DNA from: Carboxylicivirga sp.
GTDB taxonomy: Bacteria > Bacteroidota > Bacteroidia > Bacteroidales > Marinilabiliaceae
Length of the DNA stretch: 64,000 nt
Reading direction: 5' to 3'
Assembly: GCA_025210475.1 (NCBI GenBank)
Contig: JAOARW010000053.1
Location: 124,001-188,000, forward strand
The position numbers were made by a program, and so were the translations under genes. This document shows, piece by piece, positions 1 through 64,000 of this stretch. Within the stretch, counting starts at the first letter, position 1. Each line of letters starts with the position of its first letter. The notes beneath the pieces are model-generated. The model was given only the letters and a program-made list of their open reading frames with translations. It had not been told where the DNA came from and did not search any database.

Positions 1-96
1 TTTTGCCAGTTCGTGGCCGGTGTGTTCATCAATGCCCGGAATGATCATCACAAATCGTGTGTTCATGGCCCAAAAGCTATGAGAATAGACTTCCAT
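1..96 (-). CDS. N-terminus of ApbE-like FAD:protein FMN transferase (partial)
   Basis: A minus-strand reading frame runs off the left edge. It begins at an ATG at 96-94, just after an in-frame stop, and gives 32 residues, MEVYSHSFWAMNTRF followed by VMIIPGIDEHTGHELAK. The H-x-F-x-AMNT/AMGT pattern followed by a short hydrophobic strand is typical of the start of ApbE-family flavin transferases, which attach FMN covalently to target proteins outside the cytoplasm. A second ATG at 66-64 (the AMNT methionine) is possible but would lose the conserved HSFWA. Only about a tenth of the protein is visible, so the assignment is tentative. Confidence 0.5.
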   Translation of the reverse strand, partial: MEVYSHSFWAMNTRFVMIIPGIDEHTGHELAK

Positions 97-142
97 ATGT
101 CATGCAGAATTTATTTATTACTCAAGGTGCCCAAAAAAGTTT

Positions 143-196
143 GTTCATTGAGCAAGGTTGTGTAAATGTGATTTACACAAGCCCCGCTCAATGAAC
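143..196 (-). terminator. Long imperfect palindrome, likely terminator
   Basis: Outer arms 143-153 and 186-196 are perfect 11-bp complements (GTTCATTGAGC / GCTCAATGAAC) and inner arms 158-167 and 171-180 are perfect 10-bp complements (TTGTGTAAAT / ATTTACACAA), separated by a small internal loop. Read on the minus strand the hairpin lies 41 bases after the oxidoreductase stop and is followed five bases later by a run of six T (131-136 region), as in a factor-independent terminator. It separates this unit from the ApbE-like gene. Confidence 0.65.
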
Positions 197-236
197 ATAT
201 AACAAGATTTGGGACATCTTATTACTTAAGCACTAA

Positions 237-1595
237 CTATAATTTTGGTTCCCAACCAGGTTCATAATCACGGCGCCATAGTTTCATGGCATCACGATCA
301 TATATTCTACCGGTTTCGGTATCAACTTCAAATCCTTTACCAACACGGTAAGCTATGTTAGCATAGTGTGTTAGCATTTGACTGATAGCTCCCTGTTCAA
401 TTGGAGAAGTCAGTTTTGCTTTACCACGAATGGCATCGAAGAAATTCACCGAGTGACGTGTTGACAGATCACCGCCACCACCTAACTGGGTTCCATCTTC
501 GCTGCTGCCGGAACGTACTTCCTTCACTAACTTTCCTTTACGGTCGTATAATTTGTAGTGATCGCGGTCGATAAATACCGATCCTTCAGATCCGTATATA
601 ATGGTTCCTCGTCCAGCGCCATAGGTACTGTAGTTATTTCGGCTTTTACCATCCCACTGAATGAGGCGGTTATTGTCGAAATGGAAGCTTGCCTCCATGG
701 TATCGTACATTTCCCAACCATCATTCTTAAAGTGCATCTTATCTGCCCAAACATCTACTTTCTCTGGATATTTTACATCCAATGCCCAGCGAGCGATATC
801 TAACTCATGTGTGGCATTGTTACCCATTTCGGCTGTGCCAAAATCCCAACCGTACCAGTGCCAGTTGTAGTTCCAGGTATCGTGCTCATATGCTTTGCGC
901 GGTGATGGTCCCTGGAAAAGCTCCCAATCCAAACCTGCCGGGGCAGCCTGCTTTTTCGGTACAGGTACTTCTCCTCGGCTATTGCTGTAGAATGCAACCG
1001 CTTTATAGGCTGTACCAATAATACCATTATGGATATCGTTAATAATCTGATTTGATTCAACAGAAGAACGCTGCTGGTTACCCATCTGAACCACCTTGTT
1101 GTAGTGCTTTTGGAAAGCAACTACCATTTCTCCTTCTTTTGGATTGTGGCTACAAGGTTTTTCAAGGTAAACATGTTTACCAGCTTGCATGGCCATACAG
1201 GCACCTGGCGTGTGCCAATGGTCAGGAGTCGCCATAAAAACAGCATCCACTTTTTTATCGGCCAATACCTTGCGAATATCTTTTTCGGTTTTGAACTTAT
1301 CGCTGGTCATCTTGGCAACCTTTGCCTTGGCGCTATCCAACTGCTTGTCCATTACATCGCATAAGTATAATAACTCGATGTTGTTGTCAGCGTTGGTAAT
1401 AGCTGGCAAGAAAGCTCCATAGCGACGTCCGAGTCCCTGGATGGCAACCGAAATTCGATCATTGGCACCGATGATTCTTTTATAGCTTCGTGCCGACATG
1501 GCGTTGACACTGCTGCTTAGTGCTACTCCGGTTGCTCCCAAACCCACTTTCTTCAGAAAATCTCTCCTCGACTGTTCTTTATTGTTTGCTCCCAT
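237..1595 (-). CDS. Gfo/Idh/MocA family oxidoreductase, Tat-exported
   Basis: A 452-residue NAD(P)-type sugar or polyol dehydrogenase. The N-terminus carries a twin-arginine signal, SRRDFLKK at residues 9-16 followed by a hydrophobic stretch, so the enzyme is probably exported folded with its cofactor. A Rossmann segment (VAIQGLGRRYG) follows at about residues 50-60, the EKPCSHN motif carrying the catalytic-type lysine lies near residue 145, and an NATHELDIARW segment lies near 260. It starts six bases after the stop of the DUF1080 gene on the same strand, so the two are probably co-transcribed. In characterised Bacteroidetes systems such pairs oxidise a sugar at C3 before the DUF1080 partner cleaves the glycosidic bond. 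The natural substrate cannot be read from the sequence. Confidence 0.85.
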   Translation of the reverse strand: MGANNKEQSRRDFLKKVGLGATGVALSSSVNAMSARSYKRIIGANDRISVAIQGLGRRYGAFLPAITNADNNIELLYLCDVMDKQLDSAKAKVAKMTSDKFKTEKDIRKVLADKKVDAVFMATPDHWHTPGACMAMQAGKHVYLEKPCSHNPKEGEMVVAFQKHYNKVVQMGNQQRSSVESNQIINDIHNGIIGTAYKAVAFYSNSRGEVPVPKKQAAPAGLDWELFQGPSPRKAYEHDTWNYNWHWYGWDFGTAEMGNNATHELDIARWALDVKYPEKVDVWADKMHFKNDGWEMYDTMEASFHFDNNRLIQWDGKSRNNYSTYGAGRGTIIYGSEGSVFIDRDHYKLYDRKGKLVKEVRSGSSEDGTQLGGGGDLSTRHSVNFFDAIRGKAKLTSPIEQGAISQMLTHYANIAYRVGKGFEVDTETGRIYDRDAMKLWRRDYEPGWEPKL

Positions 1596-1601
1596 CTCTG
1601 A

Positions 1602-2951
1602 TTATAATTCTTTAATTTTAATATTGCGGAATCGCACTTCGTCACCATGATCTTGCAATAAGATATGACCATCTTTGAAGTTACCGAAGTTTTCCCACTT
1701 CTGGTATTTGCTGTAGTTTACAAGCGCTTGCCACATTTGTGTGTTACGCTCATACTCAACCTTTTTATCGCCATTTAAATAGTGAATAACCTTATTACCT
1801 CTTACTTCAATGCGGGCTCTGTTCCATTTACCAACAATGTTATGTGTTTTTCCGCTGGCAGGAATAAGGTCGTAAAGAGATGCCAGCGTGCGGTTATTTA
1901 AAACACCTTTTTTGGCATCAGGATGGTTTTTGTTATCCAAGATCTGAAATTCACAACCAATGGCCGAACCAGCACCTTTGTTGATGTTACCTTGTACAAA
2001 ATATTTAATACCACTGTTGGCTCCTTCGGTTATGTTAAAATCCACTTCCAGGATGAAGTTTTCGTATTTAGCAACAGTTACAATATCACCACCGTTACCC
2101 GATTCAGCACCATCAGCTTTTTCGACAACCAATGTTCCATCTTCGACACGCCATCCTTTTTCAGGGAAATTTTCGAGCTTAACACCGCGCCATCCGTCAG
2201 TTGTTTTGCCGTCCCATAATAATTTCCAACCATCTTCTTTCTCGTCTTCAGTCAAAGTATTTTTAAGGTAGCTAACCAAACGAACATCTTTCATTGGAGT
2301 TCTGGCATCTTCCAGTCCTTCTGTCATAATGCGAATGTTCTTCCAGCTGATGGTTTTACCTTCAAGTTCTTTTTTGTTACCAATACCATGAACCTGTAAA
2401 CCGATAAAACCTTTAGCAGTCATATCATCAAACAGGTTAGATACCGGAATGCCATTAACCCAAGTGCGGATTGAATAACCAATGGCCTCGACGCGTACCT
2501 TATTCCACTCGCCGTTTTTGAAGGCTTTTTTACCTTCCGGATTGTATTTTAGTGGGTAAATCCAGCCACGTCGGCCTTCATCATAAATACCACCTGTCCA
2601 GCGACGATCAGAATCATCACATTCAACCTGGTAACCATGTACACGACCGTCTTTGTAATCTTTTAAACTGTTGCTTCGGATTTGAACACCGGAATTAAGA
2701 CCGCGTTCCATTTTGATTTCATACTCTAAAATAAAATCGCTGTAGTATTTTTTGGTTGTAAGGAAAGTATTAGGTGTACCGGTTTTACTTGTTCCTACTA
2801 TTACACCGTCTTCAACTTTATATTCTGCTGTTCCGTTTAATGTCTTCCACCCCTTAAGATTTTTGCCATTGAATAGTTTTGTCCACTGGTTTTGGGCATT
2901 GCCGCTTAAGGCAAATGTTAATAAAAGTAACCCAAGAATCGTTTTTCTCAT
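1602..2951 (-). CDS. Two-domain DUF1080 (3-keto-disaccharide hydrolase family) protein
   Basis: A 449-residue exported protein with a signal peptide ending near residue 19. It has two DUF1080/PF06439 concanavalin-like domains: about residues 22-212, opening [13 protein letters not shown], and about 240-449, opening [13 protein letters not shown]. Both end in a strand of the type ISWKNIRI / VRFRNIKI. Family members cleave 3-keto-glycosides or isomerise keto sugars and are commonly encoded beside Gfo/Idh/MocA dehydrogenases, as here, with a six-base gap. Most relatives have one domain of about 220-260 residues, so the tandem form is notable. The upstream gene is a hybrid sensor, which may control the pair. 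Confidence 0.85.
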
Positions 2952-3174
2952 CTGATCTAAAATTTACATTAATTTCAAGGTGCAAGGTAAAGAGGATCAG
3001 AAATTGGGATACCTGATGTTTGTGTCAGATATACCGGAGATTTGTTGCAGTGAGTTGGAAAGTTTCTAAAGCAGAGGTGAATAAGGAGATGGAGTTGGGG
3101 TTGAGTAGAGCAAGAAAAGCATACTTAAGTTGAACGAATTTATCCAATAAGCCCAGATTTTTGTTCGTAAATCA

Positions 3175-6100
3175 CTAAACAATATCGCGCGGCGTTTTGC
3201 CAAATTGCTTTTTAAAGCATTGTCTGAAGTAATCGGCATCCTCAAAACCCACCTTCATGGCCAATTCTGCAACCTGCATATGTGGATCATCCTGGATAAG
3301 TTCGTAGGCAATGCGCATGCGCACCTCGCGAATAAATTCGATTGCACTTTTATCACTGATGGATTTTAGTTTACGGTACAGGGTAGATCGGCTCATACCT
3401 AATTGCTTGCCCAATTCTTCAACACCAAAGTCAGAGTCTTCAACGTTCTCGTAAATCAGGTTAATAACTTTATTCAGAAATGGGGGAAGATTCTGTTTCC
3501 AATCTGATTTGACTTCCTGACTGCCAGGTGCTAATTTCTTTTGAAGGTTGGCTTTAAACTGCTGTCTGGCCTGCATTACATTGTGAATTTTTCCTGCCAG
3601 AATTCGGTGATTAAAGGGTTTCACGATGTAGTCATCTGCTCCGCAATCAATACCTATCTGCTGATTTTCTTCAGCACCTAAAGCTGTAAGCAAGAGGATG
3701 GGGATGTGATTGGTGCGTTCATCCTGTTTCAGCAGTCGGCAAACCTCATAGCCATTTTTGCCAGGCATCAATACATCTGATACTATAATGTCCGGAATTT
3801 TATCAAGAGCCAGTTGAACACCTTTTTCACCATCAGGAGCTTCGTAAATTTCTTTAGCCTGAATGGATGATTTAATAAAATCGCGCAAATCATCATTGTC
3901 TTCAATAACTAAAACCGAGTAGTCATCAACTTCAGTTGTAATTGCTTGCTGTTTAAAGTCTGAATCAATAAATTGTGTTTCTGCAATCAATTCAGAACTC
4001 TCAATTACCGGAATTTCAAATTCGAAACAACTGCCTCCTTCCGGATTCTGTTTCAGGTAGATGTCGCCACCATGCAAAATGGCTAGCTCTTTGGCAAGGG
4101 CTAAGCCAATTCCGGTACCGGCTGCTTTATTGGCACTGTTTTCATCGCGGTAAAAGCGTTTAAAAATCGCCGATTGCTGTTCTTCCTTAATACCCGGACC
4201 GGAATCGCAAACGGATAAAGTGATGTGTTTATCAGCATTCCGTGTAAGTAAAACCTTTACCATGCCTTTTTCAGGAGTGTATTTCAGAGCATTGCTGATG
4301 AGGTTTACGGCTACTTTTTCAATCACATCAGCATCAAAACAAAGCTCAAAGGAGTCCGATGATATTTGCAAAGTATAGCCGATCTCCTTTTTATCGGCCA
4401 GTGGCTTAAAGTTACCGAAAATGTTCTGGATGCAATCATCGAGTTTGCCTTTTTGCGATTGCACCGACATGTGACCGGTATCTATCTTCCTAAAATCCAA
4501 TAGTTGATTAACCAGGTTTAGAAGACGTTTCGTATTGCGTTGAACCAACTTAAGGTCGCTTAGATGTTTATCTTTTGAGTCCATTGAGCTCAAAAGCTTA
4601 TCAATGGGCGCTGAAATCAATGTTAAAGGTGTTCGGATCTCGTGCGATATGCTCGTGAAAAAACGAATTTTTCGTTCGTCGGCTTCGTGCACCTGCTTTG
4701 TCATCTCCACCACTTTATCGCGCTGTTCCTCAATTTCTTTCTTCTGATTTTCAAGCACCGTGTTTTGTTGCTCAATGGCTTCTTTTTGAGAGCGAAGATT
4801 TTTCGTTTTTTCTTCAACTTCAAACTCCAGTTTAGCTTTTTGAAGGGTCAGGTTTCTTAAGCGAAGGCGATAGCCCACCAGTAGTAACAGAATCAAGGCA
4901 ACCGACATGGTTATTTTAAACCAGATGGTTTGGTAATAGGCCGGATGTATGGTTATGTGTACAAGTTTGGTTTCGCTCCACTTGCCATCGGCGTTGGCAG
5001 CACGCAGTTTAAATCGGTAATGTCCATAGGGAACGTTGGTAAATACCGCCTTTCGATCCCTGAAATCGGCATCAATCCATTTGTCATTAAATCCTTCCAG
5101 CTGATACTGGTAATGAATTTGCTGGGGCTTTGACAGTGAAATAGCCAGTAAGTCAAAAGTAAAAAAGTTTTCATAATGAGCCAGCTCGATACTGTCGGTC
5201 TGACTGATAGGTTTCTTTAATAATACCCGGTTGTTAATTTCCTGACCTCTTATTATGGGCTCGTTTAAAAGACTAAAGCCTTGCACATAAACTCTGGGGG
5301 CTACCTGATTATTAACCATCAATCCGGGATCGAACTTGTAAAAACCGTTGATGCCACCAAATAATAATTCGCCTTTAAAGTTTTGCCACCAGGCATCGTC
5401 GGAAAATTCAAATCCCTGCAGGTAGTTGTTGATGCTTTTGGTATCTGGTGAAATACGCGATAAGCCATTGGCCGTTGAAACCCAAATGTAACCTTCACGA
5501 TCTTCGTTAACACTGTAAACAACATTATTAACCAAGCCTTCAAATTCGGAGTATAATCTAAACTTATCCTGGCCGGGTTCCAGGCAGTTCAGACCACTGT
5601 GTGTGCCAACCCAAAGTCGTTTTTGGGTGTCGAATAAAACAGAGTAGGCTTTATTATTGGACAGTGAAGTTTTATCGGTTAAAACAGATTGGTAATTGGT
5701 GAACTGACCAGTTTCAGGATTGAGCATATCAATTCCTGCTCCGTCGGTGGCAATCCAAATATTGCCTTTATCATCTTCGGTTATGCCACGAATGAAATTT
5801 CGGTTGCCAAAGTTACCTTCATTGCTGTGCTGATAAATGTGTGCTTCACCAGTTTGTCGGTCATATTGTATTAATCCGCCGGTCGACCCTATCCAGAATC
5901 GGTTTTTAGAGTCTTCAAAAAACTCATAAACACTACCCATTGTGCCCAGCTGCTGGATTAAATCCGGGGTAATATTTTCAAAATGGTAAGATGTGCCATT
6001 TTTAACGAGTTTTGAAACGCCACCTGACGAGCCCAGCCAAATCTGTCCTTCCTTATCAAGATACATGCCTCGAATAACATTTGAAGGTATTTTTTTTGCA

Positions 6101-7341
6101 TCATCTTGCCTGGAGGTGAAATGATCCACTTCCCCCTGCTCAATGTTAAAACGATCAAGGCCTTCGTCTCGATATCCAATCCAGATATTTCCATCCCGAT
6201 CTTCCAATAAGGTGCGAACGTCATTGCTGCGCATGGTAAATGATTCGCCCAGACGCTTCATGTATTTGGCAAAAGGTTGTTTAAACGGATCATATTTATT
6301 TAAGCCACTATACCTTGTTCCTATCCATATCACACCTTCACGATCTTTATGCATGCTGGTAATGTTATTTCCTGAAAGACTCTCGGCATTAAATAAGTCA
6401 TTTTTGGACCAGCTGATTTTTAATTGATCTTCTGTATTCAGGTTAATCAGGCCATTATTGGTACCAACCCAATAATTATTGGCATCGATTTGTGTGAAGG
6501 CATTGAAGTAATGGCGTAATCCGGTAAGTTCACTAACCTGAGAACGATTTAGAGTTAGGGCAACGAGCAACTGGCCGCTGGCTTGGGTGGTAATTTGCTG
6601 AACATAGTTTGAGTGAATAATCCAGAAATCATCATTATCATCTTTATAAATCTGGTTGACGTAATTACGACTACGGTTTTGAAGATGATTAAAATTGGGA
6701 TACTCAATTAGTTTATTATCCTGCAACTTCAACAACTGCAACCCCTGTTCTGTGCCAAGCCATACATATCCGTTTTGATACTCAAAAAGGGCAGTAATCT
6801 GATCTGAGACGCCAAATTCTGAAAGTTTAAAGTTGGTGATTGAATCCGTTAGCGTGTTTAAAATACTAAGGCCATTTGAGGTGCCGATCCAGATATGATG
6901 ATCACTTTGACAAATAGTAGTCACATTGTTACCGGCTATCTGCTGTCCTTTTGGTCCGAGAGAATGATAGTTCTTAAAATCTCCTGTTTCAGGTTCTATC
7001 ACCGATAATCCCGTTCCAACAGTACCAAACCATATTTTACCATTATTGTCGGGATAAATAAAACTAATGATATTCGATCCTGTATAATACGGGTTATTCT
7101 GGCCAGGCTTAAAATTGACAAACTCATAACCATCAAAGCGGGACAGACCATCGAATGTAGCCATCCACAAATAGCCGCTGGAATCGGTTTTTATGTCAGA
7201 AACGTAATTGTTTCCCATGCCATCTAAAGTTGAAAAACGCTCAAAGCGATAAGCATTTTGTCCTTCCGATAGAAAGAATAAACAGCACAGAATAAGTACC
7301 AGCGGTACCCTGATAAACCTATTATTTGAAGATAGAATCAC
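3175..7341 (-). CDS. Hybrid two-component system sensor/regulator (HTCS)
   Basis: A 1388-residue one-protein signalling system. After a signal peptide (to about residue 27) come many two-component-propeller repeats of the type GxxWxGTxxGLxxL, spanning about residues 40-730, then a Y_Y_Y domain (about 735-800) and one membrane helix (about 808-828). In the cytoplasm there follow a coiled coil, a HisKA domain with the phospho-acceptor histidine in SHEIRTPLTLI (near 899), a HATPase with DSGPGIKEE and GTGIGLAL, a receiver domain with the aspartate in VSDVLMPG (near 1187) and KPF, and an AraC-type DNA-binding domain to the C-terminus. The length matches the family. HTCS proteins normally sense oligosaccharides in the periplasm and activate adjacent carbohydrate genes, and the DUF1080 and Gfo/Idh genes are directly downstream on the same strand. 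Confidence 0.95.
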   Translation of the reverse strand: MILSSNNRFIRVPLVLILCCLFFLSEGQNAYRFERFSTLDGMGNNYVSDIKTDSSGYLWMATFDGLSRFDGYEFVNFKPGQNNPYYTGSNIISFIYPDNNGKIWFGTVGTGLSVIEPETGDFKNYHSLGPKGQQIAGNNVTTICQSDHHIWIGTSNGLSILNTLTDSITNFKLSEFGVSDQITALFEYQNGYVWLGTEQGLQLLKLQDNKLIEYPNFNHLQNRSRNYVNQIYKDDNDDFWIIHSNYVQQITTQASGQLLVALTLNRSQVSELTGLRHYFNAFTQIDANNYWVGTNNGLINLNTEDQLKISWSKNDLFNAESLSGNNITSMHKDREGVIWIGTRYSGLNKYDPFKQPFAKYMKRLGESFTMRSNDVRTLLEDRDGNIWIGYRDEGLDRFNIEQGEVDHFTSRQDDAKKIPSNVIRGMYLDKEGQIWLGSSGGVSKLVKNGTSYHFENITPDLIQQLGTMGSVYEFFEDSKNRFWIGSTGGLIQYDRQTGEAHIYQHSNEGNFGNRNFIRGITEDDKGNIWIATDGAGIDMLNPETGQFTNYQSVLTDKTSLSNNKAYSVLFDTQKRLWVGTHSGLNCLEPGQDKFRLYSEFEGLVNNVVYSVNEDREGYIWVSTANGLSRISPDTKSINNYLQGFEFSDDAWWQNFKGELLFGGINGFYKFDPGLMVNNQVAPRVYVQGFSLLNEPIIRGQEINNRVLLKKPISQTDSIELAHYENFFTFDLLAISLSKPQQIHYQYQLEGFNDKWIDADFRDRKAVFTNVPYGHYRFKLRAANADGKWSETKLVHITIHPAYYQTIWFKITMSVALILLLLVGYRLRLRNLTLQKAKLEFEVEEKTKNLRSQKEAIEQQNTVLENQKKEIEEQRDKVVEMTKQVHEADERKIRFFTSISHEIRTPLTLISAPIDKLLSSMDSKDKHLSDLKLVQRNTKRLLNLVNQLLDFRKIDTGHMSVQSQKGKLDDCIQNIFGNFKPLADKKEIGYTLQISSDSFELCFDADVIEKVAVNLISNALKYTPEKGMVKVLLTRNADKHITLSVCDSGPGIKEEQQSAIFKRFYRDENSANKAAGTGIGLALAKELAILHGGDIYLKQNPEGGSCFEFEIPVIESSELIAETQFIDSDFKQQAITTEVDDYSVLVIEDNDDLRDFIKSSIQAKEIYEAPDGEKGVQLALDKIPDIIVSDVLMPGKNGYEVCRLLKQDERTNHIPILLLTALGAEENQQIGIDCGADDYIVKPFNHRILAGKIHNVMQARQQFKANLQKKLAPGSQEVKSDWKQNLPPFLNKVINLIYENVEDSDFGVEELGKQLGMSRSTLYRKLKSISDKSAIEFIREVRMRIAYELIQDDPHMQVAELAMKVGFEDADYFRQCFKKQFGKTPRDIV

Positions 7342-7355
7342 TTGCCAAATTTGAA

Positions 7356-7374
7356 ATTCCTACAAAATAGGAAT
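7356..7374. repeat. Short inverted repeat between FAD oxidoreductase and HTCS
   Basis: ATTCCTA (7356-7362) and TAGGAAT (7368-7374) are perfect 7-bp complements around a five-base loop, in the 60-base gap just upstream of the HTCS start. It could be a weak attenuator or an operator. There is no proper T-tract. Confidence 0.35.
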
Positions 7375-7401
7375 AATTGATCAAAGGATGATGGACTCAT
7401 C

Positions 7402-8421
7402 TCAACTTTGGGAATGGTTGATCAGATTAGCGAATGCATTTGCCAGGTAAGGAGCCATCAGCCCTCCTCTGGAACCCAGACCGTTGAAAATACCAATTTG
7501 TGGATGTTCATCTAAAAAACCATACGAGGGACGACGATCAGTAAAGGTTGGCCTAATCCCAGTCAATTGGCGATTGATGCTTAAGGGTAAATCAGAAATG
7601 TTCGACCATTTGTTGAGTAACTCAGTTTGCTTTTCAGGGCTTGGTTCAAGCGATTTCCAAGAGTGCGAATAAGTTGCTCCGATTTTATATTGATGATCAC
7701 CTATAGGCATAACAAAAACCCCTTTACTTAATATGTACTCCAGCTTAAGCCCAGGAATGGTAACATCCAATAATTCCCCCTTTGTGTTATTCCATTTCAG
7801 ATGTTTGAAAAACGGGCTGTTAGCATCAAAACTACCGCGACAAAAGATCACTTTGCTGGCTTTATTTCCTTGCCATTCAATACCATTTTGATTGATTTTT
7901 AAATCCTGATCATCAAAACTGACTTCCAGTAAAGCATTGTTTCTTTGCAGAAACTGGCGATAACTTTTCAGAATGCTTGCCATATCCAGACGGGCGCATG
8001 GATGAATGGTTCCATAACCATAAGGTTGGCGAATGCCATCGGGTAAATCATGTTTGGCAGTAAATGAAATATAGTGTTTCAGTGTTTCTTTTTGATAACG
8101 GTGGTGCCAAAATGCTTCATCGTCCTTGCCATATATTTTTCTTACAGTCAGAGGGTAATAAAACCGCTCGCTGAGAAATTCCTCCAGCTCTTGATAGATT
8201 TGATGGGCGTATGGTTGAAATACATCGGCCTGCCAGGTTCTATTTACCCGTTTTACAACAATTGGATTGATAAGACCTGCTGCCGCCCTTGATGCACTTC
8301 CTGCCACGGGATTATCGATTACTTTATGGGCAATGTTTTTTTTGAATAGCTGATAGGAAAGCATGGTTCCTGCAAGTCCTTGTCCTACGATCAATATCTG
8401 TTTTTTTTCTTTATCAGGCAT
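7402..8421 (-). CDS. FAD-dependent oxidoreductase (DAO family)
   Basis: A 339-residue flavoprotein. The N-terminus has a dinucleotide-binding fold, ILIVGQGLAGTMLSYQL at about residues 9-25, and the C-terminus has the typical second FAD contact, NGLGSRGGLMAPYLA. GIRPTFTDRRPSYG near residue 285 resembles the substrate/FAD region of glycine-oxidase-like (DadA/ThiO/MnmC C-terminal) proteins. No signal peptide is seen, so it is probably cytoplasmic. The specific substrate, probably an amine or amino acid, is unknown. It lies upstream of the HTCS gene on the same strand with a 60-base gap, but nothing shows that they work together. Confidence 0.8.
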   Translation of the reverse strand: MPDKEKKQILIVGQGLAGTMLSYQLFKKNIAHKVIDNPVAGSASRAAAGLINPIVVKRVNRTWQADVFQPYAHQIYQELEEFLSERFYYPLTVRKIYGKDDEAFWHHRYQKETLKHYISFTAKHDLPDGIRQPYGYGTIHPCARLDMASILKSYRQFLQRNNALLEVSFDDQDLKINQNGIEWQGNKASKVIFCRGSFDANSPFFKHLKWNNTKGELLDVTIPGLKLEYILSKGVFVMPIGDHQYKIGATYSHSWKSLEPSPEKQTELLNKWSNISDLPLSINRQLTGIRPTFTDRRPSYGFLDEHPQIGIFNGLGSRGGLMAPYLANAFANLINHSQS

Positions 8422-8627
8422 TATCAGATGCTATGTTTTTAAGTGCTTTGAAAAATAGATGCTTCTTGTCGGGTTACGATTCTTCTTAACCAAAGAAAAA
8501 AAGATGTAGCACATTTGTTCAATTACCTGTAACAAGATTTCAGATAATGGCTTTGGGCCGTGTATATATTTCGCGTATTCAGATAAAAGCTTGAACTTAG
8601 TGATTAGAACCTCTAAAAAGTTTTACT

Positions 8628-9710
8628 ATGAAAAAATTTAATCATCTGATTGGGTTACTATTTGTATCTCTGATTGCACTAATGTCGGCTTGCCAGCCTG
8701 CGCAAAAACAATCTTCGGCCAAACACTTTGTTTGGATGGGTGAGGGTAAAAATGAGAATGCCACCGACCTGGAGAAGATGTTCGTCAAATTGAAGGATGC
8801 TGGATTTTCAGGTGTGATGTACCAATGTTCATTGGAGAAATACCCAGCTGCCGTGGAATTGGCACATAAGCATGGTTTAGAGTTGCATGCCTGGCAAAAT
8901 ATTCTACGCCGTTATGATGATCAGTTATTAAAGAACCATGCCGATTGGTATACGGTTAGTCGCGATGGCAAGTCAACGGCAGAACATCCGCCATTTGTCG
9001 ATTATTATAAATGGCTTTGCCCTACCAAAACAGAGGTTCGTGATTATCTGAAAAAGTATGTTGAGGATTTGGCTATGGTGCCAAATATTGATGGCGTTCA
9101 TTTGGATTATATCCGTCATTCCGATGTAATACTGGCCCGCGATCTTTGGGATGTATATGGATTGGTGATGGATAAAGAATATGCTGAATATGATTTTTGC
9201 TATTGCGATGATTGCATCGAGCGTTACAAAAAAGAAACGGGTGAAGATGCTTCTGTTTTTGGCGATGCAGCACCGGATAATGAGCGCTGGCGCCAATTTC
9301 GATACGATATGGTTACAGAAACTGTTGATGTATTAACTAAGGCCGTACATGCTAAAGGAAATAAGGTTAATGCGGCCGTATTTCCAACACCAACTATTTC
9401 TAAAACTTTGGTTCGACAGGAGTGGGATAACTGGGCATTGGATGCTTATTACCCAATGAATTACAATAGTTTTTACCGCGAAGATATTGAATGGATCAAA
9501 CAAGCATGCATCGAAGGTGTAACGGCGCTTAAAGGAAACGCACCTTTATACAGTGGTTTGTTTATGCCGGCTTTCGGCACGCCTGAAGAGTTTCGTTTAG
9601 CCATCCAGGCTTCTAAAAATGGAGGGGCTGATGGAATTAGTGTTTTCACACCCTATGAGATGAATGAAGAACACTGGCAGATTGTTAAGGAAGAAATTGC
9701 GAATTGGTAA
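8628..9710 (+). CDS. Lipoprotein with glycoside-hydrolase-like (GHL10-type) TIM barrel
   Basis: A 360-residue exported lipoprotein with signal MKKFNHLIG... and lipobox LMSAC (Cys22). The body looks like a beta/alpha barrel: FSGVMYQC, LELHAWQN and the GHL10-like motif DGVHLDYIRHSD near residue 160, in which an aspartate and arginine sit at a strand end. A YCDDCIERY segment near 197-205 resembles the CxxC(xxR) stretch often seen in these barrels. The end has DAYYPMNY and DGISVFTPYEM, again barrel-like. The activity is probably on a glycan, but no substrate can be named. It stands alone, between a divergent FAD oxidoreductase and a convergent ung gene, with a shared terminator after it. Confidence 0.65.
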   Translation: MKKFNHLIGLLFVSLIALMSACQPAQKQSSAKHFVWMGEGKNENATDLEKMFVKLKDAGFSGVMYQCSLEKYPAAVELAHKHGLELHAWQNILRRYDDQLLKNHADWYTVSRDGKSTAEHPPFVDYYKWLCPTKTEVRDYLKKYVEDLAMVPNIDGVHLDYIRHSDVILARDLWDVYGLVMDKEYAEYDFCYCDDCIERYKKETGEDASVFGDAAPDNERWRQFRYDMVTETVDVLTKAVHAKGNKVNAAVFPTPTISKTLVRQEWDNWALDAYYPMNYNSFYREDIEWIKQACIEGVTALKGNAPLYSGLFMPAFGTPEEFRLAIQASKNGGADGISVFTPYEMNEEHWQIVKEEIANW

Positions 9711-9796
9711 AGGTGTAGAAGATATAAGACAAAAGACTTAAGCTAATTGAGATAATGCCTTACCGAACTTAAAATATTTTGGTGTAGTTAGTAGTG

Positions 9797-9836
9797 AACG
9801 CCTTCTGATTGTTTAAGTACAACAGGAGGCGTTTTT
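9797..9836. terminator. Factor-independent terminator between convergent genes
   Basis: AACGCCTTCTG (9797-9807) pairs with CAGGAGGCGTT (9823-9833) with one T-G wobble, followed by a T5 run (9832-9836). It serves the plus-strand lipoprotein gene and may also act on the converging ung transcript. Confidence 0.8.
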
Positions 9837-9848
9837 GCATAATTACGA

Positions 9849-10511
9849 TTACCAATTAATGGCTTCTTTTCCTTTACTTAGCAAATAATCATTGGTTTTA
9901 CTAAAATGTTTGTTGCCAAAAAATCCCCGATGGGCAGACAGAGGCGAGGGGTGAACAGATTTTAAAATCAGATGTTTACCCGAGTCGATCAATTGGGCCT
10001 TTTTTTGAGCATAGGCTCCCCACAACAGAAATACAATGTTTTCCGACTGGTCAGCCACTGTTTTAATCACGGCATCAGTAAATTGCTCCCATCCTTGTTT
10101 TTGGTGCGAGCCGGCATAATGTGCTACTACCGTGAGCGTGGCATTTAATAATAGCACGCCTTGTTGTGCCCAATGTTCCAGATTACCATGGTTGGGAATG
10201 TCAATCCCAACATCCGAGTGAAGTTCTTTGTAAATATTGACCAATGAAGGTGGTGTTTTGATGCCTTTATTAACCGAAAAGCAAAGTCCATGAGCCTGTT
10301 GTGGACCATGATATGGATCCTGCCCCAGTATTACCACTTTTGTTTTTTCAAACGGACATAAATCGAAAGCATTGAATATTTGTGCGGCCGGAGGAAAAAT
10401 GGTTTTACTCTGGTATTCGTTTCTGACAAAGTCCGTCAGCTTCTTAAAATATTCCTTTTCAAATTCTGGATGAAGAACTTTTTTCCAGCCCGCATCAATT
10501 TTTACGTCCAT
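9849..10511 (-). CDS. ung: Uracil-DNA glycosylase (family 1)
   Basis: A 220-residue enzyme that removes uracil from DNA, the first step of base-excision repair. The catalytic water-activating motif GQDPYHG is present with Asp65, and the DNA-intercalation motif HPSPLSAHRGF starts at His187. VLLLNATLTV and FLLWGAYAQKK give the uracil-recognition asparagine and the core strand. The length matches bacterial family-1 enzymes and the start is the only sensible methionine. It converges with the lipoprotein gene and is separated from the GH97 gene by a strong hairpin, so it is likely monocistronic. Confidence 0.97.
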   Translation of the reverse strand: MDVKIDAGWKKVLHPEFEKEYFKKLTDFVRNEYQSKTIFPPAAQIFNAFDLCPFEKTKVVILGQDPYHGPQQAHGLCFSVNKGIKTPPSLVNIYKELHSDVGIDIPNHGNLEHWAQQGVLLLNATLTVVAHYAGSHQKQGWEQFTDAVIKTVADQSENIVFLLWGAYAQKKAQLIDSGKHLILKSVHPSPLSAHRGFFGNKHFSKTNDYLLSKGKEAINW

Positions 10512-10571
10512 GATTTCTTGTTGAGGTTAATTGAGGATGTAAAAATAGTAAAATAACAGTGAGATTAAAGG

Positions 10572-10605
10572 TGCGATCTTTAGCATCGTTTTGCTAAAGA
10601 TCGCA
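10572..10605 (-). terminator. Hairpin downstream of the GH97 gene
   Basis: Perfect 14-bp stem, TGCGATCTTTAGCA (10572-10585) with its complement at 10592-10605, around a six-base loop. It follows the GH97 stop (10614) by nine bases on the minus strand. The T-tract is weak (CCTTTAATC), so termination is likely but not certain. Confidence 0.65.
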
Positions 10606-10613
10606 TCCTCTGT

Positions 10614-12623
10614 TTAATGAGATTTAGTAATGGCAATGGCCTGCCCGCCACCGGCAGCCAGTTTCAATTCAAGCTTGTCGCCGCGTTTTACCATTTTCTT
10701 CGAAATGGTGTATTGTTCCGGATTATTCAACCAATCAATGCCCTCTTTATCGGCGTAAATTGTTGCTTCATACTCCGTGTCTTTATCCAGAAAATCGAGT
10801 GTGATGGATAGCGTTCGTGCTTCTTCGTTGGTTGCACTTCCGATTAACCAGTTCTTGCCGCTTCGACGCGCTGTAGTAATGTATTGCCCCACTTCAGCAT
10901 TCAATACCTTTGTTTCATCGTAATCGATATTGGCATTGGCAATAAATTGAAATGCCGGATGATCAATGTAATTATCCACAACATCACTGGCCATTTGCAT
11001 GGGGCTATAAAGAATGACATAAAGCGCTAATTGCTTGGCTAGAGTTGTGTGCGTTCTGGTTTGGCTAATATCATCCGCATTCCAGGCCACTCGTTCTTTT
11101 TCAAAATTCTTAAGCATCATATCAAATGTGCCCGGGGTATAATCAACGGGGCCACCCAGCATGCGTGTAAAAGGAATGGTTACGGTATGTGATGGCGGAT
11201 TACCATCGCTCCAGGCGTTCCACTCCATGCCTCTTACTCCTTCGCGCGTCATCATATTTGGCCAGGTGCGTCTTTTACCTGTTGCTTTTATTGGTTCATG
11301 GGCATTGATCATTATACCATATTGAGCCGCCGTTTCTACCACCTTTTGGTAATGCTCAACCATGTACTGACCATGGTGGTGCTCGCCACGTGGGTATATA
11401 CCACCTGCATAGCCAGTTTTTAAAGCTTTGATGCCAAGATGCTGACACAAGCTAAAAGCCGAATCCATTAATGCTTCGTAGCCTATGGCATCACCACCGG
11501 TTTCGTGGTGCATTATTAGTTCAACTCCTTTGTCTTTTGCATAAGCTGCCACTTTCTTTAAATCGTAGTCCTTAGCCGGGGTAACATGATCAAAGGCATC
11601 CTTAGCGCCCCATTTATCCCAACCGGCATTCCAGCCTTCAACCACCAATCCCTGGATGTTGTTTTCGCTGGCAAAATCGATGTATCGCATGGTGTTTTCG
11701 GTTGTTGCTCCATGACGCTTACCTTCCACCCAGGTTTCGGTGCCAATGTGCATGCCCCACCAGACACCCACATATTTCATTGGTTCAATCCATGAAATAT
11801 CATCAATTTTGGATGGTTCATTCAGATTGACAATCATGTTTGATTCCACTAACTGAGCTGCATTGTCACTGATGGTAATGGTTCGCCAGGGGGTCTTTAA
11901 ACCTGCTTTGGCTTTTACCTTTGTTCCATCGGCCCATGGCACAAGCTCAGATACGTAGGTGTTTTTCCTGCCTTTTTCTTTCAGCTTAAGGGTCATGCCA
12001 CTGTAGTTGCTTAGTGCTGCTTCGTGTAATGAAATGTGCAAGCCCGAGTTGGTGCGCATGGTTACCGGTGTGTTAACCCATTTGGCATCTGATAAAGGAG
12101 TCTCGTTATACAGTTTTTCATAGGTGTCAAAATCGGCCATGATCCACCATGTTTTGGGATTTCCAACAATGGCAAATTCACTTAGCTCAGCCATAATGGT
12201 AAACTCATCCAGGCCGTCTTGCTTTGGAAATTCATAACGAAAAGCCACGCCATCGTTAAAATTTCGGAAGATAACATTGATAAATAAACCACTTGTTTTA
12301 TGTTGCAGTTCAAGCTTAGCCTCCTGGTAATGATTGACGTTTTCCTTTTTTGGTCCCCAAACGGCAGTCCAGGTTTCGTTAAGCTCATTTTTGCTTCTGT
12401 TAATCAAGGTAAATCCATCAACGATGTCACCATATTCTTTGAGTTTAAAACCCAGTGTTGAAGTTTGAATCAGCACTTCTTCACCTTTAACCACCTGGTA
12501 TGATAACTTGCCGTTAATCAGTTGGATGGTTGTTTGTATCTGTCCATCGGGTGATTGAAGAATCTTATTTTGTTTACAGCTTAATAATAAAGCCAGGCAC
12601 AATATTAGTCCTAAATATTTCAT
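10614..12623 (-). CDS. GH97 glycoside hydrolase, SusB-like (inverting type), lipoprotein
   Basis: A 669-residue lipoprotein (Cys16 in LLLSC). Family GH97 features run through the whole length: an N-terminal beta-super-sandwich (about 25-270), a TIM barrel (about 275-560) and a C-terminal beta domain. Three glutamates, Glu374 in MHHETGG, Glu443 in NAHEPIK and Glu467 in GMEWNAW, have the same spacing (69 and 24) as the catalytic glutamates of the inverting alpha-glucosidase SusB (439, 508, 532, from memory). The nucleophile aspartate of the retaining alpha-galactosidase branch is not seen; the corresponding stretch reads LKTGYAGG. Alpha-glucosidase activity in the periplasm or at the outer membrane is therefore the best guess. 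No SusC/SusD pair lies nearby. Confidence 0.92.
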   Translation of the reverse strand: MKYLGLILCLALLLSCKQNKILQSPDGQIQTTIQLINGKLSYQVVKGEEVLIQTSTLGFKLKEYGDIVDGFTLINRSKNELNETWTAVWGPKKENVNHYQEAKLELQHKTSGLFINVIFRNFNDGVAFRYEFPKQDGLDEFTIMAELSEFAIVGNPKTWWIMADFDTYEKLYNETPLSDAKWVNTPVTMRTNSGLHISLHEAALSNYSGMTLKLKEKGRKNTYVSELVPWADGTKVKAKAGLKTPWRTITISDNAAQLVESNMIVNLNEPSKIDDISWIEPMKYVGVWWGMHIGTETWVEGKRHGATTENTMRYIDFASENNIQGLVVEGWNAGWDKWGAKDAFDHVTPAKDYDLKKVAAYAKDKGVELIMHHETGGDAIGYEALMDSAFSLCQHLGIKALKTGYAGGIYPRGEHHHGQYMVEHYQKVVETAAQYGIMINAHEPIKATGKRRTWPNMMTREGVRGMEWNAWSDGNPPSHTVTIPFTRMLGGPVDYTPGTFDMMLKNFEKERVAWNADDISQTRTHTTLAKQLALYVILYSPMQMASDVVDNYIDHPAFQFIANANIDYDETKVLNAEVGQYITTARRSGKNWLIGSATNEEARTLSITLDFLDKDTEYEATIYADKEGIDWLNNPEQYTISKKMVKRGDKLELKLAAGGGQAIAITKSH

Positions 12624-12649
12624 TGTCGTGTATGTAATTTATTTAAGTG

Positions 12650-12657
12650 CAAATGTA
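12650..12657 (-). promoter_or_regulatory. Candidate -7 promoter element of the GH97 gene
   Basis: On the minus strand this reads TACATTTG, a full match to the Bacteroidetes -7 consensus TAnnTTTG, placed 27 bases before the GH97 start codon. No clear -33 TTTG is present; instead a 13-bp inverted repeat, CTGGTGTTACCAG (12677-12689), lies near where the -33 element would be and could be an operator. Confidence 0.4.
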
Positions 12658-12695
12658 GTTGTGATAATAGGGATGACTGGTGTTACCAGGTTCAA

Positions 12696-13079
12696 TTATT
12701 CCGTAATTTCAATCCAATTACCATCCGGATCGAGCACAATGCTTTCGTAATAGCCATCGCCAGTCATTCGGGGTTCGCCTTGTATGATATAGCCATCATT
12801 TCTTAACTGATTTGTCAGACTATCAACTAATTCTTTGCTTCCTGTTGAAAAGGCTATATGTGCGAAGCCGACACGTTTATTTTCAGCATCGGACATTCCC
12901 AAATCGGGATGGTGCATCAGTTCTAGTCGGGCACCTTTGGCATGTTTCATGAAATACGAAGTAAATTGTTTCTGTCGATTTTCATATTTGTTATTGGGCT
13001 GCATTTGAAAGTACTTGATGTAAAAATCGCGAGCGACTTCAAGGTCGCTTACCCAAATGGCAATGTGTTCAATTTGCAT
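12696..13079 (-). CDS. VOC (glyoxalase/bleomycin-resistance) family protein
   Basis: A 127-residue single-domain vicinal-oxygen-chelate protein. It shows both beta-alpha-beta-beta-beta halves: IEHIAIWVSDLEVARDFY (first half) with ARLELMHHP, and GFAHIAFSTGS with the C-terminal DPDGNWIEITE. The usual metal ligands are in place as His4, a glutamate in LELMHH, His in GFAHIAF and the C-terminal glutamate, so a metal-dependent lyase or epimerase-type reaction is possible. Lactoylglutathione lyase would be the default name but is not supported specifically. It lies 72 bases upstream of GH97 on the same strand; the promoter motif in between suggests that GH97 can also be transcribed separately. Confidence 0.85.
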   Translation of the reverse strand: MQIEHIAIWVSDLEVARDFYIKYFQMQPNNKYENRQKQFTSYFMKHAKGARLELMHHPDLGMSDAENKRVGFAHIAFSTGSKELVDSLTNQLRNDGYIIQGEPRMTGDGYYESIVLDPDGNWIEITE

Positions 13080-13291
13080 ATCTACTCAATGGGGATAATT
13101 CGAAATTTGTGCAGCAAGGCTGTGTTAATTTCTAAGTTTATATTGTTGCTTTAATTATAGCTGAATTAAGCATGCAAATTACAGAGTAGAAGATGAAATA
13201 GCAACTGTGGATAGATGTTGTGTGCAGATTAACAGTTAGATGCTGTCGTTATTTAGGACTAGTATAAAATTGCAAACGTTTGTGATATGAG

Positions 13292-13326
13292 CCAAAAAAA
13301 GCGACAGGAATGATTCTCTGTCGCTT
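13292..13326 (-). terminator. Strong factor-independent terminator of the receptor/beta-helix operon
   Basis: AAAGCGACAG (13298-13307) and CTGTCGCTTT (13317-13326) form a perfect 10-bp stem with a nine-base loop. On the minus strand it is followed by a run of T (complement of the A7 at 13294-13300). It lies 22 bases after the stop of the beta-helix lipoprotein gene. Confidence 0.85.
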
Positions 13327-13347
13327 TGTATCGAATGAAAAGAAATT

Positions 13348-15321
13348 TTACAAGGTTGCTTTAATCCACTCCCATCCTGATATGTCAATTGGAGTGGCAT
13401 CTTTACCAGAGTTTAGTGTATAATAATGCTTATCCGCTACATTTTGCTTACTTGCATCTGCGTCGTCGCCAGCAATCTGCACATTTGACAGGGCACCATT
13501 ATCTTTCATATCCAGGTCAACATCATAACCGCTTAAGTGAAGATTTGTGATGGTTGCACCAGAAGTTTTCTTGAATTGAAGTGCTGTTCCTCCCGTTGTT
13601 GAAATGGCTGTAACATTCGTGAACATTGGATTGGCGTTCTTTTTATCTCCTTCAAATGCCGTTGAGAAGTCCTCAATCGTATGTGAGATGTATGTATTTG
13701 TAATGCTTCCACTCCATTCTTCTGTCCAATCTACTGCATCATCTTCGTTGTTTTCCAAATAAATATTTTCCACAGTTACAGTACCTCCAAAAAATTCAAT
13801 ACCATCATCTGCACCATTGATAACAGCCACATTACCAATTGTAGTTTGTGAACCTACCGAGTATAATGACACTCCGTTATACTGAGATTCTGAGTTAATC
13901 TGAGCACCTGTTCCTTTAATAACAAGGTAGTCGATAGAACCAGAATTGTCAGAATCCATAGTACCTCCATATTTAAAACCGCCTACTTCTGCAGTAATAT
14001 TTGTGCCGGCACTTGTTGTTGCTTTTCCGCAGATGGTTAGTCCACCCCAGTCACCCGGAAGACCCTGATCAGAAGCAATTACAACTGGCGCATCAGCTGT
14101 TCCCTGAATATCAATCATACCGCCCATAAGAACGGCAATATATACTTGAGTACCTCCGGAGTCGGCATGAATTTTTGTACCCGCAGGGATTGTTAACTTT
14201 GCACCGTCCTGAACAATGTATGAACCGGTTAAACGATATGATTTTGTAGCATCCAGCGTAACATCAGTATCAACTGTACCGTTTAATGTAATTACCTCAG
14301 CCAGTTCGGCATCAACCCATGGCCAGGCCGAAGGATCAACTGTTGCAGGGGCATTGTAGGTTTCCATTGGATTAGCTTCGGAACCATCTATGATGACATT
14401 TGCCAGAGGACCATCATCTTTCATGTCAATAGTTGTTTCGTACCCACTTAATGAAAGACCAGTAATTGTAGCGCCAGAGGTTTTTTTGAACTGTAAGGCA
14501 GTTCCACCTTTAGTTGATACTGCAGTCAGGTTGATGATTTTAGGATTTGCATTATCCTTATCAGCCTCTACAACTGTTGAGAAATCCTCGATTGTATGCT
14601 CTACGTAGGCATTGGTTACAGTACCACTCCAACCTTCTGTCCAGTCAATGGCATCATCTTCATTATTTTGAAGGAAAAGGTTACTAACAGATACAGTACC
14701 GCCAAAAAACTCAACGCCATCGTCGGCTCCATTAATTACAGCAACATTATTAACAGTGGTACCTGATCCAACAGAATAGAATGATACACCGTTGTATTGA
14801 GCATCGATCGTTATTTGGGCACCTGTACCTTTAATAACTAGGTGATTGATTGATCCTGAGTTGTCGGTATCATCATTGCCACCGTATTTAAAACCGCCGA
14901 CTTCAGCTGTGATATTTGTACCGGCACTGGTTGTTGCCTTACCACAAATAGTAAGACCACCCCAATCACCTGGGTTACCATTAGCAGATGACATAATAAC
15001 CGGACTACTTTCGGTTCCGTTAATATTTATTTTTCCGCCCATTAAAACTCCAATATAAACATCAGTTCCTCCATTATCGGCGATAATTTGAGTTCCTGCA
15101 GGAATGGTTAAGCTTAAGCCTTCCGGAACAATAAACGGGCCTCTTAACTGATATTGTACCGAAGCATCAAGAACATAACTCTCAGAAAGAGTACCTTCCA
15201 TAATTCCGTCATCCAGATCACCAATTACAGCTGGAATTGGGTTATCATCATCATTACAACTTGATAAGAATGGCATTGCCACTATGGCTAATCCCAGTAC
15301 TTTCAATGCTAATTTTTTCAT
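13348..15321 (-). CDS. Lipoprotein with two tandem beta-helix units, partner of the TonB receptor
   Basis: A 657-residue lipoprotein (signal peptide, Cys22 in LSSC) made of two homologous units of about 300 residues (about 36-345 and 346-657). Each unit repeats the same order of blocks: LTIPAGT, GDWGGLTICGKATTSAGTNI (identical in both), GGFKYGG, LVIKGTGAQI, NGADDGxEFFGGTV, NNEDDAxDWTE, HTIEDFST, GGTALQFKKTSGATIT and a closing SGWEW/SAWPW. Short strand-turn repeats of this kind suggest a right-handed parallel beta-helix. The regular acidic turns could bind metal ions. It sits 45 bases after the receptor gene, in the place where a SusD-type lipoprotein would be expected, but it is not SusD. A ligand-capture role at the cell surface is inferred. 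Confidence 0.75.
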   Translation of the reverse strand: MKKLALKVLGLAIVAMPFLSSCNDDDNPIPAVIGDLDDGIMEGTLSESYVLDASVQYQLRGPFIVPEGLSLTIPAGTQIIADNGGTDVYIGVLMGGKININGTESSPVIMSSANGNPGDWGGLTICGKATTSAGTNITAEVGGFKYGGNDDTDNSGSINHLVIKGTGAQITIDAQYNGVSFYSVGSGTTVNNVAVINGADDGVEFFGGTVSVSNLFLQNNEDDAIDWTEGWSGTVTNAYVEHTIEDFSTVVEADKDNANPKIINLTAVSTKGGTALQFKKTSGATITGLSLSGYETTIDMKDDGPLANVIIDGSEANPMETYNAPATVDPSAWPWVDAELAEVITLNGTVDTDVTLDATKSYRLTGSYIVQDGAKLTIPAGTKIHADSGGTQVYIAVLMGGMIDIQGTADAPVVIASDQGLPGDWGGLTICGKATTSAGTNITAEVGGFKYGGTMDSDNSGSIDYLVIKGTGAQINSESQYNGVSLYSVGSQTTIGNVAVINGADDGIEFFGGTVTVENIYLENNEDDAVDWTEEWSGSITNTYISHTIEDFSTAFEGDKKNANPMFTNVTAISTTGGTALQFKKTSGATITNLHLSGYDVDLDMKDNGALSNVQIAGDDADASKQNVADKHYYTLNSGKDATPIDISGWEWIKATL

Positions 15322-15366
15322 TTTCGTTTTAATTTAGAGTATAACACGTAGTTAATTTTGTTTTTC

Positions 15367-18117
15367 TTAATTGAGGTTAATGCTTACACCAATACTCATA
15401 TCCACACCCTTTTTGTACGATTTTACAATTTCATTGGTAGAGGGCTCTCCGGTGAGAGGCACAATTAGTTGCGTTTGGTTGATGTCTGGATTTAAAAGAT
15501 TTTTACCTGTGAATTTCAAGGAAACTCTGTCAGACAATTTTTTAGAAATAACCAAGTCAAGAGTTACGAAGCCTTCTTCAATAATTTCACTGTTAAAAAA
15601 AGTGTCACTGTTGTCAAAATCTTCAGGTGCTCCAAGGGCAAATATTTTATCAGATGAATAATTTCCAGTAATTGTTGCCATTAATGCGTTGGGCTTATTG
15701 TTAGAATATGTTAGAGAGCCATTTACGATAAATTCGGCTGCGCCCTGTAAATTTGATTCAGCTTTGTTGTTGTATTGGAATTCTTCTAACAAATCCTGAT
15801 TAAACCACATTTTGGTAGCATTAAATGAAAGATCCAGACCTGGCATTTCAGTTGTTTCAGGTTTAATCAATTTAATTCTTGATTCTAATTCAATGCCATA
15901 AACATCAGCTCTTTCACCGGTGTTGGCATATGAGAAGTAGCCCGATGAACCATGCAGCATGCGCAGGTTGATAGGATCATTGATCATTTTATAAAAACCA
16001 GTAACAGAAAGCAATTCTCCTGCAGCAGGGAATGTTTCCCATTTTAGGTCGAAATTATAGTTTTGTGAATACTGTAAATCCGGGTTACCAGTTGTTACGC
16101 GGCCGGTAGGTGATACATAATCAAACGGCGCAAGTTCCTTAAATTCGGGTAAAGTAATGGTTTTGCTGGCAGAGAAACGCAGGGCACTTTTTTCGCTTAA
16201 CTGGTACTTAAGGTGTAGTGCAGGAAGCAGGTTGTTGTAACTTTTTGATGTACTTCCTACGCGACCTACATAGTTATCAACATCCCAGTTAATATCTATT
16301 TGATCGACTTCGTAACGAGCTCCAATATTCGCTGATAATTTGTTAATGTCAAAACCAAAATTGACAAAACCAGCGTATACCATCAGGTCAGCATGATATA
16401 AATTCGGGCGTCCTCTTCTAACAATAAGGGATCCGTCCTGGTATAGACTTTCATCGAGCAGTGCTTCATCAAGATTGTCGATTGATTCTACCTGAACACC
16501 TTTGGCTCTGACTCCCATAAACAGTGATTCAAAATCTCTTGTTTTATTTCTGAAGTTGGCACCAAAGTTTAATTTGATCTTTTTGTTTTCTTCATCAATA
16601 AGTTTAAACTCATCTTTTAAATAGCCATTTATCTCTGAATCTTTTATTTCTTGCCTTGATTTTCGCTGCTGATAATCACCTACGTGGGCAAACTGAACGG
16701 TGTTTTCATCCAGAATGTTTACTTCGTTGCGAATACGATTTGGCTCATCGGCATTAACAATGTTGTATGCCATGGCCCAGTTAAGATGGTGTTTATCGTT
16801 TAAGTTATGAGAACCCAGCAACTGGTTAATGAATAGCGTTGTTTGCTTTAGATTCTGATCTCTAACAAAAGCCCCATCTTCTTGCGGGTCCTGATCAAAT
16901 ACATACCCTTCGCCATTGCGGCCTTGTTCGTATAGTTCATCCTTTGTTTTATGGATAAACATACTATTGAAGTTGATGGAGTGATTTTGGTTTAAGTCGT
17001 AACCGAAATTTAAAAGACCTGTAGTATTGAATTCTGTTACATACCTTTCAACATCATTAAACGAATTATCAAGAACATTTGATCGGTAGCTTTTGAAAAT
17101 ACCAGTCTGATAATCAGAAGAACCTGATTGTGAAAGTGTTGCAAAAATTGTTAAATCATTACTAAGCAGTTTGGTTTTTTTACCTCCCAAAACAGAAATA
17201 TCGTAATCAACAGGCATTCCTTTTGTTTCGGTATTCCAGCTTTGTTTCGTAATTGCCTGCCTTGTATTAAAGGGTCTGCTATAAAAACCCAGCGTTTGGT
17301 CGTTGTAATTCTGAGTGGTTCTGAAATTACTGAAAACATCGCCTTTTAACACGTTACTATTTAACCCGCCAGATATCCCCAGAGTTATCTTATCACTATT
17401 GGACTTAGAACTAATATCTACAGCACCAGAGGTTTGGTCGGCATAGGTGTCAACTGAATAGGTTTTAGTTATTGCTATGTTTTTGATAACATCAGTTGAA
17501 AATAAATTTAGGTCAATATTTTTCTTTTCAACATCATCTGATGGAATCGGTAAACCATTCATGGTTGTGGTAAGGTATCGATCACCAAGTCCACGAATGT
17601 ATACGTCACCACTGCCTTCGTTTTGTGTTACACCAGAAATTTTTGAAGTTGCATCAGCGGCATCTGATACCCCCAGACTAGACATACGTTTGGCACCAAT
17701 GCTCTCTTTAATAAATGAAGCTTCTTTCTGCTCCAACATTAAAAAATTCTCTGATTCGCGGTTGGCTTTGGCCACTACTTTTACCTCGGCTAAATCCAGT
17801 TCAGATTCACCCATTAAAAAGTTAAGAACCGTTTCTTCGCCATCTTTAATAATAATACCTTCTTTAACCTGTGCCTCGTAAGAAATATATTGGCAGCGGA
17901 TTTTATATGTTCCTGGAGCCAATGGAGGCATTGTGTAATTACCTTCAAAGTCGGTTGTAGTACCGGTGGTTGTGCCTTCAACAACGATAGCAGCTCCGAT
18001 GAGCTCTTCGCCTGTTTTTCGGTCAGTAATTTTTCCCTTTAGTATCCCTGTTTGTGCAAATCCCTGTGTAAGACTTGTCAGACATAGAATAACAATTGCT
18101 AATACTTGTCTTTTCAT
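15367..18117 (-). CDS. TonB-dependent outer-membrane receptor with carboxypeptidase-like N-terminal domain
   Basis: A 916-residue receptor. The start chosen is the ATG at 18117, which gives a clean signal peptide (MKRQVLAIVILCL... FAQ) and follows a GAGGAAAAA ribosome-binding sequence; an upstream in-frame ATG at 18153 would spoil the signal. Residues about 24-105 form a CarboxypepD_reg-type beta domain (GILKGKITDRKTGEELIGA). A plug domain follows (VYIRGLGDRYLTTTMNGLPI near 165-200), then a long barrel rich in aromatic strands. Such receptors import a ligand through the outer membrane with TonB energy. The partner gene downstream is the beta-helix lipoprotein. The location beside a PiT transporter and a PhoR/PhoB-like pair, and the TTAACA-type repeats upstream, suggest induction by phosphate limitation. 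The ligand is unknown. Confidence 0.9.
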   Translation of the reverse strand: MKRQVLAIVILCLTSLTQGFAQTGILKGKITDRKTGEELIGAAIVVEGTTTGTTTDFEGNYTMPPLAPGTYKIRCQYISYEAQVKEGIIIKDGEETVLNFLMGESELDLAEVKVVAKANRESENFLMLEQKEASFIKESIGAKRMSSLGVSDAADATSKISGVTQNEGSGDVYIRGLGDRYLTTTMNGLPIPSDDVEKKNIDLNLFSTDVIKNIAITKTYSVDTYADQTSGAVDISSKSNSDKITLGISGGLNSNVLKGDVFSNFRTTQNYNDQTLGFYSRPFNTRQAITKQSWNTETKGMPVDYDISVLGGKKTKLLSNDLTIFATLSQSGSSDYQTGIFKSYRSNVLDNSFNDVERYVTEFNTTGLLNFGYDLNQNHSINFNSMFIHKTKDELYEQGRNGEGYVFDQDPQEDGAFVRDQNLKQTTLFINQLLGSHNLNDKHHLNWAMAYNIVNADEPNRIRNEVNILDENTVQFAHVGDYQQRKSRQEIKDSEINGYLKDEFKLIDEENKKIKLNFGANFRNKTRDFESLFMGVRAKGVQVESIDNLDEALLDESLYQDGSLIVRRGRPNLYHADLMVYAGFVNFGFDINKLSANIGARYEVDQIDINWDVDNYVGRVGSTSKSYNNLLPALHLKYQLSEKSALRFSASKTITLPEFKELAPFDYVSPTGRVTTGNPDLQYSQNYNFDLKWETFPAAGELLSVTGFYKMINDPINLRMLHGSSGYFSYANTGERADVYGIELESRIKLIKPETTEMPGLDLSFNATKMWFNQDLLEEFQYNNKAESNLQGAAEFIVNGSLTYSNNKPNALMATITGNYSSDKIFALGAPEDFDNSDTFFNSEIIEEGFVTLDLVISKKLSDRVSLKFTGKNLLNPDINQTQLIVPLTGEPSTNEIVKSYKKGVDMSIGVSINLN

Positions 18118-18150
18118 TTTTTCCTCGCAATAATTCAAATATTTCGAGAG

Positions 18151-18158
18151 CAAATGTA
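18151..18158 (-). promoter_or_regulatory. Candidate -7 promoter element of the TonB receptor
   Basis: Reads TACATTTG on the minus strand, a full TAnnTTTG match, 34 bases upstream of the chosen receptor start. No -33 TTTG is visible at the usual 19-base distance, which fits an activator-dependent promoter. Confidence 0.5.
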
Positions 18159-18189
18159 TTGTAAGGTCATAGCATGACCGATAAGAAAG

Positions 18190-18217
18190 AATTAATAGAA
18201 CTTTAAATGTATGTTAA
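18190..18217 (-). promoter_or_regulatory. Degenerate 11-bp-periodic repeat near receptor promoter
   Basis: Plus-strand AATTAA, CTTTAA and TGTTAA at 18190, 18201 and 18212 keep TTAA at an exact 11-base period. Only the last unit is a full TGTTAA (TTAACA on the minus strand). The set lies about 32-60 bases upstream of the -7 element, a usual place for an OmpR-family activator. The sequence is AT-rich, so chance is possible. Confidence 0.35.
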
Positions 18218-18299
18218 GTCGATTAGAGGTGTAAGTGATAGTTAGACAGGCTTATATGATTTTGTTCGTGCGGTCAGGGGCTTCTTAACATTGGGCAAT

Positions 18300-18327
18300 T
18301 TAATATAGGTTTAACTACAGCTTAACA
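18300..18327 (+). promoter_or_regulatory. Pho-box-like triple direct repeat
   Basis: Three hexamers at an exact 11-base period: TTAATA (18300-18305), TTAACT (18311-18316) and TTAACA (18322-18327), each separated by five bases. The TTAACA-N5-TTAACA layout is that of the PhoP box known from Bacillus. The same layout recurs twice near the PiT and phoR-like genes. Its distance from the receptor start is about 185-210 bases. Confidence 0.5.
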
Positions 18328-18422
18328 TTACTGAATTGATGGACTTATAAAAGAAAAAAATCCTTATAAAATCGCCCTAAAAATACCTAAACGATGCTAT
18401 CTTATTATCTTGTTTTTACCAA

Positions 18423-20705
18423 TTACACATTTGAACGATAAGAGATCACAAAATCGCGATGCGCCTTTAATAAGTTGATTGAATATAACAGGATGTTTTT
18501 CGTTTCGGCTAACACATCCATAAACAGAATACTGACACGGGTGCGTCCTTCGCCCTTTTGAATACGCTTGATCTGGTTACGACGCAGGCTATTCTGAAAA
18601 TCAATCAGGAAGTTTTGTTTGCTGATCATTTCATTGATCAGATCGAACTTCTGCTCCTTCTCAACATGAATGATGTGGTTAAAATAACCGGAAACTTCAT
18701 CCAGTAACTCCTGGAAATCATTACGCTGCGAACGGGTCATTCCCTTATGCTGGTTTTCGATGTGCTCGTATAATGGTTGGGTGATATTGGTTAGGCAGCC
18801 AATTAATTCAGTGAGGTAATCAAAGGCCTGCACAAAATATTGCCCCGAATCAATACCTTCTTCAGTTACCTTGGCATAGGCATAAAAGAATTTAGATTTG
18901 CTGCTGCGAGTGTACTTGTCAAGCAGTAAGGCTTTGTTGTGTGCCCCATGTAATTGCCTAACATCTTCATCGATAAATCCTTGTAAACTAAGGTAAAAAA
19001 CTTTAGAGGCTTCTTGCAGGTGCTGACGAATCTGTTCACTGCCCGATTCCATTAAATGCTCCAGGTTGTTATCAATCTCGTCCTGAAATTCTTCCTTAAG
19101 TATCTTTTTTTCTTCCTGTTTTCGCTTGTGGTACTTATGTGTCAAAATCAGGGTAGTGGTAACAATGGCCATCAATATGATGGAAGCAATCCATTCGCCG
19201 TACCATAAAAAATAGGTAAAGATAAATGCACCAATAAAAGCGAGGCAGGCTGTGAAAAACCATCCGCCTAGAATAGATAAAACACCCGATACCCGGTATA
19301 CTGCACTTTCACGTCCCCAGGCCTGATCAGCCAGGGAAGAACCCATGGCGACCATAAACACCACGAAAGTAGTTGATAGTGGAAACTGCATATAAGTTCC
19401 CAAAGAAATCAGAATGCTGGCCACAACAAGGTTAACACTGGCCCGGATGGTATCGAAATAGATAACTCCATCTTCGGTATTGGATTCCTGATTATCTGCC
19501 TTGCGATAGCGGCAATTAAAAAAAGTAACCATACGGCGTGGCAATACGCCAACAACCAAACTATGGAACTGTAAAAAATTACGCACAATTACCCGCGATA
19601 AATGAGATGGCTCAAAACGTTCGTATCCGCTCGATTGTCTGCCAAGGTATACTTCGGTTTCGGTTACGCTTCGAGCTTTCTTCGATTTAAACAGAGTAAT
19701 GGTCATTACAATGGCCGACAGAACAAATATTAAAGTATAAGTATAGTCGTTGATAATGTCTTTACGAATCATCTCATTGCTCATAAAACTCATTGAGAAG
19801 GAATCGGGTGCCACATTACCTGATGATAAAAAGGCTTTAAACCCTTCGAAGGCCGACAATGGAATTCCGATGAAGTTAACCAAATCGTTGGCTGCGAATG
19901 ACATGGCCAGAGCAAAGGTGCCAAAAAGTACAACAATGCGCGGAATTTCGATATTAAAGGAAAGGCCCAGAAACAAAAATACAAAGGTTGACAGGGCAAA
20001 AATACCAAACAATATTTCGCTTTGATAGCTAACAATGGTTTCGAACCATGGATAAGACTGGAATATGCTGGTGTTGCCCAATCCTTTTTTTAATATCATA
20101 AAAGCAATTGCAGTAATGGCGAGGCCACCAACAATGGCAAATAAGTATTTAAAGCGACGCTTGTGATTAAAGCTAAATACAACCCGGGTTACAAACTGGG
20201 CAACAATGCCGACTACAAATGCCAGAAAAATGGATAACAGAATTCCAGCCAATATAATAAAGGCCTTATCGGTGTTGATCATCTGCTCCACTTCAATGCC
20301 GTCTATTCGGGCTTCGCGGTTCTTGATAATGGACAGTGCCATGGCACCACCAAGTAATTCAAAAACAACAGCAATAGTTGTAGAGGTTGGGAAACCCAGG
20401 GTGTTAAATCCATCGATAAGGATAACATCGATGAGCATCACTGCCACAAAAACAGTTATTAATTCGGTAAAGGCAAAGCTGGAAGGGTAGATAACACCTT
20501 TGCGTGCCACTTCCATCATATTGGCGGATAACAGTGAGCCAATTAACAGGCCGATGGCGGCTACCCAATAAACCAGTCGCCGACGAGCAGCTCTTGAACC
20601 GATAGCGGCGTTAAGAAAGTTAACCGCATCGTTTGATACCCCAACCACCAAATCAACAACTGCCAATAGACCTAAAAGTATTACTGCTATCCAAATAAAT
20701 ATCAT
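18423..20705 (-). CDS. PiT-family inorganic phosphate transporter with PhoU-like C-terminal domain
   Basis: A 760-residue membrane protein. The start is placed at the ATG at 20705 because the following helix (MIFIWIAVILLGLLAVVDLV) is the natural first membrane segment and a promoter motif lies upstream at 20723-20730; an in-frame ATG at 20756 lies upstream of that motif. The PiT signatures occur in two halves, GVSNDAVNFLNAAIGSR near the start and AANDLVNFIGIPLSA near residue 300. About ten or more membrane helices are visible. After about residue 530 the chain becomes soluble, charged and helical to the end, resembling the PhoU-like DUF47 domain that in many species is a separate gene. It imports phosphate using an ion gradient. 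The gene is divergent from the PhoR/PhoB-like pair. Confidence 0.92.
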   Translation of the reverse strand: MIFIWIAVILLGLLAVVDLVVGVSNDAVNFLNAAIGSRAARRRLVYWVAAIGLLIGSLLSANMMEVARKGVIYPSSFAFTELITVFVAVMLIDVILIDGFNTLGFPTSTTIAVVFELLGGAMALSIIKNREARIDGIEVEQMINTDKAFIILAGILLSIFLAFVVGIVAQFVTRVVFSFNHKRRFKYLFAIVGGLAITAIAFMILKKGLGNTSIFQSYPWFETIVSYQSEILFGIFALSTFVFLFLGLSFNIEIPRIVVLFGTFALAMSFAANDLVNFIGIPLSAFEGFKAFLSSGNVAPDSFSMSFMSNEMIRKDIINDYTYTLIFVLSAIVMTITLFKSKKARSVTETEVYLGRQSSGYERFEPSHLSRVIVRNFLQFHSLVVGVLPRRMVTFFNCRYRKADNQESNTEDGVIYFDTIRASVNLVVASILISLGTYMQFPLSTTFVVFMVAMGSSLADQAWGRESAVYRVSGVLSILGGWFFTACLAFIGAFIFTYFLWYGEWIASIILMAIVTTTLILTHKYHKRKQEEKKILKEEFQDEIDNNLEHLMESGSEQIRQHLQEASKVFYLSLQGFIDEDVRQLHGAHNKALLLDKYTRSSKSKFFYAYAKVTEEGIDSGQYFVQAFDYLTELIGCLTNITQPLYEHIENQHKGMTRSQRNDFQELLDEVSGYFNHIIHVEKEQKFDLINEMISKQNFLIDFQNSLRRNQIKRIQKGEGRTRVSILFMDVLAETKNILLYSINLLKAHRDFVISYRSNV

Positions 20706-20722
20706 CTTGAAATAATTTACGT

Positions 20723-20730
20723 CAAATATA
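20723..20730 (-). promoter_or_regulatory. Candidate -7 promoter element of the PiT gene
   Basis: Reads TATATTTG on the minus strand (TAnnTTTG match), 18 bases upstream of the chosen ATG. The Pho-box-like repeat at 20762-20778 lies about 32 bases further upstream, a spacing like that at the receptor promoter. Confidence 0.5.
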
Positions 20731-20761
20731 GGTGGAAGCTCACATGTGCCATACAAGGCAA

Positions 20762-20778
20762 TGTTAAGTTTCTGTTAT
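20762..20778 (-). promoter_or_regulatory. Pho-box-like direct repeat upstream of PiT
   Basis: Plus-strand TGTTAA (20762-20767), five bases, TGTTAT (20773-20778). On the minus strand, the strand of PiT, this is ATAACA-N5-TTAACA with 11-base period. Confidence 0.5.
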
Positions 20779-20840
20779 CATCGCATTGCTTGCTTACTGT
20801 GCAAATTTATCTAATATCAGTAAGGTAACGAAATACATGC

Positions 20841-20857
20841 TTAACATTGTTTTAACA
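20841..20857 (+). promoter_or_regulatory. Pho-box-like direct repeat upstream of the phoR-like gene
   Basis: Two perfect TTAACA hexamers (20841-20846 and 20852-20857) five bases apart, 11-base period, on the plus strand. They lie 24 bases upstream of the -33-like TTG at 20881. Confidence 0.55.
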
Positions 20858-20880
20858 TGATCATTTATTTTAGCTGATGA

Positions 20881-20909
20881 TTGATAAGGCAATAATTCGT
20901 ATAACTTTG
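20881..20909 (+). promoter_or_regulatory. Candidate Bacteroidetes-type promoter of the phoR/phoB-like genes
   Basis: TTG at 20881-20883 (within ATTG), 18 bases, then TAACTTTG at 20902-20909. This matches the TTTG-N19-TAnnTTTG architecture within one base. The predicted start of transcription is about 65 bases upstream of the ATG. Confidence 0.55.
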
Positions 20910-20981
20910 TTCAGAACAGATAAATAATCTGAGGATGATGTATAAAAGTACATCCGTCAAACGGATTTAAGAAATAGAACT

Positions 20982-22016
20982 ATGAAAACCATTGAACCTC
21001 AAAAGATAGCTGGTTTTGTTGCCATCGGATTTCTGATATTGGCCTTTGTTTTTTTCGGCGTTAACTATTACAGTCCTAATTTATATTATTCCTTGGCCAT
21101 TTCGGTGCCCGTGTTTTTTGCCATTTCATTTGCCCTGGTTAATTACGTTATTAATTCGTTTATCCATTCCAAAATTCGTCCGCTTTATCAAACCATTTAT
21201 GGAAATGATTCTGCCGAAGACGAAATGGATGCTTCCGCTTCCGATGATATATTATCGACAGTCAACCGCGAAGTGGTTAGCTGGATGCACGATCGCAACC
21301 AGGAGATAAAGGAGTTGAAACAGATGGAGAAGTACCGAAAGGAATTTCTTGGTAACGTTTCGCATGAGCTTAAAACCCCCATTTTTAATATTCAGGGTTA
21401 CATCTTAACTCTGCTCGACGGTGGTATCGATGATCCGAACATTAACCAAAGATACCTGACGCGTACAGAAAAAAGTATTGATCGCATGATATCGATTATT
21501 GAGGATTTAGAGTCGATATCCAAGCTTGAAGCTGGCGAACTGCAGTTGTATCCCGAAACATTTAATCTTATTCAATTGGTAGATGATGTTTTTGAATTAC
21601 AGGAGATACGAGCTCAACAGAAAAATATTAAATTGCACTATGGAGAAGGAAGCAATTTGCCTTTGATGGTAAATGCCGACAAGCAAAGAATTTTTCAGGT
21701 GGTCAGTAATTTGATTGTCAACTCCATTAATTATGGTAGAAAAGATGGCTCAACCAAAGTGAGTTTTTACGATATGGATAATCGGATATTGGTGGAGGTG
21801 AGCGATACAGGTATTGGTATTGCTGAAGAAAATCTGCCACGTATTTTCGAGCGTTTTTACCGGGCCGATAAAAGCAGAAGTCGTGAGCAAGGAGGAACAG
21901 GTTTAGGTTTAGCTATTGTTAAGCATTTAATAGAAGCACACGGACAGCGAATTAATGTTAGAAGTATAGTTGGAGAAGGCACTGTGTTTACTTTTACGCT
22001 TCAAAAAGAGACTTAA
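20982..22016 (+). CDS. Sensor histidine kinase, PhoR-like
   Basis: A 344-residue kinase with two adjacent membrane helices (about 9-27 and 35-58) separated by a very short outside loop, so it probably does not bind a periplasmic ligand itself. A linker leads to HisKA with His128 in NVSHELKTPIFNI, then HATPase motifs NLIVNSINYG, DTGIGIAEE and GGTGLGLAIV. The layout, the divergent PiT gene and the adjacent receiver gene suit a PhoR-type kinase that is gated through the transport apparatus. No PAS domain is obvious, which differs from enterobacterial PhoR. It is followed after 79 bases by the response regulator. Confidence 0.85.
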   Translation: MKTIEPQKIAGFVAIGFLILAFVFFGVNYYSPNLYYSLAISVPVFFAISFALVNYVINSFIHSKIRPLYQTIYGNDSAEDEMDASASDDILSTVNREVVSWMHDRNQEIKELKQMEKYRKEFLGNVSHELKTPIFNIQGYILTLLDGGIDDPNINQRYLTRTEKSIDRMISIIEDLESISKLEAGELQLYPETFNLIQLVDDVFELQEIRAQQKNIKLHYGEGSNLPLMVNADKQRIFQVVSNLIVNSINYGRKDGSTKVSFYDMDNRILVEVSDTGIGIAEENLPRIFERFYRADKSRSREQGGTGLGLAIVKHLIEAHGQRINVRSIVGEGTVFTFTLQKET

Positions 22017-22095
22017 TATTAATTTAATACAACGATAACCTATACGAAACTATTTGTTAAACTCATTGCTTACTTTCGTATAAAAAATTTTTATA

Positions 22096-22794
22096 ATGAA
22101 TGTAGAAAATTACAAAGTCCTTTTGGTTGATGATGAGCCCGATATACTTGAGTTCATAAGTTATAACATGCAAAAGGAAGGCTTTCAGGTTTTGACTGCT
22201 ACGAATGGGCAGGAAGCAATAAAAGTGGCCCAGGCTGAGATACCCGAATTAATTATACTGGATGTTATGATGCCCGAAATGGATGGTATTGAAACTTGTG
22301 AAGAGCTAAAAAAAATACCTTCATTGAAAAATTCCATTGTTGCCTTTTTAACAGCGCGTGGCGAAGATTATTCGCAAATAGCCGGTTTTGATGCAGGTGC
22401 CGATGATTATATTACTAAGCCAATTAAACCAAAGGTTCTTATTTCACGTGCTAAAGCCTTGTTAAAGCGCTATCGTTCGGATGATGCTATGCCAGAACCG
22501 GTGGATGAGCAAGTAATTAAAATCGGTGATCTGACAATTGACCGCGAAAGATATCTGATTATAAACGAAGGCGAAGAGCTAATTCTGCCGAAGAAAGAAT
22601 TTGAGTTGCTGGTACTTTTAGCCTCCAAGCCGGAAAAAGTATTTACACGCGACGAAATTTACAACACAGTTTGGGGGGATAACATTATTGTTGGTGACCG
22701 AACAATTGATGTGCATATCCGAAAACTTCGTGAGAAGATTGGGCAAGAGCATATTAAGACAATTAAGGGGGTTGGATACAAATACGTGGTTTAA
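22096..22794 (+). CDS. OmpR/PhoB-type response regulator
   Basis: A 232-residue two-domain regulator. The receiver domain has the acidic pair Asp12-Asp13, the phospho-acceptor Asp56 in LIILDVMMPEMDG and Lys108 in DDYITKPI. The winged-helix DNA-binding domain occupies about 130-232, with LPKKEFELLVLLAS, VFTRDEI and the terminal VGDRTIDVHIRKLREKI and KGVGYKYVV stretches. OmpR/PhoB regulators bind direct repeats of about 11-base period, and such repeats occur upstream of the flanking PiT, receptor and kinase genes. It pairs with the kinase just upstream. PhoB/PhoP-type function is inferred from context. Confidence 0.88.
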   Translation: MNVENYKVLLVDDEPDILEFISYNMQKEGFQVLTATNGQEAIKVAQAEIPELIILDVMMPEMDGIETCEELKKIPSLKNSIVAFLTARGEDYSQIAGFDAGADDYITKPIKPKVLISRAKALLKRYRSDDAMPEPVDEQVIKIGDLTIDRERYLIINEGEELILPKKEFELLVLLASKPEKVFTRDEIYNTVWGDNIIVGDRTIDVHIRKLREKIGQEHIKTIKGVGYKYVV

Positions 22795-22924
22795 TATAAT
22801 AATTAGGATACCACATTAGTATTCATTCCTTTGGGTTGGTAAAACAAAGCAATTTCCTTACTTTTATACATGATTTTGATTTGCTGCAATAAGCTTGCAG
22901 ATGTTAATCAACAAACTTATGCAT

Positions 22925-23359
22925 ATGAGGAAAATAACTAATGCTCTTATTATCATTGCAGTGGTGTTTACCGCCAGCTGTAAAGATAAACCGGAAAAAG
23001 AACCACAGAAACCTGTTCAAAGTGAAGTGGTTCAAACAGAGGTAGAAAAAGATACCCTTAAACAGGAAATAGAAATGCCTGTTGTTGAAGAAGAGCCTGT
23101 TGAACCGCCTAAGCCAGCCGATAAATACTTCCTGATTGCCGGTAGTTTCGCAAAGGAGCACAACGCCAATATATTTAAGTCGAAACTGGAAGCTGATGGT
23201 TATAGTTCTCAGGTAATTGAGCGACGGGGTGGACCTAACGAAGAATTTTATAAAGTATCTTATATGTCATTCTACGATAAGAAAGAAGCCTATGCCGAGC
23301 TAAGGAATGCGCGCAGAACGGATGGTCGTGAGGATGTATGGTTATTGATTAAGAAATAG
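22925..23359 (+). CDS. SPOR-domain lipoprotein
   Basis: A 144-residue lipoprotein. The start is set at the ATG at 22925 so that the signal (MRKITNALIIIAVVFTASC) is compact with Cys19 as lipidation site; an ATG at 22919 and a start at 22895 are alternatives. A Pro/Glu/Lys/Val-rich linker (about 20-68) leads to a SPOR domain (about 69-142), KYFLIAGSFAKEHNANIFKS and GGPNEEFYKVSYMSF. SPOR domains bind denuded glycan strands at the division septum. The gene ends at a perfect bidirectional terminator. Its specific role is unknown. Confidence 0.85.
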   Translation: MRKITNALIIIAVVFTASCKDKPEKEPQKPVQSEVVQTEVEKDTLKQEIEMPVVEEEPVEPPKPADKYFLIAGSFAKEHNANIFKSKLEADGYSSQVIERRGGPNEEFYKVSYMSFYDKKEAYAELRNARRTDGREDVWLLIKK

Positions 23360-23360
23360 C

Positions 23361-23397
23361 AAAAAAAAGAGCTTGCCGCGGCAAGCTCTTTTTTTTT
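23361..23397. terminator. Perfect bidirectional terminator
   Basis: Complementary arms 23361-23378 and 23379-23396, A-run, GAGCTTGCCG, CGGCAAGCTC, T-run. It works in both directions for the SPOR gene (plus) and purE (minus). Confidence 0.95.
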
Positions 23398-23410
23398 GAT
23401 CTCTTTTTGG

Positions 23411-23917
23411 TTAGTTCGTTTTGAAGTCGTACTTTACTTCTTTCAAATCTTCGTTGGCCTTAACAATCTTCTCTTTTAAGCTTTCTTTAAATTCAGCTAG
23501 TTTCTGAGAAATTTCAGCATCACCGGTTGCAATCATTTGTGCAGCTAAAATACCCGCGTTCTGCGCACCGTTGATTCCTACAGTAGCTACAGGAATTCCC
23601 GGAGGCATTTGTGCAATTGACAATAATGCATCCATACCGTCAAGGCTGGCATTGATAGGTACACCAATCACCGGAATTTTAACCATCGATGCAATTACAC
23701 CTGGTAAATGAGCAGCCATACCAGCCGCGGCAATAATTACTTTAACACCTCTGTCTTCGGCACTCTTGGCGAATTCTTCCACCTGAGCCGGAGTTCTGTG
23801 TGCCGAAAGTGCATTAATCTCGAATGGAACTTTCAGATCATTTAAGAAATCAGCCGCCTTCTTCATCACTGGAAGATCCGACGTGCTTCCCATAATAATA
23901 CTAACTTTTGGTTGCAT
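23411..23917 (-). CDS. purE: N5-carboxyaminoimidazole ribonucleotide mutase
   Basis: A 168-residue class I PurE, which rearranges N5-CAIR to CAIR in purine synthesis. The start chosen is the ATG at 23917 (MQPKVSIIMGSTSDLP), since PurE proteins begin a few residues before the GSxSD nucleotide-binding motif; an in-frame ATG at 23983 would add a non-conserved extension that overlaps a promoter motif. SAHRTP, the GMAAHLPGV block and the GVPINASLDGMDALLS block are all present. The gene stands alone, divergent from hpt, another purine gene. Confidence 0.95.
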   Translation of the reverse strand: MQPKVSIIMGSTSDLPVMKKAADFLNDLKVPFEINALSAHRTPAQVEEFAKSAEDRGVKVIIAAAGMAAHLPGVIASMVKIPVIGVPINASLDGMDALLSIAQMPPGIPVATVGINGAQNAGILAAQMIATGDAEISQKLAEFKESLKEKIVKANEDLKEVKYDFKTN

Positions 23918-23980
23918 AATAATCAATTTATTTGTTGTTAAAAATTCTCTGTAAGAACCTTTCGTTAATTTTTCCCAGCA

Positions 23981-23988
23981 CAAAAATA
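23981..23988 (-). promoter_or_regulatory. Candidate -7 promoter element of purE
   Basis: Reads TATTTTTG on the minus strand (TAnnTTTG), 64 bases upstream of the purE ATG. No -33 element was identified. Confidence 0.4.
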
Positions 23989-24030
23989 GTTAAGATAGCA
24001 TTATAATCATGTGGTTATCTTTATTTTTTA

Positions 24031-24038
24031 TACTTTTG
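24031..24038 (+). promoter_or_regulatory. Candidate -7 promoter element of the hpt-adk unit
   Basis: TACTTTTG matches TAnnTTTG, 118 bases upstream of the hpt ATG. The leader contains a 7-bp inverted repeat, ATTATCT/AGATAAT (24089-24109), that could be a regulatory structure. No clear -33 TTTG. Confidence 0.4.
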
Positions 24039-24155
24039 CAGCTTAAAATCCAGACTTTTATTTAATTATTGAATGATTTGCAAATGTAATTATCTAAATT
24101 TCAGATAATAACATGTGGCATTGGTGTTTTTTAAAACGAGATAAAAAAAGAAGCA

Positions 24156-24692
24156 ATGAGCCGAGTAAAGTTGTTAGATAGAGAATTTGAGTTATCGATA
24201 CCTGAAGAAAAGTTGTTAAAAGCAGTTGATCAGGTAGCCGAGAAAATGAATAAAGAGCTAGAGGGGAAAAACCCGTTAATGGTTTGTGTATTGAATGGTT
24301 CATTCATGTTTGCTTCTGACTTAATGAAACGATTAACTATTCCTTGTGAGATTAGTTTCGTTAAGCTATCCTCTTATTCAGGAACAGGTTCAACCGGTCA
24401 GGTAAAAGAGTTGATCGGATTAAACGAGGATATCTCTGGTCGAACAATCGTTTTGCTTGAGGATATTGTTGATACTGGTTTAACCATCATTAATACCGTT
24501 GAGCAGGTAAAACAAATGGGGCCTGCCGATGTTAAAGTAGCAACCATGTTGTTTAAGCCTGATGCTTGTAAGCGCGATGTGAAGTTGGATTATGTAGGTA
24601 TGGATATACCAAACGACTTTATTGTTGGTTATGGTTTGGATTACGATGGTTACGGAAGAAACCTGAAAGACATCTATACTGTAGTAGAATAA
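24156..24692 (+). CDS. hpt: Hypoxanthine phosphoribosyltransferase
   Basis: A 178-residue purine-salvage enzyme converting hypoxanthine or guanine with PRPP to the nucleotide. The PRPP-binding motif reads VLLEDIVDTGLTI, VCVLNGSFMFASDL holds the pyrophosphate-binding loop, and VKLSSYSGTGSTG is the flexible catalytic loop. PNDFIVGYGLDYDGYGRNL near the end is the usual base-binding region. The length is typical. It is followed 32 bases later by adk and then obgE, an order common in Bacteroidetes. Confidence 0.95.
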   Translation: MSRVKLLDREFELSIPEEKLLKAVDQVAEKMNKELEGKNPLMVCVLNGSFMFASDLMKRLTIPCEISFVKLSSYSGTGSTGQVKELIGLNEDISGRTIVLLEDIVDTGLTIINTVEQVKQMGPADVKVATMLFKPDACKRDVKLDYVGMDIPNDFIVGYGLDYDGYGRNLKDIYTVVE

Positions 24693-24724
24693 CATCTATT
24701 TATTTATTATAAGGAGTAACGAAC

Positions 24725-25297
24725 ATGCTCAATGTTGTCATCTTTGGCGCGCCCGGATCGGGAAAGGGTACGCAAAGCAAATTAATAGCAGAGAAATTTA
24801 ATTTGGCTCACGTTTCTACAGGTGAATTATGTAGAAAAGCGATTCATAATAACACACACGAAGGTGTAATTGCAAAAAGCTATATTGATAAAGGGGAGTT
24901 GGTGCCCGACGAAACCATTATTGATATGTTAGATGCTTTTCTTGAAAAATTACCTATCGATAAAGGAATCATTTTTGATGGTTTTCCGCGTACTGTTGCA
25001 CAGGCCGAGGCGCTTATTGATATCATGAAGGAGCATGGAACGAAAGTTAAAGTGTTGCTTAATCTGGAAGTGGAAAAAGATGAGTTGCTGGCACGTTTAT
25101 TAAAGCGCGCCGAAACGGAAGATCGTTCCGATGATAATATGGAAACGATTAAAAAGCGTTTGGAAGTTTACGAACGTCAGACACTGCCAGTGATTGAGTT
25201 CTACAGAAAGAAACGATTATACAAGCCAATTAAAGGTGTAGGAAATATCGACGATATTTTTGGTCGTATTTCTGAAGTTTTAAACGAGCTGAAATAG
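24725..25297 (+). CDS. adk: Adenylate kinase
   Basis: A 190-residue short-type adenylate kinase (ATP + AMP = 2 ADP). It has the P-loop GAPGSGKGTQS at residues 8-18, the AMP-site STGELCRKAI and the signature IIFDGFPRTVAQAEAL. The lid between about 125 and 145 is short and has no zinc cysteines. A good ribosome-binding site, AAGGAG at 24711-24716, stands eight bases before the ATG. A hairpin with a wobble pair follows the stop. Confidence 0.96.
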   Translation: MLNVVIFGAPGSGKGTQSKLIAEKFNLAHVSTGELCRKAIHNNTHEGVIAKSYIDKGELVPDETIIDMLDAFLEKLPIDKGIIFDGFPRTVAQAEALIDIMKEHGTKVKVLLNLEVEKDELLARLLKRAETEDRSDDNMETIKKRLEVYERQTLPVIEFYRKKRLYKPIKGVGNIDDIFGRISEVLNELK

Positions 25298-25317
25298 GAA
25301 TATTTAACGATATTAGA

Positions 25318-25341
25318 GCCACGGTAATTTATTGCCGTGGC
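25318..25341 (+). terminator. Hairpin between adk and obgE
   Basis: GCCACGGTAA (25318-25327) and TTGCCGTGGC (25332-25341) form a 10-bp stem with one wobble and a four-base loop, followed by TTCATTGTG with a weak T tract. Partial termination or attenuation before obgE is likely. The hairpin covers a possible GTG start of obgE (25337). Confidence 0.6.
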
Positions 25342-25366
25342 TTCATTGTGTTATAAAGAATTAGGT

Positions 25367-26365
25367 ATGGCCAGTTCAAACTTTGTTGATTACGTAAAGA
25401 TTTTTTGCCGCTCTGGTAAAGGGGGAGCCGGATCTGCTCACCTGCGTCGTGAGAAATTTGTAGCCATGGGAGGTCCCGATGGTGGCGATGGTGGCCGTGG
25501 CGGACACATCATTGTGAGAGGTAACCGCAATACCTGGACTTTATTGCACTTAAAATACAAGCGCCACGTTTTTGCCGGTCATGGTGGCAATGGTAGCAAG
25601 CAGCGCTCTACCGGTGCCGATGGTGAAGATAAAATCATTGAAGTGCCATTGGGAACCATTGCCAAAGATGCTGAAACGGGTGAAGTACTTTTTGAAGTAA
25701 CAGAGCACGATCAAGAGCAGATTTTGGTTAAAGGAGGCCGTGGCGGACTGGGTAACTGGAACTTTAAGTCGGCTACCAATCAAACACCTCGTTATTCTCA
25801 GCCGGGCGAAGATGCGGTGGAGAGAGCCGCTATACTCGAGTTAAAGGTATTGGCCGACGTTGGTTTGGTTGGCTTTCCTAACGCTGGAAAATCAACACTT
25901 TTATCGGTGGTGTCGGCTGCTAAGCCTGAGATTGCTGATTATCCGTTTACTACTTTGGTGCCGAATTTGGGCATTGTGTCATACCGTGATCATCAGTCGT
26001 TTGCCATGGCTGATATTCCTGGGATAATCGAGGGAGCAAGTGAGGGAAAAGGATTGGGGATACGATTTTTACGTCACATCGAACGAAACTCAATTCTACT
26101 GTTTTTAGTGCCTGCCGATGCCGAAAATATTAAAAAGGAGTACCAGATTCTTTTGAACGAGCTAAAGCAATATAATCCTGAACTACTGGATAAAGGGCGC
26201 ATGCTGGCTATTTCAAAATCAGATATGCTCGATGAGGAGCTGATGGAGGAAATTGAAAGAGATCTTCCAGACCTGCCATATGTTTTTATATCTTCGGTTG
26301 CCAATAATGGCATAACAGAACTGAAAGATATGATATGGGAGCAACTAATGGCAGCCAACGAGTAA
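25367..26365 (+). CDS. obgE: Obg-family GTPase (ribosome assembly)
   Basis: A 332-residue Obg/CgtA GTPase that takes part in assembly of the large ribosomal subunit. The start is set at ATG 25367 ([20 protein letters not shown]), the conserved Obg opening; a GTG at 25337 lies inside the terminator-like hairpin. The glycine-rich Obg fold covers about 1-160 ([14 protein letters not shown]). The G domain has G1 [11 protein letters not shown] (about 167-177), G3 [10 protein letters not shown] and a SKSD-type G4. No long C-terminal extension is present. The last 31 bases overlap the next gene. Confidence 0.96.
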
Positions 26366-28170
26366 AGCAGATTCAAGATAAGTATAAGGCTGATTTAGAG
26401 GCATGGCAGAGTAAAGAGGATAAGCTTAAAAAACAGTTTATCCTGAATGGGTGGCTACGTTTGTTGGCATTCGTTTCTGCTTTTGCTATTCCATTTACCT
26501 TTTTGGATAGCTGGTCGCCGGAGTTTTTTCTGGTTTTTATATTGTGTTTTGCAGTTTTCCTGTGGTTGGTTTTTCGAGCCAATCAAATTAGTGCCACAAG
26601 AAATTACGTTGGTCATCTCATCAACCTTCTGAAGAAAGAAATTAATAGCCATGCCCAGAAATGGGTTAGTCATTACGATGGGGCTGAATTTATTGAGCCG
26701 GATCATGATTATGCCCACGACCTCGACTTGTTTGGAAAAGGTTCTCTTTTTCAGTTTATAAATCGTACGTCTACCCAGGGCGGCTTAAAAAAACTGGTAC
26801 ATAAGCTTAAAAATATTTCTTTATCAACCGCAGAGATTAGGCTTCGTCAGGAAGCTGTTAAGGAATTGGCTGAATGTGATGAGTTCAGACAGCACTTTTA
26901 TGCTTTGGGAGCCATCGTTTCGGAAGGAAACAAACGTAATCGCCCACTCGATTTGAACCAACAGCCCGATTTAAGTTTTATTTCCGGTGTTACAAAAACT
27001 ACGATTGTGGGATTCCTGGCCTTGCTTGTATCCTGTATTACATTGGCAACTATTGGAATTATTAGCTTCGATATTATTGCTTACCTGTTTTTTATTGGCT
27101 TAGGAATAGCAGGAGCTAAACTAAAAAAGGTTAATAAAGTACACTCGGAGGTGGCGTCGCTAGGCAGTTTTTTGCAACGCTATTCAAAGCTTATCAAGCA
27201 TGTTGAACAAACCGATATGAATGCTGATTACCTCTTACGCATTAAGGAGCAGCTTAAGGTGGATGGGGTGGCTGCCAGTAAAGTGACAGAGCAATTGGCT
27301 CGTCACCTAAAACGTTTCGATCAACGATTAAATATGTTGCTTGGAGTCATCTTAAATGGCTTCTTCCTTTGGGATTTGATTGTGTGTTTACAGTTGAAAG
27401 GCTGGTACCAAAAACATTGTGAGCAATTGATTAAATGGATGGAGGCCTTGCATGAATTGGAGGCAATGAACAGTTTGGCAACATTTGCCTATAACCATCC
27501 GGATTATGTCTACCCTCAATTATCTGATAAAATTATTTTTTCGGCCAAAAATCTGGGACATCCATTGATTCCTGCTGAAGAACGAATCAGCAATGATTTT
27601 GGTTTTAATAATGATCAGCGCATTTGTGTAGTTACAGGTGCCAATATGGCCGGGAAGAGTACTTTTCTGCGAACGGTTGGTGTAGCCTTGGTGTTGGCAG
27701 GGAATGGTTGTGTTACGGCCGCAGATAAGTTTATATACAAACCTTTGTCTTTTGTAACCAATATGCGGGCCATCGATAATCTCCTTAAGCACGAGTCGTA
27801 TTTCTTTGCCGAACTTAGCCGATTGCAAATGATTTTGGAACGATTAAAGGAAAAAGGAGAATTATTTTTTATTCTTGATGAAATTTTAAAAGGCACCAAT
27901 TCACTGGATAAATATCAAGGCTCCATGGCGCTTATAAAACAGTTACTTAAGCACAATGGATGCGGACTTGTTGCCACCCATGATTTAGAACTTGGGCTGT
28001 TGGCTGAACAAACCAACGGACAAGTTTTCAACAATTGCTTTGAGGTAAGCTTTGATAACGATCGCTTAAGTTTTGATTATAAACTAAGAACAGGCGTTAC
28101 CGAAAGTCATAATGCAACCTATTTAATGGAGAAAATGGGGCTTATTCCCAGTGAGAATGTGCGGTGTTAA
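26335..28170 (+). CDS. Membrane-anchored MutS-family ATPase
   Basis: A 611-residue protein with the MutS ATPase at the C-terminus, but without the mismatch-recognition domain I of MutS1. Two membrane helices near residues 40-82 and two or more hydrophobic segments near 220-265 and 335-355 suggest membrane anchoring. The middle has a helical lever/core-like domain. Walker A is [13 protein letters not shown] (about 432-445), Walker [17 protein letters not shown] (about 510-526), and VATHDLELG gives the switch histidine. The start codon (26335) lies inside obgE, overlapping by 31 bases, and no other in-frame methionine exists near it, so translational coupling is likely. Function is unknown; mismatch repair should not be assumed. 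Confidence 0.85.
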
Positions 28171-28295
28171 AAGGGTTGGCAACAACGATTGTTAATAAAG
28201 AAATTACGAAACAATCCTTGTTTTAATTATATTTGGATGGTTTTCCGCTATAGGCGGGCCTTCACTTTTCCTTATTAATTAGTTGATTTTTAAGT

Positions 28296-30152
28296 ATGAG
28301 TAGTCAAAACACACAGAACTATTCCGAAGATGCTATTCGAACGCTGGATTGGAAAGAACACATCCGCCGACGTCCGGGTATGTATATTGGTAAGTTGGGA
28401 GATGGTACTTTTGCCGATGATGGAATTTATGTATTACTAAAAGAGGTAATGGATAACTCCATCGATGAATTTATGATGGGCAATGGTAAAAAAATTGAAG
28501 TTACCGTTCAGGAAGGTCGCGTGACTGTTCGTGATTATGGTCGCGGTATTCCATTAGGAAAAGTGATTGATGTTGCTTCAAAAATGAATACCGGGGCAAA
28601 ATACGACTCCAAAGCTTTTAAAAAGTCAGTGGGTCTGAATGGGGTAGGTATCAAGGCCGTTAATGCTTTAAGTACTGAGTTTACCGTACAGGCTTATCGC
28701 GAAGGCGAAACTAAGCGTGTAGAGTTTACCCGTGGTGAGGTACTGAATGATCATGAACTTGATTCATCGGTCGAAAAGAATGGTACATTCATCTCTTTTA
28801 CGCCGGATACCACCATCTTTGAAAACTATGAATTCAGAGATGAATACATTGAAACACTTCTGCGCAATTATACTTATCTAAATAAGGGCTTATCTATTGT
28901 TTATAATGGAAAGACTTTCCAGAGTAAGAATGGATTGCTTGATCTGTTGGATGAAAATATGGATACCGAAGGTTTGTATCCGATTATTCATTTGGAAGGT
29001 GAAGATCTCGAAATAGCCATCACACATGGCAATCAATATGGTGAAGATTATTACACTTTTGTTAATGGTCAGCACACCACACAGGGCGGTACGCATTTAG
29101 TTGCCTTCCGCGAAGCCTATGTAAAAACTATTCGTGAGTTTTATAATAAGAATTTCGATGTGTCGGATATTCGAACCGGAATTATTGCGGCTGTGAGCAT
29201 TAAGGTGGAAGAGCCGGTGTTTGAATCGCAAACAAAAACCAAACTGGGATCGAAGGATATTGGCCCCAATGGTCCTTCGGTGAGGAATTTTATTCTGGAT
29301 TTTGTGACCGAGCATCTGGACAACTTCCTGCATAAAAATTCAGATACAGCCGAGGCACTACAGAAAAAAATTCTGGAGTCGGAGAAAGAGCGAAAAGCCA
29401 TCTCAGGTATTAAGAAGCTGGCAAGGGAGCGAGCCAAGAAGGTAAGCCTGCACAATAAGAAGCTGCGCGATTGCCGGATTCACTACACCGATATTAAGAA
29501 GGAGGAGAACTCTGATAGTTCCATCTTTATTACCGAGGGAGACTCGGCTAGTGGGTCGATTACCAAAGCACGTAATGTAAATTCGCAGGCAGTGTTTAGT
29601 TTGAAAGGTAAGCCGCTGAACAGTTTTGGTTTAACACGTAAGGTGGTTTATGAGAACGAAGAGTTTAACCTGCTTCAGGCCGCCCTCAATATCGAAGACG
29701 GTTTGGAAACCCTGCGTTACAATCATGTGATCATCGCTACCGATGCCGACGTGGATGGAATGCACATTCGACTGTTACTGTTAACTTTCTTCTTGCAGTT
29801 TTTCCCTGAACTGGTGAAAAACGGTCATTTATATATTTTGCAAACACCCTTATTCCGTGTTCGCAATAAAAAGAAAACCTTTTACTGTTACTCCGATGAG
29901 GAGAAATTGTCGGCCATGAAAAAATGTGGGCCAAAGCCCGAAATAACCCGATTTAAAGGTTTGGGTGAGATTTCGCCCGATGAGTTCAAGCACTTTATTG
30001 GAAAAGATATTCGTTTGGAGAAGGTGAGATTGAAGAAAGATGTACCGGTTAAGGATTTATTGTCGTTCTACATGGGTAAGAATACCCCTGACCGACAGAA
30101 TTTCATCATCGATAATCTGGTAGTGGAAGAAGACCTTGTTACCCAAGAATAA
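28296..30152 (+). CDS. parE: DNA topoisomerase IV subunit B (ParE-type)
   Basis: A 618-residue type IIA topoisomerase ATPase subunit. The GHKL ATP site has [21 protein letters not shown] and [15 protein letters not shown]. The Toprim domain has [12 protein letters not shown] (near 410) and [13 protein letters not shown] (near 482) with metal-binding acidic residues. It lacks the long insert and the length of many GyrB proteins and is paired with a ParC-type subunit 14 bases later, so topoisomerase IV is favoured over gyrase. It decatenates chromosomes after replication. Confidence 0.92.
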
Positions 30153-30166
30153 ATAATTAAGGAAGA

Positions 30167-32821
30167 ATGAGTTTCGACGATAATAATACCCCTAATTTAC
30201 CGGAGGAGTTGCCTGCGGAGTCATCAGAAAATCAGGCTAAAGAAGAGCATAATTTGTGGGATGCAGATGCAACTTCGATCAATCATTTGCCTGGTATGTA
30301 CCGCGAGTGGTTCCTTGATTATGCATCCTATGTAATTCTTGAACGTGCCGTTCCGCACATTAACGACGGACTAAAGCCTGTGCAGCGCCGCATCCTGCAT
30401 GCGATGCGTCGAATGGATGACGGGCGCTACAATAAGGTGGCCAATATCATTGGTTTTACCATGCAGTTTCACCCCCACGGTGATGCTTCTATTGGTGATG
30501 CATTGGTGCAATTGGGTCAAAAGGATTTGCTGATCGATTGTCAGGGTAACTGGGGTAATGTTTACACTGGCGATAGTGCTGCAGCGCCTCGTTACATTGA
30601 GGCACGCCTGACCAAGTTTGCTCAGGAGGTGGTTTTTAACCCGAAAACAACCGAGTGGAAACTCAGTTACGATGGTCGTAATAATGAACCTGTAACTTTG
30701 CCGGTAAAATTTCCATTGCTGTTGGCACAGGGTGTTGAGGGGATTGCTGTAGGTTTAGCGTCGAAATTATTGCCGCATAACTTTAATGAGTTGATTGATG
30801 CGTCCATCGCTTATTTGGAAGAAAAGCCATTCGAGATATTCCCCGATTTCCCAACGGGAGGTATGATCGATGTTTCGCGCTATAACGATGGGATTCGTGG
30901 TGGTGCAGTTAAGGTGCGTGCCAAAATCACCAAGGTGGATAGCAAAACCCTGATGATTTCTGACATCCCTTATGGTAAGAATACAACATCGTTGATTGAA
31001 TCGATTCTGAAAGCCAATGATAAAGGGAAGATCAAGATTAAGAAGATAGATGACAATACGGCTGAGAATGTAGAGATACTTATTTACCTGCCTAACGGTT
31101 CATCGCCCGATAAAATGATTGATGCTTTGTATGCCTTTACCGACTGCGAGGTGTCCATTTCTCCAAATGCCTGTGTTATTCAGGATAACAAACCTTACTT
31201 TATTGGGGTAAGCGAAATTTTAAAGGAAAATACCGATAACACGGTTCACCTGCTGAAGCGCGAGCTCGAAATTCGCAAAGGTGAATTGGAAGCGGCCTGG
31301 CACATGTCTTCGTTGGAGCGTATTTTTATCGAGAATAAAATTTACCAGCGCATTGAAGACTGCGAAACATGGGAGGCCATTATTCAAACCATCGATCACG
31401 GTTTGGAACCTTTTAAACCATTGTTGCGCCGCGAGGTTACACGCGAAGATATTACCAAACTGACTGAGATTAAAATTAAACGTATCTCGAAGTTTGATGC
31501 CAAAAAAGCCGATGAGTACATTGCTTCCTTAGAGGAGGAGATGGAACAGATCGACTATCATTTGGCCAACCTGATTGCTTATGCCATTGCATATTACAAG
31601 CGCATTAAAAAGCAATTCGGTAAAAACTTCCCTCGTAAAACGGAGATCAGAAGTTTTGCAAACATCGAAGCAACGAAGGTGGTTGTTAAAAACGAGAAGC
31701 TTTTCATCAACCGTGAGGATGGTTTTATTGGAACATCGCTGCGTAAAGACGAATACGTTTGTGATTGTTCAGATATTGATGACTTGATTATCTTCTATAA
31801 AGATGGCAAGTACACCATCACCAAAGTATCGGATAAGGCTTTTGTTGGCAAAAATATTATACACATCGCCGTGTTTAAAAAGAACGATAAACGCACCATT
31901 TATAATGCTGTTTATCGCGATGGAAAAGCAGGCAATACCTACATGAAACGATTTGCGGTTACGGGTGTAACGCGCGATAAGGAATATCACATTACCAAGG
32001 AATCGCCGGGTTCAAAACTGATGTATTTCAGTGCCAATCCTAACGGGGAATCTGAGATTCTGAAGGTAGTATTGCGTCCGAAGGCGCGTATTCGCAATTT
32101 GATTTTTGATGTGAATATGGGCGAGCTGGCCATTAAAGGCCGGGCAGCCATGGGAAATATTCTGACGAAATATGAAGTGAAATCGATCTCGCTTAAAAAG
32201 AAAGGCGAATCAACCCTTGGAGGTCGTAAAATCTGGTTTGAGCATGAAACGCTGCGCTTAAATGCTGATAGTCGCGGTCAGTTCCTGGGTGAGTTTCACG
32301 GAGGTGATCAGGTACTGGTTATTACCAAAGATGGTCAATTCTACCTGACTTCGTATGACTTGAGTAATCATTATGAAGACAATATCCTCATCATCGAAAA
32401 ATATCGAAACGATGTGGTTTGGTCGGCTGTGTATTTCGATGCGGAGCAAGACTATTACTATGTGAAGCGTTTCCAGTTTGAGAATACCAGCAGGAAACAA
32501 TCGTTCATCGGTGAAAACCCGAAATCGCACCTGGTTAAAATCATGCATGTGGATTATCCACGCCTGGAAGTGAAGTTTGGGGGAGATGATAAGCTACGTG
32601 AGAAGTTAATTGTAGAGGTGGCTGAGTTTATTGGTGTTAAGAGCTTTAAAGCACGAGGTAAGCGTTTAACAACCTATCAGGTGTCGAAGATTCTTGAGCT
32701 GGAGCCTATTATAAAAGATGAGGAAATACCAGAAAATGCTTCTGATGAGGCAAATGTGATCGATGATGATGACGAAAACCAAATGTCATTATTCGACAAG
32801 GTGGATAATACTGAAGAATAA
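30167..32821 (+). CDS. parC: DNA topoisomerase IV subunit A (ParC-type)
   Basis: An 884-residue DNA breakage-reunion subunit. The winged-helix domain includes ASYVILERAVPHINDGLKP and HPHGDASIGDALV, and the catalytic tyrosine is Tyr143 in AAPRYIEARLT. A coiled-coil gate follows (about 370-500) and a C-terminal beta-pinwheel region (about 530-800) shows no clear GyrA box, in keeping with ParC. The last 60 residues are acidic. A purine-rich AAGGAAG precedes the ATG, and the spacing from parE (14 bases) indicates one operon. Bacteroidetes ParC proteins are longer than the E. coli protein, as seen here. Confidence 0.92.
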   Translation: MSFDDNNTPNLPEELPAESSENQAKEEHNLWDADATSINHLPGMYREWFLDYASYVILERAVPHINDGLKPVQRRILHAMRRMDDGRYNKVANIIGFTMQFHPHGDASIGDALVQLGQKDLLIDCQGNWGNVYTGDSAAAPRYIEARLTKFAQEVVFNPKTTEWKLSYDGRNNEPVTLPVKFPLLLAQGVEGIAVGLASKLLPHNFNELIDASIAYLEEKPFEIFPDFPTGGMIDVSRYNDGIRGGAVKVRAKITKVDSKTLMISDIPYGKNTTSLIESILKANDKGKIKIKKIDDNTAENVEILIYLPNGSSPDKMIDALYAFTDCEVSISPNACVIQDNKPYFIGVSEILKENTDNTVHLLKRELEIRKGELEAAWHMSSLERIFIENKIYQRIEDCETWEAIIQTIDHGLEPFKPLLRREVTREDITKLTEIKIKRISKFDAKKADEYIASLEEEMEQIDYHLANLIAYAIAYYKRIKKQFGKNFPRKTEIRSFANIEATKVVVKNEKLFINREDGFIGTSLRKDEYVCDCSDIDDLIIFYKDGKYTITKVSDKAFVGKNIIHIAVFKKNDKRTIYNAVYRDGKAGNTYMKRFAVTGVTRDKEYHITKESPGSKLMYFSANPNGESEILKVVLRPKARIRNLIFDVNMGELAIKGRAAMGNILTKYEVKSISLKKKGESTLGGRKIWFEHETLRLNADSRGQFLGEFHGGDQVLVITKDGQFYLTSYDLSNHYEDNILIIEKYRNDVVWSAVYFDAEQDYYYVKRFQFENTSRKQSFIGENPKSHLVKIMHVDYPRLEVKFGGDDKLREKLIVEVAEFIGVKSFKARGKRLTTYQVSKILELEPIIKDEEIPENASDEANVIDDDDENQMSLFDKVDNTEE

Positions 32822-32827
32822 AATACT

Positions 32828-32854
32828 GTGCACAGTACTTCTTGTACTGTGCAC
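32828..32854 (+). repeat. Perfect hairpin between parC and aroK
   Basis: GTGCACAGTAC (32828-32838) and GTACTGTGCAC (32844-32854) are perfect 11-bp complements with a five-base loop, starting seven bases after the parC stop. There is no T tract. It could be an RNA processing site, a weak terminator or an operator. Confidence 0.7.
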
Positions 32855-32872
32855 TAATCACAATAAGCACTA

Positions 32873-33397
32873 ATGATAACACGCATTTTTCTCATCGGAT
32901 TTATGGGCAGTGGCAAATCCACGCTGGGAAAACGCTTAAAGACTGAGCTGGGCTGGGATTTTATTGATCTTGACGATTATTTCGAAGAGCGTTTCAATAC
33001 GACCATAAAGCAATATTTCGCCGATTATGGAGAAAACGCTTTTCGCGAAGCCGAGAGAAGTATGTTATCAGAGCTTGTTAACAAAGAAAAACTCATTATC
33101 GCCACCGGAGGAGGCACGCCCTGCTACTTCAATAATATGGAAGTGATGAATAGCCATGGCCTCACCATTTATATCCAACTGAGTATCGAAACCATTGCCG
33201 GACGTTTGAGTGAAGCAAAGCAGGTACGGCCGCTTATAATTGGTAAAACCGGCGATGAGTTGAGGGATTTTATTACCGAGAAACTACAAGATAGAGAGCC
33301 CTATTATAATCAGGCCAAAGTGATTGCGGATGGAGATGTACTGGGAGTAGATGGTTTTGTTCGTATCATAAATGCTTCGGGAGAACTGATGAAATAA
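32873..33397 (+). CDS. aroK: Shikimate kinase
   Basis: A 174-residue P-loop kinase of the chorismate pathway. The Walker A motif GFMGSGKSTLGKRL covers residues 8-21, DLDDYFEE holds the Asp ligands of Mg2+ and shikimate (near 32-39), FREAE is the shikimate contact, and ATGGGTPC the glycine motif near 79. The lid segment VRPLI and the terminal DREPYYNQAK are typical. It follows parC after a perfect hairpin and precedes the heme operon by 188 bases. Other aromatic synthesis genes are not present here. Confidence 0.95.
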   Translation: MITRIFLIGFMGSGKSTLGKRLKTELGWDFIDLDDYFEERFNTTIKQYFADYGENAFREAERSMLSELVNKEKLIIATGGGTPCYFNNMEVMNSHGLTIYIQLSIETIAGRLSEAKQVRPLIIGKTGDELRDFITEKLQDREPYYNQAKVIADGDVLGVDGFVRIINASGELMK

Positions 33398-33517
33398 GGT
33401 TTAAAATTAAACAGTTACTTAGCTACGCCTCATGTAATTGTTATCTAAAACTGTTCTAAAGAAGTAATGACTTACCGAATTTGTTTCATTTTTCAGATTT
33501 GCTACAGATTTCAATTC

Positions 33518-33525
33518 TATTTTTG
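33518..33525 (+). promoter_or_regulatory. Candidate -7 promoter element of the hem operon
   Basis: TATTTTTG matches TAnnTTTG, 60 bases upstream of the hemA ATG. A TTTG at 33498-33501 lies upstream, but at 16 bases instead of about 19, so the match is partial. Confidence 0.35.
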
Positions 33526-33585
33526 ATTTGTAAGCTACCAAGTGGCTTTTATCAAACAAATGAACAAGTAATTCTGAATTGAAAT

Positions 33586-34854
33586 ATGGTTGGTCTAATT
33601 GGAATCAGTCACCAAACAGCACTGCTCGAAATACGTGAGCAATTGGTTATTACCAAGGAAGAGATTACGGGGCTCTATGAATACCTGAATCACAAATGTG
33701 ATGTGGAAGGAATCATGGCATTAAGCACCTGCAATCGAACTGAACTGTATTTCGAAGCAAACCCTGCCAATGTCACCGATTCCAAATCTTATATGGAGCA
33801 AGTTATCGGTGCTTACATTGCTTATTTCAAGAAAGACGAAAGCGTAAAGAAATATTTGTATAGCCACATTGGCATTGATTGTGCCCGTCATTTATTTCGT
33901 GTGGCCACAGGCTTAGATTCGCTTATTCTTGGTGAATACCAGATTGTATCCCAATTGAAAGAAGCTTTTTCGTGGGTTGATAACACCGCCATGGCAGGCC
34001 CTGAGTTAACCCGCATGGTTCACAAGGCCTTCGAAGCAGGTAAACTGGTACGTACAAAAACTGCTTTAAACAAAGGAGCTGTTTCAGTAAGTTCGGCAGC
34101 CGTTGAGTTGGCCAGCAACAAGCTGAATGGTTTCCCTAATGTGAAAGCGTTAACCGTTGGGGCTGGCGAAACCGGTACCATCGTTGCTTTAAACCTATCC
34201 AAAAAAGGTTGCGTTAACAACTGGATTACCAACCGTACTTTAGGTAAAGCAGAGCAATTGGCCGACCGGGTTCATGGTATCGCCTTTGCTTTCGACTCAT
34301 ATATCGATCAACTGGAAATGGTTGATGTGGTCACTTATACAACGGGTTCTTCTCGTGTATTACTTACCAAAGAAATATTGGCAGAAGTAATGAAGAAGCG
34401 TCAGAACCGACCTTTGATGATTCTTGATCTTTGTAGTCCGCGAAATGTTGAGGCGGAGGTGGCGCAGTTGGAGGGAGTAAGTATTTACGACCTCGATCAT
34501 CTGGAAGAAGTGGTGAAAGCCAACTTCGAGAAACGCAAGGGAAAGTTGGATGAGGCTGAAGAAATCATCGAAGAAGTACTAACGGAGTTTGATGACTGGT
34601 TAAACGTTCGTCGCATGAGTTCTGCTATCAGTGCCATTACTTCTACTTTTAAAGATGTCAATTCGCTTGAAGCAAAAAATTATAAAAAAGTTAAAGACGA
34701 TGCCGAGGCTTCGAAAAAGATTAACGAGTACGGCGAGCATTTAAGTGCCAAGTTAACACGAATGTTAATTAAGCAAATGAAAAATGTTACCAACGAGGGT
34801 CGTGATTCTGAGAAGGTAAGATTACTCGAAGAATTTTTTAACTTTAACTCATAG
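33586..34854 (+). CDS. hemA: Glutamyl-tRNA reductase
   Basis: A 422-residue enzyme that reduces glutamyl-tRNA to glutamate-1-semialdehyde with NADPH, the first committed step of C5 heme synthesis. The catalytic cysteine is Cys49 in LSTCNRTELYFE. HLFRVATGLDSLILGEYQIVSQ is the family signature near 105-126. The NADPH domain begins near VGAGETGTIVALNL (about 192), and the C-terminal dimerisation helix is present. It opens a run of seven heme genes on the plus strand (hemA-C-D-B-L-E-N). Feedback control is possible but not visible. Confidence 0.96.
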   Translation: MVGLIGISHQTALLEIREQLVITKEEITGLYEYLNHKCDVEGIMALSTCNRTELYFEANPANVTDSKSYMEQVIGAYIAYFKKDESVKKYLYSHIGIDCARHLFRVATGLDSLILGEYQIVSQLKEAFSWVDNTAMAGPELTRMVHKAFEAGKLVRTKTALNKGAVSVSSAAVELASNKLNGFPNVKALTVGAGETGTIVALNLSKKGCVNNWITNRTLGKAEQLADRVHGIAFAFDSYIDQLEMVDVVTYTTGSSRVLLTKEILAEVMKKRQNRPLMILDLCSPRNVEAEVAQLEGVSIYDLDHLEEVVKANFEKRKGKLDEAEEIIEEVLTEFDDWLNVRRMSSAISAITSTFKDVNSLEAKNYKKVKDDAEASKKINEYGEHLSAKLTRMLIKQMKNVTNEGRDSEKVRLLEEFFNFNS

Positions 34855-34863
34855 AAAAATATT

Positions 34864-34891
34864 AAATACAGATGTTTGATCATCTGTATTT
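34864..34891 (+). promoter_or_regulatory. Perfect hairpin between hemA and hemC
   Basis: AAATACAGATG (34864-34874) and CATCTGTATTT (34881-34891) form a perfect 11-bp stem with a six-base loop, ending 16 bases before the hemC ATG. No G+C-rich stem or T-tract follows, so it could control hemC translation or serve as a processing site. Confidence 0.6.
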
Positions 34892-34907
34892 TAGTTTGAA
34901 GCCTTAT

Positions 34908-35846
34908 ATGAATAAATCCACAATAAGAATTGGTACACGAGGCAGTAAGCTGGCTCTTTATCAAGCTAACCTGGTTAAAACAAAACTTCAGGAAGTATAC
35001 CCCGATAAAACCTTTGAAATCGTAATTATCTCCACCAAAGGGGATAAAATATTGGATGTTGCCTTGTCAAAAATTGGAGACAAGGGGCTTTTTACCAAAG
35101 AACTGGAGCATGCCCTTTTTAATGATGAAGTGGATATGTGTGTTCACAGTCTGAAAGACTTACCAACTGTTTTTCCGGACGGAGCCCAGTTGGGAGCTAT
35201 TCTCAAGCGTGCCGAATACAAAGATGCCTGGGTGAGTAAAGAGGGGCTGTTATTGGAGCGGATGACGGAAGAGCACACAGTGGCTACCTCAAGTTTGCGT
35301 CGGAAAGCACAGGTGCATCGCATCAACCCTAAAGTTAAGGTGGTGGATATTCGTGGTAATGTGGATACGCGATTGAAGAAGATGAACGACGGACATTGTG
35401 ATGCCATGGTTATGGCAGGTGCTGGTCTTATTCGATTGGGATACAACGATGTGATAACAAAACTTTTTGATCCGCAATATTTCGTTTCGGCATGCGGTCA
35501 GGGAGCTATAGCCATCGAAATTCGTGAGAACGACACAGCCATTGATGAGGTAGTTAAAAAGTTGCATTGTGAAACCAGTTATCAACAAATAACGGCCGAA
35601 AGAAGCTTCTTAAATGAGTTGGAAGGAGGCTGCCAGATTCCTGTTGGAGCCTATGCCAGCATTGAAGGAGAAGAGCTCCACCTTTTGGGTATTGTGGCAA
35701 TGCCCGATGGCAGTAAAGAATTAAAATCAGAATTGTGCGGAAAAGTTTGCGAAGCAGAAACGATTGGTCGTAAATTGGCTCAACAAATGATCGAAGCCGG
35801 AGGCGATAAAATTCTCGAAAAAGTTAGGACTTTAAACAATCAATAG
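34908..35846 (+). CDS. hemC: Hydroxymethylbilane synthase (porphobilinogen deaminase)
   Basis: A 312-residue enzyme that joins four porphobilinogen molecules into hydroxymethylbilane. The start is set at ATG 34908 (MNKSTIRIGTRGSKLAL); an in-frame ATG at 34872 lies inside the hairpin and adds non-conserved residues. HSLKDLPT, RGNVDTRL and the dipyrromethane-cofactor cysteine in GGCQIPVGAY are all present. The length matches the family. It is separated by one base from hemD. Confidence 0.95.
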   Translation: MNKSTIRIGTRGSKLALYQANLVKTKLQEVYPDKTFEIVIISTKGDKILDVALSKIGDKGLFTKELEHALFNDEVDMCVHSLKDLPTVFPDGAQLGAILKRAEYKDAWVSKEGLLLERMTEEHTVATSSLRRKAQVHRINPKVKVVDIRGNVDTRLKKMNDGHCDAMVMAGAGLIRLGYNDVITKLFDPQYFVSACGQGAIAIEIRENDTAIDEVVKKLHCETSYQQITAERSFLNELEGGCQIPVGAYASIEGEELHLLGIVAMPDGSKELKSELCGKVCEAETIGRKLAQQMIEAGGDKILEKVRTLNNQ

Positions 35847-35847
35847 C

Positions 35848-36600
35848 ATGAGCACCTATTCACCTCAAACGTCAGTAGTTTTGACCCACCCAATGGGTAA
35901 AGATGACTTGCTGTATGATGGTTTGGTGAATGAGGGAATCGAAGTGGTATGCGATCCGATGATTGACACTGAAGCCGTGCGACTGGAAGATGAATGTCGT
36001 GAGCATTTGTATCAAAGCCGACGGATTATTTTCACCAGTAAGCGGGGCGTGGAATATTTTTTTCAGCAAGTGAAACCAGCCGATGTATTAGACAAGAGTT
36101 TTATTTGCATCGGGAAGAAAACAGCCCAGGTGCTTGAACAATTTGGTGTAAAACCCTGGTGGGTTTCCGGTGGTCGAACAGCTAGTGATTTGGTGAATGA
36201 ATTGCAGCAGACACATGTTCGTCCCGGTGAAAAATGGGTGGGCATGTTAGGCGAACTGGCTGAAAATACCTTGGCCGATGGGCTTAAAAACGTCTGTGAT
36301 TACAAGCGCTATAATGTATACCGCACTTTGATTGCCAAGGAGCAAAGCCCTAAAACTGTTGAATTACTTTCATCAAAAAAGAGCATGCTGGTGGTGTGTA
36401 CAAGTCCCTCTTGTTTTAATGGCTTTCTCGATCTCTATGGTCAATTGCTTCACAAAAATGTGAGTTATGCATCCATTGGTCCGGCTACTTCAAAGTCCAT
36501 GAAAAAAAGAAATGTAACACCGGCAATTGTCGCACGATTCTCGACCTACGAAGGCCTGTGGCAAGAAATGAAACAACAATTAAAACCTCAATATCGTTAA
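35848..36600 (+). CDS. hemD: Uroporphyrinogen-III synthase
   Basis: A 250-residue protein of the weakly conserved HemD family, which closes hydroxymethylbilane to uroporphyrinogen [16 protein letters not shown] and [15 protein letters not shown] in the first lobe and [15 protein letters not shown] and [14 protein letters not shown] in the second lobe match the family pattern of two alternating domains. The assignment is strengthened by its place directly after hemC (one-base gap) and before hemB. Sequence identity alone would not be decisive. Confidence 0.9.
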
Positions 36601-36616
36601 TATAAACTATTTGAAT

Positions 36617-37597
36617 ATGGCATTTCCTGCAACCCGTTTACGACGTTTAAGATATAACAAGATTGTTCGCCACATGGTGACTGAAACACATTTGCGTACA
36701 GACGATTTGGTTTACCCGCTTTTTGTGTGTCCGGGCGAAAATGTAAAGAATCCCATTAGTTCCATGCCGGGCAATTATCAAATGTCCATCGATGTATTGG
36801 TGGAAGAGTGTAAGCTCGCTGTATCCAAAGGTGTAAAGAGTGTTCTGCTTTTTGGTATTCCTGAGCACAAGGATGAGCACGGGCATGTGGCCTGCCAGGC
36901 CAACGGGATTGTACAGAAGGCCATTCGCGCTATCAAAGCCGAAATAGATGACATCCTGATTATTGCAGATGTTTGTAACTGCGAGTACACTACTCATGGT
37001 CACTGTGGTACCATTATCGATAATGATGTGGACAACGACAGTACACTGAAAACATTAGCCGATCAATCTGTTTCGTTAGCAGAGGCAGGTGCCGATGTGA
37101 TTGCTCCAAGTGATATGATGGACGGTCGCGTTGCACGAATTCGTGAGGCACTGGATGGTGCGGGTTTTGAGAAAACACCAATCATGTCGTATGCTGCTAA
37201 ATACGCATCAGGCTTCTATGGCCCGTTCCGCGAAGCTGCGGAGAGTGCACCACAATTTGGAGATCGTAGCACATACCAAATGAATCCGGCTAACTCAGAC
37301 GAGGCCATGCGTGAGATCGCTGCTGATATTGAAGAAGGTGCCGATATAGTTATGGTGAAGCCGGCTTTAAGCTACCTCGATATTATCTATCGCACCAAAA
37401 ACGAATTTGAAATGCCAACAGCTGCCTACAATGTAAGTGGTGAGTTTAGTATGGTAAAAGCAGCCGGAGCAAACGATTGGATTGATGAAAAGCGCGTGAT
37501 GATGGAAGTTTTGCTTTCGATCAAACGAGCAGGAGCTGATATCATCATCACCTACCATGCTTTGGATGCAGCGGATATTTTAAACGGACAAAAGTAA
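36617..37597 (+). CDS. hemB: Delta-aminolevulinic acid dehydratase (porphobilinogen synthase)
   Basis: A 326-residue enzyme condensing two ALA molecules to porphobilinogen. The start is placed at ATG 36617; a TTG at 36611 is less likely. The zinc-type cysteine cluster is [13 protein letters not shown] near residue 118. The Schiff-base lysines are in [15 protein letters not shown] (near 195) and [10 protein letters not shown] (near 248), and PSDMMDGRV is conserved. The three cysteines suggest a zinc-dependent enzyme. A hairpin terminator-like element follows before hemL. Confidence 0.97.
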
Positions 37598-37607
37598 AAA
37601 AGAGACC

Positions 37608-37639
37608 AGAAGCTAGTTACTAGTTTCTAGCTTCTTTTT
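37608..37639 (+). terminator. Hairpin with T tract between hemB and hemL
   Basis: AGAAGCTAG (37608-37616) and CTAGCTTCT (37627-37635) form a perfect 9-bp stem with a ten-base loop, followed by T5. The loop and arms also share the repeated word CTAG/TAGTT. Within an operon this may be an attenuator or partial terminator. Confidence 0.65.
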
Positions 37640-37667
37640 ATTTCTTTAATCTTACATCTAATAAACA

Positions 37668-38960
37668 ATGACCAACAATAATAGTAAAGCCGCTTTCCAG
37701 AAAGCACAGGAAGTGATACCTGGAGGGGTTAATTCACCGGTACGAGCATTTAAAAGCGTCGGTATCGATCCGATTTTTGTACAGAAAGCCAAAGGAACAA
37801 CCATTTGGGATATTGATGATAATGAATACACTGATTTTGTGGCTTCATGGGGACCATTGATCTTGGGGCATGCTCATGATGAGGTATTGAAAGCCGTTGC
37901 CGATGCAGCTGCTAAAGGAACCAGTTATGGAGCGCCTACCGAAATTGAAACCGAGATGGCAGCTCAGATTGTTAAGATGGTGCCTTCGGTTGAGAAAGTA
38001 CGGATGGTGAACTCTGGTACGGAGGCCACCATGAGTGCCATTCGTTTGGCTCGCGGTTATACCAAGCGCGAATTAATCGTGAAATTTGCCGGTTGTTACC
38101 ATGGTCATGGCGATAGTTTTTTAATCAAGGCCGGTTCGGGAGCCATTACTTTAGGTTTACCCGATAGTCCCGGTGTAACCAAGAGTACAGCTAAAGATAC
38201 TTTGACAGCCGATTACAATAATCTGGACTCGGTTCAGAAACTGTTTGATGATCACAAAGATCAGATTGCGGCCGTTATTGTAGAGCCGGTTGCCGGTAAC
38301 ATGGGAGTAGTGGCACCCGCAAAAGGCTTTTTGCAAGGTTTGCGTGATATCACAAAAGACAATGGTGCTCTTTTGATTTTTGATGAGGTGATTACCGGCT
38401 TTCGTCTGGCGAAAGGTGGAGCGCAAGAGTACTTTGGCGTAATGCCTGACTTAACTACCATGGGTAAAATCATTGGTGGCGGTTTGCCGGTTGGTGCGTA
38501 TGGTGGCCGCAAAGAAATTATGGATTTATTGGCTCCAATGGGGCCTGTTTACCAGGCAGGTACTTTATCTGGTAATCCGTTGGCGATGGCGGCTGGTTTA
38601 ACGGCTTTGAAAAAGCTGGATGAAACACCTAATGCCTATGAAGACCTGGAAAAGAAGGCTGCCTTTGTGGAAGCAGGTCTGCGCTTAAATGCGGAAGAAC
38701 TGGGGATGAAAGTAGTATTGAACCGTGTGGGTTCTATGATGACAGCATTCTTTACCGAAGCAAAGCAAGTGACATCTTTTGAAGAAGCCATGACCTCCGA
38801 TACAGGTAAGTACGCTTGTTATTTCAAAAACATGGTGGATGACGGATTGTACATCGCCCCTTCGCAGTTCGAATGCTTGTTTGTTTCCATGGCACATACC
38901 GAAGAAGATTTAGAGAAGCTGATTAAAGGCAATCGTAAAGCTTTAGAAGCTTTAAAATAG
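37668..38960 (+). CDS. hemL: Glutamate-1-semialdehyde 2,1-aminomutase
   Basis: A 430-residue PLP enzyme that makes 5-aminolevulinate from glutamate-1-semialdehyde. The opening [14 protein letters not shown] is diagnostic. [18 protein letters not shown] is the cofactor-phosphate site, and the PLP lysine is in [18 protein letters not shown] (near 268). DEVITGFR carries the ring aspartate. The length is typical. Together with HemA it forms the C5 route. It is followed by a 252-base gap full of small repeats before hemE. Confidence 0.97.
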
Positions 38961-38973
38961 ACATATGATGTTA

Positions 38974-39020
38974 GTATCAAGATACAAGACTAATTATTTG
39001 TAAGTCAGAAGACTTGATAC
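38974..39020. repeat. Imperfect inverted repeat with AAGAC-rich words
   Basis: GTATCAAG (38974-38981) and CTTGATAC (39013-39020) are perfect 8-bp complements; between them the words CAAGAC and AGAAGAC recur. Similar words occur at 39102-39117 (TCTTAAGTCTTTTATC) and at 9722-9742. No known element was recognised. Confidence 0.5.
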
Positions 39021-39136
39021 CAACAATTATCAATCTAACGATGAGATTAAAATTAAGGCTTAGGGGAAAACTCATGAATAGTAGAGTTTGTGTGTAAATT
39101 ATCTTAAGTCTTTTATCATGATGTATTTATAAATTA

Positions 39137-39203
39137 TGCCCGGTGCTCAGTGCCCGGTGCTCGAAAAAGGAGTACCATGCACTAGGCACCTTGCACTGAG
39201 CAC
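39137..39203. repeat. Direct and inverted repeats in the hemE leader
   Basis: TGCCCGGTGCTC is repeated at 39137-39148 and 39151-39162 (14-base period). GTGCTCAGTGC (39143-39153) is perfectly complementary to GCACTGAGCAC (39193-39203), which ends nine bases before the hemE start. The leader could fold into a large hairpin that covers the translation start region. Confidence 0.65.
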
Positions 39204-39212
39204 TAAATAAGT

Positions 39213-40247
39213 ATGAACAACATTTTTCTAGATACTATAAACGGTAAAAATACCGAACGACCACCTGTATGGTTTATGCGTCAGGCTGGGCGTGTGTTGC
39301 CAAACTACCGTGCATTAAAAGAGAATTATACCTTCTCGGAGTTAATGGAAGATCCCAAGTTGGCGGCCGAAGTAACCTGGATGCCGATTTATGATTTAGG
39401 TGTGGATGCGGCCATTTTGTTTTCGGATATTTTGGTGGTGCCAGAGGCATTGGGCATGTCATTGAAATTTACCGATGCCGGGCCTGAATTTGGAGCCCCT
39501 TTGCATACCTTTGATGATCCGGTGGCACAGCTAAAGCGCGACATGACGAAGTTGGATCATGTATATGGAGCAATTGATAAAATTATTGAAACACGCCCTG
39601 ATGGTAAACCATTAATTGGATTTTGCGGCGGATTGCTAACGACTTTCTGTTTTATGTTTCGCGATAATGTACGCGATATCACCTTTAAAAATGCGACAGA
39701 ATTCTTGTATAAGAATCGTAAAGCCAGTAAACAAATCATCGATGCATTGGCTGAGGTATCTGTCGAATATGCATTAACCCAGGTGAAACATGGGGTGCAG
39801 GCTTTCCAGTTGTTTGAGACCTATGGCGGTTTATTGCCTGAGGATCTGTACCTGGAGTTATTCTTACCGGCCTCGAAAAAGATATTAAACGCGGTGCGTG
39901 ACGCTGGTGTGCCAACCATTTATTTCCCCAAAGACCTGGGCAATGGAATAAAAGCCATTGATAAGGATGTGGCCGACTTTGTAGGCATCGACTGGCGTAT
40001 GAATCTTAATCATGCGCGGGAAATTGTTGATCCTGAAGTTGGTTTACAAGGTAACCTCGATCCGCGATTGTTATATGCATCGCAGTCTGAAATTGAAAAG
40101 GTATTGAATGAGAAATACCTGCCGTTCGGACGAGATAATCAAAAATGGATCTTTAACCTGGGACATGGAATCCTGCCGGATTTACCTGTTGAGAATGTGA
40201 AGTTTGTAATCGACTGGGTTAAATCAGTGGATTGGGGAAGAAAGTAA
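39213..40247 (+). CDS. hemE: Uroporphyrinogen decarboxylase
   Basis: A 344-residue enzyme that removes four carboxyl groups from uroporphyrinogen III to give coproporphyrinogen III. The N-terminal signature RPPVWFMRQAGRVLPNYRAL is present (about 17-36), followed by FSDILVVPEALG and GLQGNLDPRLL near residue 290. The second family signature reads PLIGFCGGLLTTFCFMF, which is divergent from the usual GFxGxPWT pattern but in the right place. The length is normal. The leader is unusually structured. Confidence 0.93.
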   Translation: MNNIFLDTINGKNTERPPVWFMRQAGRVLPNYRALKENYTFSELMEDPKLAAEVTWMPIYDLGVDAAILFSDILVVPEALGMSLKFTDAGPEFGAPLHTFDDPVAQLKRDMTKLDHVYGAIDKIIETRPDGKPLIGFCGGLLTTFCFMFRDNVRDITFKNATEFLYKNRKASKQIIDALAEVSVEYALTQVKHGVQAFQLFETYGGLLPEDLYLELFLPASKKILNAVRDAGVPTIYFPKDLGNGIKAIDKDVADFVGIDWRMNLNHAREIVDPEVGLQGNLDPRLLYASQSEIEKVLNEKYLPFGRDNQKWIFNLGHGILPDLPVENVKFVIDWVKSVDWGRK

Positions 40248-40250
40248 TTA

Positions 40251-40342
40251 TTAATGTTAAATGGTTAATGAGCAAAAGGCCTTAATCGTTGTTAACTTTA
40301 AAAGCATTAATAATTAATCACTAACAATTAATCATTAAAAGA
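40251..40342. repeat. Low-complexity TTAAT/ATTAAT spacer before hemN
   Basis: This 96-base intergenic gap is built mainly of short words TTAAT, ATTAAT and CACTAAC, for example TTAATAATTAATCACTAAC and AATTAATCATTAAAAG, ending just before the hemN ATG. No coding potential. It resembles the simple-word spacers before aroK and hemE. Confidence 0.5.
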
Positions 40343-40343
40343 G

Positions 40344-41723
40344 ATGTTAAAATTTGATAGAAATCTACTGGAGAAATACAATATAGCAGGGCCGCGTTAT
40401 ACCAGTTATCCGCCTGCAACATTTTTCCACGAGGGGTATGGCAATGAGAATTACAAAGAGAGCGTGGTTCTATCAAATGACGAAACACCCGAAAGTGTAT
40501 CGGTGTATGTACATATCCCATTTTGTCCGCAGCTATGTACTTTTTGTGGATGTACCACTTATACGGGAATGGGGCAAAGCACCATTGAGAAGTACGTTGA
40601 TGTACTGATTAAAGAGATTGAGATTGTTTCAAAAGATGTTTCGAAAGATCGGAAGCTCACGCAGGTACATTGGGGTGGCGGAACACCAAATGCCATATCG
40701 GCCGAATTAATTCGTAAGGTAACGGATACCATCAAGGCCAATTTTAATTTTGCTGATGAATACGAAATGGCCATGGAGTGTAGTCCGGCCTACCTGGATT
40801 ACGACATGGTGGATCATTTGCGTGATATGGGTTTTAACCGCATTAGTCTGGGGATTCAGGATTTTAAGAAGGAGGTGCTAACTGCCATTAACCGTCGTCC
40901 TGCAAAGGTGCCGGTAAATGAGATGATTGCTTACCTCAAGAAGATAGGTTTTTCAGGCATCAACCTTGATTTGGTATATGGCTTGCCATTCCAGACAAGG
41001 GAAAGCTTTAAAGAAACGGTTGCTGAAGCCTTGGCTGCTAATCCCGATCGCCTGGTAACTTTCTCTTATGCGCACATACCGCAGGTTATTTCGCGTCAGC
41101 GCATGTTGGAGCAATATGGTTTGCCAACGCCCGACGAAAAGATTTCAATGCTTGAAGATGCCTATAATATGGCTGTTGAAGCCGGTTATGTGGCCATTGG
41201 CATGGATCATTTTGCCCGCCCGGACGACGAATTTGCCATTGCATTGGATGAAAAGAAACTGCACCGTAACTTCCAGGGCTACTGTACCCGCGAAACCACA
41301 GGACAGGTCTATGGTTTTGGAACATCAAGCATTAGTCAGTTATTCAATGCTTACAGTCAGAACGAAAAGACGATTAAAAAATACATGGAGCGTGTGGAGG
41401 CTGATGGACGAGCAGTGGTGCGTGGCTATCGACTCAACCAAAACGAGCAAATCATACGTCAGGTGATAAATGAATTGATGTGTAACTACTATGCTGACTT
41501 CCGCCAAATAGCTTCTGACTTTTCTGTGGATGTTGATACGGTTTATGCAGCCGTTGAGTTTGCCGAAGAGAAAGTACAATCGTTTATTGATGACGAATTG
41601 CTCAGTATCGAAAACGATGCCTTCACAGTGATCGGACAGGGGCGCTATGTTATTCGTAATATTGCCATGGCCTTTGATCCGGCTTTAAAGAAAGGCAAAG
41701 GACAGTATTCAAAAACAGTATAA
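40344..41723 (+). CDS. hemN: Oxygen-independent coproporphyrinogen III dehydrogenase (radical SAM)
   Basis: A 459-residue radical-SAM enzyme that decarboxylates coproporphyrinogen III to protoporphyrinogen IX without oxygen. The iron-sulphur cysteines are in HIPFCPQLCTFCGC (CxxxCxxC), followed by HWGGGTPNAI and ECSPAYLDYDM. NLDLVYGLPFQTRESF and GMDHFARPDDE near residue 290 are the HemN-type (not HemW) signatures, and the N-terminal YNIAGPRYTSYPPA stretch is also HemN-specific. Two tandem terminators close the operon. Confidence 0.96.
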   Translation: MLKFDRNLLEKYNIAGPRYTSYPPATFFHEGYGNENYKESVVLSNDETPESVSVYVHIPFCPQLCTFCGCTTYTGMGQSTIEKYVDVLIKEIEIVSKDVSKDRKLTQVHWGGGTPNAISAELIRKVTDTIKANFNFADEYEMAMECSPAYLDYDMVDHLRDMGFNRISLGIQDFKKEVLTAINRRPAKVPVNEMIAYLKKIGFSGINLDLVYGLPFQTRESFKETVAEALAANPDRLVTFSYAHIPQVISRQRMLEQYGLPTPDEKISMLEDAYNMAVEAGYVAIGMDHFARPDDEFAIALDEKKLHRNFQGYCTRETTGQVYGFGTSSISQLFNAYSQNEKTIKKYMERVEADGRAVVRGYRLNQNEQIIRQVINELMCNYYADFRQIASDFSVDVDTVYAAVEFAEEKVQSFIDDELLSIENDAFTVIGQGRYVIRNIAMAFDPALKKGKGQYSKTV

Positions 41724-41730
41724 GAAATTA

Positions 41731-41760
41731 AAAAGGGATTGAGAAAAATTTCCCTTTTTT
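41731..41760 (+). terminator. First terminator after hemN
   Basis: AAAAGGGA (41731-41738) and TCCCTTTT (41751-41758) form a stem with a 12-base loop, followed by further T (41759-41760). It starts eight bases after the hemN stop. Confidence 0.75.
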
Positions 41761-41770
41761 AGAATATATG

Positions 41771-41801
41771 AAACACCTGCACCATGTGCAGGTGTTTTTT
41801 T
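41771..41801 (+). terminator. Second, stronger terminator after hemN
   Basis: AAACACCTGCA (41771-41781) and TGCAGGTGTTT (41787-41797) form a perfect 11-bp stem with a five-base loop and a T-run ending at 41801. Together with the preceding hairpin it gives a tandem terminator, separating the first hem block from the lipoprotein gene. Confidence 0.9.
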
Positions 41802-42048
41802 GTGCTATAAAAATCTGTTGAATTTATTATTTTCTTTTTCGCACATCTTTAGCTTGTTAAGGTTCCGTTCAATTATTACTTCATTTATTTCTGACATTTT
41901 TTTTTCAAAAAGCACTTATCGCAACAACTAAAAGAATGGACAGGTAAGTTAGCCCAATTTGATTATAGGTTGGGTGACTTTATGAAGGTGAAAGAATGAT
42001 GTGATCAGTCTTTTTGTAAAGAATATTAAACACGATAAATAGCAAATA
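41802..42048. other. Intergenic region upstream of lipoprotein gene
   Basis: No gene seen. The stretch is AT-rich with T and A runs (for example a T9 run near 41899-41907). It probably contains the promoter of the following lipoprotein gene, but no TAnnTTTG motif was clear. Confidence 0.4.
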
Positions 42049-42699
42049 ATGAAAAATTTAATTAAAATGACTTTTGCGCTAATGCTCGTATTGGGCGTTA
42101 GCTGTTCTAAAGATGATGATGCCGTGAAAATGGCTGAAATGGGGGATTTCACCTACGACAAGGTACAGATGATGGATATGATCAGTATCGACTTTGAGGC
42201 GGTTGAAGGAGCAATCGGTTATTATGTATTTGTTGATGGTGAGAATGTTGCTACAAATGAAAATAACGGTATAAAAGTTCCTTTCCCGGTTATTGATGGT
42301 GAATTTACAATCTTGATTAATATGCCTGAAGATGGCGCAGAAATTAAGGTTCAGGCGCTAAAAGGTGAAGTTTTAAACTGGAAAGCATTTGCCGAAGGTA
42401 GCTTTACTTTTGATGCCTCAACACTTGGTGGAGATGAACCAGCACTTGAAAATTTAAGAATTGTTGATGGTGTAAATTCTGGTTCAAAAGACATTACCTG
42501 GGATGCCGTTAATGGTGATGATTTCTTTTCTTTTGTACTGCTTATTAATGGTGAAGAGGTGCAACGTGCCGATGATAGTCCTAACACTAAAGAATTTACA
42601 ATCCTGGAATCAAAACTTAATTCAGGAGATAAAGTAAAGGTTGTGGTTTACGACTATGAAAAAAAGGAATTGGCATCAGCCGAAATAACAGTAGAATAA
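42049..42699 (+). CDS. Hypothetical lipoprotein with two fibronectin-like repeats
   Basis: A 216-residue exported lipoprotein (Cys19 in LGVSC, followed by KDDD). Two all-beta segments of about 85 residues follow: about 35-125, containing ISIDFEAVEGAIGYYVFVDG, and about 130-216, containing DITWDAVNGDDFFSFVLLINGE. The alternation of W/F-x-A-V and YxV-strands resembles fibronectin type III domains, but no function can be given. It lies between the two heme blocks without obvious shared control. Only the signal and fold impression are well supported. Confidence 0.7.
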   Translation: MKNLIKMTFALMLVLGVSCSKDDDAVKMAEMGDFTYDKVQMMDMISIDFEAVEGAIGYYVFVDGENVATNENNGIKVPFPVIDGEFTILINMPEDGAEIKVQALKGEVLNWKAFAEGSFTFDASTLGGDEPALENLRIVDGVNSGSKDITWDAVNGDDFFSFVLLINGEEVQRADDSPNTKEFTILESKLNSGDKVKVVVYDYEKKELASAEITVE

Positions 42700-43007
42700 T
42701 ATTTACAACGAATAAAACACGTGTTTAATCTTAAAGAGGTGTCCAAAGCTTAACTTGTTTATCGAGCGCTGTCGAAATGGAATTAGAATAATTCTGATTA
42801 TCAACTAAAAATCACTTCGAATTCGCTCGGTGAACTGGTTCTATAATGTTTATGGATTCCTCCGTTTACAATTACACCACTAATGACCATAATCGGGGAA
42901 TGGTGTTTTAGATTGATCAACCAGCTAGATTCCTAATAAAATGGGTTAGTTTTAAAGGTGTTTAGTTGGTTGATTTTTTGTTTCTTAATGCTTTACACGA
43001 TCTCAAC
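42700..43007. other. Intergenic region between convergent genes
   Basis: 308 bases with no credible gene. It holds a perfect palindrome AAACACGTGTTT (42715-42726) and the hairpin listed separately (42916-42979). Otherwise nothing recognised. Confidence 0.5.
42916..42979 (+). terminator. Long-loop hairpin with T-run, possible terminator
   Basis: ATCAACCAGCTA (42916-42927) pairs with TAGTTGGTTGAT (42963-42974) with one G-T wobble, around a 35-base loop, and is followed by T6 (42974-42979). It is far (about 215 bases) from the lipoprotein stop, so its use is uncertain. Confidence 0.4.
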
Positions 43008-43799
43008 TTAGTATCTACCTAAACTAATTTTTACCCCTACATTAAACATCCAAAACTCATCTTCCTCAAAATAGTTTTGGTAACTAATGCCAACAAGGGG
43101 TGATAGTTTAAATCGATGTTTATCAATTATAACATAATCGCTTGTTAGTTTAACTTCTTGTCGGTAACGACTTTCGTTTCGACGATAGGTCCAACGGTAG
43201 TTAAATCCCAATGTCAGTTTGCGTTTCATCAGGTAAAGGTCCATTCCGGTAGAGCTTTCAAAATAAGTAGTCTTGGGTGAAAGTAAAGAGGTAAAACCAA
43301 TGCCGTAGTTTAATTTCAGATTGTTAATGGGTACGCGCAGAATTAACACCTGCCAGTCAATCGATTCGAGCGAACCAGTATAATCGTGCAAAAATGAATA
43401 GCGTAAATCACTGGCTAAAATGCCCCAATTGCCGCGGATGGATGGATTGAAACTTAATGTGCTGAGATCACTGCCATATTCAAGTTTTCCTTCGAGCGAA
43501 ATGGTATTGGGGTAATCATCTCTATCTCTGAGTACGGCTTTCTGAGCTTCAACCGTAGCAAATCCAATGGCTTGCACAAACCCTCCGATAATACCTTCAG
43601 CCAAATATTGGCCAAAGCTTTCAGAAGAATTGCTTGAGTAGCCAGACGAATATGTTTTTGTTGATCTGATTCCACTGCTGTAATTACTGCTTTTATCGTT
43701 TCTTACATTTGTTTTGATGTTCTTTACCTGCGCCGGGCAAAGTGTGAAAATCAATAAAACTGCCATCAGTGATGACAGTTTCCTAATAGGCTTCTTCAT
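43008..43799 (-). CDS. Hypothetical exported beta-strand-rich (outer-membrane-like) protein
   Basis: A 263-residue protein with a clear signal peptide (to about residue 24, LCPAQ). After a Ser/Tyr-rich stretch (about 30-65) the chain alternates in amphipathic strands, such as LRYSFLHDYTGSLE, LKLNYGIGFTSLL and KLTLGFNYRWTYR, and ends FNVGVKISLGRY with a terminal aromatic, a feature of outer-membrane barrels. About eight to ten strands may fit. No family was recognised. It is divergent from the hemH operon, with a 199-base gap between. Function unknown. Confidence 0.65.
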   Translation of the reverse strand: MKKPIRKLSSLMAVLLIFTLCPAQVKNIKTNVRNDKSSNYSSGIRSTKTYSSGYSSNSSESFGQYLAEGIIGGFVQAIGFATVEAQKAVLRDRDDYPNTISLEGKLEYGSDLSTLSFNPSIRGNWGILASDLRYSFLHDYTGSLESIDWQVLILRVPINNLKLNYGIGFTSLLSPKTTYFESSTGMDLYLMKRKLTLGFNYRWTYRRNESRYRQEVKLTSDYVIIDKHRFKLSPLVGISYQNYFEEDEFWMFNVGVKISLGRY

Positions 43800-43998
43800 T
43801 TGTTAAGGTATAGATGTTTATTGTTTGACAAACCAATAATGATCGACACTTACAGGATAAGTTGATCAAGTAAAAGCGCATGGCATCCTCCATCTCAATA
43901 AGTGATTCCTATTATGTGTTGCGGTTTTCTCAACCTTTCTGCCTATCTTGCTGTTTAATGATTTGACAGAAAAAGATAACGAAATCGCAATATAAAAT

Positions 43999-44916
43999 AT
44001 GAAAGGTATTTTATTAGTTAATATGGGTGGACCTCAGTCTTTAAGTGAGATGCGCCTGTTTCTTAAAAACATGTTTAGTGATAAATACATATTACCATTA
44101 CCATTTGGTTTAAGGCAGTTTGTTGCCAATATGATTGCAAAGAAAAGACACCCTTCTTCCTGGGAAAAATATCAGTTAATTGGTGGTACCCCCATCATTA
44201 AGCATACCAATGCAGCGGGCGAGGCTTTGGCAAAAAGTTCAGGTATGCCGGTATATACCGCCTACTCCTATACACCACCATTTATTGCCGATGTAATGAA
44301 GCAAATGAAAGACGACGGTGTAGAATCGGTAGATGTTTTAACCATGTATCCACAGGCAAGTGATACAACAACCTCTTCGGTTTTCACCGATGTTAAAAAG
44401 GCTCTGAAGCATTTAAATGGCATGAAAGTTCGCGAGATATGCGATTACAGCGTGCATCCTACTTTTCTTGAGTATTGGAAAACACTGATAGAAGAGCACA
44501 TTGCGAAACAAGGTGTAGAAAATCCATTGCTTTTATTCACAGCCCATGCCATTCCAATGTATGGTGTAAAGCGTGGAGATAAGTACCCGGATACTGTACG
44601 GCATATGGCCAAACGACTGGCAGATATGATGGATCGCCCTTATGAAGTGGCTTTTCAATCGCGCGTTGGCCCGGTGAAATGGGTTGGCCCCGATACCGAT
44701 GATCACCTTGAGGATTTGGTGAAGGCTGGTAATAAAAATGTGGTGCTGATTCCGGTTAGTTTTACCACCGAATGCCTCGAAACAGTTTATGATTTAAATA
44801 TAAAGTTGGTTGATATCTATAAGGAAGATAAGCGGGTTAAGCATATCTCAAGGGTTGAGATACCGGTGGCTCATCCTTTATTTATCGAGACACTAAAACG
44901 TATTGTCAATGAGTAA
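43999..44916 (+). CDS. hemH: Ferrochelatase
   Basis: A 305-residue enzyme that inserts ferrous iron into protoporphyrin IX, the final heme step. MGGPQSLSEMRLFLKNMF opens the chain, WEKYQLIGGTPI and YTAYSYTPPFI follow, and the catalytic histidine is in LFTAHAIPM (SAHGLP equivalent, near 178). PVSFTTECLETVYDLNIK carries the metal-site glutamate. The length is that of compact bacterial ferrochelatases. It overlaps the hemG gene by eight bases, so the two are translationally coupled. Confidence 0.95.
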   Translation: MKGILLVNMGGPQSLSEMRLFLKNMFSDKYILPLPFGLRQFVANMIAKKRHPSSWEKYQLIGGTPIIKHTNAAGEALAKSSGMPVYTAYSYTPPFIADVMKQMKDDGVESVDVLTMYPQASDTTTSSVFTDVKKALKHLNGMKVREICDYSVHPTFLEYWKTLIEEHIAKQGVENPLLLFTAHAIPMYGVKRGDKYPDTVRHMAKRLADMMDRPYEVAFQSRVGPVKWVGPDTDDHLEDLVKAGNKNVVLIPVSFTTECLETVYDLNIKLVDIYKEDKRVKHISRVEIPVAHPLFIETLKRIVNE

Positions 44917-46279
44917 TAAGCATTACGATGTAGTGGTGATTGGTGCCGGCGTTACCGGTTTAACATTAGCCCATCAGCTAAAAAAATGCGGTATTAATTT
45001 TAAGGTTCTGGAGTGTCAGCCGCGCCATGGAGGCGTAGTGCATACTCAAAGCGAGAATGGCTTTGTTTACGAGTCGGGTCCCAATTCGGGTATTGTATCA
45101 CACCCCGAGGTAGTCGCTTTATTTGATGATTTGGGCGATGCTATTAAGGTCGAGAAGGGCAATGATTTAGTGAAGATTCGATATGTTTTAAAGAATGGAA
45201 AATGGAATGCCTTGCCCCATGGACCGCTTTCTGCAATTACAACACCACTTTTTAGTTTAAAAGATAAGTTCCGCATCTTGGGCGAACCATTCAGGAAAAA
45301 AGGAAGTAATCCGGACGAAACTTTGGCTGAGATGGTAAAGCGGCGTATGGGTAATAGCTTTCTGGATTATGCCATCGATCCTTTTATCTTGGGCATTTAT
45401 GCCGGCGATCCTTCTCAGTTGGTAACACGTTATGCCATGCCTAAACTGTACAATTTGGAGCAGAAATATGGTAGTTTTATCGGTGGGGCAAGAAAGAAAG
45501 CTAAGGAGCCAAAAACAGAATTAGAGAAAAGAACAGATCGGGCTGTATTTTCCATTGAAGGCGGTTTGAGTGGCTTGGCCGATGCTTTGTTAAAAAGTGC
45601 CGGAGAAGAACATTTTTCATTTGATGCTGATGGAGTGACCGTATCACCTCAGGATAAAGATTATCAGCTTACATATAAGGAAGGTGAAAAAGAGCAGGTA
45701 ATTACAGCTGATAAAGTTATTTCTACCATTGGTTCGGTTGGTTTGCAGCAGCTTTTACCTTTTGTGGATGAAGCGCAAATGCAGCAGTTGACAAATCTTA
45801 AATATGCCCGGGTGGTTGAGGTGTCATTAGGATTTGAGAAGTGGGAAGGATGGCCATTGAATGGTTTTGGCGGATTGATACCCCACAAGGAAAATCGTGA
45901 TTTGCTGGGCGTGTTGTTTATGTCTTCCTTGTTTAAAGGCCGGGCTCCTGAGGGCGGTGCCTTGCTAACCATTTTTATGGGCGGTATTCGCAATGAAGCA
46001 TTGTGTGATTTAAGCGATGAGGAAGTTTTAAAAGTACTTGAGAAAGAATTCACAGATTTGATGCAGGTGCCGGAGTTTAATCCTTCTCTTATAAAACTTA
46101 AGCGATACTCCCATGCGATTCCACAATATGGCGTTTCATCGGGTGAGCGTTTTAAGGCCATCGATATGGTTCAGGAAAAATACCCGGGATTAATCATTGC
46201 CGGAAACCTGCGTGATGGAATCGGTATGGCTGATCGGATAAAACAGGCTACCTTAATTGCTAAAGAGATTTGCAAATGA
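44909..46279 (+). CDS. hemG: Protoporphyrinogen oxidase (HemY-type, FAD)
   Basis: A 456-residue FAD enzyme oxidising protoporphyrinogen IX to protoporphyrin IX. The start is ATG 44909, which overlaps the hemH stop; a TTG at 44903 is less likely. The FAD-binding motif VVIGAGVTGLTLAHQL is at about 9-24, followed by ESGPNSGI. The C-terminal FAD motif is AGNLRDGIGMADRIKQ. The protein is of the HemY family (PPO oxidase), often named hemG or hemY. It overlaps the next gene by four bases (ATGA). Confidence 0.93.
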   Translation: MSNKHYDVVVIGAGVTGLTLAHQLKKCGINFKVLECQPRHGGVVHTQSENGFVYESGPNSGIVSHPEVVALFDDLGDAIKVEKGNDLVKIRYVLKNGKWNALPHGPLSAITTPLFSLKDKFRILGEPFRKKGSNPDETLAEMVKRRMGNSFLDYAIDPFILGIYAGDPSQLVTRYAMPKLYNLEQKYGSFIGGARKKAKEPKTELEKRTDRAVFSIEGGLSGLADALLKSAGEEHFSFDADGVTVSPQDKDYQLTYKEGEKEQVITADKVISTIGSVGLQQLLPFVDEAQMQQLTNLKYARVVEVSLGFEKWEGWPLNGFGGLIPHKENRDLLGVLFMSSLFKGRAPEGGALLTIFMGGIRNEALCDLSDEEVLKVLEKEFTDLMQVPEFNPSLIKLKRYSHAIPQYGVSSGERFKAIDMVQEKYPGLIIAGNLRDGIGMADRIKQATLIAKEICK

Positions 46280-46719
46280 GGAATATCATTCTGATACTAC
46301 ACATCATTACCAGTATTGTCGCTTGCGTTATGACGGCTATTGTATTAATCCGAGGCATTGGTGGCTTGCTAAAAAAGATTCAGCTAAGTAAGAAAGATGT
46401 GCAACTGCCATTGCTGGCTACCATCCTGTTGTATTTTCAATTGGTGCTAGGTACTATTCTTTTTGTGATGTACATGGTTGAATACAGCAGTGGTGAGATT
46501 GAAGTGTATCAGAATCAGGTTGTAAAAGGTCGTTTTTGGGCACTCGAGCATTTTATATTAATGGTGTTTACTTTGGTGATCAGCCACATTGGTTGGGTGT
46601 TTGCAAAAAACAATCATACGCCTGAACTAATCTTTAAAAAGAATTTTCTTTATTTTGGTATTGCTTGTACCATGATATTGATTTCAATGGCAATGAACAT
46701 TGTCAGGTACGCCATGTAG
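46276..46719 (+). CDS. Small four-helix membrane protein coupled to hemG
   Basis: A 147-residue protein with four predicted membrane helices (about 3-25, 46-68, 83-105, 118-144). The start is ATG 46276, sharing four bases with the hemG stop. Histidines lie inside or at the helices: HIITSIV in helix 1 and LEHFILMVFTLVISHIG in helix 3, as in b-type heme proteins. The layout resembles a family of small cytochrome-b-like proteins common in Bacteroidetes, but a functional name is not justified. Tight coupling to hemG suggests a role with protoporphyrinogen oxidase, for instance as electron acceptor, or in heme handling (inference). Confidence 0.7.
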   Translation: MRNIILILHIITSIVACVMTAIVLIRGIGGLLKKIQLSKKDVQLPLLATILLYFQLVLGTILFVMYMVEYSSGEIEVYQNQVVKGRFWALEHFILMVFTLVISHIGWVFAKNNHTPELIFKKNFLYFGIACTMILISMAMNIVRYAM

Positions 46720-46768
46720 TTTAAAACCGGATTAGTGAGTATGTTCCTGATCCAAGAGTCTGTTCTGA

Positions 46769-47446
46769 ATGAGGGTATTAGTTGTTGAAGACGAGCCGCA
46801 ATTGGCACAAAGTATACAGCAGTTTGTTGCTTCTGAAGGTCATAACTGTGAGGTGGCCGGCGATTTAGTTTCGGCACTCGACTTGGTCGACAGTCTGTTT
46901 GATATCATTATACTGGACCTGAATTTGCCCGATGGTAATGGCCTTGAGGTGGTGAAGAAGGTGAAGGGGATGAATATGCAAACGGGTATTATCATTGTTT
47001 CAGCGCGCGATAGCCTGGACAATAAGATCGAAGGCCTGGAATTGGGTGCCGATGATTATCTGACCAAACCTTTTCAGATGGCTGAATTAAATGCGCGCCT
47101 GAAGTCACTGGTGCGAAGAGTTCATTTTAAAGGAGAAGAGAAGGTAATTTTTAATGAGCTGGAGATTACACCAAGTGAGCTGCTGGTTAAGGTGGCCGGC
47201 GTTCCCATCGATCTAACCAAAAAGGAATTTGATTTATTGGTGTACTTTATTGCCAATAAAAACCGTGTATTGACCAAAACCGGAATTGGCGAACACATGT
47301 CGAAGGATTTTATGGATTATGGTTTCACCGATGATTTAATTTATTCGCACATCAAAAATCTGCGCAAGAAGTTGATCAAGGCGGGCTGTGGGGATTATAT
47401 TAAGAATGTGTACGGTGTGGGTTATAAATTTACAGATGCTCAATAG
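46769..47446 (+). CDS. OmpR-family response regulator
   Basis: A 225-residue regulator with a receiver domain (phospho-acceptor Asp50 in DIIILDLNLPDGNG, Lys in DDYLTKPF) and a C-terminal winged helix (about 125-225) with DLTKKEFDLLVYFIAN and KNVYGVGYKF. It is followed by a histidine kinase and lies 49 bases after the four-helix protein on the same strand, so it may belong to the hemH-hemG transcript. Targets unknown; a link with heme or redox control is only a guess. Confidence 0.9.
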   Translation: MRVLVVEDEPQLAQSIQQFVASEGHNCEVAGDLVSALDLVDSLFDIIILDLNLPDGNGLEVVKKVKGMNMQTGIIIVSARDSLDNKIEGLELGADDYLTKPFQMAELNARLKSLVRRVHFKGEEKVIFNELEITPSELLVKVAGVPIDLTKKEFDLLVYFIANKNRVLTKTGIGEHMSKDFMDYGFTDDLIYSHIKNLRKKLIKAGCGDYIKNVYGVGYKFTDAQ

Positions 47447-47527
47447 ATCACGAGATTATTAGGCACTTAAAATAAAAACAGAACACGAAATCCTAAACAC
47501 ATGAACTTTTAAACACTCAACCAAGGT

Positions 47528-48775
47528 ATGAAGCTACTCACCAAAACCGGACTTAACTTTATTTCTGCCAGCATCTTTTTTTTCTTTGTTGGCAGTTTGG
47601 GTGGGTACTATTTTATTCGTTTTGCGGTAAATAAAATGTTCAACAACGAGTTGCTCGAGGCACAGAAGAAAGTTGAATACCTCTCTGATCCTAAGCTTTC
47701 CTATGCCGATGTTCAGGTAGATACATTAGACTTATCTCTATCGGAGGATGAATACGCTTTTACAGATACGGTAATACGAAATTCAATCAGTAATAATTAC
47801 GAATTTTATCGCAAGCTGGTTTACCTGAAGCCTCTTAATTCAAACGAGGTGATTCGTTATAAGGTGGTGCGTTCAACAGCTCCTTCCGATCTAATGGTGA
47901 TGAAGTTTACTTTGATGTTAACCGTTTTTCCGGTCATTTTCTTTCTGATCCTGTATTTGGTAAACCGGGCTTCAACAAAGTACTCGCTATCGGTTTTTTA
48001 CGATACAATTAACAAGCTACGCAGTTTTGATGTTAATAAGGATAATCGATTGGATTTGATGACATCCGATATTGATGAATTTGAACAGCTAAATGAAGTG
48101 TTCAATGCTCTGGATAAGAAAATCAGGGAAGACTACGAGCGACTTAAAGAGTATACCGAAAATACCTCGCACGAATTACAAACGCCATTAGCCATTATTA
48201 ATGCTAAATTGGATGAGCTGATACAGGCCGATAATTTAAGCGAGGAACAAATTAAATCCATTGCCGGATTAATAGAAACTACCAATCGTTTATCGAAAAC
48301 CAATCAGGCATTAATTTTTCTGGCAAAGCTCGATAATCGAGTGTTTGTTGATGCCGAGGAGATTAATTTCAATGAACTCATCAGAGGTCAACTCGAAAGT
48401 CTGGATGTATTTATTGAGGATGCGGGCCTGAAAGTGCAGATGCAGTCAGAAGCAATTTTAACGAAAAGTATGAATGCCTCATTGGCACATACTTTAATCC
48501 AGAATTTGTTGAAGAATGCCATCCGTCACAATGTCAATCAGGGTTATATACGAATTGAAATAGGGACAAAGGATATTTTAATCAGCAATAGTGGTCAGGT
48601 TGTAAGTGCTGAACCTGAGAAGTTGTTCGGGCGATTCCAAAAAAATAGCCAACACCCTCAATCATTAGGTATTGGCTTGTCCATTGTTAAGCGAATCTGC
48701 GATATGTCAGATATAGCTATTCGTTACGAACAAAAAGGTGACGAGCACATTTTTATTCTCAGCTTTCCAAGTTAA
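47528..48775 (+). CDS. Sensor histidine kinase
   Basis: A 415-residue kinase with two membrane helices (about 10-33 and 125-146) enclosing a periplasmic domain of about 90 residues with no recognised fold. HisKA follows with the phospho-acceptor His215 in NTSHELQTPLAII. The HATPase has LIQNLLKNAIRHN and SLGIGLSIVKRI, while the second glycine motif reads ILISNSGQVV, a minimal G1 box. It forms a pair with the preceding regulator. Its last four bases overlap the stop end of the convergent ppa gene. Confidence 0.9.
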   Translation: MKLLTKTGLNFISASIFFFFVGSLGGYYFIRFAVNKMFNNELLEAQKKVEYLSDPKLSYADVQVDTLDLSLSEDEYAFTDTVIRNSISNNYEFYRKLVYLKPLNSNEVIRYKVVRSTAPSDLMVMKFTLMLTVFPVIFFLILYLVNRASTKYSLSVFYDTINKLRSFDVNKDNRLDLMTSDIDEFEQLNEVFNALDKKIREDYERLKEYTENTSHELQTPLAIINAKLDELIQADNLSEEQIKSIAGLIETTNRLSKTNQALIFLAKLDNRVFVDAEEINFNELIRGQLESLDVFIEDAGLKVQMQSEAILTKSMNASLAHTLIQNLLKNAIRHNVNQGYIRIEIGTKDILISNSGQVVSAEPEKLFGRFQKNSQHPQSLGIGLSIVKRICDMSDIAIRYEQKGDEHIFILSFPS

Positions 48776-49446
48776 TAACTCGACAAGGCTTTTCGAAGTC
48801 CTTCAAAGCGATTTTCGTAATCTTTGATGGATAGTTTAATAACTTCCTTGGCTTCTTCGGCATCGTATACATGCGTAATTTCCGATTCATTGCTCAATCC
48901 GGGCATGTCCTTATAGGTCAAAAAGTAATGCTTCAATCGCTTGATAACCATCTCCGGAAGATCGCTGATATCGGTATATTCGCCATAAACCACGTCGTTT
49001 TTAAGAACCGATATGATTTTGTCATCGGCCGCATTACCATCCAGCATTCTAAAACCACCAATTGGTATGGCTTGTGCCAAAACATCACCGTGAGGTATGT
49101 CTTTTTCGGTTAAAACCAAAATATCCAGAGGATCACCATCGCCAATGATGTCTTTCTTTCCCGATTTTTCGGCACAATATTTACCAACCAGTTTTCCGCA
49201 ATAAGTCTGTGGAATAAAGCCATATGGCGCCGGCACCACATTCGAATACTTTTGTGGGCGATCAATGCGTAAATATCCACTCACCTTGTCTACTTCGTAC
49301 TTAATGGTGTCGGTCGGTACAACCTCTACGAAGCAGGTGAGTATTTCAGGTGCATCATCACCGATGTCAACGCCATGCCAGGGGTGCGATTTGTAACGTA
49401 ATCCCATTAGCCGGCCAATCGGATCCATTATGCTGTTTGATGTCAT
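48772..49446 (-). CDS. ppa: Inorganic pyrophosphatase (family I)
   Basis: A 224-residue soluble enzyme that hydrolyses pyrophosphate to drive biosynthetic reactions. The family I signature is DGDPLDILVLTE (near 115), with YGFIPQTYCG and DNAADDKIISVL supplying further metal and phosphate contacts. It has the extended N-terminus found in Bacteroidetes enzymes. The start has a purine-rich AAAGAGAAG upstream. The gene converges with the histidine kinase gene and shares four bases with it, so neither has room for its own terminator inside the gap. Confidence 0.92.
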   Translation of the reverse strand: MTSNSIMDPIGRLMGLRYKSHPWHGVDIGDDAPEILTCFVEVVPTDTIKYEVDKVSGYLRIDRPQKYSNVVPAPYGFIPQTYCGKLVGKYCAEKSGKKDIIGDGDPLDILVLTEKDIPHGDVLAQAIPIGGFRMLDGNAADDKIISVLKNDVVYGEYTDISDLPEMVIKRLKHYFLTYKDMPGLSNESEITHVYDAEEAKEVIKLSIKDYENRFEGLRKALSSY

Positions 49447-49572
49447 AATCTTCTCTTTAGTTTATTTTTGGATTGTTTATACAACAACACGAAGTAAGAG
49501 AATGTTTTATCCGATATTAATGATAATTATCAGTCGTTGAATTGATAAAAACCAAAAGCCGAATGGAACAAA

Positions 49573-50220
49573 TTACTTATCCTTTTTTAACTGATTTTTC
49601 CACCTTAGAATGGTTTCATATCGCATACCGGTACTCTTTGCTACTTCAGCCGGACGGTGGTTCTCAAGCAACTTAAGCACCATGTCTTTTACTTCTTTAC
49701 TGTAGCGTGGCGATGCATTCTTTTTAGAGCTATAACGCTTGCGAATACGTGCAATACTCATATCCGAAACATTAAACTCTTTAGCAATATCAGAAGCTTT
49801 TTCACCATCATCGAGGCGCTTAGCGATCTTCAATGCATCATCACCGGAAATCGTTGAACCACCCCTGAAGTTTTGCTCCTTCAGAAGCTGTCTTCTCAAA
49901 CGACTCGTTTTGTCGTTAGCATCCTTTTGGTTACCCCAAAAAAGGTTGCTAAAGTGGTTGTTCAGCGTATTTCCATCCTTGTGAAATACCATTTTGTTGG
50001 ATACTGGCATAGGATTTTTTACAAAGGCTTGTGCAACCAACTTATGCACATACATGCGCTTGTTCTCTATAGATACCTGATAGTATCCATACCTATGATT
50101 CTTACCCTTAATAAGGGTTTGTCTTTTTTCGGCCTCATTAACGAATACCTTACCATCTTCGCTGACGCATATGGACCCTTTAATACCAATTATTTCAATT
50201 GGCTTTAATGAATTACCCAT
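49573..50220 (-). CDS. Free-standing HNH endonuclease-like protein (NUMOD4-type) with helix-turn-helix tail
   Basis: A 215-residue protein. The N-terminal 1-50 region resembles NUMOD4 (KPIEIIGIKGSICVSEDGKVF). An HNH region follows: RMYVHKLVAQAFVKNP, then HKDGNTLNNHFSNLFWG (about 80-97), where the His-Asn-Asn-His-type residues of homing HNH nucleases sit. At about 130-160 there is a helix-turn-helix (DIAKEFNVSDMSIARIRKRY), and at about 170-212 a second one, PAEVAKSTGMRYETILRW. This is the layout of mobile intron-type nucleases, but no intron is visible and both neighbours are intact. Base composition and surrounding 281-base AT-rich upstream gap suggest a possible recent acquisition. Function unproven. 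Confidence 0.75.
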   Translation of the reverse strand: MGNSLKPIEIIGIKGSICVSEDGKVFVNEAEKRQTLIKGKNHRYGYYQVSIENKRMYVHKLVAQAFVKNPMPVSNKMVFHKDGNTLNNHFSNLFWGNQKDANDKTSRLRRQLLKEQNFRGGSTISGDDALKIAKRLDDGEKASDIAKEFNVSDMSIARIRKRYSSKKNASPRYSKEVKDMVLKLLENHRPAEVAKSTGMRYETILRWKNQLKKDK

Positions 50221-50501
50221 CGTATTAGCAATTTTGTTAATCTGTTTGAAGTCAGATAGTTTCCCAGTTGCAAATATAATCTTTCTTCGTGAATTCTAGC
50301 TATATATAGTTGTATTCGTGAAAGGTATATCTGCAAGTAGGTGATTATGTGATTATTTATACACTTAAAATTGTTAAGATTAGAATAATAGAATGTATGA
50401 GTCGAACTTGTGATAATGTTAGGAATTACATGGTAAGGGTCAGGTATACAGCTTGATATGTATTTATTTGTAGGCATTGGCTGTGTTTACAATTCTAAAG
50501 G

Positions 50502-52040
50502 TTAAGCACCCCAGTTTGAGCGATCTAAACTGCGATATTGAACCGCTTCGGCTACGTGGTGCGATTGAACGGTTTCACAATTTTCCAAATCGGCAATGGT
50601 CCTCGATACTTTCAGAATACGGTCGTAGGCTCTTGCTGAAAGATCCAGTTTTTCCATGGCTGTCTTTAATATGTTCATGCCATTTTCATCCGGAGTAGCA
50701 TATTTGGCCAGTTGCCGACTGTTCATTTGGGCGTTGCAATGCACCTGTTCGTTACCGTTAAAACGTGCATTTTGAACCTTTCTGGCATTCATTACCCGTT
50801 CCCGAACCGATATACTTGTTTCAGATGGTGGTGAATCAGCGAGCTTGTTAAATGGTACCGGTACAACTTCAATGTGCAGGTCGATGCGATCCAATAAAGG
50901 ACCCGAAATTTTACTTAAATACTTTTGAACCACACCGGGGCTGCAGACACATTTCTTTTCGGGATGGTTAAAATAACCGCAAGGACATGGATTCATTGAG
51001 GAGACAAGCATAAAACTTGCAGGATAATCAATGGTGAAGCGTGCCCTGGAAATACTGATGCGCCTGTCTTCAAGTGGTTGACGCATCACTTCCAACACGG
51101 TCCGCTTAAATTCCGGTAATTCATCCAAAAAGAGTACGCCATTATGAGAGAGTGATATTTCGCCGGGTTGCGGAAACGAACCACCGCCAACGAGTGCAAC
51201 ATCACTAATGGTATGGTGCGGCGAACGGAATGGCCGTTGAGTAATTAAGGCCGTATTGCTGCCGGTTTTACCAGCAACAGAATGTATTTTGGTGGTTTCT
51301 AAGGCCTCATCCAGAGTTAGCGGAGGTAATATACTTGCCAGTCGTTTGGCTAACATGGATTTTCCGGCACCTGGCGGGCCGATCATAATCAGGTTATGTC
51401 CGCCGGCTGCAGCAATCTCCAAAGAACGTTTAACGCTTTCCTGCCCTTTGACATCCGAAAAATCAAAATCAACGATTTGTGTACCCTTCTCAAATTCCTC
51501 TTCAGTATTTACTTCAACGGGTTCAAAAGTCTTCTCATCTTCCAGGAATTGAATTACCTCTTTGATATTTTCAAAGCCATAAATATCGATGCCGTTAACT
51601 ACAGCTGCCTCACGCGCATTTTCCAATGGCAGAATACAGCCTTTGAAGCCTTCTTCCTTAGCTCTGATGGCAATCGGGAGTACCCCTTTGATGGGCTGTA
51701 AACTACCATCCAACGATAATTCACCCATTATTACATAATCCGATAATTTATGATTAACTACTTGCGAAGAGGCTGCAAGAATACCTATGGCCAATGGTAG
51801 GTCGTATGCTGCACCTTCCTTGCGTATGTCGGCAGGTGCCATGTTAATCACAATTTTATGACCCGGCCACTTGTATCCACTCACCTTCAAAGCTGAATCA
51901 ATGCGTTGCTGACTTTCCTTTATGGCATTGTCGGGTAATCCGACCAGGAAGAAGCGAATGCCTTTTGAAATATTTACCTCAATGGTTATGGTGCATGCAT
52001 CAATGCCACTGACAGCTGAGCCAAAAGTTTTTACTAACAT
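50502..52040 (-). CDS. YifB/ComM family Mg-chelatase-like AAA ATPase
   Basis: A 512-residue ATPase with an N-terminal Lon-like (ChlI) domain (about 1-170), Walker A IGPPGAGKSMLAKRL (about 217-231), the Mg-chelatase motif ISLSHNGVLFLDELPEF, and a C-terminal domain with CPCGYFNHPEKKCVCSPG, a cysteine cluster typical of YifB. In other bacteria ComM is a helicase promoting branch migration during natural transformation. No competence genes are here, so a role in recombination generally is the safer view. The only close neighbours are HNH and a metallo-hydrolase gene on the same strand. Confidence 0.93.
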   Translation of the reverse strand: MLVKTFGSAVSGIDACTITIEVNISKGIRFFLVGLPDNAIKESQQRIDSALKVSGYKWPGHKIVINMAPADIRKEGAAYDLPLAIGILAASSQVVNHKLSDYVIMGELSLDGSLQPIKGVLPIAIRAKEEGFKGCILPLENAREAAVVNGIDIYGFENIKEVIQFLEDEKTFEPVEVNTEEEFEKGTQIVDFDFSDVKGQESVKRSLEIAAAGGHNLIMIGPPGAGKSMLAKRLASILPPLTLDEALETTKIHSVAGKTGSNTALITQRPFRSPHHTISDVALVGGGSFPQPGEISLSHNGVLFLDELPEFKRTVLEVMRQPLEDRRISISRARFTIDYPASFMLVSSMNPCPCGYFNHPEKKCVCSPGVVQKYLSKISGPLLDRIDLHIEVVPVPFNKLADSPPSETSISVRERVMNARKVQNARFNGNEQVHCNAQMNSRQLAKYATPDENGMNILKTAMEKLDLSARAYDRILKVSRTIADLENCETVQSHHVAEAVQYRSLDRSNWGA

Positions 52041-52145
52041 GGGTGTTAAAATTTAACAGGAAGTTAATAAAAATATTCAACTGTATAGCAATGGCGGAGA
52101 AAATTATCATTCAGAGTTAGTTAGGCTTTTAATGCTACCAGAAAG

Positions 52146-52964
52146 TTATATTTCGTAAATACAACCGCTCCCACAATATTCCACCTGATCGCCATATGTT
52201 TGCCTGAATCGTTCAAATGCAGCTTGTCCTGTGCAATGATTTAATGCCCATTTGTTAACTGTAAAAGGAGACAGACCATTAATTACATGCTTAATATCAT
52301 CTTCATTTGCTCCGTTGAGATGCAATCCTCCGGCAACCAATGAAAAGCATTGAAGCTGATGTCGCCTGTTGATTGTGTGCAAAATATTGACGATGCCATT
52401 ATGGGCACAACCACATAAAACCATGGAGGATGAATCTGCTTGGGCAAGCAGAATAATTTCGTCATCGAAAGTATCTGGAAGGTAATTGCCATTTTCGTTA
52501 ACAACTAAGCGTGGATTGTTAATATCGTAGTTCGTTTGTTTTTCAATCCCGGTCAGAATCGTCAGACCATTTTCAATGTTAATGTCACCATCGATCAATA
52601 GCAAGCGATCGGCATATTCGCTCATGGAGTCTTTCCAGGCAATGCCATTTTCTTTTAGCATAACACTGGACTTTGAAAAGCGTTGCTTAAAAGCCTTTTT
52701 GTGAACGATAATGCGGGCTTTATCATTAATCTTGCAAAAGGCAGGTAGCCCGCCTGTATGGTCGTAATGACCGTGACTAAGAATGACATAATCAATCGCA
52801 CTTAAATCAACACCTAGTCTTTGGGCATTGTCAATAAATTTACTGGTCTGACCGGTATCGTAGATAATTTTATGTTGATCCGTTTCCAATAAAAAGGATA
52901 GTCCATGTTCACATTTCAGTTGCTTCTGACTTTGTTGATTGTCGATCAGTGTTGTAAGCTTCAT
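52146..52964 (-). CDS. Metallo-beta-lactamase-fold hydrolase
   Basis: A 272-residue MBL-fold protein with the metal motif SHGHYDHTGG (HxHxDH, near 64-73), a CGCAHNGIVNIL segment carrying a later histidine near 192 and a final LNHCTG near 247. The overall pattern resembles the 7,8-dihydropterin-6-methyl-4-aminobenzene-phosphate synthase-like family within MBL, a family of mostly unassigned function in bacteria. No signal peptide. It is divergent from priA. Substrate unknown. Confidence 0.85.
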   Translation of the reverse strand: MKLTTLIDNQQSQKQLKCEHGLSFLLETDQHKIIYDTGQTSKFIDNAQRLGVDLSAIDYVILSHGHYDHTGGLPAFCKINDKARIIVHKKAFKQRFSKSSVMLKENGIAWKDSMSEYADRLLLIDGDINIENGLTILTGIEKQTNYDINNPRLVVNENGNYLPDTFDDEIILLAQADSSSMVLCGCAHNGIVNILHTINRRHQLQCFSLVAGGLHLNGANEDDIKHVINGLSPFTVNKWALNHCTGQAAFERFRQTYGDQVEYCGSGCIYEI

Positions 52965-53158
52965 AACAAGAAAATATGGTACTAAGCTACAACAGATTGT
53001 TAGAATAAGATCATTTTTATGGGATCGATTAAAGTTATTCCGTCTTTTTATAAACTTAGTGAAGCTGGCCCATATCAGAATAAAAACAACAATGGGGGAT
53101 GTGCTGCTTAAGTTAGATTGGGAGCGATTCCTTATCTTTACGCTGCTAAATTTTTAGG

Positions 53159-55630
53159 ATGAACAGTCAATCTCTTTACGCCGATATCATTTTGCCGGTG
53201 CCTTTACCAAGGTTATTTACCTATTCTATTCCAGCTGAATATTCGAAACTGCTTGAGGTTGGTAAGCGGGTAGCCATCCCCTTCGGTAAGAAAAAAGTTT
53301 ATTCGGGGATTGTGTATAAGTTGCACACTAATAAACCGGAGGAATATGAAACGAAAGATATTATTTCGGTCTTGGATGATACTGTTGTTGTAAATGCCTT
53401 TCAGTTGAAGTTTTGGGATTGGCTGGCCGAATATTACCAATGTACTTTAGGGGAAGTCTATAAGGCAGCTTTGCCATCGGGATTGAAGATGGAGAGTGAG
53501 ACGCGTATTATATATAACGCCGATTTTGAAGCTGAATCGCCCTTGTCGGAAAGGGAGAATAAGGTGTTGGATATTATAGCCGGAAAGAAGATTTGTTCCA
53601 TCAATGATGTTAATCAACTGAGTGGATATAAAAACTGCCTGCCAATTATAAAGCGTTTACTGGAGTACAATGCTGTGTTTGTTAACGAGCATCTGAAGGA
53701 AGGTTATAAAGCTAAAACCAAAAAGGTGATTTCTTTGCATCCCCGTTGTCAATCCGAAGAAATATTACAGGCTACTTTCGATCAGTTGTCTAGAGCCCCC
53801 AAGCAATTGGAGCTGTTGATGACCTTGCTTTCGATGCTGGGTGGTCTAAATGCTGCTATTAACAACCAATCGGTTGATAAGGCCGAATTATTAAAAAAAG
53901 CCAATGCCAGTGCGGCCGCATTAAAGGAACTATGTAATAAAGAAATCTTTTTAGAGCAGTCATTAGCCATAGATCGTTTGGATCTGGATGAAAAAGAAGT
54001 GCGCCAGGCCAATGTGCTAAGCCCGGTGCAGCAAACAGCTTATGATGAAATTCAATACAGCTTCGGATCGCACGATGTGACTTTATTGCATGGAGTGACG
54101 TCGGGTGGTAAGACTGAAATTTACATCCACCTGATTGAGGAGCAATTAAAAGCCGGTAAGCAGGTATTGTATCTATTGCCCGAAATTGCTTTAACAACCC
54201 AGATAACATCGCGCCTGCAAAAGCACTTTGGTAATAAAATGGGCATCTACCATAGTAAGTTTGCCGATGCCGAGCGTGTTGAGGTGTGGCAAAATTTGCT
54301 TCAGAAGCGTAATTATCAACTGATCGTTGGGGTGCGTTCGTCGGTTTTTCTACCGTTTTCGAATCTGGGGTTGATTATAGTGGACGAGGAACACGAGAAT
54401 ACTTATAAACAATTTGATCCGGCACCGCGCTATCATGCCCGCGATGCTGCCATTGTGCTGGCTAAGCTCTTTGGTGCAAAAACTTTGTTGGGTACCGCCA
54501 CACCTTCCATTGAGTCGTACTTTAACGCCCAGCAGGGAAAGTATGCACTGGTGGAGTTGTTACAGCGTTTTGAAGGCATTGAAATGCCGGAGGTGGTGGC
54601 TGTAGATGTGAGAGAGGCGAAGCGAAAAAAGCAGATGAGTTCTCATTTTACCCCCCTTTTGCTCGAAAAGATTGATGAAGCCCTTTTGAAAGGCGAGCAG
54701 ATAATCCTTTTTCAGAACCGACGTGGTTTTAGTCCTTTTATTGAGTGTGGGCAATGTGCCTATGTGGCTAAATGTGTGAATTGCGACGTGAGCATGACTT
54801 ACCATAAACACCTCAATCAGCTGGTGTGTCATTACTGTAACCACACAATGGCTTTGCCAAGTGTTTGTCCGGCCTGTCATAGCCCGGCAATGGAAACACG
54901 TGGTTTTGGAACCGAAAAGATCGAGGAGGAGATGGGATTGTTGTATCCCGACCATAAGGTGGCCCGCATGGACCTGGATACTACGCGAAGTAAATCGGCC
55001 TACGATAAGTTGATTAAGAAATTTGAGGATGGGCAAGTGCACATTCTCATTGGTACCCAGATGATATCCAAGGGGCTCGACTTTGATAATGTGAGTGTGG
55101 TTGGTATTCTCAATGCCGACAACATGCTGAATTATCCCGACTTCAGGGCTTTTGAGCGAAGCTTCCAATTGATGACACAGGTAAGTGGCCGGGCCGGACG
55201 CAAGCATAAACGCGGGTTGGTGGTATTGCAAACCTCTAATCCTCAGCATCCGGTTATATTGGATGTGATCAACCACAATTTTCAGAATCATTATAAGGGG
55301 CAGATCGATGAGCGGCTGATGTTTAAATACCCTCCGTTCTATCGCCTGATAAACATCACCATCAAGCACAAGGATCAGAACATCACCAATAAGGCCGCCC
55401 AGGTATTGGCAGGTCAGTTGCGGGCTATTTTTGGCAGTCGTGTGCTTGGCCCACAGGCACCGGTGATTAACCGCATTCAAAATCTGTACATCAAAAAGAT
55501 AATGATTAAGCTTGAGCGTAAAGCATCGCCGGCCAAGGTAAAACACCTGATGCGTGAGTGTATCTTTAGCTTACAGGCTCAGCAAGCCTTTCGCTATGTT
55601 ACTTTCCAGATAGACGTGGACCCTGCATAA
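53159..55630 (+). CDS. priA: Primosomal helicase PriA
   Basis: An 823-residue superfamily 2 helicase that restarts stalled replication forks. The N-terminal 3' DNA-binding domain occupies about 1-110. The helicase core has Walker A HGVTSGGKTEIYIHL (near 313-327), DEEH in IIVDEEHENTYKQ and GTATPSIES. The zinc cluster has two cysteine-rich knuckles between about 529 and 577 (CGQCAYVAKCVNC, CHYCNH, CPACHS). Motifs GTQMISKGLDF and QVSGRAGR close the core. The length is typical. Confidence 0.97.
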   Translation: MNSQSLYADIILPVPLPRLFTYSIPAEYSKLLEVGKRVAIPFGKKKVYSGIVYKLHTNKPEEYETKDIISVLDDTVVVNAFQLKFWDWLAEYYQCTLGEVYKAALPSGLKMESETRIIYNADFEAESPLSERENKVLDIIAGKKICSINDVNQLSGYKNCLPIIKRLLEYNAVFVNEHLKEGYKAKTKKVISLHPRCQSEEILQATFDQLSRAPKQLELLMTLLSMLGGLNAAINNQSVDKAELLKKANASAAALKELCNKEIFLEQSLAIDRLDLDEKEVRQANVLSPVQQTAYDEIQYSFGSHDVTLLHGVTSGGKTEIYIHLIEEQLKAGKQVLYLLPEIALTTQITSRLQKHFGNKMGIYHSKFADAERVEVWQNLLQKRNYQLIVGVRSSVFLPFSNLGLIIVDEEHENTYKQFDPAPRYHARDAAIVLAKLFGAKTLLGTATPSIESYFNAQQGKYALVELLQRFEGIEMPEVVAVDVREAKRKKQMSSHFTPLLLEKIDEALLKGEQIILFQNRRGFSPFIECGQCAYVAKCVNCDVSMTYHKHLNQLVCHYCNHTMALPSVCPACHSPAMETRGFGTEKIEEEMGLLYPDHKVARMDLDTTRSKSAYDKLIKKFEDGQVHILIGTQMISKGLDFDNVSVVGILNADNMLNYPDFRAFERSFQLMTQVSGRAGRKHKRGLVVLQTSNPQHPVILDVINHNFQNHYKGQIDERLMFKYPPFYRLINITIKHKDQNITNKAAQVLAGQLRAIFGSRVLGPQAPVINRIQNLYIKKIMIKLERKASPAKVKHLMRECIFSLQAQQAFRYVTFQIDVDPA

Positions 55631-55900
55631 GAGTCAGCGGTGTGGGACTAATTCCTTGATATATGATTAGGTATAGTTTCTTAGGATATTTGGCGAGTAG
55701 TGTAGTATGTGCAAGGCAACTGCCAATGATCTAATATGAGTACCCTTTTAGGAAATACAGAACGTGGCAATTAGCACCCTGACAACCGCTACCAGATGGT
55801 TGAATGATAAATGCGTCTGTGATGGAGGTACTTGATACACTAACCAGACACTTAATTGAATACGAAGGCAGTAGTGGAGCATAAGCTAATGAAGGTTGTT

Positions 55901-55987
55901 TGTCGCCAATTGGCGACAGAAGCGAGCGCCAGTTGGCGACAAATGTGGTCGTTAATTAGCGACAAGTTCTGTCGTTAGCTGGCGACA
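55901..55987. repeat. Array of four 18-bp palindromes, exact 23-bp period
   Basis: Units begin at 55901, 55924, 55947 and 55970 and are separated by five-base spacers (GAAGC, AATGT, AGTTC). Unit 1 is TGTCGCCAATTGGCGACA, a perfect palindrome; unit 4 is TGTCGTTAGCTGGCGACA; units 2 and 3 start GAGCGCCA and GGTCGTTA. All end in (G/A)GCGACA. The period of 23 is not a multiple of three, so the array is not coding. It resembles operators or iterons; it is too short in repeat and spacer for CRISPR. Confidence 0.9.
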
Positions 55988-56131
55988 AGAGTCTGATTGC
56001 ATAAGGTACGAGTGACAGATATTATGGGAAGGGAAGGTGTGACCTTAGTTAGTGGGGCATGGCTTCATTGGTAGTTGTAGGACTCGCATCAGCTATGGAT
56101 AAAGCGAGCCAGGCAAGTCGTTAGATCTCAC

Positions 56132-56177
56132 AAAAAAAAGAGGGACCTAGCATATCTCCCCCATGCAACGGTCCCTC
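56132..56177 (-). terminator. Terminator of the arg/citrate synthase run
   Basis: GAGGGACC (56140-56147) and GGTCCCTC (56170-56177) are perfect complements with an inner GCAT/ATGC pairing in the loop; on the minus strand a T8 run follows (complement of A8 at 56132-56139). It lies 28 bases after the citrate synthase stop. Confidence 0.88.
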
Positions 56178-56204
56178 ATACCCAATCAACAAAAATTCTT
56201 ATAT

Positions 56205-57545
56205 CTATCTATTGTCTATTTCTTCATAATCAATTCGATCGCACACATTTTTATAGGCCGGACGAATAATGCGTCGGCTGGAGAAGGTGACCTCTTCGAT
56301 GCGGTGGGCACACCAACCGGCAATGCGCGAAACGGCAAAAATCGGCGTGTAAATTTCCTTTGGAATCTGTAGGCAATCGTAAACAAATCCGCTGTAGAAA
56401 TCCACGTTGGCACAGATTACCTTGGCATTGGCACCCTTGAAATCGTAGAATACCTGTGGCGCCAAACGCTCGATGGCCGCATATAGATGGAACTCATCCA
56501 ATCGGCCTTTTTCGATGGCCAAAGCCTCGGCTTTCTCTTTTAGCAAGACAGCACGTGGATCGGAATTGGTATAGATGGCATGACCAATACCATAAATCTT
56601 ACCCGTGTTATCAAAGGCTTTTTTGTTCAATATCTTTAAAAGGTAGGCCTTGATTTCTTTTTCATCGCGCCAATCTTTAACATTGGCCTTGATGTTTTCC
56701 ATCATGTCCATCACCTTAAGGTTGGCACCACCATGTAACCCACCCTTTAATGAGCCCAGTGCCGCTGCAATGGCCGAATAAGTATCGGTTTGTGCCGAAC
56801 TTACCACACGCGTTGTAAACGACGAATTGTTACCTCCACCGTGCTCGGCATGAATGACCAGCGACAGATCCAGCAGGTCGGCTTCCAGTTTGGAGTAATT
56901 ATCGCCCTTTAACATGTAAAGGAAGTTTTCGGCCGTGCTTAAATGTGGCTGCGGATGACGAATTACCAGCGAGCGTTTCTGATACGAGTGGCGCATGCCA
57001 AAGTAAGAGTAAGCCACAATTACCGGAAACTTGGCGATTAAACTGATGGATTGCTTAATCAGGTTTTCGGGCGATAAATCTTCGGCCTCTTCGTCGGCCG
57101 TGTACAAGCCCAGTACCGAGCGAGCCAGCATGTTCATTATATCCCTTCCGCGTAAGGACAGGATCATGTTTTTGGAAAAGAAGGGTGGTAAATGGCGCTC
57201 TTCGGCCAGTTCCTTCGAAAACTCTTCCAGTTCGGCATTGTTTGGTAAGCTACCCGACAGCAGCAAATAGGCTGTTTCGTCGAAACCATGGCGCCCCTGC
57301 GACTGAAAGCCTTTGGCCAGTTCTTTTAGTTCAACACCACGATAGAATAGTTTACCCTCTTTGGGAATTAACTTGCCATCTACTTTGTCGTATCCTTCCA
57401 CATCGCCAATGGTGGTTAAGCCCACAAGAACACCCGAGAAATCGGCATTTCGCAATCCCCTTTTAACACTGAACTTATCAAACAATGACTTGTCAATATC
57501 ACTCGATGCAACTGCATCCTTCGCCAATTTCTCGTATAATGCCAT
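56205..57545 (-). CDS. gltA: Citrate synthase
   Basis: A 446-residue enzyme joining acetyl-CoA and oxaloacetate. HAEHGGGNNSSFTTRVV (near 230), LKGGLHGGANLKVMDMM and GIGHAIYTNSDPRA (near 317) supply the catalytic histidines and the substrate site, and NVDFYSGFVYDCLQIP gives the catalytic aspartate. A 2-methylcitrate synthase is a less likely alternative. It follows argH with a 20-base gap on the same strand, at the end of the arginine/proline gene run, and a strong terminator follows. The product leads to 2-oxoglutarate and glutamate, the precursor of both pathways upstream. Confidence 0.9.
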   Translation of the reverse strand: MALYEKLAKDAVASSDIDKSLFDKFSVKRGLRNADFSGVLVGLTTIGDVEGYDKVDGKLIPKEGKLFYRGVELKELAKGFQSQGRHGFDETAYLLLSGSLPNNAELEEFSKELAEERHLPPFFSKNMILSLRGRDIMNMLARSVLGLYTADEEAEDLSPENLIKQSISLIAKFPVIVAYSYFGMRHSYQKRSLVIRHPQPHLSTAENFLYMLKGDNYSKLEADLLDLSLVIHAEHGGGNNSSFTTRVVSSAQTDTYSAIAAALGSLKGGLHGGANLKVMDMMENIKANVKDWRDEKEIKAYLLKILNKKAFDNTGKIYGIGHAIYTNSDPRAVLLKEKAEALAIEKGRLDEFHLYAAIERLAPQVFYDFKGANAKVICANVDFYSGFVYDCLQIPKEIYTPIFAVSRIAGWCAHRIEEVTFSSRRIIRPAYKNVCDRIDYEEIDNR

Positions 57546-57565
57546 ATAATTTTGTTTACTAATGC

Positions 57566-58903
57566 TTAGTCGGTCGCCAGCAGAGATTGAATAGCTCTGT
57601 TGACTTCTTCAAAGCCAAATTCTTGTATTATTTTATCTTTCTTTTTCTCAATATTTTCGTTGCACAAATTGCCAATGGAGCCTTCGTGACAATGGTTCAC
57701 ATGACCATCGGTTTCAAATTGGCCGGCTTCAATGGCCAATCCCACCTGCTTGTAAGCATCTCTGAAAGGCACGCCGCTTAATACCAGTTTATTAACCTCT
57801 TCAACACTGAAAGCCAGTTTATAGCGTTCCTCCTGCATCACATCAGTTTTTACCTCGATGTTTTCGATGGCAAAGGCAGCTATCTCCAGGCAGTCAATCA
57901 TCTCGTCAAAGGCCGGCATAAATACTTCTTTAATCAATTGCAGATCGCGGAAGTAACCCGTTGGTAAATTGCAAGTGATCATACCAATGGTTTCGGGCAA
58001 GGCCTGAAGCTTGTTACAATGTGCTCTCAGCAGCTCAAAAACATCCGGATTCTTTTTATGCGGCATAATGCTCGATCCGGTGGTTAGTTCATCGGGTAGT
58101 TTGATAAAGCCAAAATTCTGACTGGTAAACAAACAACCATCAACGGCCAGCTTGCCCACCGTTTGTGCGATGGACGATAAGGCATAAGCTACTGTTCGTT
58201 CCATTTTGCCCCGTGCCATTTGTGCATAGCCCACATTGTAGTTCAGGTCTTCAAAACCCAACAATTGTGTGGTCATTGTGCGGTTCAAAGGAAACGAAGA
58301 ACCATAACCGGCAGCTGTGCCCAATGGATTCTGATTGGCGGTACGCCAGGCTGCCTGCATCATCAACAGGTCATCGGCCAGGCTTTCGGCAAAGGCTCCA
58401 AACCAAACACCAAATGATGATGGCATAGCCACCTGAAGGTGTGTATAGCCAGGAATCAGCACAGCTTTGTGCTCTTCGCTTTTTTGCTGCAACAGGCCAA
58501 ACAGCTTATCAACTGCTTTTACCACTTCTTCGATGCGATGGCGGGTGTAAAGCTTAAGATCCAGTAGTACCTGATCGTTTCTGGAACGACCACTGTGTAC
58601 CTTTTTACCAATATCGCCCAACTGACGGGTCAACATTAGTTCCACCTGCGAATGCACATCCTCAATGCCATCTTCGATTTCAAAATCACCTGCCAGCGAT
58701 TGTTGATGAAGCGTTTTTAATTGAGTCAGTAAACTTTCTAATTCCTCACTGCTTAACAATCCCACGCTTTCCAACATGGTAATGTGAGCCATTGTTCCCA
58801 ATATGTCGAAAGGTGCCAGAAAAACATCCAGCTCACGATCGCGTCCGACCGTAAATTCCTCAATTCGTTTGTCAACGGAGGTTCCTTTATCCCAGAGCTT
58901 CAT
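57566..58903 (-). CDS. argH: Argininosuccinate lyase
   Basis: A 445-residue enzyme of the fumarase/aspartase superfamily, cleaving argininosuccinate to arginine and fumarate. Signature GSSIMPHKKNPDVFEL near residue 275 carries the catalytic serine loop. SRNDQVLLDLKLYTRH and PGYTHLQVAMPSSFG provide the substrate site. The upstream 181-base gap and a TAnnTTTG motif suggest that argH-gltA can be transcribed from its own promoter in addition to read-through. Confidence 0.96.
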   Translation of the reverse strand: MKLWDKGTSVDKRIEEFTVGRDRELDVFLAPFDILGTMAHITMLESVGLLSSEELESLLTQLKTLHQQSLAGDFEIEDGIEDVHSQVELMLTRQLGDIGKKVHSGRSRNDQVLLDLKLYTRHRIEEVVKAVDKLFGLLQQKSEEHKAVLIPGYTHLQVAMPSSFGVWFGAFAESLADDLLMMQAAWRTANQNPLGTAAGYGSSFPLNRTMTTQLLGFEDLNYNVGYAQMARGKMERTVAYALSSIAQTVGKLAVDGCLFTSQNFGFIKLPDELTTGSSIMPHKKNPDVFELLRAHCNKLQALPETIGMITCNLPTGYFRDLQLIKEVFMPAFDEMIDCLEIAAFAIENIEVKTDVMQEERYKLAFSVEEVNKLVLSGVPFRDAYKQVGLAIEAGQFETDGHVNHCHEGSIGNLCNENIEKKKDKIIQEFGFEEVNRAIQSLLATD

Positions 58904-58992
58904 AACGTTACCTTTTATTGTTAGTATTATTCATGCTCATCCAAAAGAAGTTACTATCTGAAAGATTTAAAAACCTCATTCTTTCGAATTAG

Positions 58993-59000
58993 CAAATATA
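58993..59000 (-). promoter_or_regulatory. Candidate -7 promoter element of argH-gltA
   Basis: Reads TATATTTG on the minus strand (TAnnTTTG), 90 bases before argH, inside the 181-base gap after the deacylase gene. No clear -33 element. The flanking sequence is strongly AT-rich. Confidence 0.4.
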
Positions 59001-59084
59001 TCTACTTTATATTTATAATTACGATTTTACATTGAATATTTATGACATTTATCATTATTTTGACTGCATATAAACAACTTGCAC

Positions 59085-60155
59085 TTAATCTATGCTGAGA
59101 TCTGTTAGTAATTTGATGTATATGTCAATGCCACTTTCGATTTCCGACAGATAGATGTACTCATCCGGTGTGTGCGAACGTGCCGAATCACCCGGGCCGA
59201 TTTTGATGGTGGTAAAATCCATCACTGCCTGATCGGAAGTGGTAGGTGATCCATAATAACTCAGTCCTGATTGAATGCCGCGCTGCACCAAAGGATGCTC
59301 AACCGGAATAAAGGAACTATTCAGTCGGAATGATCGTGGTTTGATATCGCAATCGACATGCTGCCCGATAATTTGGTGCAGCTCCTTGTTGCTGTAACAT
59401 TCGTTGAGGCGCACGTCTACCACAAATCGGCAGGAATCCGGCACCACATTGTGCTGACTGCCGGCCTCAATCTGGGTCACCGTCATTTTTACAGGGCCTA
59501 AGTGCGGAGACACTTTGTCGAACTGATAGTTTTTAAACCATTCAATATCGTTGAGGGCTTTGTAAAGTGCGTTTTCACCTTCATCGCGTGCCGCATGTCC
59601 GGTTTTGCCGTGCGCTTCGCAATCGAGCACCATTAAACCTTTTTCGGCCACGGCCATTTGCATTTGTGTGGGCTCACCCACGATGCCTAAATCAACCTTA
59701 CCAATCTCCGATAGGATAGATGCCACACCATTTGCGCCGGATACTTCTTCTTCGGCAGTTGCTGCAAATACCAGGTTGTAGGGTAAATCCTCATCCTTGA
59801 GTGTAAGAAATGTTGCCATGAGTGCTACCAGCGGACCGCCGGCATCATTGCTACCCAACCCGGTTAGTTTGTCTCCCTCAACAGTCGCTTCCAAAGGATG
59901 ATAAGTCCATTTGGAAGATGGCTTAACCGTATCCAGGTGAGAATTTAAAAGGATTGTGGCTTTACGCTCATCCTTATTGGAGGCCCAGCACCAAACATTA
60001 TTTCCCTGTCGATTTACCTTGAGTCCTTGTTTATTCAGATAGGCGGCCATCATATCGGCTGCCTCCTGTTCTTCGCGACTAAACGATTGTGTAACGATGA
60101 GCTGTTTGAGCAATTCAATCGCATCGCTTGAATATTTTTTTTGCTTGCTATCCAT
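59085..60155 (-). CDS. M20 family deacylase, ArgE-type (N-acetyl/N-succinyl-citrulline or -ornithine)
   Basis: A 356-residue zinc peptidase-fold amidohydrolase. NSHLDTVKP (metal His, catalytic Asp, near 72), GSNDAGGPLVAL (bridging Asp) and FAATAEEEVSGANG (catalytic Glu) are present, and the dimerisation/lid domain covers about 170-280. Six bases separate it from argB. In Bacteroidetes arginine synthesis that uses succinylated intermediates, an ArgE-like enzyme would remove the succinyl group after the carbamoyltransfer step; the position next to argF' supports that. Acyl specificity cannot be read from the sequence. Confidence 0.88.
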   Translation of the reverse strand: MDSKQKKYSSDAIELLKQLIVTQSFSREEQEAADMMAAYLNKQGLKVNRQGNNVWCWASNKDERKATILLNSHLDTVKPSSKWTYHPLEATVEGDKLTGLGSNDAGGPLVALMATFLTLKDEDLPYNLVFAATAEEEVSGANGVASILSEIGKVDLGIVGEPTQMQMAVAEKGLMVLDCEAHGKTGHAARDEGENALYKALNDIEWFKNYQFDKVSPHLGPVKMTVTQIEAGSQHNVVPDSCRFVVDVRLNECYSNKELHQIIGQHVDCDIKPRSFRLNSSFIPVEHPLVQRGIQSGLSYYGSPTTSDQAVMDFTTIKIGPGDSARSHTPDEYIYLSEIESGIDIYIKLLTDLSID

Positions 60156-60161
60156 AGGCCG

Positions 60162-60944
60162 TTAAATCGATAAGAGGGTTCCTGAGTTAAATCCGTTTTT
60201 CAATCCATCGGTATTGGTTATCATTACCTCAGATACACCTTGTTTTAGTGCGGCAAAACCATTGTCCAGTTTAGGAATCATTCCCTCACTAATCACACCG
60301 GATGCTTTGTGCTGTTCGTATAATTCGGTGTTTAGATTTGGTATATAAGAGTTGTTATCTTCCGGATTTTCCAATACGCCTTTTTTCTCGAAGCAGTACA
60401 CTAGTTGTACCCGAAAACTACGGGCAAAAGACTTGGCCAGTTCAGCGGCCATCGTATCGGCATTGGTATTAAGCATCTGTCCCTGTCCGTTGTGGGTTAA
60501 TGGCGCCACAACCGGGATTACGCCATTCTTAACCAACTCTTCCAGTTGTTCGCTATTTACCGAGCTTACATCGCCTACATAGCCATAATCGATGTCGTTC
60601 ACAGGGCGTTTGATGGCTCGCACACAATCCAGATCAGCACCCGTTAAACCCACAGCCTGTTTGTTGAGGGCCTGCAGCTGAGCCACAATATTTTTATTAA
60701 CCAGGCCGCCGTAAACCATCACCACCACATCCAGCATGTTTTTATCAGTGATGCGACGGCCATCTACCATCTGGGTTTCAAAGCCCATCTGTTGAGCAAT
60801 GGCAGTGGCCGATCGTCCGCCGCCATGCACCAATATCTTCTGTCCTGCAATGCTGGCAAAGTCCTGTATAAAGGCTTTTAATGATTCGGGCTCTTCAACA
60901 ACTTTGCCACCAACTTTTACTATGCTTAATCGATCGTTCATCAC
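60162..60944 (-). CDS. argB: Acetyl(succinyl)glutamate kinase
   Basis: A 260-residue amino-acid kinase family member. KVGGKVVE near residue 10, HGGGRSATAIAQQMG near 40, and GLTGADLDCV and NTNADTMAAELA in the ATP lobe match acetylglutamate kinases. In organisms with the succinylornithine-type carbamoyltransferase the natural substrate may be N-succinylglutamate. It overlaps nearly end to end with the operon: four bases after argF' and six before the deacylase. A second methionine at residue 2 is an equivalent start. Confidence 0.92.
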   Translation of the reverse strand: MMNDRLSIVKVGGKVVEEPESLKAFIQDFASIAGQKILVHGGGRSATAIAQQMGFETQMVDGRRITDKNMLDVVVMVYGGLVNKNIVAQLQALNKQAVGLTGADLDCVRAIKRPVNDIDYGYVGDVSSVNSEQLEELVKNGVIPVVAPLTHNGQGQMLNTNADTMAAELAKSFARSFRVQLVYCFEKKGVLENPEDNNSYIPNLNTELYEQHKASGVISEGMIPKLDNGFAALKQGVSEVMITNTDGLKNGFNSGTLLSI

Positions 60945-60948
60945 CTTT

Positions 60949-61896
60949 TTATAAGCTTTCCAACATTCTTTTAATCACTACCTGTGCCGACACAACCCGA
61001 TTCGCTGCCTCATCGATAACAATGCTGTTGGGGCTGTCAATCACCTCGTCGCTAACAATCATATTCCGACGTACGGGTAAGCAATGCATGAACTTGGCAT
61101 CATTGGTTAAGGCCATCTTTTCGGCATCCACTGTCCAGCTGCGATCTTTGCGAAGTATTTGTCCATATTCCTTGTAGGAAGCCCAGTTTTTCGCATACAC
61201 AAAATCGGCGCCTTCGAATGCCTTCTTCTGATCGTATTCCACTCTAACACCGTTGCTAAACTCGGGTGCCAATTCATAACCTTCGGGATGGGTTACCACT
61301 AAGTCCACATCGGCTTCTTTCATCCATTCCACAAATGAGTTGGGCACAGCCTGGGGCAATGCACGTGGATGAGGGGCCCAGGTTAAAACCACTTTAGGTC
61401 GTTCTTTAGTTTTATACTCTTCAATGGTAAACAGGTCGGCAAAGGCTTGTAGCGGATGACGGGTAGCCGATTCCATGCTAATAACAGGCACGCCGGCAAA
61501 CTCAATAAACTGACTCAGGATCTGCTCCTCGTAATCGGCCTTTTTATCTTCAAAGGATGCAAACGAACGCACACCAATGATGTCGCAGTAACGACCAATT
61601 ACCGGAACGGCCTCGCGCAGGTGTTCTGGTTTGTCGCCATCCATCACCACCCCAAACTCTGTTTCAAGCTTCCAACCGTCTTTATTTACATCCAGAACAA
61701 TCACGTTCATGCCCAGGTTCATGGCTGCTTTTTGAGTGCTGAGACGTGTTCGTAAGCTTGAGTTAAAGAAAATGAGGGTAATGGTTTTGTTTTTACCAAG
61801 TGTATCCCATGCAAAAGGATTCTTTTTTACTTCTGCTGCTTCTTTTATAGCCGTGCTTAAATCACCAATGTCATCTACTGTTAGAAAGCGTTTCAT
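60949..61896 (-). CDS. argF': N-succinylornithine carbamoyltransferase
   Basis: A 315-residue transcarbamoylase. The carbamoyl-phosphate motif reads FFNSSLRTRLST (near 43-54), the second signature is HPLQAFADL, and MHCLPVRRNMIVSDEV is near the C-terminus. Residue 90, in the loop FGVVMDGDKPEHLREA, is proline. In the Bacteroides fragilis enzyme Pro90 defines succinylornithine use, while acetylornithine enzymes have Glu at the matching site (known from structure and mutation studies). Classical ornithine carbamoyltransferase is not supported. The gene sits in the arg operon between proA and argB. Confidence 0.93.
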   Translation of the reverse strand: MKRFLTVDDIGDLSTAIKEAAEVKKNPFAWDTLGKNKTITLIFFNSSLRTRLSTQKAAMNLGMNVIVLDVNKDGWKLETEFGVVMDGDKPEHLREAVPVIGRYCDIIGVRSFASFEDKKADYEEQILSQFIEFAGVPVISMESATRHPLQAFADLFTIEEYKTKERPKVVLTWAPHPRALPQAVPNSFVEWMKEADVDLVVTHPEGYELAPEFSNGVRVEYDQKKAFEGADFVYAKNWASYKEYGQILRKDRSWTVDAEKMALTNDAKFMHCLPVRRNMIVSDEVIDSPNSIVIDEAANRVVSAQVVIKRMLESL

Positions 61897-61959
61897 ATTT
61901 AAATATTGAAGAGTTTATACCTTGAATAAGTCAGTCTGTGCCTGTTTTATTTTTAATTT

Positions 61960-63207
61960 TTATGCCGGACGAACCTGCCCCTGACCTTTAACCACCCATT
62001 TATAAGAGGTTAGTTCCCGTAAGCCCATTGGACCGCGGGCATGTAGCTTTTGTGTGCTGATACCAATCTCGGCTCCCAAACCAAATTGAGCGCCATCGGT
62101 AAATGCTGTGCTGGTATTGACATAAACGGCTGCGGCATCTACTTCATTCAGATAGCGATCGATGGTGTTTGCTTCTTCTGCAATAATGGCCTCACTGTGT
62201 TTGGAGCTGAATCGATAAATGTGATCGAGGGCCTCGTCAAAACTGGCAACTGTTTTAATCGACATCTTAAGCGCTAAGAATTCTGTGCCAAAATCTTCAT
62301 CTGTGGCCTGGTGCAATAATTCAGCCGGGTATAAGCCTTCTAGTTTATTGTGTGATAGCTCATCGGCAAAAAGCTCAACCTTCTGCTTGGCCATATCATG
62401 CACCAATACCGGAAGATCGTTGAGTCGATTTTGGTGAATAACCAAACAGTCAAGTGCATTACAAACACTAACCCGTCGTGTTTTGGCATTGAAGATGATT
62501 TGTTTCCCCATGTCCAGATCGCCCGATTCATCGAAGTAAGTATGCACAATGCCAGCACCTGTTTCAATAACCGGTAATTTGGCATTGTCGCGCACCGCAT
62601 TAATTAATCCTTGTGAACCTCGCGGAATCAATACATCCACAAATCCTACGGCATTCATCAGTTCTTCGGTAGCTTGCCGATCAACAGGCAATAATTGTAC
62701 AATGTCTTGGCTCACCTGGTTCTTCTCCAATACCGTTTGAATGATGCTCACCAGTATACGATTGCTAAATTCAGCATCACTTCCGCCTTTTAAAACACAG
62801 GCATTGCCCGAACGCAGGCACAAGGCAAAAACATCGATGGTGACATTGGGACGTGCTTCGTAAATAACACCAACAACACCCAAAGCAACTCGTTTCTTCT
62901 TAAGTTGCAGACCATTTTCCAGGTTGCGACTTTCCAATACTTCACCAATAGGACAAGGCAGTTCAGACACATTCACAACATCATCAGCGATGGCATTAAT
63001 GCGTTCTGATGTTAGTTTCAAACGATCATACTTTGGATTACTTTCCTCCATACGATCCAAATCCTGCTGGTTAGCCTGCAAAATCTCCTTAATAGAAGCT
63101 TTCAATTCAGCGCTTAAATCCTTTAAAATATCAGCCGTTTGGTTTGATGTCAGACGCGTCATCAGCCGTGCGGCCTGTTTTACTTTCTCGAAATAGTCTT
63201 TATACAT
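61960..63207 (-). CDS. proA: Gamma-glutamyl phosphate reductase
   Basis: A 415-residue NADPH aldehyde-dehydrogenase-fold enzyme of proline synthesis, reducing glutamyl phosphate to the semialdehyde. The catalytic cysteine is in [14 protein letters not shown] (near 256), with [19 protein letters not shown] and [15 protein letters not shown] near 115-150. The C-terminus has [17 protein letters not shown] and the family signature [15 protein letters not shown]. Nineteen bases separate it from proB. Confidence 0.95.
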
Positions 63208-63226
63208 ATGGTGATTGGCTTTTTTC

Positions 63227-64000
63227 TTAACTTAAAAACTCAGGGAAAACATATAAATAATCGTAATGCACCAAAGGTTTATATTTGTCATCGTGCCAGT
63301 GTTTATTGGCTTTAGAGCTGCTATAGGAGGCCTTGCCTATGCAAATGGTTTTTTGGTTTTCATCCAGGATTTTTATAAGATCACCTTTTTCAAAAGAGCC
63401 TATAAACCGGCTGACACCTGCCAAAAGCAGACTGGTTGCTTTTTTGGAGCACAACGCTTTAAAGGCGCCTTCATTGATAATGATACTGGCTTTGGCAAAG
63501 CCTTCGGAATAGGCGATCCATTGCTTGACAGCAGGAAATCCTTCTCCTGCTCTAAAGTGTGTATGAACAACTTGCTGGGACGCATCCATCAGTTGCGTTA
63601 GGATGCCATCGTGCTGACCATTGGCGATGTGTACGTTGATGCCTGACATAGCCGATTTTTGAGCCACCCGGCATTTGGTGAGCATGCCTCCTCGTCCGAA
63701 ATCGGATTTTGCAGTTGAAATGTATTTGGATAAATCCTTTTCATCTGCTTCGATCTGTGGAATGACCTGTGCTGAAGCATCATTGGGATGACCGTTATAA
63801 ATTCCGTCTACATTGGATAAAATAATCAATCCTTCACAACCCATCATGGAGGCCATCATACCACTCAACTCATCATTATCGGTAAACATGAGTGCAGTTA
63901 CCGAAACGGCATCGTTCTCATTAACGATGGGGAGTACACTGTTATCCCATAGTGCGCTCACGCAATTTTTCATGTTCAGGTAATGTTCGCGTGTGCTGAA
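63227..64000 (-). CDS. proB: Glutamate 5-kinase, 5' end cut by the window
   Basis: The frame is open to the right edge; upstream of the first internal methionine (63973) it reads FSTREHYLN in phase, so the true start lies outside. The visible 257 residues cover the end of the amino-acid kinase domain ([32 protein letters not shown]) and a C-terminal PUA domain (about 155-257 of the visible part). It phosphorylates glutamate as the first step of proline synthesis and is normally feedback-inhibited by proline. It leads the minus-strand proline/arginine run. Confidence 0.93.

Follow-up and report, generated by a model that had tools for sequence, protein, structure and literature searches.

Phased palindrome arrays linked to HU-like DUF4469 genes in Bacteroidota and a detached array between priA and a citrate synthase gene in Carboxylicivirga

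HU/IHF proteins are dimers, and HU-like proteins are usually seen as weakly specific benders of DNA. Repeats with a step similar to the one studied here are described for Porphyromonas gingivalis, where BrickBuilt comprises intergenic, dispersed 23-nt tandem repeats, 19 of them in one strain; many copies have a leader, a tail and terminal inverted repeats, and one of the 19 loci adjoins a gene that encodes a DNA-binding protein of PF00216 (PMC4596501). In this study, we analyzed an array of near-palindromes with a 23-bp step in a window of 64,000 nucleotides from the genome of a Carboxylicivirga sp., and the arrays of the same architecture to which it led. The window array probably represents detached DNA-binding sites of an HU-DUF4469 protein encoded elsewhere in the same genome (G000:C110:130114), a reading to which we assign a probability of roughly two in three. 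The system would then consist of a specific DNA-binding protein with arrays of its cognate sites.

The array lies in a non-coding gap between two convergent genes, and the features of the locus are as follows.

53159..55630, + strand: priA, primosomal helicase, left neighbor of the array gap
55631..56204, no strand: non-coding gap of 574 bases with the array, from priA to citrate synthase
55901..55918, + strand: array unit 1, TGTCGCCAATTGGCGACA, a perfect 18-bp palindrome
55924..55941, + strand: array unit 2, GAGCGCCAGTTGGCGACA, imperfect, offset from unit 1 by 23 bp (start to start)
55947..55964, + strand: array unit 3, GGTCGTTAATTAGCGACA, imperfect, offset from unit 2 by 23 bp (start to start)
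55970..55987, + strand: array unit 4, TGTCGTTAGCTGGCGACA, imperfect, offset from unit 3 by 23 bp (start to start)
56133..56260, no strand: the segment of 55631-56260 that can be aligned to same-genus relatives, made up of the citrate synthase end and its 3' flank
56140..56177, - strand: inverted repeat GAGGGACC/GGTCCCTC with a T run after it on the - strand, found by eye
56205..57545, - strand: citrate synthase gene, right neighbor of the array gap, convergent with priA

The original prediction had described four 18-bp palindromes at an exact 23-bp period in a 574-base gap. Its coordinates, period and gap length were correct, with 18-mers at 55901, 55924, 55947 and 55970; perfect palindromy, however, is limited to unit 1 and does not extend to units 2-4. 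The right half-site (G/A)GCGACA, which had been called invariant, is identical in all four units, and the consensus proposed for the + strand fits unit 4 without a mismatch and unit 3 with one, but departs from unit 2 at three positions. Allowing up to 3 mismatches on both strands, the window pattern had 8 matches; 100 dinucleotide shuffles averaged 1.00 and never gave as many as 8. With the period allowed to vary from 18 to 28, the array scored 76.9 at period 23, while the maximum among shuffles was 18.0 (n = 40, periods 21-24), and the profile of its four units at pitch 23 was palindromic with a p value of 0.007. A baseline scan of 230 overlapping 800-bp stretches from the window, L031 and L007 gave scores above 35 at periods 22/23 at the three known arrays only, and one further place scored 36-41 at period 24. 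A chance origin of the window array was rejected on the shuffle tests together with this baseline. The prediction had also held that the array is neither a CRISPR nor the terminator. The 18-mers differ from one another, are separated by gaps of 5 bp and have priA and citrate synthase as neighboring genes, which does not resemble a CRISPR, and a scan with loops of 3-8 listed no terminator-like site in 55600-56300. The inverted repeat at 56140..56177, which we identified by eye and which that scan did not list, is the probable terminator of the citrate synthase gene and is separate from the array.

The window array falls outside the segment 56133..56260 that aligns to relatives, and no more than about 130 bp beside citrate synthase can be aligned. 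Twelve same-genus relatives had a citrate synthase match, and in 10 of them the frame beyond citrate synthase is another gene, which we take to encode the small subunit of carbamoyl-phosphate synthase; of the other two, L105 lacks such a frame over 1.5 kb and L104 ends at a contig edge. We found priA beside citrate synthase in none of the 12, one of which (L104) is cut by the contig end. The array therefore lies where the gene order of this genome differs from that of relatives (55631-56132). A conserved genomic position for the array, which we also considered, is unsupported, since the neighboring gene order differs in same-genus relatives. No HU-like gene adjoins the array, its neighbors being priA and citrate synthase, and tblastn with E values up to 0.01 found no remnant of an HU-DUF4469 gene at positions 53001-58000 of the window. 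Hence, we call the window array detached.

Within the 7.4-Mb genome that contains the window (G000), the pattern GTCGYNANNTNGCGAC matched without mismatches at the window array (contig C37) and at one other place, C110:130848-130932. The array on C110 has four units at 23-bp steps with the consensus GTCGYYANNTRRCGAC plus 7 nt, as in the window array, and the two arrays are 76% identical over 89 bp in a search whose query was the window array with its surroundings (501 bases, E 2.4e-11). As this query aligned elsewhere over the 89-base array only, and the flanks of the two arrays did not align with each other, the flanks are unrelated. The C110 array starts ~35 bp past the stop codon of the gene for the 232-aa HU-like DUF4469 protein at G000:C110:130114. 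Among 100 genomes, which included 14 of the same genus (counting the genome of the window itself), two in-phase units with up to 3 mismatches were present only in this genome and in G013, another member of the genus; a reversed control pattern produced no two-unit phased matches in the same 100 genomes. G013 carries a pair of arrays, with 7 units in one and 6 in the other. The one on C519 directly follows an HU-DUF4469 gene, whose product is 40% identical to the C110 protein while the two repeat profiles score 0.91. The one on C523 is detached: it has no adjoining HU-DUF4469 gene and comes after frames that are presumably ATP synthase genes. Scanning GTDB r220 contigs with the window consensus returned two stretches, both from JAKSBD01 and with the match positions of the G013 arrays (records of the window's own genome were possibly excluded), and the same scan of IMG/VR returned no stretch.

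Searching the genome and its relatives had been proposed along with the original prediction, and it uncovered the same consensus at a second locus in the genome and at two loci in G013. Other copies therefore exist, and they keep the 23-bp phase while the number of units varies (4, 4, 7 and 6). The prediction had left a choice between a protein-binding array and a dispersed repeat family. Dispersal stood, with two arrays per genome in two genomes, and the idea of binding would fit with an HU-like gene adjoining one array in each genome. Since the consensus is present in two-unit phase in only 2 of the 14 same-genus genomes and the G013 arrays lie at other places, the window copy itself may be a bystander.

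The wider set of arrays emerged from following the architecture of a gene plus an array and not from the window consensus. Most HU-DUF4469 and HU-HIG genes in our sample have their own phased array, and there are detached copies, the window array among them; this linkage was observed directly and is general across the sampled family. A first set of HU-DUF4469 loci came from relatives (a match in 19 of 60 genomes, with 62 matches listed and loci obtained for 30) and a second from a phylum-wide sample (7 of 247 genomes and 0 of 14 control genomes, with 24 matches listed and 22 new loci). Together these gave 52 loci, and 27 further family matches without a locus lie outside every count. We left out L052, which lies at a contig end, L066, whose periodicity falls within an open frame downstream, and L070, L080, L081 and L087, which are not full-length; 46 full-length genes (224-240 aa) could then be tested. 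A clean 22/23-bp array is located downstream of 41 of these 46 genes, which come from 21 genomes, with a pitch of 23 in 32 and of 22 in 9. The 41 arrays have 3-12 units and start 0-392 bp past the stop codon (median 79), and each beats all 40 of its own shuffles. Three of the 46 genes have irregular downstream arrays: the one at L047 alternates over 46 bp, the repeat at L060 falls within an open frame, and at L077 period 25 scores best, followed by 22. Two intact genes, L051 (G072:C193) and L078 (G000:C61), have no downstream array. L081, excluded as not full-length, does carry an array. Of the upstream sides of 51 DUF4469 loci, none scores above 35 at 22/23, and three do so at periods 24, 24 and 20. 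Downstream of the gene at L047 (G030:C24), we also observed two palindromic words that follow each other in alternation with a step of 23 bp, resulting in an almost perfect 46-bp period.

The unit words are mostly unlike from locus to locus, as illustrated by TTCACCAGCATTGGTGAA, GGGGAGCATGCTCCCC, GACCCAATTGGGTC and TTCCCATATATATGGGAA. The gene after the gene-linked array is convergent at 21 of 45 loci and codirectional at 18, with the orientation not determined at 6. Genomes contain up to nine matches to the HU-DUF4469 family, whose occurrence is patchy (7 of the 247 phylum genomes); none was confirmed in IMG/VR and none was found in phage records. The linked proteins that we scanned match HU-DNA_bdg (PF14848), HU-HIG (PF18291) and DUF4469 (PF14734) in the Pfam database, and PADLOC gave no match for 3 proteins scanned. 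The solved structure of a relative, 4fmr, is named only as an uncharacterized hypothetical protein.

Arrays are also present at genes of HU-HIG proteins that lack DUF4469. We compared 13 such loci from G000, G002 and G326 with 8 genes for ordinary HU (93-98 aa), and one uniform scan of whole loci found a 22/23-bp array scoring above 35 at 10 of the 13 HU-HIG loci and at 0 of the 8 ordinary HU loci, where the best 22/23 score was 25.9. When the flank of the HU-HIG genes was measured from the match, the count was 8 of 13. The HU-HIG loci without a 22/23 array in the whole-locus scan are L116, L120 and L124, the last being a frame with stops. Seven of the ten HU-HIG arrays sit 27-145 bp upstream of the most upstream start codon and three are downstream. 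At the upstream loci (L114, L115, L117, L121, L125, L126 and L127) the array occupies the position expected of an operator. The pitch differs between the subfamilies, with 32 arrays at 23 and 9 at 22 for DUF4469 against 1 at 23 and 9 at 22 for HU-HIG (Fisher p 0.00013, although related genes are not independent). We read this tracking of pitch with protein subfamily as a sign that protein geometry sets the pitch. Outside the Bacteroidota, plasmid pTS2 of Treponema saccharophilum (NZ_AP025290.1; L142:3738-3848) has five near-palindromes of approximately GCGYYATTANGSTRRCGC right after an HU-DUF4469-like gene, with unit steps of 23, 23, 24 and 23 by eye and a half-site resembling that of the window. 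The gene on a second Treponema plasmid has no 22/23 array, so that one of the two plasmid genes has one.

We analyzed the geometry of 44 arrays (the 41 clean arrays and those of the window, L031 and L081) by an unanchored core-column scan. The fixed pitch was directly observed: the 171 spacings between neighboring sites comprise 134 of 23, 36 of 22 and one of 42, with none of 21, 24 or 25, a distribution biased towards 22/23 by the definition of the cores on fixed-pitch units. Neighboring units are 91% identical in the core columns and 48% identical in the other columns, and unit length has thus been kept while letters drifted. The units are observed as near-palindromes, and the palindromicity of the unit profile reached p <0.02 in only 30 of the 44 arrays.

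Palindromes of this kind could also act as RNA, as hairpins arranged in tandem at the 3' end of the transcript of the HU-like gene (of priA in the window) that stabilize or terminate transcripts or bind the HU-like protein. The downstream position of the array at 41 of 46 HU-DUF4469 genes would suit such a role, as would the sense strand folding far better than shuffles, with z scores of -7.2 for the window array and -6.0 for the C110 array. But the antisense strand folds well too (z -5.5 and -5.9, respectively), separate hairpins need no constant pitch of 22/23, HU-HIG arrays are mostly upstream of their gene (7 of 10), and no Rfam covariance model matched in the region of the window array (positions 52000-60000, E up to 5). 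If RNA hairpins were selected, G.T should far exceed A.C among the broken pairs of the sense strand. We counted 94 G.T and 62 A.C, a mild excess that also appears by array (23 against 7), next to 132 other mismatches and 1142 intact pairs; A.C and the other mismatches together (62 + 132) exceed G.T. This bias is weak; it allows for some function as RNA but could alternatively arise from transcription-linked mutation. Strand asymmetry was judged weak as proof of RNA, and another count (G.T 170, A.C 81) was set aside since its axis search favored G.T. Compensatory changes between half-sites, which had been put forward as a check on the array, are weakly in evidence. Because both strands fold well, the pitch is fixed and most HU-HIG arrays are placed upstream, we consider DNA the likelier level, and a function of the arrays as RNA quite improbable.

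Similarity between repeats rises with identity between proteins (r 0.307 for 41 genes, reached in 0 of 5000 permutations), also after removing 8 pairs more than 70% identical (r 0.215, 0 of 5000). This correlation could reflect co-inheritance of linked DNA. We give more weight to two other findings: detached arrays, although unlinked, retain the word of the gene-linked array, and repeat similarity is at most 0.7 in 39 of 40 pairs of paralogues within a genome, the exception being two proteins that are 90% identical. The repeat is predicted about equally well by the HU half (r 0.28) and the DUF4469 half (r 0.30) of the protein, and the partial tests gave 208/3000 for N given C and 15/3000 for C given N. 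Hence, these comparisons do not point to the HU half as the part that recognizes the site.

Dispersed copies were likewise observed directly for other words. Three further gene-linked arrays, searched genome-wide, each had detached copies, from 1 to about 4 per array, and together with the two GTCGYYA arrays (of the window's genome and G013) this amounts to detached copies in 5 of 5 cases. With the spacers included, the copies resemble their source array by 82% in G000 (C30), by 94% and 79% for the two copies in G002, and by 73-87% for four clear copies in G326. Simple frame calling placed the detached arrays of the window and L089 between convergent genes and those of L092 and L095 between divergent genes. 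No decayed HU-DUF4469 gene was found beside detached arrays in 9 stretches searched with HU-DUF4469 queries at E values up to 0.01. By eye, some of the G326 arrays (L092, L093, L094 and L095) are long mosaics whose blocks differ in their palindromes but keep to a single 23-bp register, and they look as if sites for several paralogues had been joined.

Copies that resemble their source even in the spacers might instead be a selfish dispersed repeat, similar to REP or MITE elements, which spreads as a block with the HU-like protein as helper or passenger. The location of the window copy at a site of gene order unlike that of relatives agrees with this, and BrickBuilt is a 23-nt tandem repeat placed within a MITE by its authors (PMC4596501). 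On the other hand, the linked proteins that we scanned have no transposase domain, detached copies are few (1 to about 4 per array searched), and most of the genes that we examined have an array of fixed pitch with a word of its own, which would not be the product of one spreading element. We therefore give the spread of a selfish element little weight and favor the reading of the arrays as protein-binding sites.

From these sequences, we infer binding, cooperativity, dimerization, autoregulation and bridging by the HU-DUF4469 protein. The protein, probably a dimer, would read one near-palindrome, and neighboring dimers, spaced by 22-23 bp or about 2.1-2.2 helical turns, would pack side by side, which could generate a nucleoprotein filament on arrays only. 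An array adjacent to the gene would probably provide feedback on the HU-DUF4469 gene, and detached arrays may set the same structure elsewhere, either as an insulator or as an anchor bridging the two loci. A pair of site and protein with arrays in cis and at distant places might also be a centromere-like site for segregation or domain organization, with the HU-like protein in a role similar to that of ParB. The dissimilar words of paralogues and the presence of an array on a Treponema plasmid could be taken to support this, but up to nine family matches per genome and the patchy occurrence (7 of 247) speak against an essential role in segregation, and we regard a centromere as very unlikely. 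A broader form of the protein-binding reading, which is speculative and which we hold rather doubtful, extends to the Bacteroidota and at least one spirochaete plasmid. HU-fold proteins might there have diversified into mutually orthogonal, sequence-specific readers of arrays, each paralogue with its own palindromic word that is read only at the 22/23-bp pitch set by the subfamily, and own-gene arrays together with detached or mosaic ones might join or insulate chromosomal sites.

A limited search of the literature, which does not establish absence from print, found no report pairing the HU-DUF4469/HU-HIG family with repeats. Burroughs and others reportedly defined new HU/IHF clades in 2017, and this would be the likeliest place for a mention of the pairing. 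A family whose genes mostly have their own phased palindromic arrays would offer a directly testable function for the uncharacterized domain DUF4469 and for a Bacteroidota protein family, and dozens of natural pairs of protein and site would provide material for a recognition code. Some unexplained intergenic repeats of 22/23 bp could also be explained as arrays linked to HU-like genes.

Overall, the arrays share properties with several known systems. Like the window-type arrays, BrickBuilt is found in the Bacteroidota and is intergenic and dispersed with a 23-nt step, but by eye the consensus printed for it, AGAYCATARTATCCTCTCRTRTG, shows no clear palindrome, and the passages describing it claim no linked HU-HIG gene (PMC4596501). 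At the loci scanned, no RAYT is linked to palindromes of the window type; the linked gene is HU-like, and the neighbors in the window are priA and citrate synthase. REP/RAYT systems are similar in having palindromes at a protein gene together with dispersed copies, and differ in that the HU-DUF4469-linked proteins scanned have no transposase domain and the arrays are direct, of fixed pitch and 3-12 units long. ParB-parS and iteron-Rep systems also have phased specific sites near the gene of the binder and different words per paralogue, but the protein family here is unrelated and HU-like. Finally, the linked proteins resemble the HU/IHF superfamily by their Pfam matches, and in contrast to HU proteins in general, which are weakly specific, most of their genes in our sample have a phased palindromic array each.
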